Of a DNA stretch of 64,000 nucleotides, positions 1 to 64,000 are shown in pieces (position 1 is the first letter of the stretch; every line of letters starts with the position of its first letter). Where the stretch lies: positions 62,001 through 126,000 of the forward strand of contig JAGUWD010000007.1 of the NCBI GenBank assembly GCA_020062545.1, read 5' to 3'. A program made the position numbers and the translations under genes. The stretch is from Thermodesulfovibrionales bacterium. GTDB taxonomy: Bacteria; Nitrospirota; Thermodesulfovibrionia; Thermodesulfovibrionales; Dissulfurispiraceae. Under the pieces are notes generated by a model, which did no database searches, was not told where the DNA came from, and saw only the letters and a program-made list of their open reading frames with translations.

Positions 1-278
1 AAATCCCATATTCTTTTGGCTGACAATTCCAATGCCTTGACGGCGTTTTTGTCTGCCTTTTTTACATGCTTCGTGACATCAGAGACTTTTAGCCTTAGAG
101 GGAGGTCGTGTTTGTCGAATCTGCGGGTGTATTTTTCTACTGCAGAATCTCCATTTTTCCTCACATCAGCAAGGATATTTTTTACTGCCTTTTCTATTTC
201 GGGATTGACGCCTGATGCCCTTTTCCTGAGGAGCTTAAGGAATGCTGATATTTCTTTTTTGTTTTCTATAATTTTCAT
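1..278 (-). CDS. hisD: Histidinol dehydrogenase, N-terminal part (cut by window edge)
   Basis: An open frame reads leftward from an ATG at 278-276 and runs off the window, giving about 92 residues that start MKIIENKKEISAFLK. The segment holds the HisD N-terminal pattern: a run like ILADVRKNGDSAVEKYTRRF followed by a short strand and an alanine/asparagine-rich helix ending near AKRIWD. HisD oxidises L-histidinol to L-histidine in two NAD-dependent steps in the cytoplasm. The catalytic zinc and base residues lie beyond the window and cannot be checked. It is on the same strand as the acs operon but is separated from it by a terminator hairpin, so it is probably a separate transcript. The assignment rests on the N-terminal pattern only. 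Confidence 0.8.
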   Translation of the reverse strand, partial: MKIIENKKEISAFLKLLRKRASGVNPEIEKAVKNILADVRKNGDSAVEKYTRRFDKHDLPLRLKVSDVTKHVKKADKNAVKALELSAKRIWD

Positions 279-302
279 GGTGATGAATTATATCATAAAA
301 GA

Positions 303-332
303 AAAGGGGCGGACAAAAATGTCCGCCCCTTT
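303..332 (-). terminator. Rho-independent terminator after acs
   Basis: A perfect 13-bp inverted repeat (303-315 with 320-332, AAAA loop) has a GC-rich core, GGGGCGGACA. Read on the minus strand it is followed by TTTTCTTTTA. It sits 22 bases past the acs stop codon and should end the acetate operon transcript before hisD. Confidence 0.88.
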
Positions 333-354
333 GAAAATGATTTTTGATTTGTTT

Positions 355-2331
355 CTACAATCTTCCCTTAAGCAGGTCATCAACTACTGATGGGTCAGCA
401 AGCGTGGAGGTGTCTCCCAGATCCTCCACATCTCCTCTTGCAATCTTTCTGAGGATCCTCCTCATTATCTTGCCGCTCCTTGTCTTTGGAAGGCCTGGCG
501 CAAACTGGAGTTTGTCAGGAGTTGCAATTGGGCCTATTACTGTTCTCACATGCCCTACAAGTATCTTCTTCAGTTCATCAGATGGCTGATGTCCCTCCTT
601 GAGGGTTACATAAACATATATGCCCTCGCCCTTAATCTCGTGCGGAAAGCCAACCACTGCTGCCTCTGCAACCGCCTCATGACTGACAAGTGCTGATTCG
701 ACCTCTGCAGTACCAAGCCTGTGTCCCGAGATGTTGATGACATCGTCTATCCTTCCCATGAGCCAGTAGTCGCCGTCTTCATCTACCCTTGCTCCGTCTC
801 CTGTAAAGTATTTTCCGGGGAACCTTGAGAAGTAGACCTCTTTGACTCTCTTGTTTTCAGTATCTCCATATGTTCCCCTTATCATTCCCGGCCAGGGTTT
901 TTCTATTACGAGGTATCCTCCTTCGTTGACACCTGCAGGTGAGCCGTTTTCTTTAAGTACTGCAGGAACTACTCCCGGGAATGGCCTGTTTGCAGAGCCT
1001 GGTTTCAGTGTCATTGCGCCGGGAAGGGGTGTTATGAGTATTCCTCCTGTCTCTGTCTGCCACCATGTGTCCACAATGGGCAGTTTGCCTTTTCCAACAT
1101 GGGTGTGATACCACATCCATGCCTCGGGGTTTATTGGTTCTCCAACGCTTCCGAGCACTCGGAGAGATGAGAGGTCATGTTTTGTGACCCAGCTTTCTCC
1201 TTCCCTCATGAGTGCCCTTATTGCAGTTGGAGCAGTATAGAAAATGTTCACCCTGTGTTTGTCGCAAATCTCCCAGAACCTTCCGGGATTGGGATATGTA
1301 GGAATACCTTCGAACATTAAGCTTGTTGCTCCATTGCTCAATGGCCCGTAAACAATGTAGCTGTGTCCTGTTACCCATCCTATGTCAGCAGTGCAGAAGT
1401 GGATGTCTTCATCGTGGTAGTCGAATATCCATCTGAATGTGAGGTTTGTGAAGAGCATGTATCCGCCTGTTGTGTGAAGGACGCCTTTTGGTTTTCCTGT
1501 TGAGCCTGATGTATAAAGGATGAATAATGGATCTTCAGAATCCATCCATTCAGGCTCGCAATAGTTTGCTATATCAGGGGCGTTGATCTCATCATGCCAC
1601 CATAAGTCTCTGCTCGGCTCCATGTCTATAGCAGGGTCTGTTCTTTTTACAACTATCACCTTTTCGACATTAGGACATTCATGGAGTGCTTCGTCTGCAT
1701 TAGCCTTCAGAGGAACAAATCTTCCACCTCTTACTCCCCTGTCTGAAGTGATTAATAGTTTTGACTGACAGTCCTGAATCCTGTCTCTGAGTGCCTGCGC
1801 GCTGAATCCTCCGAATACTATGCTGTGGATTGCCCCTATCCTTGCACAGGCAAGCATTGCTATTGCAAGCTCCGGTATCATCGGCAGATAGATGGTTACC
1901 CTGTCTCCTTTTTTTACACCGTGCTTTTTAAGTACATTGGCAAACCTGTTGACCTCATAATAAAGTTGCTGATATGTGTATGTCCTGTAACCTCCGCCGT
2001 CCATCTCCCATATTATCGCCGCCTTGTTCCTTACGGGTGTGTTTATGAACCTGTCGAGGCAATTATATGATGCATTAAGCTTTCCGTTGATAAACCATTT
2101 TATCTCCGGTTTTTCAAAGCTCCATTCAAGAACCTTGTCCCATTTCTTGAACCAAGTCAGATTCTTTTCAGCCATCTCCGACCAGAAGCCATCCGGGTCT
2201 TCAATAGACCTCCTGTATATCTGCTCGTATTCCTTCATGCTCTTGATATGTGCCCTTTCGCTGAATTCTTTTGCCGGCGGGAATGTCCTTTTTTCCGCCA
2301 TCAAAACATCAATGCTCTCTTTAGTAGACAT
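355..2331 (-). CDS. acs: Acetyl-CoA synthetase (AMP-forming)
   Basis: Full-length ANL-family enzyme of 658 residues, the usual size for Acs. It converts acetate, ATP and CoA to acetyl-CoA through acetyl-AMP in the cytoplasm. Visible motifs are the ATP-binding loop [11 protein letters not shown] near residue 270, WWQTETGG, the hinge region [16 protein letters not shown], and near residue 620 the segment [12 protein letters not shown], which carries the lysine that is reversibly acetylated in this family. The ATG is preceded by a strong AGGAGG about nine bases upstream. It is the last gene of a DUF485-actP-acs set, so uptake and activation of acetate are made together. In a sulfate reducer this can serve acetate assimilation. 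Confidence 0.96.
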
Positions 2332-2374
2332 TCCTGTAATCCTCCTCTCTATGGTAAGTTTTAGATATTATATA

Positions 2375-4066
2375 TTATTCTGCACCGATTCCCACATATG
2401 TCCTGAGTTTTTCTTCTTCAAACTTATCTTCAGCCTCTTTCTCTCTGCCCGCAAGGGATAAGAGTATGCCAATCAGGAATGCTGCACCCATTGATATAAC
2501 AGCCGGATTTTTCATCGGGAAAATAGCCTTTGGCATTGAAGCCTTTAATTCCTTTGTTTTTGTCTCCAATTGTGCCTTTTCCTGGGCTGCCTCTACTGTC
2601 TTGCCTTCTTCTTCGAGAGCCTCTATTTTTGGCTTTGACTGGGTCTCAAGGTCTTTTATTTGTTTTTCTACTGCAGCTTTTTCCTTTGCGTGAAATACAT
2701 CAACCCATACAGTAGGGCTCAATATTATAAGACTTACTGCAAGCACAAGGCCTGTATATATGCTTGCCACCGCACCTTTTGTTGTGAATTTCTTCCATGT
2801 AATGGACAACAGTAGGGCCGGGAAGTTGGCACTGCATGCAACTGCAAAGGCAAGTCCCACCATAAAGGCAACGTTCTGTCCCTTAAAGAGGATTCCAAGC
2901 AAAATAGCGGCAACGCCGAGGCAGAGGGTGGCAATCTTTGCAACCTTGACCTCTTCCTTCTCAGCAGAAACACCGCGTCTTATAACACCGACGTACAAAT
3001 CATGAGAAAGGGCAGATGCTCCGGCAAGGGTCAACCCTGCAACAACTGCTAAGATTGTGGCAAATGCGACAGCAGCTAAGAATCCGAGAAATGCAGTTCC
3101 TCCGAGGGCCTCTGCAAGAAGGGGTGCTGCCATATTGCCGCCCTTGTCTATTCCCATGATAATCTTTTGTCCTACAAGCACTGCTGCACCGAAGCCTATT
3201 GTGACTGTAAGGATATAGAAATAACCGATAAACCCTGTTGCATAAAACACCGACTTCCTTGCCTCCTTTGCATCAGGAACTGTATAGAACCTCATGAGTA
3301 TATGGGGGAGTCCGGCAGTACCGAACATAAGGGCGAGTCCCAGTGAGAATGCCTCCAGCGGACTGGTAATAAGACCACCCGGCTCAAGGAATTTAGCCGT
3401 ATAAAGTTTTTCCGCCTGGCCGAATAGCTCTCCATAACTGAAGCCGAACTGGGAAAGGGTAAGGATAACAAGAAGGGTTGCGCCTCCTAAAAGCAACACT
3501 GCCTTTATAATCTGAACCCATGTGGTTGCGAGCATTCCGCCAAAGAGGACATAAGCTATCATCAACGTACCAACCACTACAATGGCAACCTCATAAGGCA
3601 GACCGAACATAAGTTTGATAAGGGTTCCTGCACCCACCATCTGCGCTATCAGATAAAACAAAACAGTGACCAAAGAGCCAGCAGCAGCAGCGGCTCTTAT
3701 GGGCCTCTGGTTTAGCCTGTAGGCAACGACATCAGCAAAGGTATATTTGCCCAAGTTTCTCAATGGCTCTGCAATAAGAAACATGACAATAGGCCATCCC
3801 ACAAGCCATCCCACCGAATAAATGAGGCCGTCATAACCTTTTGTTGACACCAGACCTGCTATTCCGAGGAATGATGCAGCACTCATATAGTCGCCTGCGA
3901 GTGCAAGCCCGTTCTGAAAGCCTGTTATGCTCCTGCCTGCTGCATAAAACTCCTTCGTTGTCCTCGTTCTCTTTGCTGCCCAGTATGTAATGCCGAGGGT
4001 GACGGCAACAAAGAGGATAAAAAACAGTATTGATGTTGCGTGTACCTGTCCTATAGTGGTCTGCAT
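2375..4066 (-). CDS. actP: Cation/acetate symporter (sodium:solute symporter family)
   Basis: A 563-residue polytopic membrane protein of the SSS family with about 13 predicted hydrophobic segments. The N-terminal region [19 protein letters not shown] and the stretch [11 protein letters not shown] are typical of ActP-type acetate/glycolate permeases. A charged coiled stretch of roughly 60 residues (about 460-520, rich in K, E and A) lies between the last helices, as in long ActP proteins. Its ribosome site lies in the end of the upstream DUF485 gene (GGAGGTTAATC then ATG), and only two bases separate the two genes, so the pair is probably translationally coupled. It takes up acetate at the inner membrane for the acs product downstream. 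Confidence 0.93.
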
Positions 4067-4068
4067 GA

Positions 4069-4374
4069 TTAACCTCCTACCTTTTCTTTAATCTTCCTGA
4101 CTAAAAGGTCGTATTTTGTGTTTGCCCAGCGAACATAAATCCCTGTAAGCACCCATGAAAGAACGATGGTGCCTACAGCTATGGGGATGCCTACGGTGAT
4201 TGCCCCTGATAGTTTGGAAGACAGGAATGGCTTGTTATAGGCAATGAGGGCTATAAATCCGAAATAAAGGAACAGCTCAAGTATCGCCAGAACAACCGAT
4301 ATGGAGTTCTTCTGACTTGCCAGCGACTTGAAATCGGCATCCTCCATGATCTCATGTGCAGTTTTTTCCGTCAT
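4069..4374 (-). CDS. yjcH: DUF485 inner-membrane protein (YjcH-like)
   Basis: A 101-residue protein with two clear transmembrane segments (about residues 27-50 and 58-82) and a charged N-terminal tail, [22 protein letters not shown]485 proteins almost always precede actP and are thought to be accessory to acetate permease, although the mechanism is not established. Here the gene ends two bases before actP. The symbol follows the E. coli yjcH-actP arrangement. Confidence 0.87.
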
Positions 4375-4411
4375 AGTCTTTTCCTCCTCATTTTTTGTTT
4401 TTTTACCGACT

Positions 4412-5092
4412 TTAAAAATTGCTTATCTCACTTGTTACCCTCAGCCTCTCACCTCCTCTTAAGGGATTTCCCACTCTCAAAAGGTCTTCTGTTTTTTCTA
4501 TCCCGGCCGCAATGAGCATGGGTATGAACTTCTGAAAAATCTGTGCAGTGGTAAAGGCATCCATTATTGCGTTATGGGCGCCATTGACAGGGACTCCGAG
4601 GCACTTTGCTATCTCATATAATTTATAATGCTGCGGGCATGCTATTTGTCCCCTTGCCCTGAGCCATTCGTAAATGACAAATGTATCAAGGACAGGATTC
4701 TGTATAGGCGAGCCGTAGACCCTTTTCACTTCCCTGTTTATAAAACTCAGGTCTATGGATGTGAAATGGCCGACAATCATATCATTACCGCAAAATCCGA
4801 GGAAGTCGGAAAGCACCCTCTCTATTTCCTCTTCCCCCATAACCTCCGATGGGGTTATTTCATGCACAATTATGCTTTCTCTGGAAATTGCTGTCCTGGG
4901 TTTAACGAGTCTGTAAAATGTATTCCCCATCTCTATTCTCCCGCCGTGCATTTTTATGGCCCCGATGGAAATAATCGAATCGCGTCTCTCATCAAGTCCT
5001 GTGAGTTCTGTATCAACAACAACATAATTCAATTCCTTGATGGGTTTTTGCCTCTCTATAGGCATCTTTTTTTTCTTCATTAAACTCAGCAT
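4412..5092 (-). CDS. DnaQ-like 3'-5' exonuclease
   Basis: A 226-residue DEDDh exonuclease-fold protein. Metal-binding motifs are visible in order: VVVDTELTGLD (D-x-E), GHFTSIDLSFINRE (ExoII Asp) and GAHNAIMDAFTT (ExoIII with His and Asp). It resembles the epsilon subunit of DNA polymerase III in fold. Its fixed position between a DUF294 signalling protein and acetate transport genes, as in many Proteobacteria, suggests a separate role, perhaps nucleotide turnover linked to carbon signalling (inference). It starts four bases after the DUF294 stop, so the two are surely cotranscribed. It is not the replicative dnaQ on this evidence. Confidence 0.87.
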   Translation of the reverse strand: MLSLMKKKKMPIERQKPIKELNYVVVDTELTGLDERRDSIISIGAIKMHGGRIEMGNTFYRLVKPRTAISRESIIVHEITPSEVMGEEEIERVLSDFLGFCGNDMIVGHFTSIDLSFINREVKRVYGSPIQNPVLDTFVIYEWLRARGQIACPQHYKLYEIAKCLGVPVNGAHNAIMDAFTTAQIFQKFIPMLIAAGIEKTEDLLRVGNPLRGGERLRVTSEISNF

Positions 5093-5096
5093 GTTC

Positions 5097-6137
5097 TCAC
5101 CATATCATTGACTTATAGAGCTCTATTATCATGTCCTGAATTTCTGATATAAGATGAAATGCCTCTTTCAAGCTCTTTTTTTCGAGGTTGCTCAATTTGT
5201 TCGGGTTTATGAAATTGTCCGGAGTCCTGCCTGTCTTTATCTGTTCATACTGGTTCTGGATCCTTAGGAGCATGATGAATTCAAATGCCTGCTCAAGTTC
5301 ATCCGCATACTCCTGCACCATGGTATGTTTGTCTCTTAATACATTTATCCTTTCGAGGGTGGATGTCTCCTTTATTCCCTTTTCGAGGGCAAAGAGCCTC
5401 ACAATGTCTATCAGCGGGGCGATGCCTTTTACCTTAAGATTGAGTTCGTCCTTGTGTTCGCCGCTCTTTTCCACCACAAATGTCTTCAAAAAACCGATGG
5501 GAGGCCTGTTCTTTATGGCCATATTTGCCAGATACCCCAAAAAGACCTTCTGGCCTTTGAGCATTGATATCAGAAAATCCCTTAAGGTGTCAGAGAGCTC
5601 TGTTTCGCCGTAAACAGGCCTGAAATCAAAAAAGGTTACAGAATTTAATACGGCATCGGCAGTGGGTGTTGATATCCAATTTGAGAAGTATTTTTTCCAT
5701 ACCTTCAGAGGCTGGCACCACTTTGGGTTGCTCGCCATATAATCAGCAGGGCATAAAGGAAAACCGCACTTTATAAGGCTGTCCCGTACAAATATGGTAA
5801 AGTCAGAGAAATATTTCTTTACCCTGTCTTCTTCCTCAGGTGTTGTATCAGCATATATAATTGCATTGTCCTGATCTGTTTTAAATGTCTGTTCTTTGCG
5901 ACCCTCGCTGCCGAATGCTATCCAGCAATAAGGGACTGGAGGCTGTCCATATTTCTTCTCGGAGATCTCCAATACCTTCCTAACAAGCCTGTCATTTAAC
6001 TCTGTTATAATCTTTGTGATGTTGCTCGCTTTTGCGCCTTCATGAAGAAGCAGGCCGACTATCTTGCTTATTTTTCCGGATACTGGAATGAGACCCTCTA
6101 TGGTCTGCTGGTTCTCTATGTCCTTTGCAAAGGATAG
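5097..6137 (-). CDS. DUF294 nucleotidyltransferase part of a frameshifted cNMP/CBS/DUF294 signalling protein
   Basis: This frame holds the C-terminal half of a protein that begins at 6994. The nucleotidyltransferase motif GSEGRKEQTFKTDQDNAI lies just after the internal ATG at 5972, followed by the DUF294 C-terminal helical domain ending KSMIW. The frame is open upstream of that ATG to at least 6137 and encodes the expected linker (DIENQQTIEGLIPVSGKIS), so the true coding unit reaches back to the G-run at 6137-6141 (CCCCC on the coding strand). One extra base there would join it to the upstream frame and give about 632 residues, the normal length for this family. Such proteins are putative nucleotidylylation regulators. 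It is either a split gene, a decayed gene or a sequencing error. Confidence 0.82.
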   Translation of the reverse strand, partial: LSFAKDIENQQTIEGLIPVSGKISKIVGLLLHEGAKASNITKIITELNDRLVRKVLEISEKKYGQPPVPYCWIAFGSEGRKEQTFKTDQDNAIIYADTTPEEEDRVKKYFSDFTIFVRDSLIKCGFPLCPADYMASNPKWCQPLKVWKKYFSNWISTPTADAVLNSVTFFDFRPVYGETELSDTLRDFLISMLKGQKVFLGYLANMAIKNRPPIGFLKTFVVEKSGEHKDELNLKVKGIAPLIDIVRLFALEKGIKETSTLERINVLRDKHTMVQEYADELEQAFEFIMLLRIQNQYEQIKTGRTPDNFINPNKLSNLEKKSLKEAFHLISEIQDMIIELYKSMIW

Positions 6138-6994
6138 GGGGATTTGCCCTGAAGGAGCATCAGGTCGTGATTTGTAAGAACGCCTTCAAGGTTCCCGTCC
6201 TTAATAACAAGGATATGATGAACATTATGCCTTATCATCTTCAGAACAGCTTCAAAACAATAATCCCTGTAATCTACCCTTATGAGGGGCAGGCTCATGA
6301 TATCTTTAACAGGCTCGGATACATTACGACCTTTTGCTACCACCTTCTCCCTGAGGTCCCTGTCCGTTACAATTCCAACAGGAAGTTCCTTATCATTCAC
6401 AATCACCAATGAGCTTATCTTGCTTTTTGCCATTATCTGAGCTGCTTCCTGTATTGTGGCCTCTTCTCTAACAGTAATAACCTTTCTTGTTGCTATCTCG
6501 CCAACCTGTGTTGTAAACAGCAGGCGGTCGCTTCCTCCGTAGAAGAGGCTCTTGTTGTGCATTTCTTTATAAGTCCTGTCTATGTATTTTGTGAGATGGG
6601 ATTTAAGAAAATACTCTGTAAATACAGGATTTGAATCGAGGAGTTTTAAGGCTGTTTCTTTACCCAAAAGATAGCATAAGGTGTCATCAATGGCTGTTAC
6701 ATTCGCCCTTACCCTGTCTTTGCCTACAAGGGAGAGAAAACCAAAGGTATCGCCTTCACCCCTGTAATCAATAATCACCTCTTCTCCGTCCTCCGAAACC
6801 ATGGAGACTTTTACCCCGCCCTTTTTTATAATCCTGAGGTATTCGCTTGGCGGGCCGTCCTGCTTGAGAATAAGGGTATTTTTTGGATAAAACTCCATAG
6901 AAATCTTTCCAGCAACTGTCTTTAATGTTGCCTCATCAAGGAACTGGAAAGGCGGCACATTCTTTAAAAAGCCTATGATATCTTCTATAAGCAT
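6116..6994 (-). CDS. Cyclic-nucleotide-binding and CBS-domain signalling protein (N-terminal half, frameshifted)
   Basis: A 292-residue frame with an N-terminal cNMP-binding beta-roll (about residues 12-130, with PPSEYLRIIKKGGVKVS and RGEGDTFGF) and two CBS repeats (about 165-285, ending GVLTNHDLMLLQGKSP). After that point the frame leaves the family pattern and stops within eight residues (YPLQRT), while the expected continuation is present in the next frame. It would be first in the acetate operon, and its ATG is preceded by TTGGGGTAAG and by a sigma-54-type promoter. Proteins of this architecture occur next to dnaQ-like, DUF485 and actP genes and are thought to sense a nucleotide ligand. 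Confidence 0.86.
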   Translation of the reverse strand: MLIEDIIGFLKNVPPFQFLDEATLKTVAGKISMEFYPKNTLILKQDGPPSEYLRIIKKGGVKVSMVSEDGEEVIIDYRGEGDTFGFLSLVGKDRVRANVTAIDDTLCYLLGKETALKLLDSNPVFTEYFLKSHLTKYIDRTYKEMHNKSLFYGGSDRLLFTTQVGEIATRKVITVREEATIQEAAQIMAKSKISSLVIVNDKELPVGIVTDRDLREKVVAKGRNVSEPVKDIMSLPLIRVDYRDYCFEAVLKMIRHNVHHILVIKDGNLEGVLTNHDLMLLQGKSPYPLQRT

Positions 6995-7022
6995 CAGTTC
7001 TTACCCCAAGGAATTAATTGTT

Positions 7023-7038
7023 AGCAAATAAAATACCA
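7023..7038 (-). promoter_or_regulatory. Sigma-54-type (-24/-12) promoter of the acetate operon
   Basis: On the minus strand the sequence TGGTATTTTATTTGCT matches the sigma-54 consensus (TGGCAC-N5-TTGCW) at most defined positions, with GG and GC exactly ten bases apart. Transcription would start near 7012, 18 bases before the ATG at 6994. An NtrC-type activator is encoded at 11191-12540. Confidence 0.6.
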
Positions 7039-7169
7039 GTCTTCTTGTTTTAAGAATGGCTTAAATAAAGGATTTGCCATGACCGATAAAAGTTGCGGGC
7101 TATAATTTTGTAACTAAAAGTAATGGGGTATCTTTTTTTGTTACTTCAGGTAACAGCTATAATTGCAGT

Positions 7170-7181
7170 AATGCATGCATT
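7170..7181. repeat. 12-bp perfect palindrome AATGCATGCATT
   Basis: This palindrome lies upstream of the sigma-54-like promoter in the gap 6995-7219. A second small dyad, GTTAC-N5-GTAAC, is close by near 7139-7153. Either could be an activator site about 110-150 bases upstream of the promoter, but no known site type is recognised. Confidence 0.35.
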
Positions 7182-7219
7182 CCAAGATGATTAGTGCGGG
7201 TTAAAATAACATGCAATGC

Positions 7220-8059
7220 TTACATCAGAATGGATCGTTCTTTGATTTTTTTATAAGAAAAAACAGGACCGTCTGTGCAGATGTATTGGGGGCCTATATA
7301 GCAATGGCCGCACTTGCCGACGCCGCACTTCATGTGTGCTTCGAGGGTGGTAATTATTCTTTCGTCAGGCATGCCCAGGAAAAAGAGGTCTCTCATGGCA
7401 GCCTTTATCATCACCTCGGGTCCGCATATATAGGCAGCGGCCTTCTTGAAGTTTGTCTGCACCTCAGGCCAGAGACCTGTTACGAGACCGATATTGCCTT
7501 TCCAGTTGTCATTTCCCTTATCTACGGTCAAGGCCACTGCTATCCCGCTCTCTTTCCATTCTTCCACTTCATCTCTGAATATAATCTCATCTGGTGTTCT
7601 TGAGCCGTAAAGGAGGGTTACCTTTCCTGCATCCTCCGGTTTGTTGATAAAATGCTGTATAAGCGGCCTGAGCGGTGCAATGCCGATTCCACCTGCAACT
7701 ATTACCACATCTCTTCCCGTTGATATATCCCGTGGAAAGCCATTTCCGTATGGTCCCCTCAATCCGATTGGTTGGCCTGTTTCTAAAGAATGTATTGCAG
7801 AGGTTACAACTCCTGTTTTCCTGATGCATAACTCTATTGTTCCATTTTCTTTGGGCAGGGATGCCGCGGATATCGGGACTTCTCCGGCTCCCCAGACAGA
7901 TAACATAAAGAACTGACCTGGCACATAATCAACAGGGGTTTCTGTTTTTATCTTGAAGAGTCTAACATCACCTGTGAGTTGTGTAATTTCCTCTATTTTG
8001 CCATTCAGGGGTATGTATATATTCGCATTCGTCTTGTTATTCTTCAGATTGTTTTTCAT
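7220..8059 (-). CDS. FAD/NAD(P)-binding oxidoreductase subunit (sulfhydrogenase gamma / AsrB-like)
   Basis: A 279-residue flavoprotein of the ferredoxin-NADP reductase type: an N-terminal FAD barrel with RGPYGNGFPRD, an NAD(P)-binding fold with VIVAGGIGIAPLRPLI, and a C-terminal [2Fe-2S] motif, CGVGKCGHCYIG followed by a cysteine in YICTDGPVF. The same architecture is found in hydrogenase gamma subunits (HydG of sulfhydrogenase), AsrB and PyrK-type proteins. Its ATG overlaps the upstream gene by four bases (ATGA). With the Fe-S and formate dehydrogenase genes before it, it probably passes electrons from formate to NAD(P)+ or the reverse in the cytoplasm. The nucleotide preference cannot be read from the sequence. 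Confidence 0.87.
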   Translation of the reverse strand: MKNNLKNNKTNANIYIPLNGKIEEITQLTGDVRLFKIKTETPVDYVPGQFFMLSVWGAGEVPISAASLPKENGTIELCIRKTGVVTSAIHSLETGQPIGLRGPYGNGFPRDISTGRDVVIVAGGIGIAPLRPLIQHFINKPEDAGKVTLLYGSRTPDEIIFRDEVEEWKESGIAVALTVDKGNDNWKGNIGLVTGLWPEVQTNFKKAAAYICGPEVMIKAAMRDLFFLGMPDERIITTLEAHMKCGVGKCGHCYIGPQYICTDGPVFSYKKIKERSILM

Positions 8060-9111
8060 TTCTCTTCCTCGCTAATGGCAAGACCTTTTAACTTTGTTGC
8101 GATGGATGCCATATCGATCTTTCCTGGGCATGTTATGGTGCATCTTCCGCACCCGACACACCCGAAACCACCCAGCTTTTCCGGATAATGGATCAGCTTG
8201 TGATAATACCATCTCTTTGTCCTTTTAACCATTGCCTCATTGGGCAAGACTCCTCCGGCCATGCGTGTAAACCCTTTGAACATGCACGCATCCCACAGTC
8301 TTATCCTCTCGATGCCATAAGGATATTCCCTGTCTGTAACAGTAAAGCAGGTACAGAGAGGGCAGTCGTATACACAACCCCCGCATTCAAAGCACCTGCC
8401 GGCAACCCACTGCCAGAAGTCGTCTTTAACTTTTTCCTCAAGGATCATCTGCCTTATTCCTTTAAGGTTTATTCTTTTGTGGAACCGTGCCTTTGAACTC
8501 AGAAAGACCTCGTATTGGTCTTCATAATCCGTTTTCTGCGGCCTTCTGAAAAGAAAGGACATTGCCTTTACTGTTTTAGCGCCTTCGGGAGAGCCTATTT
8601 GTACAAAATACCTGTCTCCGAGGTCTGTTATCTGTATGTCAAATCCTTTTTCAAGATAAGGCCCTGTCCCGAGCCCGATGCAGAAGCATGTAGGAGCAGG
8701 GTCGTTGCATACAATGGATATGAAAAGGGTATTCCTTCTCCTTTCTGCATAATAAGGGTCTTTATGGCCTTCGAGATAGAATTTATCCAAGAGACCCAAT
8801 GCAGAGATGTCGCATGACCTTACGCCGAATATGACTCTTTTGGTTTCGTCTGACAGGTCTGTTATCTCTTGACGTTTGACGTTTGATGCTTGACGCATTC
8901 TGAGCATAGGTTCGTATTGAGGAAAGATAAACTCCTTTGGAGATGGCAGAGATGCAGGACAGTCAAGAACGAGTTCATGTATCCTATCAACACTTTTAAA
9001 GACGATATCGTTGCCGTCATTCATCAGAGGACCGATAAGCTCCCTGTTCTTTCTGATCTGTCTGAGCCAGTAGGAGAGGTTGTTTTTGTCAAGAATTAAC
9101 TCATTCTTCAT
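8056..9111 (-). CDS. 4Fe-4S oxidoreductase subunit (sulfhydrogenase beta / AsrA-like)
   Basis: A 351-residue soluble protein with two cysteine clusters near the C-terminus: CFECGGCVYDCPLCTC (about residue 240) and GCVGCGRCTITCPG (about 320). This is the two-[4Fe-4S] arrangement of sulfhydrogenase beta and anaerobic sulfite reductase A subunits. The N-terminal 220 residues match the uncharacterised domain found in that family (RVIFGVRSCDISALGLLDKF). It should wire the molybdopterin subunit upstream to the flavin subunit downstream. ATGA overlaps join it to both neighbours. A short 7-base tandem repeat (8869-8896) adds the segment RQASNVKRQEIT near residue 75. Confidence 0.86.
   Translation of the reverse strand: MKNELILDKNNLSYWLRQIRKNRELIGPLMNDGNDIVFKSVDRIHELVLDCPASLPSPKEFIFPQYEPMLRMRQASNVKRQEITDLSDETKRVIFGVRSCDISALGLLDKFYLEGHKDPYYAERRRNTLFISIVCNDPAPTCFCIGLGTGPYLEKGFDIQITDLGDRYFVQIGSPEGAKTVKAMSFLFRRPQKTDYEDQYEVFLSSKARFHKRINLKGIRQMILEEKVKDDFWQWVAGRCFECGGCVYDCPLCTCFTVTDREYPYGIERIRLWDACMFKGFTRMAGGVLPNEAMVKRTKRWYYHKLIHYPEKLGGFGCVGCGRCTITCPGKIDMASIATKLKGLAISEEEK
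8869..8896. repeat. 7-base tandem repeat inside the Fe-S subunit gene
   Basis: Four imperfect copies of a GACGTTT-type unit lie inside the coding frame and encode RQASNVKRQ. No stop codon results. It belongs to the family of 7/8-base arrays seen across the window. Confidence 0.75.
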
Positions 9112-11198
9112 GTAATCCTCAGAGCCTCCAGATCGACTGAAGGAATTCTTCTGACCTTTTTGGGTTTGGCGAGAGACTCAATCCTCACCGCGCAAACCTT
9201 ATATTCAGGTATTTTTGCTGCAGGGTCTGTTGCAGGATTCGTGAGGATGTTTGCTGCAGCCTCCCTGAAATGGAATGGAATAAAGACAATACCTTCAGGC
9301 GTTCTATTTGTAACATATGCCTTAAGCTCGATTTCGCCCCTCCTTGAACTCACCTTGACCATAGACCTGTTTTTTATGCCCAGTCTTTCAGCATCATCGG
9401 GATTTATTTCTACAAAGGATTCGGGCTCTTCTCTTTCAAGTACAGCAGTTCTTCTGCACATGGTTGCAGTGTGATAACGGAAATAGATGCGTCCTGTTGT
9501 AAGCATGAATGGATATTCACTGTCAGGAGGCTCATCAGGAGGAACAAAATCAACTGTGATAAATGTGCCGAGCCCCCTTGCAAACTTCTTTCTATGAAGA
9601 TACGGTGTTCCTGAATGGTTTATGTCATGACACGGCCATTGCAGGCCGAATCCTTCCTGTAGTCTGTGATGTAATATTCCGCCGTAGGAGGGTGTGAGGA
9701 GGGCGATCTCTTCCATTATCTCGTAGGTCCCTCTGTAATTCATCTCATACCCCATGCTGTTTGAGAGTTCGCAGATAATCTCCCAATCGGGTTTTGATTC
9801 TCCTATTGGCTCAATTGCCTTTCTGAGAAGCTGAACCCTTCTCTCTGTATTTGTGAATGTCCCGTCCTTTTCTGCATAGGATGACGCCGGGAGTATTACA
9901 TCCGCATATTCCGATGTTTCATTAGGGAATATATCCTGAACAACCAGGAATTCGAGCCTTTCCAAAGCCTCCTTTACATGATTGAGGTCGGGGTCAGAAA
10001 TTAGAGGATTTTCTCCCATTATATACATTGCCTTCAGGCTGCCGTCGTATGCCTTTTCCATCATGTCCATCAATGTGAGACCGGGCCTTTCAGGGAGTTT
10101 TCTTCTCCATGCCATCTCGAACTTCTTTCTTGCCCTCGGGTCTGTTACTGTCTGGTAGCCTGAATAAACATTGGGCAGCCCGCCCATATCGCACGCGCCC
10201 TGGACATTGTTCTGTCCCCTCAAAGGGTTGAGTCCTGACATGGGAAGTCCTATGTGTCCTGTGAGCATAACAAGGTTGGCGCATGCCCTTACATTATCAA
10301 CGCCTGTTATATGTTGTGTAATACCCATGGCATAAAAGAGCATGGAGCGTTTTTCCATGGCATATATCCTTGCAACTCTCCTTATATCATTGGCCTTAAC
10401 GCCTGTGATCCCTTCAACGACATCAGGAGAATAGCGTCTCAGAACCTCTTCGAATGTATCGAAGTTCTCTGTCCTTCTTCTCACAAAATCTGTATCCACG
10501 AGGCCTTCATTCACTATAGAATTCATTATACCCATAAGAAGGGCTACATCTGTGCCGCTTTTCTGCCTGAGATGTATGTGTGCAAACTCTGCTATCTTTG
10601 TCCTTCTCGGGTCTGCAACTATTAATGTGGCGCCTCTGTCAACAGCCTCAAGCATGTGCATTCCGATTATCGGATGCTGCTCTGTTGTGTTTGAACCAAT
10701 GACAAAGAGGACCTTTGCATCCGTAATCTCGCTTATGGAATTTGTCATGGCGCCTGAGCCGAATGCTGTTGCAAGTCCTCCCACTGTTGATGAATGGCAG
10801 AGCCTCGCGCAGTGGTCTATATTGTTTGTTCCAAGAACTGCCCTTGCGAACTTCATCATAAGGTAATTCTCTTCATTTGTGCATTTTGCAGAACTGAGGA
10901 TGCCTATGGAGTCAGGGCCATGTTTTCTTTTTATTTCATCGAGGCGTGCTGCTACGAGAGTTAATGCCTCATTCCATGTTGATCTTTTCAATTCCCCGTT
11001 GTGCCTTATCATCGGATATTTCAGCCTGTCTGGGTGGGCAACAAATTCATAGGCGTTCCAGCCCTTTACGCACAGGCTTCCTCTGTTTACAGGATGTGAT
11101 CTGCTTGGAGATACACCTACGATCTTTCCGTTTTCTACATGGAGATACAGGCCGCACCCGCATCCGCAATATGGGCAGACTGTGAGGATTTTATTCAT
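9108..11198 (-). CDS. fdhA: Formate dehydrogenase, catalytic molybdopterin subunit (cysteine type)
   Basis: A 696-residue molybdopterin oxidoreductase. The N-terminal [4Fe-4S] motif is CPYCGCGCG with a fourth cysteine in GSLCVKGW. The active-site segment CARLCHSSTVGGL has cysteine at the position taken by selenocysteine in E. coli FdhF. Further family marks are GSNTTEQHPIIGMHMLEA and, at the C-terminus, the molydopterin dinucleotide-binding domain with LTTGRIYFRYHTATMCRRT. No extra N-terminal Fe-S domains and no Tat signal are present, so a cytoplasmic enzyme is expected. It overlaps the NtrC-type regulator gene by eight bases, which implies cotranscription with the two-component system. Reaction: formate to CO2, electrons to the two subunits downstream. 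Confidence 0.9.
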   Translation of the reverse strand: MNKILTVCPYCGCGCGLYLHVENGKIVGVSPSRSHPVNRGSLCVKGWNAYEFVAHPDRLKYPMIRHNGELKRSTWNEALTLVAARLDEIKRKHGPDSIGILSSAKCTNEENYLMMKFARAVLGTNNIDHCARLCHSSTVGGLATAFGSGAMTNSISEITDAKVLFVIGSNTTEQHPIIGMHMLEAVDRGATLIVADPRRTKIAEFAHIHLRQKSGTDVALLMGIMNSIVNEGLVDTDFVRRRTENFDTFEEVLRRYSPDVVEGITGVKANDIRRVARIYAMEKRSMLFYAMGITQHITGVDNVRACANLVMLTGHIGLPMSGLNPLRGQNNVQGACDMGGLPNVYSGYQTVTDPRARKKFEMAWRRKLPERPGLTLMDMMEKAYDGSLKAMYIMGENPLISDPDLNHVKEALERLEFLVVQDIFPNETSEYADVILPASSYAEKDGTFTNTERRVQLLRKAIEPIGESKPDWEIICELSNSMGYEMNYRGTYEIMEEIALLTPSYGGILHHRLQEGFGLQWPCHDINHSGTPYLHRKKFARGLGTFITVDFVPPDEPPDSEYPFMLTTGRIYFRYHTATMCRRTAVLEREEPESFVEINPDDAERLGIKNRSMVKVSSRRGEIELKAYVTNRTPEGIVFIPFHFREAAANILTNPATDPAAKIPEYKVCAVRIESLAKPKKVRRIPSVDLEALRIT

Positions 11199-12540
11199 GC
11201 CTTGCTATCCCCCATCTCTTTCTCTTTTCCCAGAGGGATTTTCTTGTAATTCCGAGCATGTCAGCAAGCTGCTGCTCATTGAATTCATTCTGGTGTTTCT
11301 GGATGAACGCCTTTGTGTAGTTCTCGATGGAGAGTTTATCGTCGAGGGCTGCATGTATAAACGACCCTTCTGTTTTTATGCCTTCCGGCAAATGCTCTGC
11401 CCGTATAATCCCGTCTTCTGCTATGAGGATTGCCCTTTCTATTATGTTCTGTAATTCCCTGATATTGCCGGGCCAGTGATATGCTTTGAGGATCTCCGAT
11501 GCCTCATTATCTATCTCGTTTACTGGTTTGCCGAGATCTTTCGAATATTTTTGGATAAAAAATCTGACAAGAAGTTCTATGTCTTCCTTCCTTTCCCTCA
11601 AAGGCGGAAGCTTTATGGTAATAACATTTATTCTGTAAAAGAGGTCTTCCCTGAATGTCCCACCTTTTACAGCATTCTCTATATCCTTATTTGTAGCAGA
11701 TATAAATCTCAGGTCAACCTTGATGCTCTGTGTTCCGCCAACCGGCCTTATCTCCTGATCTTCCAGAGCACGCAGTAGTTTTGATTGGAGCCCAATGCTC
11801 AAATCCCCTATCTCATCAAGAAATACCGTGCCTCCGTTTGCCTCTTCAAAAAGCCCCTTCTTTGAAGTTATTGCGCCTGTAAAGGCGCCCCTTACATGGC
11901 CGAAAAGCTCTGACTCAAGGAGATTCTCAGGGATGGCGCTGCAGTTAATTGGTATAAAGGTCTTGTCTGCTCTGCTGCTGTTAAAGTGTATAGCCCTTGC
12001 AATGAGCTCCTTGCCTGTGCCTGTCTCTCCAAGTAAAAGCACATTGCTCCTTGCGTCTGCAATCTTCTTTACCTCGTTGATTATCTTCTGCATTGCTGAA
12101 CTTTCGCCTATTATCCTGCTGAAGTCGTACTGCCTTTCTATCTGTTTTTTGAGGAGGACATTTTCTGCCTGAAGAGCCCTCTGTTTAAGGGCATTTTTTA
12201 CAATCTGCTTTATCTCTTCATGTATGATGGGTTTTACGACATAGTCGTAAGCGCCTGCCCTGAGGGCTTCAACAGCGGTCTCTAAAGAGGCGTATGCGGT
12301 CATTATTATCACAATCTGCTCAGGGAGACTTTCCTTTATCTTCTTCAGCATCTCTATTCCGCTCATGCCCGGCAGAATGATGTCTGTTATTATGATGTCA
12401 TAAATGCCTTTATCGAGCATTTCGAGGGCAGACTCTGCATTGTCAACAACTTCGGCCTCGTAGCCGTCCCTTAAAAATACCCTTCTCAGGGATGAACTCA
12501 GGGTCTCTTCATCTTCAACTATGAGCAATCTTTCAGACAT
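11191..12540 (-). CDS. NtrC/CbrB-type sigma-54-dependent response regulator
   Basis: A 449-residue transcriptional activator with three domains in order. The receiver has phospho-acceptor Asp53 in YDIIITDIILPG. The AAA+ domain has Walker A GETGTGKELIARAIH near residue 172, the sigma-54 contact loop GAFTGA near 217, and a Walker B in GGTVFLDEIGDL. A Fis-type helix-turn-helix lies at the C-terminus (NEQQLADMLGITRKSLWEKR). It overlaps the kinase gene by eight bases on one side and fdhA by eight on the other. It is the natural candidate to activate the sigma-54-like promoter at 7023-7038. Confidence 0.93.
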   Translation of the reverse strand: MSERLLIVEDEETLSSSLRRVFLRDGYEAEVVDNAESALEMLDKGIYDIIITDIILPGMSGIEMLKKIKESLPEQIVIIMTAYASLETAVEALRAGAYDYVVKPIIHEEIKQIVKNALKQRALQAENVLLKKQIERQYDFSRIIGESSAMQKIINEVKKIADARSNVLLLGETGTGKELIARAIHFNSSRADKTFIPINCSAIPENLLESELFGHVRGAFTGAITSKKGLFEEANGGTVFLDEIGDLSIGLQSKLLRALEDQEIRPVGGTQSIKVDLRFISATNKDIENAVKGGTFREDLFYRINVITIKLPPLRERKEDIELLVRFFIQKYSKDLGKPVNEIDNEASEILKAYHWPGNIRELQNIIERAILIAEDGIIRAEHLPEGIKTEGSFIHAALDDKLSIENYTKAFIQKHQNEFNEQQLADMLGITRKSLWEKRKRWGIARHE

Positions 12541-15502
12541 TGGATTGTACGGGCAGCTTTATCACGAACGTTGTCCCCTCTCCCTTTTTGCTGTTTACAG
12601 TAATTGTGCCGTTGTGTTCCCTGATTATACCATAGCAGATGCTCAGGCCTAATCCAGTGCCCTTTCCAAAAGGCTTTGTTGTAAAGAAGGGGTCGAATAT
12701 CTTGTCTATCACAGAATCCTCTATTCCAACACCTGTGTCGTGGAAGATAATCTCGATGAAATTGCCGGCCCTTTCCATTTTAATATCGAGTCTTCCACCT
12801 TCGGGCATTGCATCGAGGGCATTGAGCATCAGGTTTAGAAAGACCTGCTGTATCTGGTCAGGGTTGACCACTAATTTTGGAATATCTCCTATTTCTGTAT
12901 CGAGATGTATATCTTTAAACCTCTTGTCATATTTCACCAGATTAATTGTACGATCAAGTATCTCGGGGATGCTCGAAACCGTTTTTTCCACGGATGATAT
13001 CCGTGCAAAGTCTCCAAGGCTGCGGACTATTCTTGCAATGCGCTCTATATGGCTGTTTATAGTCTTCAGGGAGTCCTCTGTAAATTCTGTATCGTCATTC
13101 GATTCCGGCTTCAGTACCCTGAGTTCTTGCACGAGGGAGGATATCGATGCAAGTGGATTGCCGATCTCGTGTGATATTCCAGCAGTTAATTTACCGATAC
13201 TGGCTAACTTTGATGCCTGAAACAACTGCTCCTCCATTTTTTTCTTTTCTGTTATATCTTCGAGGATAACCACATATCCGCCTGCAAGATACCCTGATGG
13301 GTCTTTGAACGGGCTGATATTTATCTTAAACGTCTGATGCGTTGGCGTCTGGAAGGTGATCTCGTTTTGTTCATTCTGCAGGAGTGCATCGCCAGGAATC
13401 CACGGCAATAAAAGTATTATCGAGCTGTTAAATGCCTCTGATTTTTTAATCCCTGTAATCGTCTCCATTTCTTTGTTCCAGTATCTGACCCTCAAGAGAG
13501 AGTCAACAGTGGTAATACCCACAGGAGCGCTTTCTATGATATTCTCGCTGAACTCTTTTAGATAGGATAGTTCCCTGTTGGCATCTGCCAGCTCCTGACG
13601 GGAGAGCCTGAGGCTTTCGGTAATATGCTTTATCGACTCAGAAAGTTCCCCCCTTTCCTTTTCTGTCAGAACGAGTTTGTTTTCGAATATGATTGCTGCT
13701 ATGGATGAGCCTATTGCCCCTGATAGTATCTTTTCAGCCTCGTTTCTCAACTCGAAGAGTTCCTTTGGTGTGAGTTCGTCCTGTTTCTTCTTCTTTTTTA
13801 ACAGGAAGGAATGTATCGCATCCCTTGCCTGCGGCCTTCCCAGATACTGGGCAAGTATATCCTCTATGTCATTAACATTATATGAACTGCCATGGGCAAG
13901 CTCCCTTGCCTTTTCATAAGACTCCACGAATATGAGGGACTGTATTTCTTCATCCTTTGACTGTTTTGTGAACACAGATACTCCGATGTAAAACATCAAA
14001 TTAAAGAACGTACTCCAGAACAGGGAGTTGCCCCACTTGCCGAGACCCTTTATTCCGAAGAGGCTTGCAGGATTGAGCATTTCAGAGCCGCTCATAAGTC
14101 CGATGATTCCTATATCCTTTACAATGCCTGCCTTGATGAGCGCGGGCATTATAAGGGTATAGAACCATACAGTAAAGCCTGCAATAAGGCCTGCGATTGC
14201 CCCCATCTTTGTCCCCCTTTTCCAGTAAAGGCCAAAAAGAAATGCTGGTGCAAAGAGCGTTACAGCCTCAAAGGACTTCAGTCCCATATCCACGAGGCTG
14301 TAAAATTCTCCTATAGATGTGGCAAAGAAATAGCCGAAGAATACAACGCCAAGGATTACAAGCCTCTTTATATTCAAAACAATAGCAGGGAATTTTGGGG
14401 CATCGTGGAAATTTATGAGTGTAGGCATGATTATGCTGTTCATGACCATTGTGCTCAATGCCAATGCCTCCACAATTATCATGCCTGTTGCAGCAGAAAA
14501 ACCACCTATAAATGCGAGGAGAGAGAGGTATTTTTCCCCGTAACCCAGGGGCAGGGTCAGGACAAAGTAATCCGCATCCTTACCCGCGCCTCCGAGAAGA
14601 AGCCCACCGAAGGCTATGGGAAGCACGAATATGTTCATCAGGAAAAGATACAATGGGAAGAGCCATGCAGCCTTTGTTATGTGAGATTCGTCATAGTTTT
14701 CCACAACAGCCATCTGGAACTGTCTTGGCAGAAACATAATAGCCATCATCGATAAAAAGAGGAGGGCAAACCACTCAAAATAGGCTGTACTTGTGCCGGT
14801 TCCCAAAAAGAGTAGAACAGAATACTCGGAATCCTTGACCCTGTCGAATATGTCGCCGAATCCATCGAATAGCCCGTAAGTGACGAAAATGCCCACAAGG
14901 ATAAAGGCAATAAGTTTTACTATGGACTCAAATGCAATGGCAAAGACAAGACCACCGTGCCTTTCTGATGAATCGAGCCGTCTGGCGCCGAATATAATTG
15001 CGAATATGCCAAGTATCATTGTAATGAAAAGTCCGGCGGCAGCACTGCCTTTTACTTCTCCGGATATAATAGTGAATGTGCTTATGATTGCCTTTATCTG
15101 CAACCCTAAATATGGAGCGATTCCCACCACAGCAACTATTGTTACAAGGGCTGAAAGTGAGAGGGACTTGCCGTATCTCGAACCCATGAAATCGGATATG
15201 GTTGTGATCCTGTTTGCCTTTGCTATCCTTACGACCTTTTTCAGGACAACGAGCCATACGGCAGCCATGAGGGTGGGGCCTAAATATGTAGTGAGGAATG
15301 AAAGACCAGAAGTGGCTGCCTTTCCGACACTTCCGTAGAATGTCCATGAGGTGCAGTAGACTGCGAGGGACAGGGAGTAGATATAGGGGTTGTTGACTAT
15401 GCTTTTCCCTGTCTTCTCTTTTTTCTCTGCATAATATGCAACTGCAAAGAGGAGCAGGAGGTAACACAGGACTATGAAGAAAAGATTATATGATGCAAAC
15501 AT
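12533..15502 (-). CDS. Sensor histidine kinase fused to a sodium:solute symporter domain (CbrA-like)
   Basis: A 989-residue protein. Residues 1 to about 500 form an SSS-family transporter domain (YCTSWTFYGSVGKAATSGL near the start, FLPRQFQMAVVENYD mid-domain). A linker and a PAS domain follow (SAPVGITTVDSLLRVRYW, about 640-760). The HisKA segment ASIGKLTAGISHEIGNPLAS carries the phosphorylated His near 780. The ATPase domain has NLMLNALDAMPEGGR, DTGVGIED and GTGLGLSICYG. This is the layout of CbrA and CrbS kinases, which sense nutrient flux through the transporter domain. The downstream regulator gene overlaps by eight bases. The ligand is unknown; acetate or another monocarboxylate is a reasonable guess given the neighbours. 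Confidence 0.92.
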   Translation of the reverse strand: MFASYNLFFIVLCYLLLLFAVAYYAEKKEKTGKSIVNNPYIYSLSLAVYCTSWTFYGSVGKAATSGLSFLTTYLGPTLMAAVWLVVLKKVVRIAKANRITTISDFMGSRYGKSLSLSALVTIVAVVGIAPYLGLQIKAIISTFTIISGEVKGSAAAGLFITMILGIFAIIFGARRLDSSERHGGLVFAIAFESIVKLIAFILVGIFVTYGLFDGFGDIFDRVKDSEYSVLLFLGTGTSTAYFEWFALLFLSMMAIMFLPRQFQMAVVENYDESHITKAAWLFPLYLFLMNIFVLPIAFGGLLLGGAGKDADYFVLTLPLGYGEKYLSLLAFIGGFSAATGMIIVEALALSTMVMNSIIMPTLINFHDAPKFPAIVLNIKRLVILGVVFFGYFFATSIGEFYSLVDMGLKSFEAVTLFAPAFLFGLYWKRGTKMGAIAGLIAGFTVWFYTLIMPALIKAGIVKDIGIIGLMSGSEMLNPASLFGIKGLGKWGNSLFWSTFFNLMFYIGVSVFTKQSKDEEIQSLIFVESYEKARELAHGSSYNVNDIEDILAQYLGRPQARDAIHSFLLKKKKKQDELTPKELFELRNEAEKILSGAIGSSIAAIIFENKLVLTEKERGELSESIKHITESLRLSRQELADANRELSYLKEFSENIIESAPVGITTVDSLLRVRYWNKEMETITGIKKSEAFNSSIILLLPWIPGDALLQNEQNEITFQTPTHQTFKINISPFKDPSGYLAGGYVVILEDITEKKKMEEQLFQASKLASIGKLTAGISHEIGNPLASISSLVQELRVLKPESNDDTEFTEDSLKTINSHIERIARIVRSLGDFARISSVEKTVSSIPEILDRTINLVKYDKRFKDIHLDTEIGDIPKLVVNPDQIQQVFLNLMLNALDAMPEGGRLDIKMERAGNFIEIIFHDTGVGIEDSVIDKIFDPFFTTKPFGKGTGLGLSICYGIIREHNGTITVNSKKGEGTTFVIKLPVQSNV

Positions 15503-15531
15503 ATCTGTTTAAAAAACTGTAGCCAGTTACC

Positions 15532-15578
15532 AGTAGCCAGACTTTTCCCTTACCTATGCCTGTTGTTTACTGGCTACT
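15532..15578. repeat. Inverted repeat and related tandem units between kinase and small membrane protein
   Basis: AGTAGCCAG (15532-15540) is repeated in inverse at 15570-15578 (CTGGCTACT), the right arm lying in the last codons of the upstream small gene. Adjacent units (GTAGCCAGTTACCAGTAGCC) resemble the 7/8-base arrays found elsewhere in the window. Confidence 0.55.
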
Positions 15579-15754
15579 TTATTTGTCCTTGCTCTCTCAG
15601 TTCTGTAGACTGCAAATGCTATCAGTATTATAAAAATGAGCCAGAATGCGAATAGGTATTCGACCACATCGGTGTGGAATATTTCCAGCAATGGCCAGTT
15701 AAGGCCGAGGAGACCGAGTATGAAGATGAATATCCAGACTTCGGTGTTTTTCAT
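15554..15754 (-). CDS. Small membrane protein preceding the CbrA-like kinase
   Basis: A 66-residue protein with two hydrophobic segments (about 6-26 and 32-50) and a basic C-terminal tail (YRTERARTNKVASKQQ). A small hydrophobic reading frame of this kind is commonly found just upstream of CbrA/SSS-type kinase genes, which supports a real gene with a role in sensing or in assembly of the transporter domain (inference). It lies six bases after the gyrA stop and 51 bases before the kinase. Confidence 0.75.
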   Translation of the reverse strand: MKNTEVWIFIFILGLLGLNWPLLEIFHTDVVEYLFAFWLIFIILIAFAVYRTERARTNKVASKQQA

Positions 15755-15760
15755 TACTCG

Positions 15761-18175
15761 TTATTCTTCCTCCACCACTCTTCCGATGCTCACAATCCTA
15801 TCATCTGCCTCCAGGTCCATGAGCTTCACACCCTGGGTATTCCTGCCCTGAACAGAGATGCTGTCGGCCTTTGTCCTTATCAATTTCCCTGAATTCGTTA
15901 TCAGGACTATCTCGTCTTCGTCCTTTACCTGAAGGAGGCCGACAGCATTGCCGCTTCTCTCTGTGAGTTTTATGGATATGACTCCTTTTCCGCCTCTGCC
16001 GTGAACAGGATACTCTTCTGGTTTTGTCCGTTTTCCAAGGCCTTTCTCAGTGACTGTCAACAGGCTTGTTCTTTCTCCTACCACATCGGCTGATACAACC
16101 TCATCCCCCTCGGAGAGCCTTATTCCTATAACACCCCTTGCTGTTCTTCCCACATTCCTGACGTCCTCTTCCTTAAACCTTGCAGCAAGCCCGCTCTTTG
16201 TGCCTATGATCAAATCATTTTTACCGGTTGTCCTCTTAACAGCAATAAGCTCGTCTCCCTCATCGAGGCTGACCGCTATTATTCCCTTGCTCCTCGGATT
16301 GCTGTATTCATCGAGTGCTGTTTTTTTAACGATGCCTTTCTTTGTGAACATCACGAGGAATCCTTCCTTGAAGTCCTTAACATTTAAGGCTATTGTTATC
16401 CTCTCTCCCTCTGTCAGCGGTAATAGATTGACAAGGGCCTTGCCTTTTGCCGTCCTTCCTGCCTCGGGTATTTCATATATTTTCTTCCAGTATAGCCTTC
16501 CCAAATTGCTGAAAAAAAGCATGTAGTCATGTGTGGAGCCTATGAAGAGCTGCTCCACATAATCCTCTTCCCTTGTCTCCATGCCGGTTAATCCCTTTCC
16601 ACCGCGACGCTGGCTTCTGTAAATAGAAAGCGGATTCCTTTTTATATAGCCGTTGTGCGAAAGGGTGATGACCATATCCTCTTCTGTGATGAGGTCTTCA
16701 ATGGTCAACTCTGCAGTCTCTGCTACAATCTCTGTCTTTCTTTCGTCCCCGTATTTATTCTTAATCTCTACAAGCTCATCCTTTATAATCTTCGAAACGA
16801 GTTTCTCGCTCCCTAAAATCTCCTTTAATCTCTCTATCTCCTTCAGTGTATCCTCATAGTCCTTTACGATCTTGTCCCTTTCAAGGCCTGTCAATCTTTG
16901 GAGTTTCATATCCAGTATTGCCTGTGCCTGGACCTCTGTCAATGGATATTTTGTCATCAATCCGTTTCTTGCCTCTTCCGGGTTTTTTGAATTTCTTATG
17001 AGTGTTATGATCTCATCAAGATGGTCAAGGGCTATTTTTAGTCCTTCGAGGATATGTGCCCTTTCTTCAGCCTTTCTTAATTCAAATCTTGTCCTGCGTA
17101 ATATGACATCCCTTCTGTGGTGCAAGAAGTGTCCGAGCATGCGCTTGAGGGTGAGTATGCGCGGCTGTCCATTAACAAGGGCTAACATGATGATTCCGAA
17201 GGTGGATTCCATCTGAGTATGCTTGTAGAGGTTATTCAGGATTACCTGCGGAACCTCGGCACGCTTTAATTCAAGGACTATTCTTATTCCGTCCCTGTCT
17301 GATTCATCCCTTATGTCGGATATCCCTTCTATGCGCTTTTCACGGACAAGCTCTGCTATTTTTTCTATGAGCCTTGCCTTATTGACCTGATACGGAAGTT
17401 CGGAGATTATTATGCTGTCTCCGCCTTTTGCTTCCCTCTCAATCCTTGCCTTTGCCCTGACCTTTATTAATCCCCTGCCGTGAGTGTAGGCTTCGACTAT
17501 CCCTCCTGTCCCGTAAATCATTGCGCCTGTAGGAAAGTCAGGGCCTTTGATTACAGTCATCAAATCATTGATTGTGATGTCCGGATTTTCGAGGAGCATT
17601 ATCAGTCCATCCACAACCTCTCGAAGATTGTGGGGAGGTATGTTTGTGGCCATTCCAACAGCTATTCCGGCAGAGCCGTTTATGAGGAGGTTTGGAATCC
17701 TTGTTGGCAGAACAACAGGCTCCTCTGTTGTCTCATCGAAATTAGGGGTGAAATCTACTGTTTCTTTGTCTATATCAGCCAGCAGTTCTTCTGCTATCTT
17801 TGCGAGTCTTGCCTCTGTGTACCTGTATGCAGCAGCAGGATCTCCGTCAATCGAGCCGAAATTCCCTTGTCCATCCACAAGCGGGTATCTCATATTAAAG
17901 TCCTGTGCGAGCCTTACGAGTGCATCATAAACTGCTGTATCGCCGTGTGGATGGTATTTTTTAAGGACTTCACCAACAACACCTGCGCATTTCGAATACT
18001 TCTTTCCCGGAAGAAGCCCCTCCCTGAACATGGCATAGAGTATTCTCCTCTGCACAGGCTTGAGCCCGTCTCTTATCTCAGGCAATGCCCTTCCTATGAT
18101 TACGCTCATGGCGTAATCGAGGTAGCTGGACTTCATCTCTTCTTCTATGCTTATGAATGTATTTTGTGGTGTCAT
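15761..18175 (-). CDS. gyrA: DNA gyrase subunit A
   Basis: An 804-residue type IIA topoisomerase subunit. Near the N-terminus are [20 protein letters not shown] and the quinolone-pocket region [14 protein letters not shown], with Thr and Asp at the usual resistance-determining positions. The catalytic tyrosine is in AAYRYTEAR near residue 118. The C-terminal beta-pinwheel has the GyrA box QRRGGKG near residue 523, which separates gyrase from topoisomerase IV. The protein cuts and reseals DNA with GyrB to introduce negative supercoils. gyrB is not adjacent. The gene starts 41 bases after the transglutaminase gene, with a GAGAGGAA ribosome site. Confidence 0.97.
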
Positions 18176-18216
18176 AAGGAATATTCCTCTCTTTTTGCTA
18201 ACTTTTATTAAGTCTA

Positions 18217-20136
18217 TTATTTTAACATACTTTTCAGTCTCTTTATTTCCTCTTTTGTAAATCTTCTGTCTTTGTAATAATGTTTCTCGAACTCTTCCAC
18301 AAACCTGTATGCCGACTGTTTCAAATCCTCTTCCTTTATGCCTGCAACAAACTCCTCAAGCCCCTCGGATTTTCCCTTTTTGTAGCCATGTCTTTCCATC
18401 TTCTTCAGAAAAAGGGCAATCAGCCTTTCTTCCTTTGTTTTCCTGCCGGAAATTAGGACATAGAGCATGAATACAGATAGAGACAAAACAGCCGGGATAA
18501 CAAGATACTTTATGAGTTTTTCTTTATCTATGAATAGTTTGATTTCGGGCTTTCTTATGCCTGACTGTATTTTATGGAAAAGGGATAACTGCTTTTCAAA
18601 GTCATAACTTATTACAAAGGCGTTCCAGTAATAATTGATTGTGTCCAGAATGAGCCTTATCTTAAATAAAATATCCCTTCTATGGGGAGATACAAAGCCT
18701 TCGATGGATGCTGGAGTAGGGTCTAATCTTATCCATCCTTTATCTGTATACGCCTCGACCCATACATGGGCGTTTTTCTGGGGGACAAGATAATATTTCC
18801 CGATGTCATTGTAGTATCCTCCCCTGTATCCTCCAACAAGCCTTGCAGGCACGCCGGAAATCCTCAACATTACAGCCATTGCTGATGCAAAGTACTCGCA
18901 GTTGCCGCTTTTATGCTTAAAAAGAAAGTCATCAAGAGGGGTCTTTGATACCGGAAGATTCTGGAGGGAGTACTTGTAATTGCCACCCTTTAAAAATGAT
19001 AGAATGGATTTCACGACCTCTTTCTGTTCAGTTATTTTTTTCACTAACCTTATAATTTCAGGGGATATATTTTCAGGCAGTTGCAGATACCCTTCTTTAT
19101 CTATATCAATTTCGGATATTGCATCAGACAGTATGGACACAACATCGTATCTTATCCTTTTATCCACCTCTTTAGGTAAAGAGAATGTTAGATCACCATA
19201 TTTTCTTATATCCTTTAGCGTTATTAAGTATGGTTTATCGAGGGCAAAGACATACCTGTGTTCATAAGGCTCAAGATATATTGTCTGCCTGACTTTTTCG
19301 CCCTTCAAGATTAGCGTGGAGATTTCATCTCCCCGGCGAATCCTATCCGTACTTTTCCATGATGCGCCATCAAAATAATCGAGGACAATGCCGCGCCAGT
19401 AGAGATGTCTTTCATCGATCTTTTCCATATGAGCCCTGAATATGGCGGTTGCATCTTCCTGAATTCCAGATACCGAACCGAGCCTCACATTATCCGTGAA
19501 TCCTGTCTTTGCCTTCTCTGCCCTGTTCAGGAAATTAAAGAACGGATAGCTTGTCCTCGGGAGCATTATAAAGAGAAACAGGGTCATGGGCATGGATATT
19601 AAGGGTATGAGCAGGGATTTCAATGCAATTTTTATGATCGTGCTTTTTGGCAGCCCTAAATCAGGTTCCTGTGAATAGTATGTGAGGAGGACTATAGATA
19701 AGCTCATCATGAAAATCATGATTAAGAAATAAATGGAGAATTCTATGTCTATTGTGAGCAGGGCAGAGCCAGAAAGCAGGAACAGGGATATGAGATATAT
19801 CTGCATATAGTCCCTGAATTTCTTTTCTTCCAGAAATTTTATGCTCAGGAGTATTAATAATCCCTCCACTGCAGGGACAACGAGGTTGTCGAGGCTTAAT
19901 CTGAAGAGCGATAGCAGTATTACGACAATTGCAGTTATATTCAGAAACCATCGTGGTATGTAGAAGCTCTTTTTGTAGTCAAAATAAGCGGCTAAAAAAC
20001 TGAGGACTACGAATATGGAGGAATAGATGAAACTTATATGTTTAAAGACAGAGAGGAATCCTATAAGTCCGATAGTGTAGGTTATTATCTTTACGATATG
20101 TTCAATTTTTATATTAGAACTACTTTTCAGCACCAT
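18217..20136 (-). CDS. Transglutaminase-like membrane protein (TgpA/DUF3488 type)
   Basis: A 639-residue membrane protein. The first 190 residues contain about six hydrophobic segments (DUF3488-like). A periplasmic transglutaminase core follows with the triad Cys in [13 protein letters not shown], His in [10 protein letters not shown] and Asp in RLDPTPAS. One more membrane segment ([18 protein letters not shown]) and a cytoplasmic tail complete it. TgpA of Pseudomonas is an essential inner-membrane transglutaminase with periplasmic activity. The upstream DUF58 gene overlaps by 17 bases, and together with MoxR this forms the widespread MoxR-DUF58-transglutaminase cluster of unknown precise function, probably in envelope protein maturation. 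Confidence 0.9.
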
Positions 20137-20992
20137 ACAACGCCAGTTCCTTTAAAATAGATATTTTATGGGCATTTGAAGCATCAGGCCTATAGAATTT
20201 ATCTCCGATCTTCAGTCCGACAGGTATGCTCTTTTTCAATAATTGCAGAATTGTATATGTGATGCATGAAATCCTCTCTTCCATGTTTTTTACCGTGCTC
20301 TTTTCGAAATCTATTACAATGGGCTGAAATGCGAGGGATGAAAGCTCCTTTGTCTTGAGTTCTCCTGTTTTTGCAGTTGCCTTCCAGTTGATATGTTTGA
20401 AAGGGTCTCCATGAATATACTCCCTGATTGATAGCATCTCTGATTCGAAACCTGCCTTATCCAGATGTCTCTCACCCTTTGATATCCTTTCATTTTCAAG
20501 ACTGCTCAGGAGTTCGCACCTTTTTGGCTCAGGGAAGACAATGGATTCGAAAGACTTATTAAGCCCCTTACATCTTATGAAAAAATTAAAGGGGAATACA
20601 GAGCATATATGGACATTTTTTATTTCATATTTCCCCCTCTGCTCAAATGATACATTTGTGTATTTGACAGCATAGCTCTTTTTATCGATGAAAGGGAAAA
20701 GGGTTTCGTATTGCTCTATTCTTACTCTCATCAGAAACACAGGAAGAAAACCACGATTGTTTTTAAGTTTTATCTTCAGCGGGAATTCCTTATTTGCATA
20801 AATCTCCTGTGGATACTCCACTTCTATATCAATCTTTGACAGGTTTCTCTTTCCGAAAAATCCTGAGATGGCCATGAAACTGAGAAGTGCAGAGACTATG
20901 AGGTAAATGAGGTTGTTTCCTGTGTTTACTGCTGAAAAGCCCAGAAACAGGGTCAATGCTATGTAGATATAGCCAGCCTTTGTGATTTTAAT
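20120..20992 (-). CDS. DUF58 domain protein, probable ATT start
   Basis: A DUF58 protein with two N-terminal membrane segments (LTLFLGFSAVNTGNNLIYLI and the next stretch) and the hallmark motif IREYIHGDPFKHINWKATA near the C-terminus. A TTG at 20956 gives 278 residues, but the homologous-looking N-terminus IKITKAGYIYIAL lies upstream in frame and begins with an ATT at 20992-20990. That ATT overlaps the moxR stop codon in TAATT, the same geometry as the common TAATG coupling. I therefore prefer the ATT start (290 residues); the TTG would cut into the first membrane helix. The function is unknown beyond the link with MoxR. Confidence 0.83.
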   Translation of the reverse strand: MKITKAGYIYIALTLFLGFSAVNTGNNLIYLIVSALLSFMAISGFFGKRNLSKIDIEVEYPQEIYANKEFPLKIKLKNNRGFLPVFLMRVRIEQYETLFPFIDKKSYAVKYTNVSFEQRGKYEIKNVHICSVFPFNFFIRCKGLNKSFESIVFPEPKRCELLSSLENERISKGERHLDKAGFESEMLSIREYIHGDPFKHINWKATAKTGELKTKELSSLAFQPIVIDFEKSTVKNMEERISCITYTILQLLKKSIPVGLKIGDKFYRPDASNAHKISILKELALYGAEK

Positions 20993-21924
20993 TACGCCGG
21001 GACTTCTATCTCTTCTATTAAAGATTTTATAATCTCCTTCTTGTTCAGGTTTTCGTACTCTTCCTTAAACATGACCCTGTGAGGTATCGTATATTCGGCA
21101 AGCTCTTTTATGTCTTCGGGTATTACAAAGTCCCTTCCGTGAAAATATGCATTTGTCTTTGCAGTGTACGTAAGCGCTAATGCCCCTCTTGTGGATAGCC
21201 CTGCATTGAGATACTTGCTGCTCCTTGTTGCCTCGATTATTTTCAGTGCATAATCCAGTATCCTGTCGGAGATGTATGTATTGCTCCTTATGTCTCCCTG
21301 TATTTGCAAGACCTCGTCTCTATTCATTATGGGTTCGATGGAATACAGTTCTTCCCTTTTGCTTCCCCCACGCAATATCTCCCTTTCCGAATCGCTTGAA
21401 GGATACCCGATGCTTATCTTCATTATGAACCTGTCGAGCTGAGATTCAGGCAAAGGGAATGTCCCGAAATGCTCCACAGGGTTCTGTGTTGCTATGACAA
21501 AGAATGGCTTTGGGAGCTTGTAAGTCCTGCCTTCTATAGTGACCTGCTCTTCTCCCATTGCCTCGAGCAGGGCGCTCTGGGTCTTTGGCGTTGCCCTGTT
21601 TATCTCGTCAACAAGGACGATGTTATTGAAAATAGGCCCTGGGTGAAACTCAAACTCACCTGTAGTTTTACTGTATATGGATAAACCCGTGATGTCTGTT
21701 GGCAGCAAATCGCTTGTGCATTGAATCCTTCCGAAACTAAGTCCGAGTGCCTTTGCAATACCTATGGCGAGTGTTGTCTTTCCAAGCCCCGGCAGATCTT
21801 CTATCAGGAGATGTCCTTTTGAGAAAAAGGCTGCAAGAGAAAGCTTCAATGCCCTTGTCTTTCCCTGAAGGTATTTCGACAATGACTCTATAATGTAATC
21901 GATCCTGTTGCTTCTGATTTCCAT
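20992..21924 (-). CDS. MoxR-family AAA+ ATPase
   Basis: A 310-residue AAA+ ATPase with Walker A DLPGLGKTTLAIGIAKAL, Walker B NNIVLVDEINRATPKTQSAL, and the MoxR signature FFVIATQNPVEHFGTFPLPE with sensor and arginine-finger segments after it. MoxR proteins act as chaperone-like ATPases that assemble or activate partner proteins and usually sit before DUF58 and transglutaminase genes, as here. Nothing recognisable as a strong ribosome site precedes it (AAGAG at 12 bases). It is the first gene of the leftward run at this end, and the intergenic region beyond it is transcribed the other way. Confidence 0.93.
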   Translation of the reverse strand: MEIRSNRIDYIIESLSKYLQGKTRALKLSLAAFFSKGHLLIEDLPGLGKTTLAIGIAKALGLSFGRIQCTSDLLPTDITGLSIYSKTTGEFEFHPGPIFNNIVLVDEINRATPKTQSALLEAMGEEQVTIEGRTYKLPKPFFVIATQNPVEHFGTFPLPESQLDRFIMKISIGYPSSDSEREILRGGSKREELYSIEPIMNRDEVLQIQGDIRSNTYISDRILDYALKIIEATRSSKYLNAGLSTRGALALTYTAKTNAYFHGRDFVIPEDIKELAEYTIPHRVMFKEEYENLNKKEIIKSLIEEIEVPA

Positions 21925-22010
21925 AGATTATTTTAACTCTTTTTAGGGGAAGTCCACAAAACACGAAATGCCGCAAGCGAATGTCAATTGATTTTATGCG
22001 ATTTTTATGC

Positions 22011-22049
22011 GATTTTTCTCTTTGAAAAATCTATTAAATGTGCTATATT
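22011..22049 (+). promoter_or_regulatory. Promoter with overlapping hairpin for the gene at 22142
   Basis: TTGAAA (22022-22027), a 16-base spacer and TATATT (22044-22049) form a sigma-70-type promoter. A perfect 8-bp inverted repeat (22011-22018 with 22024-22031) overlaps the -35 box, and two direct copies of TTTTATGCGAT-like sequence precede it (21992-22015). The hairpin or direct repeats could bind a regulator. The leader would be about 85 bases. Confidence 0.45.
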
Positions 22050-22141
22050 TTAATCATTAACCAGGGAAACTGGAATTAGTACATTAAAACGTTAGTCGTA
22101 GAAATAAACGAATTGCAAAATAAAAATTGAAGGGAAATCGT

Positions 22142-22651
22142 ATGAAAAAATGTCTTTTTGTAATGTTGTTTTTATTGCTGTTTAATACCTCGTCATCTTA
22201 TGCCGGCAACATAGCGTTGGAACAAGCTAAAGAAGCAGGGGTAAAGAAGTGCTTACCAGCTATAAAATCAATTTCTGATTTTATTATTGAAAATGGGAAT
22301 CATGGTGCGCATAGTTTTTGGTCTCCCAAAAAGCCGGATGATCAATTATTTACTTCAACTGTAGAGCGTAATTTCTCAGATGGTAAATTGCTAACAAGTA
22401 TCGCGGTAGCACCAGTAAAAACAGGTGAATGCGCTGTAGTTTACGAGCAAGTAGGTTTTTATCCAAAATCTTGCGTTGCTATATCAAAAGAAACTTTCAG
22501 CAAATATCAGTATAAAGGTGAACTCAACAAAGAAGTAGTTATACTCCAGTCTACCAGTGCTACGGTTTACTTAATGCCAGTAGAAGGTGGATGCATAACC
22601 ATAAAGAAAGAAATAATTTCTGATGGGAATTCTTTAAAAGTAACTCCATGA
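22142..22651 (+). CDS. Secreted protein of unknown function
   Basis: I do not recognise this gene. The ATG at 22142 (MKKCLFVMLFLLLF) follows GAAGGGA at good distance; an in-frame TTG at 22127 would also be possible but lies within the ribosome site. It encodes about 169 residues with a typical signal peptide cut near SSYAGN, leaving a soluble exported domain with five cysteines (VKKC, GEC, KSC and GGC among them), so disulfides are possible. It is AT-rich relative to its neighbours and stands alone on the plus strand between two leftward operons, which suggests an acquired gene. A Sel1-repeat remnant follows two bases after its stop codon. Confidence 0.7.
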   Translation: MKKCLFVMLFLLLFNTSSSYAGNIALEQAKEAGVKKCLPAIKSISDFIIENGNHGAHSFWSPKKPDDQLFTSTVERNFSDGKLLTSIAVAPVKTGECAVVYEQVGFYPKSCVAISKETFSKYQYKGELNKEVVILQSTSATVYLMPVEGGCITIKKEIISDGNSLKVTP

Positions 22652-22652
22652 G

Positions 22653-22778
22653 ATGCATTATCAGGGTCAATGTGTATCCAAAAATCATGACGAGACATTT
22701 AAATGGTTCAGCAAAGCTGCTGAACAAGGTTATAACCCAGTAAAGTTTAAAGTTCAGATTATGTTAAAAAACAAGTAA
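22653..22778 (+). pseudogene. Sel1-like repeat remnant
   Basis: A 41-codon frame (MHYQGQCVSKNHDETFKW, then FSKAAEQGYNPVKF) matches one Sel1 repeat: the GxGV turn appears as GQCV, followed by the W-x2-KAAEQG motif. Sel1 repeats normally occur in tandem in longer proteins, so a single copy beginning right after another stop codon is best read as the tail of a broken gene. No ribosome site is visible. Confidence 0.6.
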
Positions 22779-22839
22779 AATTTGAGGTGTCCGCTAACTA
22801 ATCAATTCATGGATCGGCAGGAAACTGCCCCGCTTCCCA

Positions 22840-22866
22840 GTGACTTCAGGCATTATGCGGTATAAT
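22840..22866 (+). promoter_or_regulatory. Promoter giving a probable leaderless transcript for the DUF4160 gene
   Basis: A perfect TATAAT at 22861-22866 ends six bases before the ATG at 22873. A weak -35 (GTGACT, 22840-22845) stands 15 bases upstream. Transcription should begin at or near the A of the start codon, and no ribosome site is present. Confidence 0.45.
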
Positions 22867-22872
22867 AGATAT

Positions 22873-23112
22873 ATGAGCCCAACAATTTTAAGAGAAAAGG
22901 GTTATCGGTTCTTTTTCTTTTCCCGCGAAGGGTCACGTATGCACATTCATGTCATATGCCATGACGGAGAAGCAAAGTATTGGTTAGAACCTGATATTGA
23001 GTTGGCGAGAAATCACAACCTATCCCGGGTTCAATTGAAAGACATCGAAAACTTGATAGAGGTGCATTATGATGAGTTCAGAGACGCTTGGGAAAAACAT
23101 TTCGGCGGTTGA
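22873..23112 (+). CDS. DUF4160 protein
   Basis: A 79-residue protein starting MSPTILREKGYRFFFFSRE, with MHIHVICHDGEAKYWLEP and ELARNHNLS, the conserved core of DUF4160. An upstream in-frame start at 22840 would run through the promoter, so the ATG at 22873 is chosen. DUF4160 proteins are small and usually paired with a DUF2442 gene, as here (40-base overlap). The pair is sometimes listed among putative toxin-antitoxin systems, but no activity has been shown to my knowledge. Likely mobile accessory gene. Confidence 0.85.
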   Translation: MSPTILREKGYRFFFFSREGSRMHIHVICHDGEAKYWLEPDIELARNHNLSRVQLKDIENLIEVHYDEFRDAWEKHFGG

Positions 23113-23332
23113 GATTACGAATATTTCCAACAATGGAGTATGGCTCTTGACTGGAGATAAAGAGTTGTTTATGTCCTATGAAGATTTTCCATGGTTCAAA
23201 GATGCTCCAGTCGGAAAAATTCTTAATGTTGAGGAGCCGCACGAGGGTCATTTTTACTGGCCGGAATTGGATATAGACCTTACCGTTGAGATAATAGAAC
23301 ATCCAGAAAGATTCCCATTAAAGGCAAAATAG
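23072..23332 (+). CDS. DUF2442 protein
   Basis: An 86-residue protein with the DUF2442 pattern: ITNISNNGVWLLTGDKELFM, then YEDFPWFKDAPVGKI, then HFYWPELDIDLTVE. The second of two adjacent ATGs (23072) is better spaced from GAGGTG than the first (23069). It overlaps the end of the DUF4160 gene, so the two are translated from one message. DUF2442 resembles small DNA-binding or antitoxin-like partners, but the role is unknown. Confidence 0.84.
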   Translation: MSSETLGKNISAVEITNISNNGVWLLTGDKELFMSYEDFPWFKDAPVGKILNVEEPHEGHFYWPELDIDLTVEIIEHPERFPLKAK

Positions 23333-23383
23333 CCAAAGGCGCAGAAACTGCATAAAATCTCTAAGTCTCAAAAAGACAGGCTT

Positions 23384-24748
23384 TTATTGTTGCGGGGATC
23401 CGAATATCTTCCCCTGATTCATTATTCCCTTCGGATCAAATATCCCTTTGATGCCTTTCATTAATTCAAGCTCTTTTTCTTTTATCTCCATGCCGATGTA
23501 GGGCGCTTTTGTAATGCCTATGCCGTGCTCTCCCGAAATCGAGCCGCCGAGCTTAAGTGTTATCTCGAAAATCCTTTTTACGATCTCCATTCCCTTTGCG
23601 TATTCCTCTTTATTGTCCCTATCTACCATTACATTCACATGGATGTTGCCGTCGCCTGCGTGGCCGAAGCTGATGATTTTTATTCCGCTTTCTTCTGAAA
23701 TCCTCTGCAGATCAGTGAGTATCGATGGAATCTTATCCCTCGGCACGACAATGTCTTCATTTATCTTTGTTGGCTTGATGTGATAAAGGGCAGGGGATAT
23801 TGACCTCCTTGCCTCCCAGAGCCTTTCCCTTGCCATGTCATCCTCTGCAACTGTAGCCTCTCCACCGAGTGTATTGCAGATGTCGACTATTCTCTCTGCC
23901 GCTTTTTTGATTGTTGCAGGGTATCCATCGAGTTCTATAAGAAGCAGTGCATCAACATCTGTAGGAAGTCCTGTTGGTTTGTAGTTTTCTATAGCCTCTA
24001 TGGTAAGCCTGTCCATGAATTCCATTGTCCTCGGTATTATCTTTGACGAGATGATTTTTGAGACTGCTGTTCCTGATGCCTCAAGATTCTTAAAAAAAAG
24101 AAGGAGCGTCATTATGTCTTCAGGAAGGGGGAGCATCTTCAGTCTTACCTTTGTATATAAGGCAAGGGTTCCTTCAGAGCCTATAAGAAGATTTTTTAGA
24201 TCATAACCAACTGCCTTTTTATATGTCCTGCCGCCTGTATTTATAACACTTCCATCAGAAAGGACTGCCTCAATTCCCATAACATAATCCCGTGTAACGC
24301 CGTATTTTAAAGCCCTCGGGCCTCCTGCATTTGTCGCCACATTCCCTCCGATGGTGCATATGTTGAGGCTCGCAGGGTCGGGTGGATAAAAATAGCCGAG
24401 GCATTCAAGCTCTTTCTGTAGCCTTCCGTTTACTATGCCGGGCTCTACAACTGCGGTCATGTTTTTTGTATCGACGTCGAGTATCTTCCGCATTTTTTCA
24501 AAACTTAGTACGATGCAATTCTCTGATGGTACTGATGCGCCTGCCATGCCTGTGCCTGCGCCGCGAGGTATAATGGAAAGGTTATTTTCATTTGCATATC
24601 TAACAAGTCTTACTACTTCATCGGTATTTTTCGGCCATGCAACAGCCTGTGGAAGTGCCGATTCTGCGAAGGACGCATCAAAGCTGTAGCATATGAGGTC
24701 TTCTTTATCGGTGGAGATTTGGATACTGGAAAGCGGAGAATTCTTCAT
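23384..24748 (-). CDS. glcD: FAD-linked oxidase, GlcD / D-lactate dehydrogenase type
   Basis: A 454-residue flavoprotein of the vanillyl-alcohol-oxidase superfamily. The FAD-binding PCMH domain occupies about residues 35-215 (SIIPRGAGTGMAGASVPSE, CTIGGNVATNAGGPRAL, LLIGSEGTLALYTKVRL). The FAD-oxidase C domain has FGHAGDGNIHVNVMVDRD and SGEHGIGITKAPYIG. It oxidises a 2-hydroxy acid such as glycolate or D-lactate. No adjacent Fe-S partner (GlcF) is present, so the electron acceptor is not given by context. A TATAAT box lies five bases before the ATG on the minus strand and no ribosome site is seen, suggesting a leaderless message. Confidence 0.9.
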   Translation of the reverse strand: MKNSPLSSIQISTDKEDLICYSFDASFAESALPQAVAWPKNTDEVVRLVRYANENNLSIIPRGAGTGMAGASVPSENCIVLSFEKMRKILDVDTKNMTAVVEPGIVNGRLQKELECLGYFYPPDPASLNICTIGGNVATNAGGPRALKYGVTRDYVMGIEAVLSDGSVINTGGRTYKKAVGYDLKNLLIGSEGTLALYTKVRLKMLPLPEDIMTLLLFFKNLEASGTAVSKIISSKIIPRTMEFMDRLTIEAIENYKPTGLPTDVDALLLIELDGYPATIKKAAERIVDICNTLGGEATVAEDDMARERLWEARRSISPALYHIKPTKINEDIVVPRDKIPSILTDLQRISEESGIKIISFGHAGDGNIHVNVMVDRDNKEEYAKGMEIVKRIFEITLKLGGSISGEHGIGITKAPYIGMEIKEKELELMKGIKGIFDPKGIMNQGKIFGSPQQ

Positions 24749-24753
24749 ATGAA

Positions 24754-24759
24754 ATTATA
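24754..24759 (-). promoter_or_regulatory. -10 box immediately before the glcD start
   Basis: TATAAT on the minus strand ends five bases before the ATG at 24748. The -35 region is weak (TTACAG, 18 bases away). If used, the transcript is leaderless, which agrees with the absence of a ribosome site. Confidence 0.4.
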
Positions 24760-24805
24760 CTACATTGCTCTGCTGCTCTGTAAATTTTAAGACAGGATGA
24801 AAAAT

Positions 24806-24883
24806 AATTCCCAAATCAGTGATAAGCAGGATTTGCCTTATGGAGCGAGCAAAATCGTATGCTTATCGCTGAATTGCGGGATT
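24806..24883. repeat. Imperfect inverted repeat, possible palindromic element or rpsU terminator
   Basis: Arms at 24806-24828 and 24860-24883 match over about 23 bases with few differences (shared core TGATAAGCA against TGCTTATCG). The centre can pair further (GATTTGC with GCAAAATC). On the minus strand the left arm is followed by ATTATTTTTC, so it could also end rpsU transcription. The long imperfect arms look more like a small palindromic mobile element (inference). The gap 24749-24914 holds nothing else apart from the -10 box of glcD. Confidence 0.5.
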
Positions 24884-24914
24884 ATAAGGATAGATATAAA
24901 ACCCTTTAGTGTGG

Positions 24915-25100
24915 TTATCTGAATCTTAGAGCCTTTATCCTTTTCTTTTTTGCCTCTCTTTGCTTCCGTTTCTCTTTCTCGGAAGGTTTTTCATAGAAAC
25001 TTCTTTTTTTGATTTCCTTGAAAAGCCCTTCTTTCTGGAGCTGGCGTTTTAGTGCCTTGAGCGCTTTTTCTATATCATTACCATAGACTTTTATGTCCAA
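24915..25100 (-). CDS. rpsU: 30S ribosomal protein S21
   Basis: A 61-residue basic protein with the S21 pattern: EKALKALKRQLQKEGLFKEI, then KRSFYEKPSEKEKRKQREAK and a basic tail. S21 is a small-subunit protein involved in start-site binding. It lies six bases downstream of an RRM RNA-binding protein gene and shares its transcript. Confidence 0.95.
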   Translation of the reverse strand: MDIKVYGNDIEKALKALKRQLQKEGLFKEIKKRSFYEKPSEKEKRKQREAKKKRIKALRFR

Positions 25101-25106
25101 AATAGT

Positions 25107-25436
25107 TTATCTCCGTCCTCTTCCAGGCCCCCTGCCTCCGCCAAAACCGCCTCTTCTTTTTTCAAAACCTCCGCGCCTTTCTCTGGGCTGCTGAGGCTTT
25201 GCTTCAGCAACAGAAAGCGTCCTTTCCATAAATGCAGAACCGTTAAGGGCGGCTATTGCCTTCTGGGCATCTTCCTCTGATGTCATTTCAACAAAGCCAA
25301 ATCCTTTAGGCCGGCCTGTATGCGGATCGGTTATTATATTGACCGATTCCACTTCCCCTTGCTTTGAGAAGAGTTCCCTGATGTCATCCGTTGTTGCCTT
25401 AAACGAGATGTTGCCTACATAGATCTTTTTGCTCAT
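25107..25436 (-). CDS. RRM-type RNA-binding protein with glycine/arginine tail
   Basis: A 109-residue protein with a single RRM: RNP2 KIYVGNISFKATTDD and RNP1 KGFGFVEMTSEEDAQKAI. The C-terminal 25 residues are rich in RGG (RRGGFEKRRGGFGGGRG), the form of cyanobacterial Rbp and bacterial cold-inducible RNA-binding proteins. It binds RNA in the cytoplasm, probably in stress or cold response. The gene precedes rpsU, a combination also known in cyanobacteria where rbp and rpsU are linked. The smc terminator stands between it and smc, so it has its own promoter, which I could not define. Confidence 0.93.
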   Translation of the reverse strand: MSKKIYVGNISFKATTDDIRELFSKQGEVESVNIITDPHTGRPKGFGFVEMTSEEDAQKAIAALNGSAFMERTLSVAEAKPQQPRERRGGFEKRRGGFGGGRGPGRGRR

Positions 25437-25474
25437 AGTTTTTCCCCTTTTCTTTTTCTTTGATGAAATAGAAA

Positions 25475-25504
25475 ATCCCCGGGGCTTTTAAAGTCTCCGG
25501 GGAT
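25475..25504 (-). terminator. Terminator after smc
   Basis: An 8-bp perfect stem ATCCCCGG / CCGGGGAT (25475-25482 with 25497-25504) is followed on the minus strand by TTTTCTATTTC. It ends the smc message before the RRM gene. Confidence 0.75.
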
Positions 25505-25568
25505 CCCTAACTTTAAAAAAGCTATCTATAGTATAGGTTAAATTCATCTTTTTGTAAAATGTTTATTT

Positions 25569-28500
25569 TCAATTCAGATTTGCTGTTTCAGTAAACTGCA
25601 GTGAGATTGCCTTTGACGCACCAGGTTCTTCCATGGTGATGCCGTATAAATAGTCGGCAACCTCCATAGTTGTCCTGTTATGAGTAATCACGATAAACTG
25701 CGTCTCTTTGGAAAGCTCCTTTATCATCTGGGCGAATCGGACAGTATTGGACTCATCCAGCGGTGCGTCTGCCTCGTCGAGGATGCAGAGGGGGCTCGGT
25801 TTTATCAAGAATCCTGCAAACAGCAGGGCAAGGGAGGTCAATGCCTTTTCCCCACCTGAAAGCAGATTGATGTTCTGGAGCTTTTTACCAGGAGGTTGGG
25901 CTATTATGTCTATGCCTGATTCGAGAACATTTTCTTCATCTGTAAGAATGATGTCCGCCCTCCCTCCTCCGAAAAGGATGGTGAAGACCTCCGTGAATTT
26001 TGTCCTTAATGAATCATAAGCCTCTCGGAGCTTTCGTCTCGTTGTTGTGTTTATTCTGCTTATCGCCTCTTCCAGTTCCGCAATGGACATGGTTAGATCC
26101 TGCTGCTGCTTTGTGAGGAAGTCGTAGCGGTTTTTGAGTTCTTCGTATTCTTCGATAGTGCCGAGATTTACGGGCCCGAGTTCCCGTATTTTGGTATTGA
26201 GTTCATCGATTTTATTTTCATCTTCTGCTGCATCAAACCCCTCTACCTCTATAATCTCGGTCTTTATATCAAGCCCATACTTCTGGTTTATTGATGCTTC
26301 GATATTCTCTATCCTGAGCCTGTTTTCCACTGCCTTTGAATTAAGGTCAGAAAGCTGCTGGGATATCTCGTCTATCTGAGCCCTGATATTTCTGAGGATA
26401 TTGCCCTTCGAGACTATTTCTTGATTTTCCGAACTGATCGCATCCCTTAACTTTGTCCGCTCGACCTGCATGTTGTCGACATCCATGACTATTGATTTTA
26501 TTTCCTCTTCGAGTTTCTGGAGTTCTGCGGTCGATTCTTTTATTCTTTCATCTGCATCCTGAATTTCCTTTATTGCCTGTTCCTTTTTATTTTCAAACTC
26601 TCTGATGGTATCACTGATTGCATCCCTTTCCCTTCTGAGTGCATCTATTTTTTCCCTGTATGAGGTCATAGAGAGCTTTAATTCGGTGAGGTGAGACCGG
26701 GCATCTTCGTAATCTCCTTTTGTAATCGAAAGTGATTCCTGCAGTGCTGCTATGCTCTGGTTGACTTTGTTAAGCTCGCCTTCGAGTCTTCCGATTTCCT
26801 CTGTTTTGGACTTCAGAACACTATCCAGAGAACCCATTTCTTGAGAGATAGTCGTTATTTCAGCATTCAGGAAGGAGAGCCTCCTTGTCTCCCTATCCAT
26901 CTCCTCCTGATGACTTTTCAGGGAGTGTTCTATAAGTGATAGCTGTTTTTCTGTCTCGTTGATCGAATCCTCGGTATTCTTTAGAGATTCTTTTCTGTTT
27001 GTTAGATCATTGCTGTAAGAGTCGAGCATTGCCTCCATGTTTTTTATTCTAAACTGCTTCTCGTCGATTGTCTGTTGGAGTTCTTTTATCTCTCTTTTCC
27101 TTTTCAGGATATCTTTTCCGTGCCCTGCAAACAACCACCCGTCGCTGGTTATAATCTCCCCATCGAGGGTAACAAAAGACAGTGACGGGTGATGGGTGAC
27201 GAGCGACGAGTTAAGTATCTCAAAAGCACTCTGTAAGTCTTTCACGATATATGTATTATCCAGAATATTATCAGGTATTTTGTGCGCCTCGCTGGTTTCA
27301 AATGTTACAAAGTCTGATGCCTTGCCAATAATGTTGTCATGAGTAATATTTGCTGTCGTCTGTCCTCTGTCCTCTGTCGTCTGACTTCTGTCGTCTGTCC
27401 TCTGTCTTCTGTATAATATTGCTGTCCTTCCAAGATTCTTCTCTTTGACAATATCTATTACCGAGATGGCGTCTTCGATATTATCTATTATCAGGGCATT
27501 GATTTTTTCTGAAAGGGCAGCCTCGATGGCCATTTCATAATCCTTATTTGCATTAATGATATCGGACAGAACCCTGTATCCACGTCCTTCGGATACGAAG
27601 TCCGCGATGGATTTGTCCATGATTAATTCCTTTAATGAATTAAGCCTGGATATATTGGAGGCGAGGTCTTCTCTCTCTTGAGAAAGGAGCGTTTTTTTGC
27701 TTTCAATATCATCCTTTAACTGCGCTATCTCTGAGGTTATTGCATCTTTTTCGGATTTAAGACTCAGGATATTATCTGTTTTTATCTTTATGGATTCTTC
27801 GGCTTCTCTAATGGCCTTTTCCAGTTCATCTACCCCTGTTTTTATGGTCTCCATATCCTTGAGTGCAACCGATTCCCGGTATTTCATGTTCTCAAGGGAA
27901 GACTGGAGCTTGTGGAACTCATTCTTTTTATTGCTGAGATTTTCGGATACCTTGAAGAGCTCTTTTCTTTGATTTTCAATCTCGGATTCCTTGTCTGTAA
28001 TCTTAGTCTCAATGTCCGCTATCCAGTCCTTCTTTTCGTTCAACTCCATAGATATAGTTTCTATGCTGGACAACAGTGCGTTTTCTGTGTCGTCGAGTTC
28101 TGAAATCTTTCCTGAGAGTTCTTCTTTTTTATTCTTTATTTCTTCCTGCTGATTGGTAAGCCTGATGATATCCTCTTTTTTATTTTCGATGTTTGTTTTT
28201 AGCACCGCTATGTGTTTTTCGGAGTCCGATATGGACCGTTCTTTTTCATGCAGGTTGTTTTCGAGTTCTGTCAGGGCATTCTCTCTTTCTGCAAGCTCAA
28301 GGCGTTTGGTTTCTATGAGGTTTTCTAAGGTGGAGAGTTCGCTCCTCTGAGAGGCATCTGTTTCCCTCAGTTTTTCGATCTCTGATAATATCTCACTCAG
28401 AATCGTGCTGAGCCTTGTGTACTCCCTCTTTGCCGTTCTTAGTTCCACATCTTTCAGCTCGCCCATCAATCTCTTGTATCGCTCGGCCTTTTTTACCTGC

Positions 28501-29138
28501 CTGTCGAGGCTGTTTATCTGGCGTTTTACTTCATATACAATGTCGTTTATCCTCTGTAAGTTCTGTTTTGATGATTCGAGCTTTGAAATAGCCTCTGCCT
28601 TTCTGACCTTGTATTTCATTACCCCGGCTACCTCTTCTATAAGGAACCGCCTTTCATGGGGTTTTGTATTGATAATTTCTCCTATCCTGCCCTGGTCGAG
28701 TATGGAGTAGCTTTTTACATCGAGCCCTGTGTCGAGGAATATATCCTTTATATCTTTAAGTCTGCACGGTTTCTTGTTTAAGAGGTATTCGCTTTCGCCA
28801 GACCTGTACAGTCTTCTGGCAACATAAATTTCATCAGCGCCTCCATCGGGTGAGCCGTTACCCCCAACCCCCTCTCCAGTCTGTGAGATGATCAACGTAA
28901 CCTCGGCCATTCCCTTCTGCTTTTTTGTGGCTGACCCCTGGAATATGACCTCTTCCATTTTTTCGCCTCGCAGGCTCTTTGCGCTCTGCTCTCCAAGCAC
29001 CCACCTGAAGGCATCCACCACGTTGCTTTTCCCGCAGCCATTAGGGCCTACGATACAGGTAATGCCGCTATGGAGTGGGAACAGTGTCTTGTCAGCAAAG
29101 GATTTGAACCCGATAAGCTCGATCTGTCTGATTTTCAT
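25569..29138 (-). CDS. smc: Chromosome segregation protein SMC
   Basis: A full-length SMC ATPase of 1189 residues from the ATG at 29138 (MKIRQIELIGFKSFAD); an ATG four codons earlier is possible but the AAGGG ribosome site favours the second. Walker A is GPNGCGKSNVVDAFRWVLG near residue 30. Two long coiled coils flank a hinge at about 510-680. The ABC signature LLSGGEKALTSLALLFA is near 1089 and Walker B CILDEADAPLDESN near 1115. With ScpAB it organises and segregates the chromosome. The hinge region carries two inserts made of 7-base tandem units (27353-27412 and 27184-27211). A glycine-rich insert (GEGVGGNGSPDGGAD) lies in the N-terminal head. Confidence 0.96.
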   Translation of the reverse strand: MKIRQIELIGFKSFADKTLFPLHSGITCIVGPNGCGKSNVVDAFRWVLGEQSAKSLRGEKMEEVIFQGSATKKQKGMAEVTLIISQTGEGVGGNGSPDGGADEIYVARRLYRSGESEYLLNKKPCRLKDIKDIFLDTGLDVKSYSILDQGRIGEIINTKPHERRFLIEEVAGVMKYKVRKAEAISKLESSKQNLQRINDIVYEVKRQINSLDRQVKKAERYKRLMGELKDVELRTAKREYTRLSTILSEILSEIEKLRETDASQRSELSTLENLIETKRLELAERENALTELENNLHEKERSISDSEKHIAVLKTNIENKKEDIIRLTNQQEEIKNKKEELSGKISELDDTENALLSSIETISMELNEKKDWIADIETKITDKESEIENQRKELFKVSENLSNKKNEFHKLQSSLENMKYRESVALKDMETIKTGVDELEKAIREAEESIKIKTDNILSLKSEKDAITSEIAQLKDDIESKKTLLSQEREDLASNISRLNSLKELIMDKSIADFVSEGRGYRVLSDIINANKDYEMAIEAALSEKINALIIDNIEDAISVIDIVKEKNLGRTAILYRRQRTDDRSQTTEDRGQTTANITHDNIIGKASDFVTFETSEAHKIPDNILDNTYIVKDLQSAFEILNSSLVTHHPSLSFVTLDGEIITSDGWLFAGHGKDILKRKREIKELQQTIDEKQFRIKNMEAMLDSYSNDLTNRKESLKNTEDSINETEKQLSLIEHSLKSHQEEMDRETRRLSFLNAEITTISQEMGSLDSVLKSKTEEIGRLEGELNKVNQSIAALQESLSITKGDYEDARSHLTELKLSMTSYREKIDALRRERDAISDTIREFENKKEQAIKEIQDADERIKESTAELQKLEEEIKSIVMDVDNMQVERTKLRDAISSENQEIVSKGNILRNIRAQIDEISQQLSDLNSKAVENRLRIENIEASINQKYGLDIKTEIIEVEGFDAAEDENKIDELNTKIRELGPVNLGTIEEYEELKNRYDFLTKQQQDLTMSIAELEEAISRINTTTRRKLREAYDSLRTKFTEVFTILFGGGRADIILTDEENVLESGIDIIAQPPGKKLQNINLLSGGEKALTSLALLFAGFLIKPSPLCILDEADAPLDESNTVRFAQMIKELSKETQFIVITHNRTTMEVADYLYGITMEEPGASKAISLQFTETANLN
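27184..27211. repeat. Short tandem repeat in smc hinge
   Basis: Imperfect 7-base units (GGGTGAT, GGGTGAC, GAGCGAC) in frame encode SSLVTHHPSLSF in the hinge domain. Confidence 0.6.
27353..27412. repeat. Eight-copy 7-base tandem repeat in smc hinge
   Basis: Eight CTGTCNT-like units in a row, read without a stop as the hydrophilic segment RRQRTDDRSQTTEDRGQTT. Because 7 is not a multiple of 3, three units (21 bases) encode one 7-residue period, and this is visible in the peptide. The clearest array in the window. Confidence 0.9.
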
Positions 29139-29309
29139 AATGCCCTTCATTTTACGCAGTAGACACCAAAACGGTCAAGCTAAAGTTTAAAATAAAGCTA
29201 ATATAATAATAAATTTTTTTTATTTGACGATTCCTGTATTTCTATATTAGCCTGTAATGCCTTTTGGTGAATTTTTAAGCCTTTAAAATCAAATAAAGAG
29301 GAGGATTTT

Positions 29310-30494
29310 ATGCCAAAGAAGTATGAGACTCCCCTGTTAGACGAGCTGGAAAAAGGCCCATTCCCAAGCTTCGTAACAGAGATCAAGAAAGCAGCAGCAA
29401 AGAATGACATGGCTGCTGACGAGCTTGGCCAGCTTGAGAAGTCATACAGGGACAAGCGTGGTTACTGGAAACACGGCGGTATCGTCGGTGTCCGCGGTTA
29501 TGGTTCGGGCGTTATCGGAAGGTATTCATCCCTTCCCGAGGAATTCCCCAATGTTGCAAACTTCCACACGGTGAGAATCAACTCCATCGCAGGATTTTTC
29601 TACACATCAAAGTTCCTGAAAGAGGCATGCGATATCTGGGATAAATATGGAAGTGGTCTCACAAATCTTCATGGTTCTACCGGAGACTTTGTTTTACTTG
29701 GAACAACTACAGAAAATCTCGAGCCGATTTTTGCTGAGTTCTCATCAAGAGGCTGGGATCTTGGAGGCTCCGGTTCTGCTTTGAGAACACCGAGTTGCTG
29801 TGTTGGGCCGGCAAGGTGCGAGTGGTCAAATATCGATACCCTCGACATTACATACAGTATTACACAGGAGTGGCAGGATGAAATGCACAGGCCTGCATTC
29901 CCTTATAAATTCAAATTCAAGACAGCAGGATGCGCAGTTGACTGTATTGCATCAATTGCCCGTGCAGACTGCTCTATTATCGGCACATGGAAAGGCAATA
30001 TAGCGGTTGATCAGGCCGAGGTTGCCAACTACGCAAAGAAGGGCATGAATATTCAGGAAGAGATCGTCAATATGTGCCCCAGCAAGTGCATGAGTTATGA
30101 CGGAAAAGAATTGAAGATAAACGATGCAGACTGTGTAAGGTGTATGCACTGTATCGCAAAGATGACAAAGGCATTAAAACCGACCGGTGAGAAGGGCGCA
30201 ACAATCCTCATCGGCAGCAAGGCGCCGTTTGTTATCGGCGCAACACTCTCATGGGTAATCGTTCCATTCATAAAGATGGAGCCGCCGTATGATGAATTCA
30301 AAGACCTTATCAGGAAGATGTGGGAGTTCTGGGATGAGCACGGAAAGAACAGGGAAAGGATTGGCGAGCTTATCATCAGAAAGGGCATGAGGGAGTTCCT
30401 CGAGTATATTGGTATTGAGCCCCAGGCTCAGCAGGTTAAAGAGCCGAGAAGAGACCCATTCTTCTTCTGGACAGAAGCAGATTTACAGAAATAA
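29310..30494 (+). CDS. dsrA: Dissimilatory sulfite reductase alpha subunit
   Basis: A 394-residue DsrA. The sirohaem-[4Fe-4S] ligands appear as CCVGPARCEW (about residues 161-168) and AGCAVDC (about 207-211). The inserted ferredoxin domain has MCPSKC and DCVRCMHCIAKM (about 254-285). With DsrB it forms the cytoplasmic enzyme that reduces sulfite and loads DsrC with a sulfur atom as trisulfide. The ATG follows GAGGAGGATTTT. Co-occurrence with dsrD points to the reductive direction. It is divergent from smc; the 159-base gap is very AT-rich with a TTGACG at 29224, but I could not place a good -10 box. Confidence 0.97.
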   Translation: MPKKYETPLLDELEKGPFPSFVTEIKKAAAKNDMAADELGQLEKSYRDKRGYWKHGGIVGVRGYGSGVIGRYSSLPEEFPNVANFHTVRINSIAGFFYTSKFLKEACDIWDKYGSGLTNLHGSTGDFVLLGTTTENLEPIFAEFSSRGWDLGGSGSALRTPSCCVGPARCEWSNIDTLDITYSITQEWQDEMHRPAFPYKFKFKTAGCAVDCIASIARADCSIIGTWKGNIAVDQAEVANYAKKGMNIQEEIVNMCPSKCMSYDGKELKINDADCVRCMHCIAKMTKALKPTGEKGATILIGSKAPFVIGATLSWVIVPFIKMEPPYDEFKDLIRKMWEFWDEHGKNRERIGELIIRKGMREFLEYIGIEPQAQQVKEPRRDPFFFWTEADLQK

Positions 30495-30528
30495 ACATTA
30501 AAAACATATAAATATAAGGAGGAAAGTT

Positions 30529-31599
30529 ATGGCATTACCACAGAGAAGAACAGATATAGGCCCACCTCATTATAAGGATTTTTTGCCTCCGGTAATCCAG
30601 AAAAACTATGGAGACTGGAAGTATCATGAAATCCTGAGTCCGGGTGTAATGGTTCACGTTGCAAATAGCGGTGACAAAATATGGTCTGTAAGAGTAGCAT
30701 CCCCAAGGCTTCTCAGCACAGATACTATAAGAGATATGGCAGCTATTGCAGAAAAGTACTGTGGAGGTTATATCAGATTTACGACAAGAAACAATGTGGA
30801 GTTTCTTGTCTCCGATGAGAAGAATCTTGAGCCGTTACAGAAAGAGCTCAAAGATAAAAAATATATGATGGGCGGCATCGGAAACAGGATAAGCAATATT
30901 GTCCATACTCAGGGATGGGTGCACTGTCATTCCGCTGCATCCGATGCATCAGGTCTTGTTAAGGTATTAATGGATGAGTTTGCCGACTACTTCACAACAA
31001 AGGAAACTCCTAACAAGGTGAGGATGGCAGTTGCATGCTGCGTGAATATGTGCGGCGCGGTTCACTGCTCTGATATAGCTGTTGTTGCTATCCACAGAAA
31101 AGTGCCGACCATCGATCATGATAAGGTAAAGAACATGTGCGAGGTGCCATCAACAATTGCTGCCTGCCCGACAGGCGCAATAAGCCCCGAACCTTCGAAG
31201 AAAAGCGTGAAGATCAACGCAGACAAATGCATGTACTGCGGTAACTGCTTTACAGTATGTCCTCCTATCGAAATCCATGACCCGGAGTACGACGGAGTTG
31301 CAATCGTAGTAGGCGGCAAAGTAGGAAACCTCAGGAGTAATCCAAAGTTCTCCAAGCTTGCTATTCCTTTTATTAAGAATAATCCTCCGAGGTGGCCTGA
31401 AGTTACTTCAGCAGTAAGGAAGATCCTCGATGCCTATGTCGCAGGCGCAAAGAAGCATGAAAGGGTCGGAGAATGGATAGAGAGGATAGGCTGGGAGAAG
31501 TTCTTCAAGATTACAGGATTGCCATTCACATTCCAGCATATCGATGACTTCGTAATTGCAAGGGAGACATTCAGGACAGCAGCAACATTTAAGTGGTAA
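30529..31599 (+). CDS. dsrB: Dissimilatory sulfite reductase beta subunit
   Basis: A 356-residue DsrB, 34 bases after dsrA, with GGAGGAAAGTT before the ATG. The cluster-ligand segment is [14 protein letters not shown] (about 168-179) with a further cysteine pair in [17 protein letters not shown]. The ferredoxin domain [15 protein letters not shown] is near residue 232-246. The C-terminus ends in the typical aromatic stretch FRTAATFKW. It holds the catalytically active sirohaem in characterised DsrAB complexes and docks DsrC. Confidence 0.97.
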
Positions 31600-31615
31600 A
31601 AATTTAATAGTGACT

Positions 31616-31668
31616 GTGTCAGTGAACAGTGTCAGTGGAAAAAATAGACTGACACTAATCACTGACAC
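31616..31668 (+). repeat. Large stem-loop between dsrB and dsrD built from short repeats
   Basis: GTGTCAGTGA (31616-31625) pairs perfectly with 31659-31668, and AGTGTCAGT (31628-31636) with 31648-31656, giving a near-continuous stem of about 19 bp with a small internal loop and an 11-base end loop. No U-tract follows, so it is not a standard terminator. Its arms are made of the CAGTGA-type 7/8-base units seen elsewhere. Confidence 0.75.
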
Positions 31669-31690
31669 CAATCACTGAAAGGGGTGCGAG

Positions 31691-31906
31691 ATGGAAAAGG
31701 AAGAAGTAAAGAAAAAGATTTATGAGTTGGTGGAGAAGTCCATGGGCAAGAAAAAGCTCAAATCAAGTGACATCCAGAAGACCATTTCAGCAGAGGCAGG
31801 TATCTCGAGGGATGAAGTCAAGGATGCATTGAAGGATCTCATTGACGAAGGTAAACTTATTTATACATACTTTGGCGGTAGCTTTGTAGAGATCCCCCCA
31901 AAATAA
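31691..31906 (+). CDS. dsrD: DsrD winged-helix protein
   Basis: A 71-residue protein, the normal DsrD length: EEVKKKIYELVEKSMGKKKL, then SDIQKTISAEAGISRDEV and the C-terminal strand GKLIYTYFGGSFVEIP. DsrD is an allosteric activator of DsrAB in sulfite-reducing organisms and is absent from most sulfur oxidisers that use reverse Dsr, so it supports the reductive direction here. GAAAGGGGTG precedes the ATG. A terminator follows. Confidence 0.95.
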   Translation: MEKEEVKKKIYELVEKSMGKKKLKSSDIQKTISAEAGISRDEVKDALKDLIDEGKLIYTYFGGSFVEIPPK

Positions 31907-31936
31907 ACAGACTTTAAATTTAAATATATTTGTCTT

Positions 31937-31975
31937 AAGGCAGTCCACCGGAAAAGTGGCAGACTGCCTTTTTTG
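31937..31975 (+). terminator. Terminator after dsrABD
   Basis: AAGGCAGTCCAC (31937-31948) pairs with GTGGCAGACTGCCTT (31956-31970) with a two-base bulge, followed by TTTTTTGTTTTC. It ends the dsrABD message. Confidence 0.87.
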
Positions 31976-32017
31976 TTTTCACGGATCTCTGTTGTAACAA
32001 ACAGAAACAAAATCCGG

Positions 32018-32023
32018 TATAAT
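32018..32023 (+). promoter_or_regulatory. -10 box for the HAMP / cytochrome module
   Basis: A perfect TATAAT lies 56 bases before the ATG at 32080, just after the dsrD terminator. The -35 region 17 bases upstream is poor (TAACAA), so an activator may be needed. Confidence 0.4.
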
Positions 32024-32079
32024 AAAGCAAAGTAAAGCCTTCTGTTAATGTGATTGAATAAATTGAATAATGGATTAAA

Positions 32080-32655
32080 ATGAAGCCTTTAAACGTTGTA
32101 AATACGGCATTAAGAACAAAGCTGACAGCAGCAATTATATTGTTTCTGGTGCTTATAGCCTCATTGAGTGTTGTATTTTTCTATTATTACACCGACAGCG
32201 AACTCGGAAAAACCTATGCCCAGAAGGTATTCATGCTTCCCCAAATTAAGGCAATAATCATGAGTAACAGCCTGTATATCTACGCCTTATTTGCACTCGT
32301 CGCAACTTTGGGAATAGCTGCAATCGTTATTCTGCACACGCACCGGGTTGTAGGTCCGCTTATAAGAATGGAGAGGCTTATGGAGAAGATGTCGATGGGT
32401 GATTTTGAAGAGGCAGTGAGGTTTAGAAAAATGGATGCAGTTCATCCCCTTGCTGATGCACTGCAAAATGTAGAAATAAAATATAAGGAGAGATATTCTG
32501 TTATAAGGGAGTCAATACATGAGATGCATAGAGATTCGATCGAGATGTACGAGTTTCTTCAGAGTGGTGATATTGAGGCTGCAGAAAACAAAAGGCATTA
32601 TATTAGGAAAAAGGCCGAAGACATCGGCAAGCTCCTTTCCGGGATCAAGTTATGA
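32080..32655 (+). CDS. Membrane HAMP-domain protein without output domain (first copy)
   Basis: A 191-residue protein with two transmembrane segments (about 16-40 and 66-90), a short periplasmic loop between them, then a HAMP domain (VVGPLIRMERLMEKMSMGDF) and a helical tail. There is no kinase, methyl-accepting or cyclase domain. Its stop codon overlaps the start of the multihaem cytochrome gene (ATGA), so the two are coupled. A second protein of the same plan follows that gene. I infer that the pair anchors or senses the state of the cytochrome; no family name with known function is recognised. Confidence 0.8.
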   Translation: MKPLNVVNTALRTKLTAAIILFLVLIASLSVVFFYYYTDSELGKTYAQKVFMLPQIKAIIMSNSLYIYALFALVATLGIAAIVILHTHRVVGPLIRMERLMEKMSMGDFEEAVRFRKMDAVHPLADALQNVEIKYKERYSVIRESIHEMHRDSIEMYEFLQSGDIEAAENKRHYIRKKAEDIGKLLSGIKL

Positions 32656-33422
32656 AGGTATTTTTAAGTTTGGCATTTATATCTATTTTATTCATTATCA
32701 GTGTGCATGCTGCTATTCAATCCATTCATTCTTTCTCGGAAAATGAGTGCATGAACTGCCACATTGATTACAAAAAGGATCCAGGGTCATTGAAGGCCCC
32801 TGTTACACTGTTATGCAAAAAATGTCATGAGGACATAACAAGCACATCGTCTCATCCATCTGATATTTATCCTGTTTCGACCAGGATTCCTCCTGACCTT
32901 CCTCTTCACAACGGTATGGTTACATGCAATACATGCCATAATATTCACAGAGAGAGATTTTTAACATCGGGCGAAAAGACATACTTTCTCAGAAGAACAA
33001 AGCTGGGAAGGGCGTTTTGTGTTTCATGCCATATGGTTAAGCCCGAGGGGCATGTAGAGACATTAGTAGCGGCACATCCGAGCAAGAAATATAAAGTAAT
33101 GGATAGATCAAAAACTATTGATCCTATATCCATGGAATGCATCGGATGTCATGACGGAATACAGGGTAGCAATGTCGAACACAGGTTAGGTCCTGGCATA
33201 TGGAGCCACGAGAGTTATTCCCATCCTATAAGTGTTGATTACAATGTCAGCAGGATGAAAGGGAAGAGATTAAAACCTATTTCGATGGTCGACAGGAGGA
33301 TAAGGTTTTTTGATGGAAGGATTGGATGCGGTACATGTCATGACCTGTATTCAAAACTGCCCAAAAAACTTGTAATGAGCAATAATAGAAGCAAGCTTTG
33401 TTTTGAATGCCATGATATATAG
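32652..33422 (+). CDS. Heptahaem c-type cytochrome
   Basis: A 256-residue secreted protein with an N-terminal signal (MKVFLSLAFISILFIISVHA) and seven CxxCH haem-binding motifs in order: CMNCH, CKKCH, CNTCH, CVSCH, CIGCH, CGTCH and CFECH. Extra histidines between motifs can act as sixth ligands. It should be periplasmic, loosely like NrfH/doubled-CxxCH cytochromes in spacing, but no specific family is assigned. The position between two HAMP-type membrane proteins, inside the dsr locus, suggests a redox-sensing or electron-transfer partner of the sulfite-reduction pathway (inference). Confidence 0.88.
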   Translation: MKVFLSLAFISILFIISVHAAIQSIHSFSENECMNCHIDYKKDPGSLKAPVTLLCKKCHEDITSTSSHPSDIYPVSTRIPPDLPLHNGMVTCNTCHNIHRERFLTSGEKTYFLRRTKLGRAFCVSCHMVKPEGHVETLVAAHPSKKYKVMDRSKTIDPISMECIGCHDGIQGSNVEHRLGPGIWSHESYSHPISVDYNVSRMKGKRLKPISMVDRRIRFFDGRIGCGTCHDLYSKLPKKLVMSNNRSKLCFECHDI

Positions 33423-33443
33423 ATTAAGCAGGGAAGGCATGAA

Positions 33444-33998
33444 ATGAAAAGAAAACAATACATAACTCACAAAAGCTACCAGAGAGGAGTTGTATTGCGG
33501 ATTGTCCTGATATGCGCCATAGGTCTACTCATAAATCTCGGCATTTTTAACTTTCTTTCGTACAGAGAGGTCGAATCATTGAGATGGAGAATGCATATCC
33601 CGGTAAATACAATCGGAGATATTATCGGTCAATATCTCATATATTCGACTATCCCATCTGTAGCCCTTGTAGCGATAGCACTCTTAATATATTTCAGGCA
33701 TCTAATAAAGAATACCGACCGGATGTTATACGGCTTGAAAAACGATATAGAGAAGGTAGCAGACGGAGACCTTTCGTTTAGTGTCTCATTGGATAAAAGA
33801 GACGATTTTAATAATATATCCGGCGGTTGCAACAGGATGATAGGTTCTTTCAGGGATAAGTTCTCGGCATTAAAAGTAAAAATGCATGACATAAATGGAA
33901 TATTAGAAGACATTGAAAACGTAAAGGATAAACAAGCTCTAACCCAAAAGACTCGGCTATTAATAGATACCCTTGAGCGTCTCGAGAAGGAAGTCTGA
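33444..33998 (+). CDS. Membrane HAMP-domain protein without output domain (second copy)
   Basis: A 184-residue protein with the same plan as the gene at 32080: two membrane segments (about 17-40 and 62-85), then a HAMP-like stretch (NDIEKVADGDLSFSVSLDKR) and a coiled tail ending in TLERLEKEV. The N-terminus is basic (MKRKQYITHKSYQRG). The two copies are similar in design but not close in sequence, so they may form a heterodimer rather than being a recent duplication (inference). It starts 21 bases after the cytochrome stop codon. Confidence 0.8.
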   Translation: MKRKQYITHKSYQRGVVLRIVLICAIGLLINLGIFNFLSYREVESLRWRMHIPVNTIGDIIGQYLIYSTIPSVALVAIALLIYFRHLIKNTDRMLYGLKNDIEKVADGDLSFSVSLDKRDDFNNISGGCNRMIGSFRDKFSALKVKMHDINGILEDIENVKDKQALTQKTRLLIDTLERLEKEV

Positions 33999-34034
33999 AT
34001 AAGCATTCTGTTTTAAGTTATAATAAAAATTACC

Positions 34035-35420
34035 ATGAAAAACCATCCAAGGCTGGTCATTGCCGGAGTCAGAGGCGGCAGCGGAAAGACAACCCTCTCC
34101 CTCGGCATAATTGCTGCGTTAAGATCCCGGAAAGGTCTGAAGGTCATTCCATTTAAAAAAGGCCCTGATTTCATAGATGCAGGATGGATGTCTGTTGCTG
34201 CAAAAAATCCATGCTACAATCTCGACCCTTTTCTTATATCGAAGGAAAAGGTTTTAAATTCTTTTACTTTGCATTTTACAGGCGATATAGCAATTATAGA
34301 AGGCAACAGGGGATTATATGATGGCATGGATGCAGAAGGCTCATACAGCACGGCAGAACTGTCAAAGCTTCTAAAATCCCCTGTCATACTGATTGTTGAC
34401 TGCACAAAGATGACGAGGACAGCAGCAGCTGTGGTATTGGGCTGCATGAATCTCGACAGAAATGTCGAAATAAAGGCAGTAGTTTTAAATCAGGTGGCAG
34501 GCAGCCGTCATGAATCTGTGGTGCGTTCGTCCATAGAAAAGTATTGCTCATTACCAGTGCTCGGTGCGATACCGAGATTGAATTCAGGAGAGTTTCCAGA
34601 GCGGCATATGGGGTTAATACCTCACCAGGAGCATCATGACACAGGGAATGCACTCTCATTCGTGGAAGACATAGCAAATAAATATCTTGACCTTGACAGG
34701 ATTTTGAGCATAGCAATGGAAGCAGAACCGATAAATAACAGGCACGAGTTGCCCATGGCCCATAGCCTATCGTCTGCCGTAAGGATCGGCGTAATAAGGG
34801 ATTCTGCTTTCCAGTTTTATTATCCTGAAAACATCGAGGAGCTTGAAAAGAACGGCGCAGAGATTGTGGAGATAAATGCTCTCGAAGATAAAAACCTGCC
34901 GGATATCGATGCCCTTTACATAGGAGGGGGCTTCCCTGAAACAAATGCCATAACGCTTGCAGAAAATAAAGACTTCAGGAGTTCTGTGCGCAGTGCAGCA
35001 GAGAAAGGACTCCCTATTTATGCTGAGTGCGGAGGACTTATGTTTTTGGGAGACTCTATTGTAATTGATGATAAGAAATACCCTATGGCAGGTATTTTCC
35101 CGATAATCTTCGAGATGAAGAAAAAACCACAAGCGCATGGCTACACAATCGTTGAGGTAGAAAAAGAGAACCCATTTTATCCAGTAGGAACAGTATTGCA
35201 CGGACATGAGTTTCATTATTCTGCTGTTGCCAGCATATCAGAAAACGGCAGTGCATTTACGGCCTTTAGAATGAAGAGGGGGCATGGCATAAAGAATAAA
35301 ATGGACGGGATATGTTATAAGAATGTATTTGCAACTTATACCCATATACACGCCCTCGGTGCAACAGAATGGGTTAATGGACTTATAAATAAGGCAAAGG
35401 AGTTTAAGAGGGTAAAATGA
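34035..35420 (+). CDS. dsrN: Sirohaem amidase DsrN (CbiA-family a,c-diamide synthase)
   Basis: A 461-residue CbiA/CobB-family amidotransferase: N-terminal ATP-binding domain with VRGGSGKTTLSLGI, FKKGPDFIDAGWMS and AIIEGNRGLYDGMD; C-terminal class-I glutaminase domain with nucleophile Cys in YAECGGLMFLGDS and HGHEFHYSAV near the end. Its place inside the dsr locus marks it as DsrN, which amidates sirohaem for DsrAB, rather than the corrin enzyme. A second CbiA is present in the cobamide operon at 55710-57116, which fits division of labour. ATGA overlap couples it to the next gene. Confidence 0.9.
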   Translation: MKNHPRLVIAGVRGGSGKTTLSLGIIAALRSRKGLKVIPFKKGPDFIDAGWMSVAAKNPCYNLDPFLISKEKVLNSFTLHFTGDIAIIEGNRGLYDGMDAEGSYSTAELSKLLKSPVILIVDCTKMTRTAAAVVLGCMNLDRNVEIKAVVLNQVAGSRHESVVRSSIEKYCSLPVLGAIPRLNSGEFPERHMGLIPHQEHHDTGNALSFVEDIANKYLDLDRILSIAMEAEPINNRHELPMAHSLSSAVRIGVIRDSAFQFYYPENIEELEKNGAEIVEINALEDKNLPDIDALYIGGGFPETNAITLAENKDFRSSVRSAAEKGLPIYAECGGLMFLGDSIVIDDKKYPMAGIFPIIFEMKKKPQAHGYTIVEVEKENPFYPVGTVLHGHEFHYSAVASISENGSAFTAFRMKRGHGIKNKMDGICYKNVFATYTHIHALGATEWVNGLINKAKEFKRVK

Positions 35421-36460
35421 ATAAATATCCGCCTGAGTGTCCGTTTTGCGGACGGCATATTGTTCGTCCTGAGACAACATGTACCGAATTCGGAGAAATT
35501 TTGAGCGGTAGATGCAACTGTGGTGCGGTCTATGTGTGCGATCCCACCGGGCATAATTCAGGCGAGGCATACATGGAAGCCATGGCAATGGCAAAAGGGG
35601 ACTGGGATATAGGCATGATGGATGAAGATATGGACTACCAGACCGAGGATATGGATTATGACTTGAAGAACCATATGAGACTTTATTCAGCAGGCATGGG
35701 CGAGACGCGGGGAAAGCTTGTCTTTGTAAAACTCAAGATGCCTGATGCACGGCAATCGCAACCTGCTGAGATACCATCGAAAACAACATCGGTGTCGGAA
35801 GATAGAGGTAAGAAAGGAGATATGAAGGAAAGGATTAAGGATGCCCTTAGTGCCCGATCCTACGACAAGATTACAGACATGGCAAGGAGGGATAAAGGAG
35901 TGATACGGCGTCTCATATCCCTTGCATATGATAAGGACGATGTCATGGGCTGGAGGGCCATAGAGGCAATGGGATATGTAGCAGGCGAGTTGTCAAAACA
36001 AAGGGTTGATATTGTAAGAGATACCATAAGGAGACTTTTATGGTCTATGGGAGAGGAGTCCGGTGGTATTGGATGGAGTGCTGCAGAGATGATTGGAGAG
36101 ATCGTCAGGAGCAATCCCGACCAATTTACAGACGTTGTCCCAATTGTCTGGTCTTTCCATGAAGAGGAGATGTTCAGGCCAGGAACAGTCTGGGCCATGG
36201 GACGGATAGCTTCTGTGAGGCCTGATCTCGTGAAATTTATACTAAAGGATATACAGGGTATGATAACAGACAAAAACCCTGCTGTCAGGGGATATGCTGC
36301 ATGGGTTATTGGCATCCTAAGAGAGGACGGTTTCCTGGAAGACATCAATAAACTTACATCCGATAACAGCACCGTGAATTTTTATCAGGAAGGCGAACTG
36401 ACAAGGAAGACGGTTGCCGAAATAGTTAAAGCAGCAATAAACAAGATAACTCATAAATAG
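35417..36460 (+). CDS. DVU0298-like protein with zinc-ribbon-like N-terminus and HEAT repeats
   Basis: A 347-residue protein. The first 50 residues carry cysteines in CPFCGRH, TCTEFGE and RCNCGAVYVC, a probable zinc or iron site, followed by HNSGEAYMEAMAMAKGDW. Residues about 140-345 form helical HEAT-like repeats (WRAIEAMGYVAGELSK, GWSAAEMIGEIVRSNPDQ, VWAMGRIASVRPDLV, GYAAWVIGILREDG). I recall this family from Desulfovibrio (DVU0298) near sulfite-reduction genes; the function is unknown. Its coupling to dsrN and position before dsrC suggest a role in Dsr maturation or scaffolding (inference). Confidence 0.82.
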   Translation: MNKYPPECPFCGRHIVRPETTCTEFGEILSGRCNCGAVYVCDPTGHNSGEAYMEAMAMAKGDWDIGMMDEDMDYQTEDMDYDLKNHMRLYSAGMGETRGKLVFVKLKMPDARQSQPAEIPSKTTSVSEDRGKKGDMKERIKDALSARSYDKITDMARRDKGVIRRLISLAYDKDDVMGWRAIEAMGYVAGELSKQRVDIVRDTIRRLLWSMGEESGGIGWSAAEMIGEIVRSNPDQFTDVVPIVWSFHEEEMFRPGTVWAMGRIASVRPDLVKFILKDIQGMITDKNPAVRGYAAWVIGILREDGFLEDINKLTSDNSTVNFYQEGELTRKTVAEIVKAAINKITHK

Positions 36461-36495
36461 AATAAATAAAAATATAATATTATTTTATTTGACCT

Positions 36496-36520
36496 GACCT
36501 TCGGGTCTATATTATTTTCT
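36496..36520 (+). terminator. Weak terminator with UUCG tetraloop
   Basis: GACC-TTCG-GGTC at 36496-36507 is followed by TATATTATTTTCTT. The stem is only 4 bp but the tetraloop is stable. It probably attenuates the dsrN transcript before the dsrC promoter. Confidence 0.4.
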
Positions 36521-36543
36521 TACCACTTTTGTTTTTTTTGATT

Positions 36544-36572
36544 TTGAATAAAAGCCATCAAAGTAGTATAAT
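36544..36572 (+). promoter_or_regulatory. Sigma-70-type promoter of dsrC
   Basis: TTGAAT (36544-36549), a 17-base spacer and TATAAT (36567-36572). The start site would be near 36579, about 35 bases before the dsrC ATG with its AAAGGAGG site. dsrC is usually expressed far above other dsr genes, and a strong private promoter agrees with that. Confidence 0.7.
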
Positions 36573-36613
36573 TACAATCTTCAGCAATTAAAACAAAGAA
36601 AGGAGGTAGCACA

Positions 36614-36949
36614 ATGCCAACAATTGATTTTCAGGGAAAACAAATTGAGGTGGACGAGGACGGTTATCTTGTAAATCTTGACGATTGGACAAAGGAGCTT
36701 GGTATCCAGATGGCGAAGGGTGATGGTATGGAACTCACCGAAGCCCACTGGGAAGTCATTAACTTCCTCAGAGATTACTATGCAAAATACCAGATTGCTC
36801 CAATGATAAAGATCCTCGTGAAAGAGATTGCCAAGGTCATGGGCCCGGAGAAAGGTAATACAAAATACCTCTATGAACTTTTCCCGGATGGACCTGCAAA
36901 ACAGGCATGTAGGTACGCAGGACTTCCAAAGCCGACAGGTTGCGTATAG
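36614..36949 (+). CDS. dsrC: Sulfur-carrier protein DsrC (TusE family)
   Basis: A 111-residue protein ending CRYAGLPKPTGCV: both functional cysteines are present, one on the flexible C-terminal arm next to the last residue and one eleven positions before it. This is the DsrC pattern needed to form the trisulfide with sulfite-derived sulfur. Other family marks are DEDGYLVNLDDWTKELG and AHWEVINFLRDYYAKYQIAP. It is the substrate partner of DsrAB and is re-reduced by DsrMKJOP, whose genes follow. Confidence 0.96.
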   Translation: MPTIDFQGKQIEVDEDGYLVNLDDWTKELGIQMAKGDGMELTEAHWEVINFLRDYYAKYQIAPMIKILVKEIAKVMGPEKGNTKYLYELFPDGPAKQACRYAGLPKPTGCV

Positions 36950-37076
36950 TTCCCAAAATAATGTTTAAGGTTTGGTGCCCCTGTGATATTTCATTCGGGG
37001 TACCATCCTTGAACCAAATAAAAACAGATATGCAACAATTGAACAGTCCAACAGTCCATTTGAATAGGGAGGAGGG

Positions 37077-37667
37077 GTGTCATCTTTACAGGGTATCAGG
37101 AGTCTGAATGAACTCCTGTCGGAAAAAAAGCAGGCCATTTTGGAAAAATGGTTTGACTCGGTATTAAAGACGTATCCTCACGACTCTGCTAAATTCCTTA
37201 AGAGACAAAAAGACCAATTTGCCAACCCGGTAGGGAGCACCATTTACAGAGGGATGGGTTCTCTTCTCGATTTGATCGTAAACAGCGCTGACACAGATAA
37301 CATAATAAAATCCCTTGACGAGATTATAAGGATAAGGGCAATTCAGGATTTTACACCTTCACATGCCCTTGCCTTTGTTGTCGAGCTCAAGAGGGTTGTC
37401 AGGGAAGAAATAAAAGGCGAGACCTGCGCATCGCAATTAATCGATGAATTGCCGGAATTTGATCGCAGGGTAGATGGCCTTTTACTGCTGTCCTTCGACA
37501 TATATATGAAATGCAGGGAAAAGATTTACGAGCTTAAGGCCAATGAACTCAGGAACATGACATTGAAGCTCGTGGAAAGGGCAAACCGTATATTCGAGGC
37601 AAAGTATCGCAATGTTGACCTTGAAGATATAATTTCACAAGGCAATAAAACAGAAAGAGGTGAGTAG
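37077..37667 (+). CDS. RsbRD N-terminal-domain protein linked to dsrMKJOP
   Basis: A 196-residue soluble helical protein beginning at a GTG right after GGGAGGAGGG. The region LSEKKQAILEKWFDSVLKTYP through FVVELKRVVREEI matches the globin-like RsbRD N-terminal domain that often stands directly before dsrM in sulfate reducers. Its stop codon abuts the dsrM ATG. Such globin-like sensor domains could report redox or gas ligands to the complex, but no function is demonstrated. An imperfect short repeat (GAACAGTCCAACAGTCC) precedes it at 37037. Confidence 0.82.
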   Translation: MSSLQGIRSLNELLSEKKQAILEKWFDSVLKTYPHDSAKFLKRQKDQFANPVGSTIYRGMGSLLDLIVNSADTDNIIKSLDEIIRIRAIQDFTPSHALAFVVELKRVVREEIKGETCASQLIDELPEFDRRVDGLLLLSFDIYMKCREKIYELKANELRNMTLKLVERANRIFEAKYRNVDLEDIISQGNKTERGE

Positions 37668-38660
37668 ATGAAGATCTTGTTTCCATTTTTCGCAGTAATA
37701 TTGCTTGTACTGCTTGCCGTAGTCGGTGTAAAGGGAGCCAATCTGCACTTCCTTTTCGGGGTCGTTGTCCCCTATGCCGCTGTTTTTACTTTTATCATAG
37801 GGGTAATATATCGCGTCTTAAAATGGGCTAAGTCGCCTGTACCGTTTTCCATAGCAACCACATGCGGACAGCAGAAGACCCTTCCGTGGATCAAGCAGGA
37901 CAAGCTCGAAAACCCTTCAAGCACATTACATGTTATAGGCAGGATGGCATTGGAGGTGCTTCTTTTTAGATCGCTGTTCAGGAACCTCAAGGGTGAATTG
38001 AAGGACAGTTCACGGCTTATTTACGGTTCTGATAAGTGGCTTTGGCTCGCAGGGATTGCATTCCATTATTCTTTCTTGATTGTTTTACTGAGACACATAA
38101 GACTATTTGCCGAGCCTACCCCGTCTTATCTGCACCTCCTTGAGACCTTTGACGGCTTTTTGCAGATAGGCATTCCGAGACTTTTCATGACAGGCGTAAT
38201 ACTGCTTGCAGCCGTAACTTTCCTCTTCCTCAGAAGACTATATATCCCGCAGGTGCGCTACATCTCTCTTGCAGCAGATTATTTTCCCCTCTTCCTGATA
38301 ATCGGAATTGCTACAACGGGAATATTGATGAGGTATTTCTTTAAAACCGATGTTGTGGGAGTAAAAGAACTCACTATGGGATTGGTGAGCCTTAGCCCTG
38401 TCATCCCAGAGGGGGTCGGTGCGATATTCTATGTCCACCTGCTCCTTGTGAGCACATTATTCGCATATTTCCCGTTCAGCAAGCTGATGCATATGGGTGG
38501 AGTCTTCCTCAGCCCGACAAGAAACCTCACAGCCAATAGCCGTGAATACAGGCGCATCAATCCGTGGAATTATCCTGTTAAGGTTCACACCTACGAGGAG
38601 TATGAGGAAGAATTCAGGGATAAAATGAAAATGGCTGAAATACCTGTGGAAAAGGAGTAA
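37668..38660 (+). CDS. dsrM: DsrM, membrane haem b subunit of the DsrMKJOP complex
   Basis: A 330-residue membrane protein, NarI-like, with about six helices: after an N-terminal pair (FAVILLVLLAVVGVKGANLH) come a cytoplasmic loop with IATTCGQQKTLPWIKQ and further helices carrying histidines (WLAGIAFHYSFLIVLLRHI and AIFYVHLLLVSTLFAY) that can ligate haem b. It exchanges electrons with menaquinone and passes them to DsrK. The downstream dsrK ATG is two bases after the stop codon. Confidence 0.95.
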   Translation: MKILFPFFAVILLVLLAVVGVKGANLHFLFGVVVPYAAVFTFIIGVIYRVLKWAKSPVPFSIATTCGQQKTLPWIKQDKLENPSSTLHVIGRMALEVLLFRSLFRNLKGELKDSSRLIYGSDKWLWLAGIAFHYSFLIVLLRHIRLFAEPTPSYLHLLETFDGFLQIGIPRLFMTGVILLAAVTFLFLRRLYIPQVRYISLAADYFPLFLIIGIATTGILMRYFFKTDVVGVKELTMGLVSLSPVIPEGVGAIFYVHLLLVSTLFAYFPFSKLMHMGGVFLSPTRNLTANSREYRRINPWNYPVKVHTYEEYEEEFRDKMKMAEIPVEKE

Positions 38661-38662
38661 TT

Positions 38663-40276
38663 ATGGCAAAGTTTACTGCAAAACCCGTTGACCTATTGAA
38701 AATTAACTTTAAAACACCAAAGACAGATTGGATGGATACCCCTGTCAATATCAGGGAGCATATGTATTGCCATCCAGCAAAGGCAAAAGACTTAGAAACT
38801 GTTGGTTTTCCGAATATCCATGAATGGAGGCCTGCCGATGATAACTGGAACCTTCCTGAAGACTGGAAAGAGATAGTCATAAACGGCATAAAGGAAAGGC
38901 TGCAGAAATACCGTTCATTCCATGTCTTTATGGATATTTGTGTGAGGTGCGGTGCATGTGCCGACAAGTGCCATTTCTATCTTGGCACCGGAGATCCCAA
39001 AAACATGCCTGTTTTGAGGGCAGAACTCCTGAGGTCGGTGTACAGGAAATATTTTACCGCCGGAGGGAAAATATTTGGAAAGACCGCAGGTGCGAGGGAA
39101 CTGACAGAAGATGTATTGAAGGAACTCTGGTATTATTTTTATCAATGTACAGAATGCCGCCGTTGTTCTGTATTCTGCCCTTATGGCATCGATACTGCCG
39201 AGATTACAATGATGGCAAGAGAACTCACGAATCTCCTTGGTTTGCAACTCGGCTGGATAGGCGGACCTGTGGCGGCCTGCTATATGAAAGGCAATCACCT
39301 TGGTCTGGAGCCACATACAATCAAAAGCAACATCGAGATGATGCTCGACGATATAGAGACCATTACAGGGATAAGGATAAACCCTACTTTTAACAGGAAG
39401 GGCGCTGAAATTCTGTTTGTCACGCCTTCGGGTGACTTGTTCGCCATGCCCGGTATTTATACCTGTATGGGTTATCTCATGCTGTTTCATGAATTAGGAC
39501 TTGACTACACATGGAGCACATACGCCTCCGAAGGAGGGAACTTCGGATTTTTCACATCGAATGAAATGGCAAAGAGGCTCAACTATAAGATTTACGCAGA
39601 GGCTAAAAGGCTGGGTGTAAAGTGGATACTCGGAGGCGAGTGCGGTCATATGTGGAGGGTGCTGCACCAGTATATGGATACATGGAACGGCCCTGCTGAT
39701 TTTCTTGAAGTGCCAAAGTCTCCGATAACAGGAACGGTGTTCGATAACGCGAAATCCACGAAGATGACCCATATATCCGAATTTACGGCAGACCTGATAA
39801 AGCACGGCAAGCTCAAGTTAGACAAGAGCAGGAACGATCACCTCAAGGTTACTTTCCACGATTCATGCAATACATCGAGGGGCATGGGTCTGTTAGAAGA
39901 GCCGAGGTATATTATAAAGAATGTCTGCAACCACTTTTATGAGATGCCTGAAAATACCATCAGGGAGAAGACCTTCTGCTGTGGAAGCGGCACGGGCCTG
40001 AATGCCTCTGAAAATATGGAATTAAGGATGAGGGGAGGCTTGCCAAGGGCAAACGCAGTGAAATATGTTCGCGACCAGTATGGCGTAAATATGCTCGCTA
40101 ATATTTGTGCAATTGACAGGGCAACCCTTTCGGCTTCCATGGACTACTGGGTTCCCGGCGTCGGGGTTGCGGGCGTCTCGGAACTCGTAGCCAACGCCCT
40201 TGTGATGAAGGGAGAGAAAGAGAGAACTACCGACTTGCGCGGTGAACCACTTCCAGGAAAGGAGGGCGCTGAATAA
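38663..40276 (+). CDS. dsrK: DsrK, HdrD-like catalytic iron-sulfur subunit
   Basis: A 537-residue cytoplasmic protein with two [4Fe-4S] motifs, CVRCGACADKCHF near residue 92 and CTECRRCSVFCPYG near 161, and the cysteine-rich CCG region near 400-440 (HDSCNTSRG, then FCCGSGTGLN) that binds the catalytic cluster. HdrD-like subunits reduce disulfides, and the DsrC trisulfide is the expected substrate. The dsrJ start overlaps the stop (TAATG). Confidence 0.96.
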   Translation: MAKFTAKPVDLLKINFKTPKTDWMDTPVNIREHMYCHPAKAKDLETVGFPNIHEWRPADDNWNLPEDWKEIVINGIKERLQKYRSFHVFMDICVRCGACADKCHFYLGTGDPKNMPVLRAELLRSVYRKYFTAGGKIFGKTAGARELTEDVLKELWYYFYQCTECRRCSVFCPYGIDTAEITMMARELTNLLGLQLGWIGGPVAACYMKGNHLGLEPHTIKSNIEMMLDDIETITGIRINPTFNRKGAEILFVTPSGDLFAMPGIYTCMGYLMLFHELGLDYTWSTYASEGGNFGFFTSNEMAKRLNYKIYAEAKRLGVKWILGGECGHMWRVLHQYMDTWNGPADFLEVPKSPITGTVFDNAKSTKMTHISEFTADLIKHGKLKLDKSRNDHLKVTFHDSCNTSRGMGLLEEPRYIIKNVCNHFYEMPENTIREKTFCCGSGTGLNASENMELRMRGGLPRANAVKYVRDQYGVNMLANICAIDRATLSASMDYWVPGVGVAGVSELVANALVMKGEKERTTDLRGEPLPGKEGAE

Positions 40277-40674
40277 TGTACGACGCAGGCAAAATAATTC
40301 TTGGAATCGTAGTTTTTGTGCTGTTTGCGACATTCCCGTTTTACAATAATGCCGGGAAGGTCAGCGCAAAACCCGAGCCGAAATTGGATACCCCTGTTAT
40401 TCAGCAGTTAACTGAAAAGAAGTGCGTGGAGTCAAAGGAATTTATGAAGGCAGAGCATATGCAGTTGTTGAATGACTGGAGGGATTCTGCTATCCGGGAA
40501 GGCAAAAGGGTATATATAAACTCTGAGGGCAAGGAGTTCAAAATAAGTCTTCAAAATACATGTATGAACTGCCATTCCAACAAAAAGGAGTTTTGTGATA
40601 AGTGCCACAACTATGCAGCAGTGAAACCTTACTGCTGGACCTGTCATATCGAGCCAAAGGAGAAACAGTTATGA
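40276..40674 (+). CDS. dsrJ: DsrJ, periplasmic trihaem cytochrome c
   Basis: A 132-residue protein with an uncleaved N-terminal membrane anchor (KIILGIVVFVLFATFPFY) and three CxxCH motifs: CMNCH, CDKCH and CWTCH, all in the last 45 residues, the usual DsrJ arrangement. It faces the periplasm and is linked to DsrO and DsrP. ATGA overlap with dsrO. Confidence 0.95.
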   Translation: MYDAGKIILGIVVFVLFATFPFYNNAGKVSAKPEPKLDTPVIQQLTEKKCVESKEFMKAEHMQLLNDWRDSAIREGKRVYINSEGKEFKISLQNTCMNCHSNKKEFCDKCHNYAAVKPYCWTCHIEPKEKQL

Positions 40675-41498
40675 GCATGGATAGAAGAGAATTCTTAAAA
40701 ATAGCTGGATCATCAACTTTTCTGGCGACAATTGGAATAGGTGCAGGATGGATACTCAGCAGGCCCGGAGAGTTCCTCGAGGCCTCCCAGTTCTCTCAGA
40801 CAAAGGAACTCATGAAGGCAAAGCAATGGGCAATGGTTGTTGATATGAGGAAATTTAAGACAGAGGAAGACTATAAAAAAATCATCAATGCATGTCATAA
40901 AATTCATAATGTCCCTGATTTTGGAAATCCAAAGGACGAGATCAAATGGATATGGTCGGAGACATTCGATCATGCATTCCCCGGGCAGGAAAACGAGTTT
41001 ATGCCCGAACAGATGAAGCACAAGCCGTTTATTCTCCTCTGCAACCACTGTGAAAATCCTCCATGCGTAAGGGTTTGCCCAACAAAGGCCACATTCAAGA
41101 GAAAAGACGGCATCACAATGCAGGATCTCCACAGATGCATCGGATGCAGATACTGCATGGCAGCCTGTCCTTTTGGGGCAAGGAGCTTCAATTACAGGGA
41201 TCCGAGACCATTTATCAAAGAGCCGAACCCAGAATATCCGACAAGGATGATAGGTGTCGTGGAAAAGTGCACATTTTGCGAAGAGAGACTCGCTAAAGGC
41301 CAGATGCCCGCATGCGTTGAGGCATCCAACGGCGCATTGACCTTTGGAGACATTACAGACCCGAATTCAGAGGTTAGAAAGCTCCTTAATGCAAACTATA
41401 CCGTCAGGAGAAAGGCTGAACTCGGGACACGTCCTGTTGTTTACTACATATTAGATATACCAACTTCAGTTGTACCTGGAGGTGAAGGCAATGTTTGA
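40671..41498 (+). CDS. dsrO: DsrO, Tat-exported ferredoxin-like subunit
   Basis: The ATG at 40671 is chosen because it gives a Tat signal (SMDRREFLKIAGSSTFLATI) and an ATGA overlap with dsrJ; a longer frame from 40602 would bury that signal. The 275-residue protein has the cysteine clusters of an NrfC/DmsB-like 4Fe-4S protein: CNHCENPPCVRVCPTKA, CIGCRYCMAACPFG, and CTFCEERLAKGQMPACVEA. It carries electrons between DsrJ and DsrP on the periplasmic side. The dsrP ATG lies within its last codons. Confidence 0.95.
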   Translation: MSMDRREFLKIAGSSTFLATIGIGAGWILSRPGEFLEASQFSQTKELMKAKQWAMVVDMRKFKTEEDYKKIINACHKIHNVPDFGNPKDEIKWIWSETFDHAFPGQENEFMPEQMKHKPFILLCNHCENPPCVRVCPTKATFKRKDGITMQDLHRCIGCRYCMAACPFGARSFNYRDPRPFIKEPNPEYPTRMIGVVEKCTFCEERLAKGQMPACVEASNGALTFGDITDPNSEVRKLLNANYTVRRKAELGTRPVVYYILDIPTSVVPGGEGNV

Positions 41499-42663
41499 AA
41501 AGGCGTTAGTCGGAAGTAAAAGATACTGGACATGGATATTCTTCTTGCTCGGTGTTATAGGCATAGGTTTTATCACATATCTTCAGCAGTTTAAATTGGG
41601 TTTGGGAATAACAGGGCTGAGCAGGGATGTTTCATGGGGACTATACATAGGACAGTTCACATTCCTTGTTGGTGTGGCTGCCTCTGCAGTTATGCTTGTT
41701 ATCCCTTATTACCTGCATGATTTCAAGAAATTCGGCAAGATTGTTATCCTCGGGGAATTTCTTGCTGTTTCTGCGGTGACGATGTGTATCCTCTTTATTT
41801 TTGTTGACATGGGGCAGCCGATGAGGATAATGAATGTTATTTTGCATCCCACTCCCAACTCAATAATGTTCTGGGACAGCGTTGTATTGGGTGGATATCT
41901 TGGCCTCAACATAATAATAGGCTGGGCAACACTCCATGCTGATAAAAAGGGAATAAGACCTGCTGCATGGGTAAAGCCCCTCATATACCTCTCCATACCA
42001 TGGGCCGTCAGCATTCATACTGTAACTGCTTTCCTTTATGCAGGACTTCCCGGAAGGCATTTCTGGCTGAGCGCAATCATGGCTGCCCGATTTCTGGCAT
42101 CGGCATTCGCAGGAGGTCCGGCGCTTCTTATAATCCTCGCATTGATTGTCAGGAAGTTCACGAAATTTGATCCGGGCAAGGAGCCGATTCAGGCAATAGG
42201 CAAGATAGTTACGTATGCTATGATTGCCAATGTGTTTTTCCTATTACTTGAAATCTTTACAGCAGCATATAGTTCCATACCAGGACACACTTATCCGTTC
42301 AAATATCTGTATTTCGGTCTTGAAGGGCATGCAAGGCTTGTCCCTCTGATGTGGGCATCATCCATTCTTGCAATAGTATCTCTTGTGCTTCTCATTTTCC
42401 CGTCTATAAGGAGGAATGAGAGCATGCTGGCACTCGCATGCATAGCATTATTCGTATCCTTATGGATAGACAAGGGATTTGGTCTGATCATAGGTGGCTT
42501 TGTGCCCAACATGTTTGAAAAGATCACAGAATACTGGCCAACACTGCCTGAGACCATAATTACCATCAGTGTGTGGGCAGTCGGTTTTCTGGTTCTTACC
42601 ATACTCTATAAGGTGGCTGTTTCTGTCAGGGAAGAGACAGCTGGAGTTGAGTTGGAGCACTGA
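41491..42663 (+). CDS. dsrP: DsrP, NrfD-like integral membrane subunit
   Basis: A 390-residue NrfD/PsrC-like quinone-interacting membrane protein with about ten helices. The start ATG at 41491 (MFEKALVGSKRYWTW) overlaps the dsrO end; a longer in-frame start at 41470 would lie inside dsrO. Typical marks are GLSRDVSWGLYIGQFTFLVG near residue 35 and SVHTVTAFLYAGLPGR-like sequence near 175. It closes the dsrMKJOP set and has no haem-binding signature. Confidence 0.94.
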   Translation: MFEKALVGSKRYWTWIFFLLGVIGIGFITYLQQFKLGLGITGLSRDVSWGLYIGQFTFLVGVAASAVMLVIPYYLHDFKKFGKIVILGEFLAVSAVTMCILFIFVDMGQPMRIMNVILHPTPNSIMFWDSVVLGGYLGLNIIIGWATLHADKKGIRPAAWVKPLIYLSIPWAVSIHTVTAFLYAGLPGRHFWLSAIMAARFLASAFAGGPALLIILALIVRKFTKFDPGKEPIQAIGKIVTYAMIANVFFLLLEIFTAAYSSIPGHTYPFKYLYFGLEGHARLVPLMWASSILAIVSLVLLIFPSIRRNESMLALACIALFVSLWIDKGFGLIIGGFVPNMFEKITEYWPTLPETIITISVWAVGFLVLTILYKVAVSVREETAGVELEH

Positions 42664-42707
42664 TAGGGCAGAAAATATTGGACATTTTTGGGTTAAATTT
42701 TTTAGAT

Positions 42708-42713
42708 TATAAT
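42708..42713 (+). promoter_or_regulatory. -10 box before the ferredoxin gene
   Basis: A perfect TATAAT sits 25 bases before the ferredoxin ATG, in an AT-rich gap after dsrP. The -35 at 17 bases is weak (TTTTTG). A private promoter on top of read-through from dsrMKJOP is possible. Confidence 0.4.
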
Positions 42714-42737
42714 ATTATTTTTACAGGAGGTGATTAA

Positions 42738-42923
42738 ATGTATCTCGTAGCAGTTGATACCGCAAAATGTGAAGGATGCGAGGAGTGCGTCAATAACTGT
42801 CCACAGGCCGTATTCAGAATGGTAGATGGAAAGTCAGACCCTTATCAGACATCTGAATGTGTTTTCTGCGAGACATGCTTGCGGGTATGTGCACCTGGTG
42901 CAATTACCATAACCGAGATGTAA
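42738..42923 (+). CDS. Two-cluster 4Fe-4S ferredoxin
   Basis: A 61-residue ferredoxin with two full cysteine sets: CEGCEECVNNCP and CVFCETCLRVCAPG, that is, 2[4Fe-4S]. ACAGGAGGTG precedes the ATG. It is the last gene of the plus-strand dsr block and is common next to dsrMKJOP in sulfate reducers, where it may donate low-potential electrons. A strong bidirectional terminator follows ten bases after the stop codon. Confidence 0.93.
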   Translation: MYLVAVDTAKCEGCEECVNNCPQAVFRMVDGKSDPYQTSECVFCETCLRVCAPGAITITEM

Positions 42924-42932
42924 GAGAGCAAT

Positions 42933-42969
42933 AAAAAAGGGCGTCCCGATTATCGGGACGCCCTTTTTT
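42933..42969. terminator. Bidirectional terminator between ferredoxin and tusA
   Basis: A perfect 18-bp inverted repeat (42933-42950 with 42952-42969) has core GGGCGTCCCGAT, with A6 on the left and T6 on the right. It can stop both the plus-strand dsr message and the minus-strand tusA message. Confidence 0.93.
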
Positions 42970-42981
42970 ATTTTTGACTGA

Positions 42982-43233
42982 TTAGCTTTTCTTGATGTAA
43001 AGCTCCCAATAACCCTTGTCCTCAAGCTTCACGGATTCAAACTCATAACCCTGTTTTTCTGCATACCGTGGAATTGAATCCTCTGCAGATGCTGGTGCAT
43101 CGCAAATAATCTTCAGAAGAGAGCCGCTGGGTAACTTTTCCAGTGCCTTTTTTGTTAAGACCAGCGGGTAAGGGCACACCCTGCCTAAAACATCAAGGGT
43201 TTCTGCTGGTGTCTGTGACTTCAAATCTGCCAT
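42982..43233 (-). CDS. tusA: TusA-family sulfur-carrier protein
   Basis: An 83-residue TusA/SirA-fold protein with the active-site motif GRVCPYPLVLTKKALEKL (cysteine in CPYP). TusA passes persulfide sulfur between partners in the cytoplasm. It is the last gene of a minus-strand set with three DsrE-like genes, so a sulfur relay to or from the Dsr system is likely. Confidence 0.93.
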   Translation of the reverse strand: MADLKSQTPAETLDVLGRVCPYPLVLTKKALEKLPSGSLLKIICDAPASAEDSIPRYAEKQGYEFESVKLEDKGYWELYIKKS

Positions 43234-43251
43234 TTTTACATCCTCCTTATT

Positions 43252-43665
43252 TTAAAAGAATTGCAGATGGTTAACTTCTTCCATCACTTTTTGAATTTCG
43301 CTGTACGGAACCAACTGCGCTTTTGTATCTCCACCGATGTCCTCAGCGTCCATGACCAGATGATCCTCTTTGATGCCAAACCTGTCAACATCCTCTTTGC
43401 ATATCATGACCTTCAGGTCAAGAAGCAGACTGTTCTTCACATGTTGTTCAAGGCTTGTGATTCCGTAATATTTGCCAGCCTGCTGGCTCTTAAGGCAGTT
43501 GAGTACTCCGTCTCCGATAAAGCAAAGTACCGGCTCAACATTGTCTCCGTCCTCTAAATATATCTCAACTGTCTGGCTTGCTATTGCATGTGTAAGTGCA
43601 AGCCTTGATGCCTCAGTTTTATATGGAAGCGACCTTACTATAAATGCGAGTTTTGTAATAGCCAT
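43252..43665 (-). CDS. DsrF/TusC-like protein
   Basis: A DsrE-fold protein of about 137 residues from the ATG at 43665 (MAITKLAFIVRSLPYKTE), chosen because the alternative at 43674 lies in the end of the upstream gene. The segment VLCFIGDGVLNCLKSQQAGKY matches the FIGDGV region of DsrF/TusC proteins. Two cysteines lie there and one in MICKED. It presumably forms a hetero-oligomer with the two genes upstream, as in DsrEFH. Confidence 0.8.
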   Translation of the reverse strand: MAITKLAFIVRSLPYKTEASRLALTHAIASQTVEIYLEDGDNVEPVLCFIGDGVLNCLKSQQAGKYYGITSLEQHVKNSLLLDLKVMICKEDVDRFGIKEDHLVMDAEDIGGDTKAQLVPYSEIQKVMEEVNHLQFF

Positions 43666-43666
43666 A

Positions 43667-44029
43667 TTAATCACCTCCTATGAGAAGTACTCTGTCCGCG
43701 CTGAAGGCGCTTGCTAAATACCAGTCCATGCTGCGCCTTCCCCAGCCTTCCATTGTGTCATCCTTATGATAGCCCCTTGCCTCGGCACATGCCTCACAGG
43801 CTACTGCCTTGAATTTGCCTGTTGCGAAGAGTTCTGTGAGTGTTTTTGCAAGGTGTGAATAATCCTTGAATGCCTTTTGGCCTTTTTTTGAAAGCATTGT
43901 TGCATTGCTTGATACCCAAAAGTCTACCTCGTGTCCCTTCTTTACAGCAGCTTCTGCGAGCTTAACTCCAAAGTCGAGGGATAGCGAGCCTACCAGTGAT
44001 GAAAAACAGCCTATAGTCAATTTGCCCAT
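43667..44029 (-). CDS. DsrE/TusD-like sulfurtransferase subunit
   Basis: A 120-residue DsrE-family protein: TIGCFSSLVGSLSLDFGVKL at the start, and a cysteine pair in VACEACAEARGY in the region that holds the active cysteine of DsrE/TusD. It should accept persulfide sulfur and hand it to TusA or DsrC. Spacing to its neighbours is 1 and 13 bases. Confidence 0.82.
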   Translation of the reverse strand: MGKLTIGCFSSLVGSLSLDFGVKLAEAAVKKGHEVDFWVSSNATMLSKKGQKAFKDYSHLAKTLTELFATGKFKAVACEACAEARGYHKDDTMEGWGRRSMDWYLASAFSADRVLLIGGD

Positions 44030-44042
44030 AATTGCCTCCTTT

Positions 44043-44339
44043 CTATATCCATATTATTTTTTCATAATCATTGAAAATAAGGTCAACCACATCGCTGTAA
44101 GTGACAGGCTTTACGCGGCTATCCACATCGGCAGGGCTGAATCCCCTGCTTTCGAGGTCTTCTGACAGCACATAGAAATTTGCTGACTTGTTCAGCAGAG
44201 GTGAAGACTTTCCATTTTCTTTTGTTGTTGCGTGATAAATGCCGTTACCTACGAGGATGATGCCGAGTTTCTCTGCACTCAACCTGTCGAGGACATCGGA
44301 CCCGCCTCTGAAATCGCTCATAAAAACGCCAAGCTTCAT
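44043..44339 (-). CDS. DsrH/TusB-like protein lacking cysteine
   Basis: A 98-residue DsrE-fold protein with the DsrH-like stretch SAEKLGIILVGNGIYHAT. It contains no cysteine, although DsrH/TusB proteins often have one, so it may be only structural here. It is first in the minus-strand set, with AGGAGGTGTTTCT before the ATG. Confidence 0.7.
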   Translation of the reverse strand: MKLGVFMSDFRGGSDVLDRLSAEKLGIILVGNGIYHATTKENGKSSPLLNKSANFYVLSEDLESRGFSPADVDSRVKPVTYSDVVDLIFNDYEKIIWI

Positions 44340-44381
44340 AGAAACACCTCCTGTTTATGGATTTTAGAGTCTGGCATGCAG

Positions 44382-44410
44382 ACTATATTTACAAATAAAA
44401 TGACAAGCAA
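44382..44410 (-). promoter_or_regulatory. Proximal promoter of the DsrEFH-TusA set with dyad
   Basis: On the minus strand TTGCTT (44405-44410), a 17-base spacer and TATAGT (44382-44387). An inverted repeat AGTCTG-N5-CAGACT (44368-44384) overlaps the -10 box and the start site, a position fit for a repressor. Confidence 0.5.
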
Positions 44411-44425
44411 CTTTACAGGTATGAC

Positions 44426-44455
44426 TTTATACCAGTTATAAGCTATACTTGTCAA
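44426..44455 (-). promoter_or_regulatory. Distal strong promoter of the DsrEFH-TusA set
   Basis: On the minus strand a perfect TTGACA (44450-44455), an 18-base spacer and TATAAA (44426-44431). The transcript would begin near 44419, about 80 bases before the first ATG. The rest of the gap 44340-44531 is AT-rich with no other feature seen. Confidence 0.65.
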
Positions 44456-44531
44456 TAAAAAAATCTGCCAATTCAGCAATTAAAAAACTATATGACTTTT
44501 AAATGTTTTTATTTATTAAATCTTCCGTGTT

Positions 44532-45833
44532 TTAGCACTTTCCTCCGTTTCTTATCTCATTGTCAAACATACCCTTCAAAATCCTCGAGGCGCAGAACTG
44601 TCCGCACATGGTGCATGAGTCTTCTGCTGATGGCTGCCTTTCGCTTCTTATCCTCACTGCCTCATCCTTTGCAATTGCCAATTCAAACTGCTTATGCCAG
44701 TCGAGGTCTCTTCTTGCAATGGACATCTCCTTGTCCCTGTCCCGTTTCTTTAGTTTCACCATATCGCCGATGTATGCCGCTATCCTTGCTGTAATTACGC
44801 CCTGCTTCACATCTTCAGGAAATGGCAGGCCTAAATGCTCGGCTGGAGTCACATAGCAGATGAAATCAGCGCCATAGGCAGATGAGAGCGCAGCACCGAT
44901 GGCTGATGTTATGTGGTCATATCCGGGTGCGATGTCTGTTGTTATAGGGCCTAACATGTAAAATGGCGATCCTCCGCTCATCTTTTTTTCGAGGAGCACA
45001 TTTGCCTCTATTTCATCGATAGGAATATGTCCAGGTCCTTCCACCATTGTCTGGCATCCCATGTTTCTTCCGATTTCTGCAAGCTCGCAGTTGATTATCA
45101 ATTCCTGAATCTGCACCCTGTCTGTGGAATCATGTATTGCGCCTGCCCTGAAACCATTTCCGAGGCTCAATACAACATCATGCTTTTTTAATATCTCCAC
45201 AACTCTATCGAATTTCTCATACAAAGGGTTTTCTTTATTATTATGAAGCATCCATGCCGTGAGATACGAACCGCCTTTTGATACAAGTCCTCCGTAGCGA
45301 TAACCCTGCTTTTTCAGGCGTTCTATGGTCATAAGGTTTATACCGCAGTGGATTGCCATGAATGCCACTCCTTCTTCACATTGTGTTTCAAGTACATCCC
45401 ATAGCAATTCCTCGGGCATATCTACAGCAGCACCGTATTTCTCTATAGCAATAGCAAATGCCTCATAAAGGGGGACTGTTCCGATTGGCAAATTTATAGC
45501 CTCCATTATCGCCCTTCTTATTCCACGAACATCGCCTCCTACGCTTAAATCCATGAGCGTATCAGCACCGTGCTGCTCTGCGACCTTTGCCTTTTCTACT
45601 TCCATGAGAATGTCTGCAATGTCTGTTGATGTGCCGATGGATGCGTTTATCTTTGTCCTCAGACCCTTTCCTATGCCGACGATTTTGCTCTTTCTGTTCT
45701 TATTGGCAGGGATTACTATTTTCCCCGCTGCAACTCTTGACCTTACAGTTTCTACATCAACCCCTTCCTCCAGTGCTACTTTTTTTACCTCTTCTGTTGT
45801 TACTCCTCTTTTTGCCTTTTCGAGCTGTGTCAT
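44532..45833 (-). CDS. thiC/bzaF: ThiC-family radical SAM enzyme, probably BzaF (5-hydroxybenzimidazole synthase)
   Basis: A 433-residue ThiC-family protein with the C-terminal radical-SAM motif CTMCGQFCASRILKG and core motifs VEGPGHIPIDEIEAN and TDIAPGYDHITSAIG. ThiC makes the thiamine pyrimidine from aminoimidazole ribotide; its paralogue BzaF makes 5-hydroxybenzimidazole, a cobamide lower ligand, from the same substrate. Here the usual ThiC stretch LSLGDGLRPG reads LSLGNGFRAGAIHDS, and the gene is the last of a 19-kb cobamide operon with cobT and cobU and no thiamine genes. I therefore favour BzaF. bzaC, bzaD and bzaE are not in the window, so the ligand may remain 5-hydroxybenzimidazole. 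ATGA overlap with the upstream gene. Confidence 0.85.
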   Translation of the reverse strand: MTQLEKAKRGVTTEEVKKVALEEGVDVETVRSRVAAGKIVIPANKNRKSKIVGIGKGLRTKINASIGTSTDIADILMEVEKAKVAEQHGADTLMDLSVGGDVRGIRRAIMEAINLPIGTVPLYEAFAIAIEKYGAAVDMPEELLWDVLETQCEEGVAFMAIHCGINLMTIERLKKQGYRYGGLVSKGGSYLTAWMLHNNKENPLYEKFDRVVEILKKHDVVLSLGNGFRAGAIHDSTDRVQIQELIINCELAEIGRNMGCQTMVEGPGHIPIDEIEANVLLEKKMSGGSPFYMLGPITTDIAPGYDHITSAIGAALSSAYGADFICYVTPAEHLGLPFPEDVKQGVITARIAAYIGDMVKLKKRDRDKEMSIARRDLDWHKQFELAIAKDEAVRIRSERQPSAEDSCTMCGQFCASRILKGMFDNEIRNGGKC

Positions 45834-47086
45834 TGCGCCTCCTTATTTTTTATTAATGCATATAAAACATTATCCACTTCATCTATAAGCTTTTTAAACA
45901 ATCCTCCATGACTCTTTGAATTTCCAAAAAGCTCTGTCCGCATTTCCTGTATTTCAGGGTCATTACACTTTTTGTATGTGATATGCCTGTTCTGCATTGC
46001 ATATCTTTCCAAAATCAAAAGCTGTTTAGCTTTTTCCGCAAATGGCATTAACAATTCTTTTATTTTGTTTAAATCTGACTTCTGACTTCTGACTTCTGAC
46101 TTCTGTTTTTTAATTATTTCCGCAATCTCTTTTATCATGGCGTATAATGTGCAGTATTCGAGTCCCCTTACTCCCCTCCGCCACTGCAAAAGCATGGGAT
46201 TTCTCCAGAACCAGAGAAAGTTGCGAGTGCCGAGATTAATCATGTCAGCAACCAGTGATTCAATCTCATTGATAGACTGAAGGCTGCAGGCTGAGGACTG
46301 AAGGTTCTTTATGTTGCACTGTCGCACTGTCGTACTGCTACACCGTTCTGCGAGATATTGCCAGAGATTTTTTAAAACTCTTGCTCCATTTTCATCATCA
46401 GGTGTATCAAAATGAATGAGGGATAAAATTACCTTTCCTTTTCCGTAAGAGTCTTCCACTACCGCAGGTTCATTCTTTAATCGGGTGGGGTCGAGATTGA
46501 TTTTATAAATATCTTCCAATTCCGACCAGCCGCCGTTGGCTTCCACATCTCCTACATTCAAATCCGAACTGAATGAATCGGGAAGTGCATCTCCATAAGT
46601 AGCGAGTATTTTTATGGTCTTATCATCAATCAAGAATTGTGAAGGCCACCATGCGTGAAAGATAGCTGATGGAGTGATGGAGTGATGGAGTGATGAGTTC
46701 CATATAGGATGTCCATTTATATTCAGATGAATACGGCCGCTGAAGCTCGGCACCCTCTGTTTTGTGGGCATCCTCTTTATATTTAAAAGCCCTATGCCAT
46801 CAAGTGTTGCAAGACCTGCTCCTCCGCAGAAACCCAAATAATTACCGCCGCTATTCACAAAATTCTTTATTTCACTGATGCCCTCTTCACCGAGGGTTTT
46901 CATTTTATTCGATGCCCACCCGCCTGGCACAAAGAGCATCCTGTAATTTTTTAGTTCTCCGTTTTTTATGTCATCTGAACGAATAAGCTCAAAAGAAAGA
47001 TTGCATGCCTTCAGAGCCTTGTATGCCATCAATCCCCAGAGAAAAGACTCGTCCCAGAGAAAGGCAACTTTATTTTTTGTTTTCAT
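45830..47086 (-). CDS. BPL_N-domain (class I glutaminase-like) protein in the cobamide operon
   Basis: A 418-residue protein. Residues 1 to about 260 resemble the BPL_N / glutamine-amidotransferase-like domain: LFVPGGWASNKMKTL and the nucleophile-elbow-like GGNYLGFCGGAGLATLDG. The C-terminal 150 residues are helical and unrecognised (VADMINLGTRNFLWFWRN). Four short tandem-repeat arrays lie inside it. It overlaps cbiGH by 17 bases and couples to the ThiC-family gene by ATGA, so it is a full member of the operon, yet no corrinoid enzyme of this type is known to me. Confidence 0.75.
   Translation of the reverse strand: MKTKNKVAFLWDESFLWGLMAYKALKACNLSFELIRSDDIKNGELKNYRMLFVPGGWASNKMKTLGEEGISEIKNFVNSGGNYLGFCGGAGLATLDGIGLLNIKRMPTKQRVPSFSGRIHLNINGHPIWNSSLHHSITPSAIFHAWWPSQFLIDDKTIKILATYGDALPDSFSSDLNVGDVEANGGWSELEDIYKINLDPTRLKNEPAVVEDSYGKGKVILSLIHFDTPDDENGARVLKNLWQYLAERCSSTTVRQCNIKNLQSSACSLQSINEIESLVADMINLGTRNFLWFWRNPMLLQWRRGVRGLEYCTLYAMIKEIAEIIKKQKSEVRSQKSDLNKIKELLMPFAEKAKQLLILERYAMQNRHITYKKCNDPEIQEMRTELFGNSKSHGGLFKKLIDEVDNVLYALIKNKEAQ
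46074..46105. repeat. 7-base tandem repeat in BPL_N gene
   Basis: Four perfect TGACTTC units in frame; the peptide is KSEVRSQKSDLN. Confidence 0.85.
46274..46343. repeat. Two adjacent tandem arrays in BPL_N gene
   Basis: A CTGAAGG-type 7-base array (46274-46305) and a GCACTGTC-type 8-base array (46313-46343) encode VRQCNIKNLQSSACSLQS. Different unit sequences stand side by side. Confidence 0.7.
46668..46696. repeat. 8-base tandem repeat in BPL_N gene
   Basis: GATGGAGT units, three and a half copies, encode LHHSITPSAIF. Confidence 0.8.
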
Positions 47087-48833
47087 ATCCCCTCGGTGTA
47101 ATCATATAGTTATTCCATGTAAAGGTCTGGGAATTGCCCACTATCACTGTTGTCTGCATGTCTATATCGTAGTTCAACATATCCCTCAGATTTGTGATAA
47201 TAATCCTCTCATTTCCCCTCATTGCACCCTTTACTATGCCCACAGGTGTTTCGGTGCTCCGGTGTTTCAGAAAGATTGCGCGGGCGTTATTAATATGCTC
47301 CGGCCTTCCCATACTTTTTGGATTATAGAGGACTGTCACAAAATCAGACATCGCTGCTGCTGCAAGCCTTTTCTCAATCAATTCCCACGGTGTGAGTCTG
47401 TCTGAAAGGCTTATTACTGCGAAATCATGCATGAGCGGCGCACCGAGCCTTGCTGCGCAGGCATTCAGAGCGGATATGCCGGGAATGACTTCAATATTTA
47501 GCGCAGCAGTATCTTTTTCCTGTTGGTCTGCTGTTCTTAGTATCTCAAACACCAGCCCTGCCATGGCGTATATTCCTGGGTCTCCGCCGCTTATGACAGA
47601 AACGGTTTTTCCAGACAGCGCAAGCTCAACTGCCTTTTTGCACCTGTCAATCTCCTGCGTCATACCAGTGGATACAACCTCTTTGTCTTTGATCAGTTCC
47701 TGTATCAAATCGAGATATGTTCCGTATCCAACAATAACATCTGACTTTCTTATGGCATTCTGCGCATAAGGGGTTATATGCTCGATACCACCCGGACCTG
47801 TGCCGACAATGTAAAGCTTTGGAGTGAGGGAGTGTTGGAGTATTGGAGTAATTAATTCAGCAACTGCGATTGTCACATTTCCGATTTTCTGTTTCGGAAC
47901 AAGCAACTCCGAAGCGCCTGATGCAAGGAGCGCCGCAGGCTCCGAGACCGCATTTGCGCCTGTTGCCTTAAATACCGCATCAGATTTACCTATGCCTTCG
48001 ACTGAATTCAGCTCATCGGCAGTGAAGGTCTTAATTTTTAGATTATATTTTTCCGCGAATGTCCTTAATCCCTGTTCATTGCCCTTTATGTTTATGGTTG
48101 CGATTAAATGAATGGAAAGGAATGACATATTGTTTTCATCCAGCACAGTCCTGACTGCATTTTCTATCTCATCTGCTGATGTGCCGCTGTTGCAGCCAAT
48201 GCCTACGGCTAAATTTTTAGGGCGGAGATAAAGTTGGGTGAATGGGTGAATGGGCGAATGGGTAAATAGGGCATTTTTGTTTGTAATAAGAATATCAGCA
48301 GACGCAGGATTATCAGTTATTTGAAATCCTGTCGGCATTGAAATTTCAATATCTGAATACACTTTTGGTTTCACATTATTTAAAAAATTTGTGGCTATAT
48401 GAGGCAGAGCTCTCCAATCCTCAATAATCAGATCATTTTCTTTAGCCCATAAATCGATTGATGTCATATTGTTTACGTCTGAAGCAGTCGTAATAACCGC
48501 CTCTCCACCCAAGAAATTTGCGACTTCTCTGGCAAGATCATTTGCTCCGCCGATATGCCCGCTTAAAAGGCTTATAGCATATTTACCTGTTTCATCGAGA
48601 ACAACAACTGCAGGATCTATTTTTTTGTCTTTTATTAAAGGCGCTATAGTTCTTACCACAATACCTGTTGCCATGATAAATATGAGATTTTTGTATTCAT
48701 TCCATATCTTAGGAACCACTTCTGATTTGAATTTTAAAATTTGAGTATCCTTATAAAGACTTTTCAGCCTTTCAGCGAGTTCCAATCCATTTTCTGTTAT
48801 ATAAAGTATTGCGGTTTTATTTTCTGTATTCAT
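47070..48833 (-). CDS. cbiGH: CbiG-CbiH fusion: cobalt-precorrin-5A hydrolase and precorrin-3B C17-methyltransferase
   Basis: A 587-residue two-enzyme protein. Residues 1 to about 330 are CbiG (TENGLELAERLKSLY, LLSGHIGGANDLAREVANFL, VGIGCNSGTSADEIENAV), which opens the lactone and releases acetaldehyde in the anaerobic pathway. Residues from about 337 are CbiH/CobJ (KLYIVGTGPGGIEHITPYA, ISGGDPGIYAMAGLVFEI), the ring-contracting methyltransferase. The junction sits at a short tandem repeat (47821-47850, encoding TPILQHSLTPKL). It overlaps cobM by 17 bases. Confidence 0.93.
   Translation of the reverse strand: MNTENKTAILYITENGLELAERLKSLYKDTQILKFKSEVVPKIWNEYKNLIFIMATGIVVRTIAPLIKDKKIDPAVVVLDETGKYAISLLSGHIGGANDLAREVANFLGGEAVITTASDVNNMTSIDLWAKENDLIIEDWRALPHIATNFLNNVKPKVYSDIEISMPTGFQITDNPASADILITNKNALFTHSPIHPFTQLYLRPKNLAVGIGCNSGTSADEIENAVRTVLDENNMSFLSIHLIATINIKGNEQGLRTFAEKYNLKIKTFTADELNSVEGIGKSDAVFKATGANAVSEPAALLASGASELLVPKQKIGNVTIAVAELITPILQHSLTPKLYIVGTGPGGIEHITPYAQNAIRKSDVIVGYGTYLDLIQELIKDKEVVSTGMTQEIDRCKKAVELALSGKTVSVISGGDPGIYAMAGLVFEILRTADQQEKDTAALNIEVIPGISALNACAARLGAPLMHDFAVISLSDRLTPWELIEKRLAAAAMSDFVTVLYNPKSMGRPEHINNARAIFLKHRSTETPVGIVKGAMRGNERIIITNLRDMLNYDIDMQTTVIVGNSQTFTWNNYMITPRGYENKK
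47821..47850. repeat. 8-base tandem repeat at the CbiG-CbiH junction
   Basis: GGAGTGTT-like units, three copies, read in frame as ILQHSLTPK, exactly between the two enzyme domains. Confidence 0.75.
48235..48270. repeat. 8-base tandem repeat in CbiG
   Basis: Four GGGTGAAT-like units in frame encode LFTHSPIHPFTQL inside the CbiG part. Confidence 0.82.
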
Positions 48834-49572
48834 GCTTGAAGTCCTTGTTGTAGAGTTTTGATTCCTTGCCTAAAGAACCCTCCGAAGCCATTAATGATTT
48901 GCCTACATAAATTAATGCCGTCTTTTTTATGCCCGCGTCTCTGACAAGCGAGTCGAGGTTTTTAAGCGTTCCCCTTATCACTCTCTGCTCAGGCCATGTC
49001 GCCTTCTCAATGATGACAACCGGTGTGTCTTCAGTATAGCCCTGTAAAAGCTCGGCCTTAACTTCTTCGATCATCCCGACACTTAAAAATATGACCATCG
49101 TTGCTTTATGCCTTGCCAGTTCGGACAATTTCTCTGTCTCAGGCACAGGAGTTCTTCCTTCAAGCCTTGTAAATATTACTGTCTGGCTGATTTCGGGTAT
49201 CGTGAGTTCCTGACCTAAAATTGCGGCGCCTGCCATTGCAGATGAGACGCCGGGAACAACATCGTAATCTATATTTAATTTTCTCAGCCTTTCTATCTGC
49301 TCTGATATGGCGCTGTAAAAGGATGTATCTCCTGTGTGCAGCCTGACAACTGTTTCCCTTGCTGCAATGGACTTTTTAATGACTTCTGTTGTCTCATCGA
49401 GTGTCATGCTTGCAGAGTTATATATTTCTGCCTTTATGCCCTTTAATAATTCAGGATTAACAAGGCTTCCTGCATAAATTACGACATCAGCATTATCGAG
49501 CAGTTTCCTGCCTTTAATGGTTATCAGTTCAGGGTCTCCCGGCCCTGCGCCTATGAAATAAACCTTGCTCAT
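48817..49572 (-). CDS. cobM: Precorrin-4 C11-methyltransferase
   Basis: A 251-residue SAM-dependent tetrapyrrole methylase (CobM/CbiF): VYFIGAGPGDPELITIKGRK with the SAM-binding glycine loop, then YAGSLVNPELLKGIKAEIYN, a CbiF hallmark, and VRLHTGDTSFYSAISEQ. It methylates C11 after ring contraction. ATGA overlap with cobI. Confidence 0.95.
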   Translation of the reverse strand: MSKVYFIGAGPGDPELITIKGRKLLDNADVVIYAGSLVNPELLKGIKAEIYNSASMTLDETTEVIKKSIAARETVVRLHTGDTSFYSAISEQIERLRKLNIDYDVVPGVSSAMAGAAILGQELTIPEISQTVIFTRLEGRTPVPETEKLSELARHKATMVIFLSVGMIEEVKAELLQGYTEDTPVVIIEKATWPEQRVIRGTLKNLDSLVRDAGIKKTALIYVGKSLMASEGSLGKESKLYNKDFKHEYRK

Positions 49573-50309
49573 TTCTTGATTATCACTACCGAAAAATAAT
49601 TGAGGTCGGTTTCCTTGATGTCTCTTATGTTTTTGAAAATCTTCTCGTCCGCCATTCCTGCCCGTGAGATATAAACGGCATTATCAGCAAGGTTCATATC
49701 ATTAAGCATGTTCAACACTTTATCGAATACCCTATGAACCTTCATAAGAACGACAGTATCAAACCTCTCCAGAGTCTCTTTTATATTATCAGTGTAGGTT
49801 GCAGGAAGTATGGCGATCTTTTCATCAGCAAGGCTTAAGGACAGATTTGCCCTTGCTGCTGCGGTATTTATGGATGACACGCCTGGAATTATTTCTATAT
49901 TCAGTTCCGGATTAAGTTCAAGAAGCTTGTCGTACAAATAGAAAAATGTGCTGTAAATTGTAGGGTCTCCGATAGTGATGAAAGCCATATCGATGCCCTT
50001 ATTTAATTTGCTGTAAACAGTTTCTATGGTCTCCTGCCATTTGGTATCCAATTCGCAATCAGGCGCATTGGAGTGTTGGAGTATTGTAGTATTGCTTTTT
50101 GTCTTTCTCATGGGGAAATGTGCTTCGATAATCTCTTTGCCTTCGAGATTCAATGCCTTTTCCACAATAGACAATGCGAGGCTGCTCCCTTCCTCCCTGC
50201 CTTTAGGAACGCAGATGCATTGAACTTCCCTGAGAATCCTGACTGCCTTGAGTGTCAGAAGTTCAGGGTCTCCGGGACCCACGCCTATAACATAAAGTTT
50301 GCCTGTCAT
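49569..50309 (-). CDS. cobI: Precorrin-2 C20-methyltransferase
   Basis: A 246-residue methylase of the CobI/CbiL type: KLYVIGVGPGDPELLTLKAV, CICVPKGREEGSSLALSIVE, ITIGDPTIYSTFFYLYDKL. It methylates C20 of precorrin-2 or its cobalt form. A short repeat-derived insert (TTILQHSNAPDCE, 50067-50094) is near residue 75. It overlaps cbiET by four bases. Confidence 0.95.
   Translation of the reverse strand: MTGKLYVIGVGPGDPELLTLKAVRILREVQCICVPKGREEGSSLALSIVEKALNLEGKEIIEAHFPMRKTKSNTTILQHSNAPDCELDTKWQETIETVYSKLNKGIDMAFITIGDPTIYSTFFYLYDKLLELNPELNIEIIPGVSSINTAAARANLSLSLADEKIAILPATYTDNIKETLERFDTVVLMKVHRVFDKVLNMLNDMNLADNAVYISRAGMADEKIFKNIRDIKETDLNYFSVVIIKK
50067..50094. repeat. 8-base tandem repeat in cobI
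   Basis: GGAGTATT-like units, about three copies, encode NTTILQHSNA in frame. Confidence 0.7.
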
Positions 50310-51577
50310 TTTTCTCCTGTGATTATGAATATGGGATTCAATGCGCTCATATGCCTTTTGCCGCCGATTGTTTTCGCCCTCGATACGGATATTTCGGAGA
50401 TTTTTATGTTGTAGCCGTGATTTTCAAAGCACTGAACAGCATCGTTTATCGTTTCTATTGTCGCGGCGTTTACAACAATAAGCTTAACCTGAGTTTTAAT
50501 GACATAATCCATTATCTCCTTTAACATTTCGCCGCTGCCTCCTATAAAGACCCTTTCAGGCAAAGGAAGACCATTCAACGCATCGGGTGCTTCTCCTTTT
50601 ACGATTTCGATATTGGCCGCATTGAATCGAATTTTGTTTTCTTCGATATGGTTAATCTGCTCCTTATCTTTCTCTACTGCAAAGACTTTTAGTTCCGGAT
50701 ATAATCTTGCAGCCTCTATAGATACGGAGCCTGAGCCAGCACCGATGTCCCAGAACACGCCTTTTTGAGGAAGCCTTAATTTGTGGATTGTTACAGCCCT
50801 CACCTCGTCTTTTGTTATGAGACCCCTTGAATGAGAAATCTCGTTCTCTTTTAATCCAAAGGCGATGGCTGATGGCTGACTGTTGATGGCTGACCGCTGG
50901 ATTATTACCACATTCGGCTCTGAAAACATCATTCCTGCAATCTCTTCAGGCGAGCCTTCTGTAATTTTCTCATCCTGGTAACCCAACCTTTCGCAGACAA
51001 ACATAACAGGCAATAGGCTATGGGCAATAGGCGATAGGTTAAGGACTTTGGCTATTTTTGAAGGATTGTTTTCTCTGTCTGTAAGAATTGCGATTTTATT
51101 ATGCCTTTGCAATAAAGACGGTATATCGTCCATCTCATACGGAAGTCTTCTTCTTTTCTCAGGGTCAGGGCCTCCATGAAGGCTCATTAAAAATGTGTCG
51201 TCCCACGGCTCTTTTATCCTTGAAAATGCAATCTGAACGCTCGATAAGTCAGGCAATATCTCAACCATGTCTTTTCCAAACTCCCTGATAGCCCTTCTGC
51301 CAATGCCGAAGAACATTGGATCTCCGGAAGCAAGGAGGACGACGGGGGATGCTGGAGTGCTGGAGTGCTGGGGTAATGCGTGTATGAAGTTTATTGTTTC
51401 ATTTACATTATTAATCACCTTCAGCTTATCCTTAACTGCCTCAAATTCATCATATTCCTTAAAAACCTCAAATAGCCTATTTGACGCAAGGATGACGTCT
51501 GAATTTAAAATAATCTCCCGCGCCCTTTTGTCAAAGGGTTTATAGCCGATGCCTATGACATAGAGTTTATTACTCAT
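50306..51577 (-). CDS. cobL: Precorrin-6Y C5,15-methyltransferase / decarboxylase (CbiE-CbiT fusion)
   Basis: A 423-residue fusion. The N-terminal CbiE methylase (KLYVIGIGYKPFDKRAREII, LLASGDPMFFGIGRRAIREF, FLMSLHGGPDPEKRR) reaches about residue 235. The CbiT part follows (GLITKDEVRAVTIHKLRLP, GVFWDIGAGSGSVSIEAARL). It methylates C5 and C15 and decarboxylates the C12 acetate. Three tandem-repeat arrays (51349-51377, 51008-51040, 50863-50896) lie in loops and in the linker. It shares one base with the cobF stop (TAATG). Confidence 0.94.
   Translation of the reverse strand: MSNKLYVIGIGYKPFDKRAREIILNSDVILASNRLFEVFKEYDEFEAVKDKLKVINNVNETINFIHALPQHSSTPASPVVLLASGDPMFFGIGRRAIREFGKDMVEILPDLSSVQIAFSRIKEPWDDTFLMSLHGGPDPEKRRRLPYEMDDIPSLLQRHNKIAILTDRENNPSKIAKVLNLSPIAHSLLPVMFVCERLGYQDEKITEGSPEEIAGMMFSEPNVVIIQRSAINSQPSAIAFGLKENEISHSRGLITKDEVRAVTIHKLRLPQKGVFWDIGAGSGSVSIEAARLYPELKVFAVEKDKEQINHIEENKIRFNAANIEIVKGEAPDALNGLPLPERVFIGGSGEMLKEIMDYVIKTQVKLIVVNAATIETINDAVQCFENHGYNIKISEISVSRAKTIGGKRHMSALNPIFIITGEK
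50863..50896. repeat. 7-base tandem repeat in the CbiE-CbiT linker
   Basis: GATGGCT units, imperfect, encode QRSAINSQPSAIAFG between the two domains. Confidence 0.8.
51008..51040. repeat. 8-base tandem repeat in CbiE
   Basis: GGCAATAG-like units, about four, encode LSPIAHSLLPVMF. Confidence 0.78.
51349..51377. repeat. 8-base tandem repeat in CbiE
   Basis: GTGCTGGA units, three, encode LPQHSSTPASPVV just before the conserved LLASGDPMF. Confidence 0.8.
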
Positions 51578-52347
51578 TATTCTCCTGCCCTCAAAATATA
51601 TGTCTCCATTATCCAGCCGTTATTCTTTTTTGCTTCATTTCTTGTTTTTATAATCTCATCGAGGACTTCATTTAATCTGCCGGAAATGAGAATCTCTTCT
51701 TCTGTTCCGAGATAACTACCCCAGTAAATATGGAGGTCTGAATCCGCGAAGTTTCTGTATGTTAGATAATTATCCAGCAGCACCACACTATTTTTAACAT
51801 CATCAGGATGAATCTCTTTCAGTCTCCTGCCGGTAGTGATACGAATACTCTCGCCAATGAAATTCAGGGGGATCTTGTGCCTTGCTGTCAAGACCTGCAT
51901 ACTTGTTATTCCCGGTATAACTTCAAATTCGAAATCTGCCCATCCTTCTTTAAGGATATAATTGAGTATCTCTATATGGCCGTCATAAAGGGAAGGATCG
52001 CCCCATATGAGAATGGCGCCTGTTTCACCATCAGCTATCTCCTGTTTTATCAAGTTGGATATAATTTCTGCCTTTTGTTTTCTCCATGAGGCGACCCTTT
52101 CTTTATAGACCTCTAATTCCCTGCCTCCCTTTTTTCTTTCAGGAATCTTTATTGCCATAACCCTGTATCTTCCATCAGGCAAATACCTTTGCAATATTTC
52201 CTTCCTGAGTTTAACAAGGTCTTCATTTTTTTCTGACTCCTTTTCAAGGATAAAAAAGACATTCACCTTCTTAAATGTATTTATAGCCTGAATCGTGAGA
52301 TGTTCAGGATTGCCGGTACCTATGCCAATAAGATATATTTTTTTCAT
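51577..52347 (-). CDS. cobF: Precorrin-6A synthase (deacetylating), CobF
   Basis: A 256-residue methylase that matches CobF closely over its length: IYLIGIGTGNPEHLTIQAIN, LIWGDPSLYDGHIEILNYIL, VIPGITSMQVLTARHKIPLN, ITTGRRLKEIHPDDV, and IYWGSYLGTEEEILISGRL. CobF methylates C1 and removes the C20 acetyl group in the oxygen-dependent pathway. Finding it beside CbiG and CbiX-type enzymes in a presumed strict anaerobe, with no cbiD in the window, is unusual. AAGGGGAT precedes the ATG. Confidence 0.93.
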   Translation of the reverse strand: MKKIYLIGIGTGNPEHLTIQAINTFKKVNVFFILEKESEKNEDLVKLRKEILQRYLPDGRYRVMAIKIPERKKGGRELEVYKERVASWRKQKAEIISNLIKQEIADGETGAILIWGDPSLYDGHIEILNYILKEGWADFEFEVIPGITSMQVLTARHKIPLNFIGESIRITTGRRLKEIHPDDVKNSVVLLDNYLTYRNFADSDLHIYWGSYLGTEEEILISGRLNEVLDEIIKTRNEAKKNNGWIMETYILRAGE

Positions 52348-52403
52348 TTTATCCCCTTTTTGTCAGTATAGTATCTAAATTAAGCAATTCTAATCTGATA
52401 ATA

Positions 52404-52565
52404 TATGTCAGGTGCTGCGAAAAGACTTTAAACCACGCACTTGTAGAAACATTTATCTTGTATCCGTCATCTACGACATTGGATACTCGCTGGATGATGC
52501 ATTTATTATTTCTCTTATGCATTTGAACCAACACTTTTTAAAGTCTTTGAGCAGTGCCTGACATA
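52404..52565. mobile_element. MITE-like element with long terminal inverted repeats
   Basis: A 162-bp element with terminal inverted repeats of about 29 bases (52404-52432 and 52537-52565), identical at 25 positions, each beginning TATGTCAGG and ending in the perfect 12-mer AAAGACTTTAAA or its complement. A TA dinucleotide flanks both ends (52402-52403 and 52566-52567), as expected for Tc1/IS630-type insertion. There is no transposase; a 61-codon minus-strand frame (52349-52534) crosses the left end and is not convincing as a gene. It fills the gap between cobO and cobF and is the only large gap inside the operon. Confidence 0.75.
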
Positions 52566-52578
52566 TAAAATCATTTAA

Positions 52579-53097
52579 TTAGTGTTCAATTCCCCTTCTT
52601 GCTTTTACGCCTTTTTTGTAATAATGCTTTATTTCTTTCATTTCTGTGACAAGGTCTGCCATTTCTATAATTTTCTCATCAGCATATCTGCCTGTAAGGA
52701 CAACCTCCATGTTCGAAGGCTTTGAATTTAACATATTCATAATGTCTTCGATATTCAGGAGTTTGTGGTGAACTGCAACATTTATCTCATCCAGTATAAC
52801 CATGTCGTAGATCTTAGATGAAATTATGCTTTTCACCTCTTCAAATCCCTTTTGGGCTGCATCAATCTCTGTTTTTGTTGGCTTTCCGCCCTTTAGAAAT
52901 CCTGTTCCGTACTGTTTGACGGTAATCAGGTCTTTAAATCTATCCAGTGCCTTGTGCTCGCTGCATCTCCTCTTTTTAATAAATTGTGCAATGAATACCT
53001 TGAGCCCAGCGCCTGCTGCCCTCAATGCGAGACCAAGGGCTGCTGTAGTTTTTCCTTTGCTGTTGCCGGTGTAAACCTGTATATAACCTCTACGCAT
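52579..53097 (-). CDS. cobO: Cob(I)alamin adenosyltransferase (CobA/CobO type)
   Basis: A 172-residue P-loop enzyme: YTGNSKGKTTAALGLALRAA at the N-terminus, FIAQFIKKRRCSEHKAL, YDMVILDEINVAVHHKLL (Walker B) and VVLTGRYADEKIIEMADLV. It adds the adenosyl group to cob(I)yrinate diamide or later corrinoids. It overlaps cbiO by eight bases. Confidence 0.95.
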   Translation of the reverse strand: MRRGYIQVYTGNSKGKTTAALGLALRAAGAGLKVFIAQFIKKRRCSEHKALDRFKDLITVKQYGTGFLKGGKPTKTEIDAAQKGFEEVKSIISSKIYDMVILDEINVAVHHKLLNIEDIMNMLNSKPSNMEVVLTGRYADEKIIEMADLVTEMKEIKHYYKKGVKARRGIEH

Positions 53098-53941
53098 ATA
53101 ATCTCGCTATCTCTCTTCTTGCCTCTCCAATGGTGAGAGGGATTTTTTCAAAAGGCATGTTATCCTCATGCTTTAGCTTGTAAATTAGTTCCGCAATCTG
53201 TGGTAGCCTGAGTTTGACATTTGACATGTCCTCAGGCGCTGTGAAGACATCCTCGGGAATGCCTCCCCTTGCAACACGACCCCTGCTTAAAATATAGAGC
53301 CTGTCGAGGAATAATGGGACAAGGTCAACGCTGTGTGTGGCCATGACGATTGTAACGCCATTATCCTTATTCAGTTTTGTGAGAAGGTTCATCATTTTAT
53401 ACTCTCCCATGGGATCCAATCCAGCAGTAGGCTCATCAAGGAGCAGTATCTCATGTCCCATAGCCAGAAGCCCTGCAATGCATACCCTTTTCTTCTGCCC
53501 GAAGCTGAGATTGTGAATGGACTTTTTTGTATATCCATCCATCTCCACATATGTAAGGGCATTATTAACTCTATTGATGACCTCATCTTCTGAGAAACCC
53601 ATATTTATGGGGCCGAATGCCACGTCCTCAAACACAGTGGCAGCAAAAAGCTGGTCGTCAGGGTTTTGAAAGACAAGGCCGACCTTTCTATATATCTCTT
53701 TTGGGGATAGTTTTTTAATATTAGCTCCATCAAGGAGAATATTTCCCTCAAAGTCCTTAAGCAGTCCGTCCATTATCTTTAATAAGGTTGTTTTCCCCGA
53801 ACCGTTTGAACCCAGTATGCCGATGAATTCACCCCTTTTTATCTCAAGGCTTATGTCAAACAGGGCTGTTGTCCCGTCAGGATATTTAAATGAATTAATA
53901 TTTACAGATAGTCTTATCTGACTGCTTTTTATATCTTCCAT
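53090..53941 (-). CDS. cbiO: Cobalt ECF transporter ATPase CbiO
   Basis: A 283-residue ABC ATPase: Walker A ILGSNGSGKTTLLKIMDG, Q-loop VFQNPDDQLFAATVFEDV, signature LSFGQKKRVCIAGLLAMG, Walker B ILLLDEPTAGLDPMG and H-loop VIVMATHSVDLVP. The DQLFA motif after the Q-loop is typical of ECF ATPases. It pairs with CbiQ next door for cobalt uptake. The substrate-binding CbiM and CbiN are not in the window. Confidence 0.93.
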   Translation of the reverse strand: MEDIKSSQIRLSVNINSFKYPDGTTALFDISLEIKRGEFIGILGSNGSGKTTLLKIMDGLLKDFEGNILLDGANIKKLSPKEIYRKVGLVFQNPDDQLFAATVFEDVAFGPINMGFSEDEVINRVNNALTYVEMDGYTKKSIHNLSFGQKKRVCIAGLLAMGHEILLLDEPTAGLDPMGEYKMMNLLTKLNKDNGVTIVMATHSVDLVPLFLDRLYILSRGRVARGGIPEDVFTAPEDMSNVKLRLPQIAELIYKLKHEDNMPFEKIPLTIGEARREIARLYA

Positions 53942-54696
53942 ACGATCCCCATTGCTGTTATAGCCAGTGCCGAGACGACAACCTCTGACAATTTAAATGG
54001 CTTATGTTTCAGCATAGGCATATTGCCATCATAGCCCCTTTGAATCATTGACACCGTGATATTGTGGCTGTGCTCAAATGCCTTGAGCATCAGGGATCCG
54101 GCGAGGGTGCCAAATGAGCCGAGTCCACGCCTTATGTTTGAGTAACCGAGGCGGTTCTTTTGTGCATTATAAATGATCATTGCATCCTCAAAGAGAACAA
54201 AAATATATCTATACGCAAACATCAATACCTCTATAAAACCTTTTGGAACCCTCAGCCATGAAAGTCCTGCGATGAATTCTGTAAACGGCGTGGAAAATCC
54301 TATTACAGCAACGATGGAGACCGCACCCAAAATTCTGACTGAAATCATTAACCCATCCATAAGTCCGTCTTTATATCCTGTTAAAGTGAGAAGTGAGAAG
54401 TGAGAGGCAGGAAGCGAGATAGAGAAAAGCACATCCTTTCCGGAAAAGAACAATTTCAAAAGTAGTATTATTGATGCAATGAAGACCGGCTCTGAAAACC
54501 TTAATAGAAAGATCCTTAACGGAATCCTCATCAACATGCAAAGAAAGAGGCATAGTAAGGTTACAAGCAATGGAAGGGCAAAACCCTTATAGCTCAAGAC
54601 CATTACAAGAATGGCCAGGCTGACAATGATTTTTACCCTTGCATCGATCTTTGAAAGAATATGGTCTTTTTTAAAATATTCAGAAAATAGTTCCAT
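53929..54696 (-). CDS. cbiQ: Cobalt ECF transporter transmembrane protein CbiQ
   Basis: A 255-residue membrane protein: DARVKIIVSLAILVMVLSYK at the N-terminus, helices up to about residue 130, then the EcfT coupling motifs in AYRYIFVLFEDAMIIYNAQK and RGLGSFGTLAGSLMLKAFE. It couples CbiO to the cobalt-binding component. A tandem repeat insert (54383-54410, PASHFSLLT) lies in the loop near residue 100. It overlaps cbiO by 13 bases. Confidence 0.92.
   Translation of the reverse strand: MELFSEYFKKDHILSKIDARVKIIVSLAILVMVLSYKGFALPLLVTLLCLFLCMLMRIPLRIFLLRFSEPVFIASIILLLKLFFSGKDVLFSISLPASHFSLLTLTGYKDGLMDGLMISVRILGAVSIVAVIGFSTPFTEFIAGLSWLRVPKGFIEVLMFAYRYIFVLFEDAMIIYNAQKNRLGYSNIRRGLGSFGTLAGSLMLKAFEHSHNITVSMIQRGYDGNMPMLKHKPFKLSEVVVSALAITAMGIVWKI
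54383..54410. repeat. 7-base tandem repeat in cbiQ
   Basis: AAGTGAG units, three, encode SLPASHFSLLTL in a membrane loop. Confidence 0.82.
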
Positions 54697-54702
54697 GTCT
54701 CT

Positions 54703-55710
54703 TTATCTGTCTTCCTTTGACATTTTTAATAATGCATTTACAATTGCTACTGCCACTGGCGTACCGCCCTTCCTGCTCAAATTGGTTATAAATGGAAATT
54801 CCTGTGCTGCAAGCATCGTCTTTGATTCCAATGCCTTAACGAATCCAACAGGGACACCTACTACTAAAATTTGAGATTTGAGATTTGAGATTTGAGATTT
54901 AGAACTAAAAATCTCTATAACCTTTAATAAAGCAGTTGGCGCGTTTCCTATGGCGATAATGCCAATATTATTGTTTTCATGCAAAGCCTTTTCAATGGCT
55001 ATCTCTGATCGGGTCTTTCCTGTGTCCCTTGAGAGCCTGACAACATCTTCATCATTGATATTGCAGATAACCTTTCCGCTATATGGCTCAAGCCATCTCT
55101 TGATAATTCCAGTTTTTACCATTTCGACATCTGTGAGAATATCCTTGCCAGACCTGATGGCGTTTATTCCTGTGTTTATTGCATCCGGATGGAACATAAG
55201 TGTGTTTCTGAATTCAAAGTCCGCAGTGGCATGTATTACCCTTTTTATAATTGGCAATTGCTCTGGTGGCATATCGCTCAAATCCAGCTCCTCAGAAATT
55301 ATTTCAAAGCTTTTTTTCTCTATGTCTTCTGGTTTTAACCCATTTGCTGAATGTATTCTTTCCATTATCACATGCACCAATTTTTCGTGGATGCCGAGTG
55401 GCTCTGTGTAAATGAATTCCCTGTCAGGATACATATCTTTTGCCTCTTTTATTATCTCCGGTATATCTTTTGTGACATGCATTCCGCTGCTTAAAAAATA
55501 GGGATGGATGACTATCCTTCTGGCTCCGCTAAGAACACATTCCTTGATTGCGTCTGCAATCCCGGGCTCTGCAAACTGAAGGTATGCGATTTTTACACAG
55601 TTGTTGTTGCAGTTTGGATGAATCGCACTATGCAGAAGCCTGCCTGTGAGTTCGATGTTGTTGGCGTCTTTTTTAGGACTTCCGTGTCCTATAAGTATTA
55701 TGTTCTCCAT
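54703..55710 (-). CDS. cbiXC: CbiX-CbiC fusion: sirohydrochlorin cobaltochelatase and precorrin-8X methylmutase
   Basis: A 335-residue two-domain protein from the ATG at 55710, which overlaps the cbiA stop in TGATG. Residues 1 to about 120 are CbiX (NIILIGHGSPKKDANNIEL, RRIVIHPYFLSSGMHVTKD), which inserts cobalt into sirohydrochlorin. From about 130 it is CbiC/CobH (IIKRVIHATADFEFRNTLMF with the catalytic His, and GIIAIGNAPTALLKVIEI), which moves the C11 methyl to C12 to give cobyrinate. A repeat insert KSQISNLKSQI lies near residue 275 (54869-54900). Confidence 0.92.
   Translation of the reverse strand: MENIILIGHGSPKKDANNIELTGRLLHSAIHPNCNNNCVKIAYLQFAEPGIADAIKECVLSGARRIVIHPYFLSSGMHVTKDIPEIIKEAKDMYPDREFIYTEPLGIHEKLVHVIMERIHSANGLKPEDIEKKSFEIISEELDLSDMPPEQLPIIKRVIHATADFEFRNTLMFHPDAINTGINAIRSGKDILTDVEMVKTGIIKRWLEPYSGKVICNINDEDVVRLSRDTGKTRSEIAIEKALHENNNIGIIAIGNAPTALLKVIEIFSSKSQISNLKSQILVVGVPVGFVKALESKTMLAAQEFPFITNLSRKGGTPVAVAIVNALLKMSKEDR
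54869..54900. repeat. 7-base tandem repeat in the CbiC domain
   Basis: GATTTGA units, four, encode SSKSQISNLKSQILVVG. Confidence 0.88.
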
Positions 55711-57116
55711 CAGCACTCCTTTATAAAACCTATAAAAGTCTTTGCAATATTGCTATTGCTTCCAAAATGCAGATGCACATAGCTCGCAAGGGTATTTTCA
55801 ATCCTGTATCCTTCGTTTTGAAGATTTTGGCCAGTGTTATCAAACAGTGAATAACAAGTAGTTAGGGCTGAAGGCTGAAGACTGAAGGCTGAAGGCTTTA
55901 TCTCCGAGTAATGGAATTCATGTCCTCTCAGCCTGTCTCCTTTTTTGCCGAGCATGCAGTCTTCTTTCAATTGGATCTCCCTGTAGCCTAAATGAGACCG
56001 TCCATTTTTCATCAGTGTCTCGAAAGGAAATACTCCGGCCATTCTAAAGAAATTCCCTTGAAAATCATGGATTCCCTGCGACAGATACATTAAACCTCCG
56101 CATTCGGCATATATTGGCTTTCCTGAGTCAGCCCAGTTATAAATGGCCTCAAGCATCGATTGGTTTTTTGATAGCTCCCCGGCATAAAGCTCTGGATAGC
56201 CGCCGCCGATGTATACGGCATCGACATTATCAGGGATCTTGGAATCTGAAATAGGGCTGAATGTTACTATTTCTGCTCCTGCATTTTTTAATAGGTCAAG
56301 ATTGTCTTCATAATAAAAGCAGAAGGCTCTGTCGTAAGCAATGGCTATTTTTGGAGCCGATGTCTGGGACAGTCCCGATTCTACGGGGGCTACGCTCGTA
56401 AATCTGGGACAGTCCCCTCCCTGCTTTAAGGACATTGAGTCATGAATGGTTACCTTCGGAAGGTAATCATTCATGGCAAGAATTGCTTCTATATCCACAT
56501 GCTTTAAAACCGTATCCGCAAGTCTTTCAATGTTTTCTCCGGCAATAGGATTTTCTTCTGCAACGGCTAATCCGAGATGTCTGTGCGGAATCTCGAAGTT
56601 CAAATCCCTTGGCAGGTATCCTAAAACCTCAACCCCACGAACACTATTTTTAAGCCTTCTGAAATGCCTTTCCGATGCCACACGGTTGAAGATTATGCCT
56701 TTAATTAAATTTGGATTTTTGTATTCCATAAAGCCCTTTACAACTGCCCCTGCACTTTCTGCCATGCCGTATGCATCGACAATCAGGATAACGGGCAGAT
56801 TAAGCGCATCTGCCAATCTTGCCGTGCTGAAGTCTCCATCATACAGGCCCATGACGCCTTCTACAACAGATATATCAACACCTGTTGAGTGTTTATGAAA
56901 ACAGGCTTTCACGTAATCCTCGCCGCACATCCATAAATCGAGGTTTCTTGAGGGTCTGCCTGTAATCATTCTGTGGAGTCCTGTGTCTATGAAGTCAGGG
57001 CCTGCCTTGAATGACTGAACAGCCATCCCCTTTTTCTTTAAGGCTGCAAGCACGCCTAAAGTAATCGTTGTCTTTCCGCAGCCGCTGTATGTGCCTGCTA
57101 TTACTACCCCCGGCAT
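55710..57116 (-). CDS. cbiA: Cobyrinate a,c-diamide synthase
   Basis: A 468-residue CbiA/CobB: ATP domain with IAGTYSGCGKTTITLGVLAA, FKAGPDFIDTGLHRMITG and VVEGVMGLYDGDFST; glutaminase domain with nucleophile Cys in YAECGGLMYLSQGIH and LRGHEFHYSEIKPS. It amidates the a and c side chains of cobyrinate. Two inserts interrupt it: a pair of palindromes at 56364-56416 encoding CPRFTSVAPVESGLSQTS between the domains, and a 7-base array at 55865-55896 near the C-terminus. It overlaps cobD by 13 bases. Confidence 0.94.
   Translation of the reverse strand: MPGVVIAGTYSGCGKTTITLGVLAALKKKGMAVQSFKAGPDFIDTGLHRMITGRPSRNLDLWMCGEDYVKACFHKHSTGVDISVVEGVMGLYDGDFSTARLADALNLPVILIVDAYGMAESAGAVVKGFMEYKNPNLIKGIIFNRVASERHFRRLKNSVRGVEVLGYLPRDLNFEIPHRHLGLAVAEENPIAGENIERLADTVLKHVDIEAILAMNDYLPKVTIHDSMSLKQGGDCPRFTSVAPVESGLSQTSAPKIAIAYDRAFCFYYEDNLDLLKNAGAEIVTFSPISDSKIPDNVDAVYIGGGYPELYAGELSKNQSMLEAIYNWADSGKPIYAECGGLMYLSQGIHDFQGNFFRMAGVFPFETLMKNGRSHLGYREIQLKEDCMLGKKGDRLRGHEFHYSEIKPSAFSLQPSALTTCYSLFDNTGQNLQNEGYRIENTLASYVHLHFGSNSNIAKTFIGFIKEC
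55865..55896. repeat. 7-base tandem repeat in cbiA
   Basis: GGCTGAA units, four, one changed, encode KPSAFSLQPSALTT. Confidence 0.85.
56364..56416. repeat. Pair of CTGGGACAGTCCC palindromes inside cbiA
   Basis: Two identical 13-base palindromic units (56364-56376 and 56404-56416), 40 bases apart, stand in frame in the interdomain linker. The unit is of a type that could be dispersed elsewhere in the genome; only these two copies are seen in the window. Confidence 0.7.
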
Positions 57117-58240
57117 ATATACGCAAGCTCCTTGAGCAGTTTCATATTTTCCTTGTTTGATTTTACTGCAATCCTCATATATGAGCTATCGAGTCCCATG
57201 AAATTAGAACAATCCCTTATTATCATCCCTCTATTTCTGAGTGATGAAATTATTTTCTGGGCATTGTCATGCTTTACTAAATAAAAATTTGCAGAAGATG
57301 GGAAATAAGTAATGCCCAGCAATTTAAAGCCGTCTTCCATTACCTTTTTCTCATTTCGCATGACCTTGAATGTCTGGCTTTTATATCCTGCATCATTTAG
57401 CGCAGCAATTCCTGCTGTCTGCGCAATGGTATTCACAGTCCATGGCTCTTTATATCTTTTAACGGTGTCAAGAATGTTCTGTGGAAATATGCCATAACCT
57501 ATTCTCATGCCAGAAAGGGCATAGAATTTCGTCATTGACCTCAGTACAATAAGGTAGGGATTATTTTGAACCTCTTTAATCACAGACTCTTCAGGCACAA
57601 AATCTATGAATGCTTCATCAACAACGAGATAGCATTTAAGGCCTCTGGCAGCCTCTGCGATCTTCAGTACATCCTCTTTTTTCATCAGCCTGCCTGTTGG
57701 ATTATTCGGGTTACAAAGGAATGCCATATCCACAGATGTGGTGAGGGATGATTTGTATGTTGCCGATGAATTACTTCCCGACATTGCAGCAATGAACTTC
57801 TCAGGATTTATTTCGAATGCATCTTTCTCCCAAAGGACAAAATACGAAATTTTTTCCTTAATGTCCTTTTCGGGATGTATACTCTTGAATGCCCGCTCAT
57901 ATTCCGAAAATGTCGGCATAGGGATAAGAACCTTTTCAGGTTTTAATGCCCTTACAGTGAGGTATATGAGCTCTGTACTGCCGTTTCCACACAGGATGCA
58001 TTGAGGGTCTATACCCAGATGTTTTGCAATTGCATGTGTGAGATGTTTTGCATCGGGGTCAGGATAATGGCATAGGTATTTGATATTGTCTTTGATTTTT
58101 TTCATTGCACTTTCAGGCACACCGAGGGGATTTATGGATGCGCTGAAATCAATGACTTCAGCAATCCTGATATTCCTTTCTTCAATGAACCTGTAGATAT
58201 TCCCGCCGTGTGGCTCTAAATTTTTCTCCTGCCCGTTCAT
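57104..58240 (-). CDS. cobD: L-threonine-O-3-phosphate decarboxylase (CobD/CobC type)
   Basis: A 378-residue fold-type I PLP enzyme: EVIDFSASINPLGVPESAMK at the N-terminus, ILCGNGSTELIYLTVRAL, FLCNPNNPTGRLMKKED, YLVVDEAFIDFVPEE and the PLP lysine in RSMTKFYALSGMRIGYG near residue 230. It makes (R)-1-amino-2-propanol O-2-phosphate for the nucleotide loop. It is distinguished from histidinol-phosphate aminotransferase by the N-terminal HGGNIYRF motif and the operon. It overlaps cbiB by four bases. Confidence 0.92.
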   Translation of the reverse strand: MNGQEKNLEPHGGNIYRFIEERNIRIAEVIDFSASINPLGVPESAMKKIKDNIKYLCHYPDPDAKHLTHAIAKHLGIDPQCILCGNGSTELIYLTVRALKPEKVLIPMPTFSEYERAFKSIHPEKDIKEKISYFVLWEKDAFEINPEKFIAAMSGSNSSATYKSSLTTSVDMAFLCNPNNPTGRLMKKEDVLKIAEAARGLKCYLVVDEAFIDFVPEESVIKEVQNNPYLIVLRSMTKFYALSGMRIGYGIFPQNILDTVKRYKEPWTVNTIAQTAGIAALNDAGYKSQTFKVMRNEKKVMEDGFKLLGITYFPSSANFYLVKHDNAQKIISSLRNRGMIIRDCSNFMGLDSSYMRIAVKSNKENMKLLKELAYICRG

Positions 58241-59277
58241 CCTGTAATCCTTATATATAGAATAATTACGGCAATGCCTGTTCCAATCAGCGATGACACC
58301 TTGATTATATCAATCGCCTTTTCAGAAATAGTCAGGTAGTTTTCAGTCTTTTCTATCCCTATATATGGCTTCTGTATCTCGATGCCATTGTATGTTGAGG
58401 GTCCTCCTAATTTTACACCCAATGCACCTGCAATGGCAGCCTCGGGGATGCCTGCATTCGGGCTTAAGTGCTTTCTCCCATCATTAATCATGGTTTTCAG
58501 TGAACAGTGAACAGTGAACAGTGAACGGGAAACAAAGAAAGATGCAATAACAATCAATGTCCCGCTAATCCGTGCCGGGATATAATTGGCAATGTCATCG
58601 AGGCGCGCTGCTGCTCGGCCGAAGTCTTTGTACTTATCGTTTTTATACCCGACCATGGAATCCAGAGTGTTTACTGCCTTATATGCCATTGCAAGGGGAA
58701 GACCACCGATTGCGAGATAAAACAGGGGAGCGATAATGCCGTCTGAGAGGTTTTCAGATAAGGTCTCTATTGTTGCCTTTAATATCCCCTTCTCTGAAAG
58801 GTTTCCAGTATCGCGTCCGACAATCATTCCCAGATTGCTTTTTGCTGACTCTATGTCTTTATTTTTTACAGATTCGATTACAATTCTTGCGGAATTGATT
58901 AATTCTCTGACAGCAATGGTTGTGGATGTAAGGTAGACAAGTAGAGCAATAGAGCAGTAGAGCAGTAAGGCAGAAATGCTGCTTATCTTTGCTATTACAT
59001 AAACTATAAACCATGTTAGTCCGAAGGTTGAACTAACAATTATAAATACTAAAAATACTCCTTTGAGTCTGTCTTCTGTCTTCTGCCTACTGTCTTCTGT
59101 TCTCAGTATTTTCTCTGTTTTGTTTATGACGCTTCCTATAATCCTTACCGGATGGGGTAGCCATTTGGGATCACCGATGGCGAGATCCAGCAGGAATGCC
59201 AGAAGCAGTACCACAGGCGAAAGGCTGAAGGCTGAAGGCTGAAGGTCAAAAGTTAAGTATCGAAGGAAATCTGTCAT
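58237..59277 (-). CDS. cbiB: Adenosylcobinamide-phosphate synthase CbiB
   Basis: A 346-residue membrane protein: LLLAFLLDLAIGDPKWLPHP with the conserved GDP-PHPV region, ETLSENLSDGIIAPLFYLAI, VNTLDSMVGYKNDKYKDFG and the C-terminal HLSPNAGIPEAAIAGALGV. It joins the aminopropanol phosphate to adenosylcobyrate. No fewer than four repeat arrays (59221-59245, 59067-59101, 58940-58970, 58498-58527) are placed in the N-terminus and loops. Confidence 0.94.
   Translation of the reverse strand: MTDFLRYLTFDLQPSAFSLSPVVLLLAFLLDLAIGDPKWLPHPVRIIGSVINKTEKILRTEDSRQKTEDRLKGVFLVFIIVSSTFGLTWFIVYVIAKISSISALLLYCSIALLVYLTSTTIAVRELINSARIVIESVKNKDIESAKSNLGMIVGRDTGNLSEKGILKATIETLSENLSDGIIAPLFYLAIGGLPLAMAYKAVNTLDSMVGYKNDKYKDFGRAAARLDDIANYIPARISGTLIVIASFFVSRSLFTVHCSLKTMINDGRKHLSPNAGIPEAAIAGALGVKLGGPSTYNGIEIQKPYIGIEKTENYLTISEKAIDIIKVSSLIGTGIAVIILYIRITG
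58498..58527. repeat. 7-base tandem repeat in cbiB
   Basis: CAGTGAA units, four, encode SLFTVHCSLKTM. The same unit recurs between dsrB and dsrD and, degenerate, in cobU. Confidence 0.9.
58940..58970. repeat. 8-base tandem repeat in cbiB
   Basis: GAGCAGTA units, three, encode the hydrophobic run LLLYCSIALLVYL, which can form a membrane segment. Confidence 0.82.
59067..59101. repeat. 7-base tandem repeat in cbiB
   Basis: CTGTCTT units, four, encode RTEDSRQKTEDRLKG, close in sequence to the smc insert. Confidence 0.85.
59221..59245. repeat. 7-base tandem repeat near the cbiB start
   Basis: GGCTGAA units, three, encode DLQPSAFSLSPVV in the first 25 residues. Confidence 0.85.
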
Positions 59278-60821
59278 ATGCCGGTGATCCTTTTTATGAA
59301 ATCCATGTCTATATTTTCCTTTACAATATATGCGAGGTTATCGATTGCCCTGTCTTTAATACCGGAATATCTCACAGTCGAATTGAGAGGCGGGAGATTC
59401 TTCTTCTTTCTTGCATTGTTTATTATCCCTCTTCTGAACTGATCATTTTCAAAGATCCCGTGCAGATAAGTCCCCCAGCAGTTGTTGTTGATCGAACCAT
59501 CAAAAACATCCTTGATGCGTGATGCGTGATGCGTGATGCGTGAAATTCTAAACAATCCGATGTCTCCGGTGCTTGTGCCCATATGAATCTCGTAGCCTTT
59601 TAATGGCTTATAGCTCATAGCTGATAGCTCATGGTTTTTGTTGCCATGAGCCATGAGCCATGAACCATCAACTATCTCCGCTTCCACTCTGCATGTGGTC
59701 TTATTTTTCTCAAATGCCGTCTCTATATTCAGAAGACCTATTCCTTCAATCTCTTTGTGACTGCTCTCTATTTCATATGGGTCATATATTTTTTTACCGA
59801 GCATCTGGTATCCGCCGCACATGCCAATAATCTGAACTCCCTTTGCATAAGCCCTCTTGATGCTCTCTTCTAAATATCGCTCTTTCAAGAATAGCAAGTC
59901 TTTCATGGTATTCTTTGTCCCGGGTATGATAACAATGTCAGCATTTTCTACGTCAGCAGGGTTATCAGAATATACAAGCTCCACATCAGGCTCGTATAAA
60001 AACGGGTCAAAGTCTGTGAAGTTGGATATGTATTGAAGTTTGACGATGACTATCTTTATTCTTTCATGATTTGAAATTTGAAATTTGAAATTTGAAATTT
60101 TCTGAAGGGATAACCCATCTTCTTCAGGCAATCCGATGTCTTTTATATATGGCAATACCCCTATTACCGGTTTCCCTGTCTTATCCTTTATCATTTCGAG
60201 TCCAGGACTGAGTATCCCTAAATCCCCGCGAAATTTGTTAATGATAAATGCCTTGATGTACCTGCTATCCCTTCCGAGGAGTTTGATGGTCCCATAGAGA
60301 GATGCAAAGACTCCCCCTTTATCTATGTCGCCGACCAAAATTACAGGCGCCTTTGCATGTTTGGACATGGACATGTTTACGATATCCACATCCATGAGGT
60401 TTATCTCTGCAGGGCTTCCAGCGCCTTCCATGATTATGAACTCATATTTCTGAGAAAGTCTTTCAAAGGATTCCTTTACAGCCCCCCATGCGGTTTTTTT
60501 AAAGGCATAATACTCCTTTGCCTTCATTGTGGAATGTACTTTTCCCTGAATAATTACCTGAGAGCCCATGTCCCCTGATGCCTTGAGTAATATAGGATTC
60601 ATATCAATTATGGGTTCTATCTTTGCTGCCTCTGCCTGAAGCGCCTGTGCCCTTCCTATTTCTCCGCCATCAATGGTTATATATGAATTAAGCGCCATGT
60701 TCTGAGCCTTGAATGGAGCCACATCTATGCCCATGTCCCTGAAAATCCTGCAGAGGGCAGCCACAGTCAGGCTTTTGCCTGCTCCAGAGCCTGTTCCCTG
60801 TATCATTAATGCCTTAGCCAA
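59274..60821 (-). CDS. cobQ: Cobyric acid synthase
   Basis: A 515-residue CobQ/CbiP starting at TTG 60821, which has GGAGG seven bases upstream. ATP domain: IQGTGSGAGKSLTVAALCRI, FKAQNMALNSYITIDGGEIG, FIIMEGAGSPAEINLMD. Glutaminase domain: IIGMCGGYQMLGKKIYDPYE with the nucleophile Cys, and GTYLHGIFENDQFRR. It amidates the b, d, e and g side chains. Repeat inserts at 60069-60101, 59605-59668 and 59514-59542 lengthen linkers and loops. Confidence 0.95.
   Translation of the reverse strand: MAKALMIQGTGSGAGKSLTVAALCRIFRDMGIDVAPFKAQNMALNSYITIDGGEIGRAQALQAEAAKIEPIIDMNPILLKASGDMGSQVIIQGKVHSTMKAKEYYAFKKTAWGAVKESFERLSQKYEFIIMEGAGSPAEINLMDVDIVNMSMSKHAKAPVILVGDIDKGGVFASLYGTIKLLGRDSRYIKAFIINKFRGDLGILSPGLEMIKDKTGKPVIGVLPYIKDIGLPEEDGLSLQKISNFKFQISNHERIKIVIVKLQYISNFTDFDPFLYEPDVELVYSDNPADVENADIVIIPGTKNTMKDLLFLKERYLEESIKRAYAKGVQIIGMCGGYQMLGKKIYDPYEIESSHKEIEGIGLLNIETAFEKNKTTCRVEAEIVDGSWLMAHGNKNHELSAMSYKPLKGYEIHMGTSTGDIGLFRISRITHHASRIKDVFDGSINNNCWGTYLHGIFENDQFRRGIINNARKKKNLPPLNSTVRYSGIKDRAIDNLAYIVKENIDMDFIKRITGI
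59514..59542. repeat. 7-base tandem repeat in cobQ
   Basis: GCGTGAT units, four perfect copies, encode RISRITHHASRIKD. Confidence 0.9.
59605..59668. repeat. Two tandem arrays in cobQ
   Basis: CTCATAG/CTGATAG units, then after a short gap GCCATGA units, encode SWLMAHGNKNHELSAMSYKP. Confidence 0.8.
60069..60101. repeat. 7-base tandem repeat in cobQ
   Basis: TTTGAAA units, more than four perfect copies, encode KISNFKFQISNHER between the ATP and glutaminase domains. Confidence 0.9.
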
Positions 60822-60884
60822 TGCAGCCTCCGATTCCCTCTTTTCCCTTTCGAGAATGAGCGGAAATGCTATGTCCTTGTTGTT

Positions 60885-61514
60885 TCAGCATGGGATAGTT
60901 AAGTTTAACGCCTTTACAACAGGGTACTTTTCCCAGAACTCGATGATATTTACAGCAGCATTGTCCTGCTCTATCCTGAATATATTTTCAAGTGGAATCC
61001 CCATTATATGGCAGAGGATTATTCTGTTAACGCCGCCGTGGGCGACTATAGCGATATTTCTTGCCCCCTGAGAGTTGTGATCATTCAAAATTTTGTTTAA
61101 AGCGATTATGACCCTGTCCCTTACCTCAAGTGTGCTCTCTCCTCCCACAGGACTGTATTTAAGTGGATTGCCTGCCCATGCCTCAAATTCCTCCGGATAC
61201 TTATCTTTTATTTCATTGAATGACATTCCTTCCCATATGCCGAAACTCCTTTCTCTTAAATCAGGTATTACAATGGGTTTTAAACCATGAGGTTCAGCAA
61301 CTATTTCTGCACTCTTTAATGCCCTGATAAGGGGAGAGCAATAAACGGCTTTCAAGCCACTATAGGTCTTATATGACCTATTTAAGTATTTTGCAACTTG
61401 CTCCATCTGCTCTATGCCCTTTTCTGACAAAGGCACATCAATGCTTCCTTTGTATCGTTTTACTTCACTGCCTTCTGTCTCGCCGTGCCTGACTAAATAA
61501 AGTGTCGTAACCAT
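60885..61514 (-). CDS. cobC: Alpha-ribazole phosphatase-like histidine phosphatase
   Basis: A 209-residue histidine phosphatase: TTLYLVRHGETEGSEVKRYK with the catalytic RHG, VPLSEKGIEQMEQVAKYLN, FGIWEGMSFNEIKDKYPEEF and IVAHGGVNRIILCHIMGIPL with the second catalytic His. It removes phosphate from alpha-ribazole phosphate or the cobalamin phosphate. Related enzymes act on other substrates, but the operon fixes this role. It overlaps cobS by 22 bases. A 63-base gap with an RBS leads to cobQ. Confidence 0.9.
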   Translation of the reverse strand: MVTTLYLVRHGETEGSEVKRYKGSIDVPLSEKGIEQMEQVAKYLNRSYKTYSGLKAVYCSPLIRALKSAEIVAEPHGLKPIVIPDLRERSFGIWEGMSFNEIKDKYPEEFEAWAGNPLKYSPVGGESTLEVRDRVIIALNKILNDHNSQGARNIAIVAHGGVNRIILCHIMGIPLENIFRIEQDNAAVNIIEFWEKYPVVKALNLTIPC

Positions 61515-62305
61515 ATCGTTATCACCATTAAAAACAATATTTCCGAGATCTCACTCAGCGCGCCTAAATTATCACCAGTGAGGCCGTTGAATTTTTTATT
61601 GCAGAACTTCACTGTCATAAAGCCGAACATATACAAAAGTGCAAATAGCGTGATAAATAGTGTTACACTGCCTGTCCCATAAACCCTTAAGAGGTGCAGT
61701 TCTGCTATCAGTATGTACAGCACAATGACCAGCAGGGATGAAAAGATGACAGTATTCATATTTACATTATTGAGGAATATCCTGCCGAGACCGTCCTGCC
61801 GTGCTGATGTGCCGTGATGCATGGCTATAACCATTATCCACTTTGAAAACACAGGCATGAGAAACAGCATGGAATAAACTGTAAATACGGATGAGTTTGT
61901 AAAGAGGCTGCTTATTAAGAGGAACTTGAGCAGGATTACAGAAACTATGGCAACAACTCCTATGGCGCCTGTTGTGCTGTCTTTCATCACAGCAAGTCTT
62001 TTCTCTATGTCCGTTTCTCTATCTCCTGTTGATTTTACAGACAGTGCATCAAAGGTATCTGCAAGTCCGTCAAGGTGGAAGCCCCCGTTGCTCATTATGA
62101 GAATTGAAATAATCAGCCCTGCTGCAATTTCTGGAGAAAATATCTTTAAAAACAGCATGGCGGATAAAACCGCCAGCAGTCCCTGAAATGCACCTGCCAG
62201 AGGGAAAAAGGCTGCTGATTGCGCTATCTCTTTTTCGGAGACATCACCATTCACCCTTACAGGTACTATTGTCAGAAACTGAAATGCAAGGAGTAATTGC
62301 TTCAT
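61493..62305 (-). CDS. cobS: Adenosylcobinamide-GDP ribazoletransferase (cobalamin synthase)
   Basis: A 270-residue membrane protein: QLLLAFQFLTIVPVRV at the N-terminus, then the acidic motif GGFHLDGLADTFDALSVKS, KDSTTGAIGVVAIVSVILLK and the C-terminal LTGDNLGALSEISEI. It joins alpha-ribazole to the GDP-activated corrinoid. The ATG directly follows the cobT stop codon. Confidence 0.94.
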   Translation of the reverse strand: MKQLLLAFQFLTIVPVRVNGDVSEKEIAQSAAFFPLAGAFQGLLAVLSAMLFLKIFSPEIAAGLIISILIMSNGGFHLDGLADTFDALSVKSTGDRETDIEKRLAVMKDSTTGAIGVVAIVSVILLKFLLISSLFTNSSVFTVYSMLFLMPVFSKWIMVIAMHHGTSARQDGLGRIFLNNVNMNTVIFSSLLVIVLYILIAELHLLRVYGTGSVTLFITLFALLYMFGFMTVKFCNKKFNGLTGDNLGALSEISEILFLMVITIWLRHFI

Positions 62306-63367
62306 TTAATTCTGTATCTCGCTTGAAACACCGGCCTCGCCGAATGTTGCCATTTCTTTATATATCTTCAACCCTGCCTCTATCATGAGCATTGCCAATG
62401 CTGCGCCTGTGCCTTCTCCAAGCCTCAAATCAAGGTCAAGGATAGACCGTAACCCTATTTTATCAAGCATTGCCTTGTGCCCGATTTCAACGGAGTTATG
62501 GGCTGCAAACATATAATCTTTTACCCTCGGCTCGATGCAATATGCGATTAATGCGCCTGCTGTGGAGATGAATCCGTCAATGACAACCGGAATTCTGTTT
62601 GATGCAGCACCGAGTACCAATCCTGCGATGCCTCCAATCTCTGCACCGCCCACTTTTGAGAGGACATCTATTGCATCTTCAGGATTTGGATTATTCAATT
62701 TTATGCCCTCTTCTATCACCGTAATCTTTCTTTTTAATGACTCGTCAGTTATTCCCGTACCTTTGCCTGTAACCTCCGAGACAGGCTTTCCTGTGAGCAC
62801 AGATGCAATAGCGCTTGACGGCGTGGTATTCCCTATCCCCATCTCTCCTGTACCGAATATCTTATAGCCCTTTCTTGCATATCCATCTGCAAGCTCGATC
62901 CCTACATCTATGCATCTTATTGCCTCATTCCTTGTCATTGCAGGACCCTTTGTGAAGTTCTTGGTTCCTTTTATTACCTTCATGTTTACAAGGCCTTCAA
63001 TTTCTCCAAAATCGTGGTCAACGCCTATATCTACAACAACAACCTCTGCTCCAGCATGCCTTGCGAGGACATTTATGCCTGCACCTCCTCTCAGGAAATT
63101 AAATACCATCTGCTGCGTAACCTCCCTGGGATAAGCGGATACGCCATCTTCTGTAACTCCGTGATCTCCTGCGAAAGTGAAGATGACCTTTTTATCCAGG
63201 ACCGGACTCTTGTTTTCGGTAATGGCTACAAGCCTCCGTGCAAACTCCTCAAGCCTTCCGAGGCTTCCGAGGGGCTTTGTGAGGTTGTCGAGGTGTCTTT
63301 GAGCCATGTCATTCCATTCTTCATTCACTGACCCGATATTTTTGAGTGTTGCATTGAGTAAATCCAT
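62306..63367 (-). CDS. cobT: Nicotinate-nucleotide-dimethylbenzimidazole phosphoribosyltransferase
   Basis: A 353-residue Cob[59 protein letters not shown], and the catalytic glutamate in [19 protein letters not shown] near residue 317. It activates the lower-ligand base as the alpha-riboside phosphate. The base is likely the product of the ThiC-family gene at the other end of the operon. GTAGGAGAAGACAG precedes the ATG. Confidence 0.96.
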
Positions 63368-63377
63368 CTGTCTTCTC

Positions 63378-63896
63378 CTACTTTATTTTTAAGGGTATTC
63401 CTGCGGTCACAAGATATACTTCGTCTGCTAAGGCTGCCATCTTTTGGTTTAAATAGCCTGATAAATCTCTGAATCTCCTTGATAATGCGTTGTCAGGGAC
63501 GATTCCAAGACCGACCTCGTTTGAAACAGTGAATAGCGAACAGTGGATAGTGGATAAGGAAGAAATAAAAGACCTTGTTTCTGCTTCAACATCCTTATTA
63601 TTAAGCATCAGATTCGAAAGCCATAGTGTCAGGCAGTCAAGAAGAATTATATCATAGCTTTTATGGATGTCAGATATCAGCGTCGAGATATTCAGCGGCT
63701 CTTCGAAGGTTGCCCATTCATCTGAACGTTCTTTTTTATGTTTTTCGATGCGTTCCTTCATCTCATCGTCCATGGACTGTGCAGTGGCTATGTAAGCTTT
63801 TCTACCACCATCTTTAGAAAGAATGTAATTATTGGCAAGCTGCAGGGCAAATCTGCTTTTTCCGCTTCTCGCACCGCCTATGATGAATGTTATCAA
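63378..63896 (-). CDS. cobU: Adenosylcobinamide kinase / guanylyltransferase
   Basis: A CobU of about 172 residues with P-loop [37 protein letters not shown] and the guanylyl-transfer segment, and [21 protein letters not shown] at 63911 gives a longer protein but lies in GAGGGGG; I prefer the TTG at 63896, six bases after that ribosome site. A degenerate repeat insert (63522-63559, [15 protein letters not shown]) is near residue 115-125. First gene of the leftward cobamide operon in the window. Confidence 0.92.
63522..63559. repeat. Degenerate 7/8-base tandem repeat in cobU
   Basis: Imperfect CAGTGAATAGCGAACAGTGG-type units encode [10 protein letters not shown] in frame, just before the conserved [10 protein letters not shown]. 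Confidence 0.75.
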
Positions 63897-63911
63897 TTCA
63901 GTCCCCCTCAA

Positions 63912-63947
63912 AATAAAAAATCCTCATGGTAAAATACCATGAGGATT
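63912..63947 (-). terminator. Terminator-like hairpin ahead of cobU
   Basis: A perfect 13-bp inverted repeat AATCCTCATGGTA / TACCATGAGGATT (63919-63931 with 63935-63947) is followed on the minus strand by TTTTTTATTTTG. It stands right before the cobU ribosome site. It may end an upstream gene or act as an attenuator of the cobamide operon; the 53 bases beyond it in the window do not decide which. Confidence 0.8.
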
Positions 63948-64000
63948 GCACCCTGTTTCACTTCATCCTCTCCCTCATCCACGTGAAGGCTTTTTAGCTC

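Follow-up and report, generated by a model that had tools for sequence, protein, structure and literature searches.

Must a gene that lies inside a dsr locus take part in sulfite reduction? In the window (the whole stretch of 64,000 nucleotides analyzed here), three genes and nothing else lie between dsrD and dsrN: one for a heptahaem cytochrome (CYT), flanked by two for membrane proteins with a HAMP domain (H1 and H2; Table 1). The preliminary description of this DNA proposed that the trio might sense the periplasmic redox state or form a transmembrane electron or signal device tied to sulfite reduction. We find that the trio is a real, conserved and apparently undescribed module whose connection with the dsr genes is positional, and that it probably acts in redox signalling or in electron transfer, in connection with cytochromes of the type associated with extracellular electron transfer (EET). 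The trio is most likely a split redox receptor, the input and output of which we infer.

On rereading, the coordinates, gene order and strand originally given for the trio proved correct, and the gene reading of the window bore out its placement between dsrD and dsrN. The ATGA coupling of H1 to CYT can be read directly, and CYT and H2 are separated by 21 bp. Likewise sound were the count of seven haems, given seven CXXCH motifs and a hydrophobic N-terminus, and the view of H1 and H2 as two-helix HAMP proteins without an output domain, to which both hydropathy and family profiles point. A dsrJ gene was also matched among the genes that flank the trio. As side observations on the same locus, a protein with an RsbRD N-terminal domain, and thus a stress-regulator domain within the dsr locus, is encoded between dsrC and dsrM (37077-37667), a position that is kept in congeners and in the sister genus, and a large SMC-like gene on the minus strand (25569-29150) diverges from dsrA, congeners having a similarly sized gene there.

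Table 1. Genes and signals at the dsr locus, in positions of the window.
Feature	Position	Strand	Basis or description
dsrA	29310-30494	+	gene reading of the window
dsrB	30529-31599	+	gene reading of the window
dsrD	31691-31906	+	weak profile match, context right
Intrinsic terminator, 3' of dsrD and 5' of the trio	31937-31970	+	fold of -17.9 kcal/mol (z -2.25) with a T run 3' of it
Putative trio promoter	31994-32023	+	GTAACA, 18 nt, TATAAT; consensus match 10/12; tentative
H1, 191 aa	32080-32655	+	TM1 ~14-36, TM2 ~65-85, HAMP ~88-139, C-terminal helical tail
CYT, 256 aa, exported heptahaem c-type cytochrome	32652-33422	+	seven CXXCH, seven conserved distal His
ATGA overlap of H1 stop and CYT start	32652-32655	+	direct sequence reading
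H2, 184 aa	33444-33998	+	TM1 ~15-40, TM2 ~63-85, degenerate HAMP ~86-138, C-terminal helical tail
dsrN, CobB-type	34035-35420	+	gene reading of the window

The CXXCH motifs of CYT are located at residues 33, 55, 92, 123, 163, 226 and 250, and all seven are conserved across 78 relatives. Distal histidines are present at residues 26, 68, 99, 134, 142 and 191 in every one of the 78 and at H186 in 76 of them, the remaining histidines not being conserved in this set. A CXXCH motif and a second conserved histidine for each haem are the marks of a multihaem bis-His cytochrome c (c3/c7-like), and CYT has both; its sequence predicts seven bis-His haems, with putative ligation and pairing. Pfam matches to Paired_CXXCH_1 and Cytochrom_c3_2 place it near cytochrome c3/c7 and paired-CXXCH proteins. 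Compared with solved structures, the CYT profile retrieved only OmcE and one other multihaem chain (~1e-6), and the OmcE nanowire was also the best solved match in a fold search with the CYT model (pLDDT 81). This match is weak (Foldseek E 0.53; VIA Z 4.7, rmsd 4.0, 97 residues), and we do not take kinship between CYT and OmcE as proven by it. The hydrophobic N-terminus, a few residues ahead of the first conserved histidine, may act either as a signal peptide or as an anchor.

For the window proteins taken singly, the HAMP assignment is weak; for the H1 and H2 families, it is solid. With Pfam, window H1 reaches E=0.06 (14 bits, against a cut-off of 25 bits) and window H2 gives no HAMP match; among relatives, HAMP is matched in 20 of 54 H1 and 29 of 52 H2 proteins. 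Aligned profile to profile, H1 and H2 match canonical HAMPs encoded in the genome of the window with 97-98% probability, and a search of that genome with the H2 profile retrieved H2, H1 and 35 other HAMP places, the last all in open frames of at least 345 residues. A HAMP preceded by a transmembrane (TM) helix is found by profile at the family level, the window proteins alone lying below the Pfam cut-off. Hydropathy indicates two hydrophobic helices in each protein, and CXXCH is absent from both. The two families are homologous over 198 columns, from the N-terminus through the TM helices, HAMP and tail (E 4e-29), and on this alignment H1 and H2 are full-length paralogues of TM-HAMP-tail layout without an output domain. 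A same-chain cytoplasmic output domain of the chemoreceptor or sensor histidine kinase type is absent from both families, whose chains stop ~50 residues past the HAMP. An AlphaFold2 model of the H1 monomer (54 sequences, pLDDT 87) has helices at residues 9-38, 46-105, 122-162 and 165-188, which map to TM1, to TM2 continuing as the first HAMP helix and, beyond a connector of 16 residues, to an extended second HAMP helix and a returning helix; given this layout, the tail would be a short helical hairpin. A fold search with this monomer returned unrelated helical matches only.

Scanning GTDB species genomes, we obtained 80 named loci, from Nitrospirota and Desulfobacterota as well as a few other lineages. 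The order H1-CYT-H2 on one strand is the same throughout, in dozens of Nitrospirota and Desulfobacterota genomes. Among 81 CYT proteins, that of the window included, H1 directly adjoins CYT in 72 cases and H2 in 71, and some of the non-adjacent cases are contig ends or involve an intervening gene. Because 47 loci keep the 4-nt overlap of H1 and CYT and gene order is constant, the arrangement reflects more than chance. CYT was found in 43 of the 296 Nitrospirota genomes sampled and in 18 of 297 from the phylum Desulfobacterota, whose carriers have H1 and/or H2 beside CYT in nearly all loci examined. Furthermore, the pairwise distances of H1, CYT and H2 correlate (r 0.81-0.86, compared with permuted maxima of ~0.12), as expected for co-inherited genes. 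At the level of sequence, the trio is a unit across two phyla or more.

It would be tempting to regard H1 and H2 as remnants of chemoreceptors or kinases that decayed next to a cytochrome gene, as the HAMP of window H2 is degenerate and falls below Pfam thresholds. However, a length of ~190 aa, the gene order and the overlap are kept across phyla at 20-30% identity, which already refutes this idea and leaves it hardly credible. The preliminary description itself had named two ways in which it might fail, namely that the three genes are not conserved together or that the HAMP proteins are truncated versions of chemoreceptors; since the trio is conserved and its divergence covaries, neither applies. 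Two long frames were discarded: the 506-aa H2 of locus L210, which looked like a fusion to an output domain, is an artefact whose frame covers a stretch of N plus a separate NHL gene, and the 467-aa frame of L213 is an overlapping reading frame. Elsewhere, in loci L019, L020 and L022, a pentahaem cytochrome gene precedes one for a lone short HAMP-like protein, a pair that is possibly a smaller cousin of the trio, and in L025 and L026 short two-TM H2-like proteins stand beside a SurA/PPIase-like and an unknown secreted protein, without a cytochrome.

Whether the trio serves dissimilatory sulfite reduction specifically, as a sensor of redox state or an electron device, can be judged from the dsr loci themselves. 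In favor of this idea are the dsrD-dsrN position in the window and in L069 and L070, and the presence of dsrA in 38 of the 43 Nitrospirota carriers compared with 133 of 296 genomes overall (p 2e-10). However, the association in Nitrospirota is confounded by class, because nearly all listed genomes of the class have dsrA, and the pattern is reversed in Desulfobacterota, where dsrA is present in 4 of the 18 sampled carriers and absent from 14; we therefore reject genome co-occurrence as an argument for a Dsr role, and the co-occurrence only with dsrAB that had been put forward as support for such a role does not exist. In a separate check of 29 of the genomes behind named loci, dsrA was found in 23. 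Three congeners (G001, G002 and G003) and a genome of the sister genus (G024) have dsrA-dsrB-dsrD-dsrN-DVU0298-dsrC-rsbRD-dsrM in the same order with no trio at the site, and among the four only G001 has a trio at all, which is divergent and shares a contig with dsrA at a distance of ~11 kb. Besides that of the window, L069 and L070 are the only dsr-linked trios (2 of the 80 named loci). The terminator, moreover, precedes the trio: a terminator-like element follows dsrD in the four genomes lacking the trio at this site and also in L070, which has it, and the trio lies 3' of this element both in the window and in L070, with a near-identical promoter-like TATAAT stretch 5' of H1 in the two. Promoter consensus matches in the region are not enriched over shuffles, so the putative trio promoter is tentative; the window trio would have its own transcription unit, possibly shared with dsrN. 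The proposed tie to sulfite reduction thus does not survive the otherwise identical dsr loci of congeners, the rarity of dsr linkage and the carriers without dsrA. We consider a Dsr function largely refuted and very improbable, and the position of the trio among the dsr genes looks incidental; a place within a dsr locus does not by itself make a gene part of sulfite reduction.

The divergence of the trio between the window and L069/L070 (72-90% identity) resembles that of flanking genes (58-95%), so that the trio is probably old at this site in the family, other members having lost it or never acquired it. Horizontal arrival of the trio is no more likely than shared ancestry at the site followed by losses. 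In congener G003, the place of the window's trio between dsrD and dsrN is occupied by ~630 bp with inverted repeats (GTTGAGCGAT...ATCGCTCAAC; L182, ~6077-6708), perhaps a MITE-like insert.

Gene neighborhoods and co-occurrence link the trio to multihaem genes of the EET type. Another multihaem gene is present in the flanks of 51 of the 80 loci. Recurrent neighbors are an 11-haem cytochrome with a match to OmcE in its N-terminal part (E 6e-38); a 13-haem cytochrome with a match to one chain of 6r2q (E 2e-28; the printed label of the chain is odd), which we take to be the MtrCAB complex, a reading that agrees with the DmsE/MtrA-type NCBIfam match of the same cytochrome; NHL propeller lipoproteins; and a long candidate outer-membrane barrel, whose alternation pattern is only marginally above that of shuffled sequence. 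In several Desulfobacterota lacking dsrA, the trio sits in the middle of a cluster of 11-haem, 13-haem, barrel and NHL genes. Among dsrA-positive Nitrospirota, stratified by family, the trio is associated with the 11-haem cytochrome (OR 17, p 4e-6), with the 13-haem cytochrome (OR 5, p 0.008) and with either of them (OR 9, p 6e-4), where genomes are treated as independent within families and relatives are profile matches above threshold, some of them partial. The genome of the window (G000) has an EET-like cluster on another contig (C32, 51663-78000; L239 and L240), with a 13-haem MtrA-like and a 10-haem cytochrome (697 aa), tetrahaem, NHL, PPIase-like and ResB/CcsA-like genes and a barrel candidate, as well as a 511-aa kinase with one CXXCH that adjoins an NtrC regulator; the window trio would report on this system. 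G003 and G024 have neither the trio nor relatives of the 11-haem and 13-haem cytochromes. There are exceptions: G002 has an EET-like cluster with no trio detected, and G028 has the trio with no 11-haem relative detected. The trio marks EET-type clusters in Nitrospirota and Desulfobacterota, lineages that have been studied mostly through their sulfur metabolism.

The genes around the trio bear on what it does. Genes directly 3' of H2 and on the same strand are the more informative ones: they include those for a Cache-sigma54 activator (L131 and L144), a diguanylate cyclase (L140 and L231) and a receiver-HD-GYP protein (L083). In the wider flanks, up to ~6 kb away, 30 of the 80 loci have histidine kinase, NtrC-type or sigma54 genes, and a nearby kinase that was examined has a HAMP of its own. 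Across loci, no single output partner is conserved. The commonest gene directly 3' of H2 is a tetrahaem cytochrome (~19 loci), which fits electron transfer better than signalling. GspE-like genes follow at once or nearly so after the trio in L071, L073, L079, L080, L084, L086 and L130, mostly with GspF-like and pseudopilin-like genes, and kinase-like proteins with one CXXCH, candidate c-haem kinases, stand beside the trio in L079, L080 and L075.

HAMP domains are conformational relays, and we know of no other function for them. Because of this, because H1 and H2 are full-length paralogues whose divergence correlates with that of CYT, and because regulator genes lie directly 3' of H2 and in the flanks, we give close to an even chance to the reading of the trio as a conserved inner-membrane module for redox signalling, one that accompanies EET-type cytochromes and stands outside the Dsr system. 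This redox receptor is preferred only moderately to a role in electron transfer or anchoring, given that tetrahaem genes are the commonest 3' of H2. In the latter case, which we hold to be somewhat unlikely, H1 and H2 would anchor CYT at the inner membrane as a relay from a quinol oxidase or the periplasmic pool to outer-membrane conduits, and the HAMPs would serve dimerization only, as may hold for Geobacter Cbc5. The tetrahaem gene right after H2, the multihaem genes in the flanks, the clusters that include the trio among 11-haem, 13-haem, barrel and NHL genes, an N-terminus of CYT that could be an uncleaved anchor, and the 7-haem and HAMP-annotated subunits of Cbc5 all fit this role. However, the trio lacks a b-type cytochrome, a quinol site and a conserved TM haem ligand, and anchoring would hardly need two conserved HAMPs with tails. 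An electron wire through the membrane was rejected: there is no conserved His or Cys within the TM helices of H1 and H2, which makes electron passage through them unlikely. Of the original proposal of a sensor or electron device, periplasmic redox signalling is still the best reading, and transmembrane electron passage is unlikely.

The direction of signalling might also be reversed. LapD is a HAMP protein that works inside-out, and by analogy the tails of H1 and H2 might sense a cytoplasmic signal, with the HAMP pair altering access to CYT or aiding the assembly of a cytochrome complex. GGDEF and HD-GYP genes adjoin the trio in a few loci, and genes for ATPases of the type II secretion/pilus type lie 3' of H2 in several, both in favor of this idea; however, neither link is general, and Pfam detects no EAL or GGDEF remnant in the tails. 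We regard such a role as improbable.

Under the preferred reading as a redox receptor, H1 and H2 would pair via their HAMP domains into a heterodimer to which CYT docks from the periplasmic side. The periplasmic cytochrome pool would set the redox state of CYT, which in turn would shift the conformation of the HAMPs, and the cytoplasmic tails of H1 and H2 would act on a separately encoded regulator that differs between lineages. It is possible, though less likely than not, that the trio represents a split receptor of a new kind, in which a heptahaem sensor and an output-less HAMP heterodimer as relay are joined to lineage-specific outputs (a sigma-54 activator, a diguanylate cyclase or an HD-GYP protein) that regulate EET. 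Little is known about redox sensing of the periplasmic cytochromes in EET bacteria, and the trio, compact and widely conserved, is a testable candidate.

No description of an H1-CYT-H2 trio was found in the open-licence literature, in line with the preliminary statement that no such system has been described; that statement nevertheless needs qualification in view of Geobacter Cbc5, whose subunits include a 7-haem cytochrome and one that is annotated as HAMP (PMC7894505). The trio often adjoins MtrA-like, barrel-like and NHL genes, which relates it to the porin-cytochrome conduits MtrCAB, Oet and Pcc, but is itself an inner-membrane and periplasmic set with no porin or outer-membrane part; in the EET papers searched, we found no mention of HAMP. 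Af1503 of Archaeoglobus is, like H1 and H2, a membrane HAMP protein without an output domain, and HAMP is known as a conformational relay, but Af1503 is a single protein for which no cytochrome partner is reported (PMC3585426). The c-haem chemoreceptors GSU0582, GSU0935 and DcrA share with the trio a periplasmic c-haem input and a transmembrane signalling protein, but in them a single haem belongs to a PAS-type domain that shares its chain with the output (PMC3460858, PMC8396549). Such chemoreceptors carry haem domain and HAMP on one chain, whereas H1 and H2 have no CXXCH, the seven haems of the trio are on a separate protein and an output is absent. The closest precedent in gene content is Cbc5 (cbcEDCBA), a putative menaquinol:cytochrome c oxidoreductase that comprises 7-haem CbcA, HAMP-annotated CbcD and an 11-12-haem cytochrome and is tied to EET (PMC7894505, PMC10989804, PMC11434368). 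By gene content, the two have in common a 7-haem c-type cytochrome and a HAMP-annotated subunit. However, a b-type cytochrome is part of Cbc5, whose HAMP subunit also bears a haem-protein annotation, whereas the window trio has no b-type subunit (the b-type dsrM is equally present in congeners without the trio) and instead combines two HAMP proteins without haem motifs with CYT in the fixed order H1-CYT-H2.
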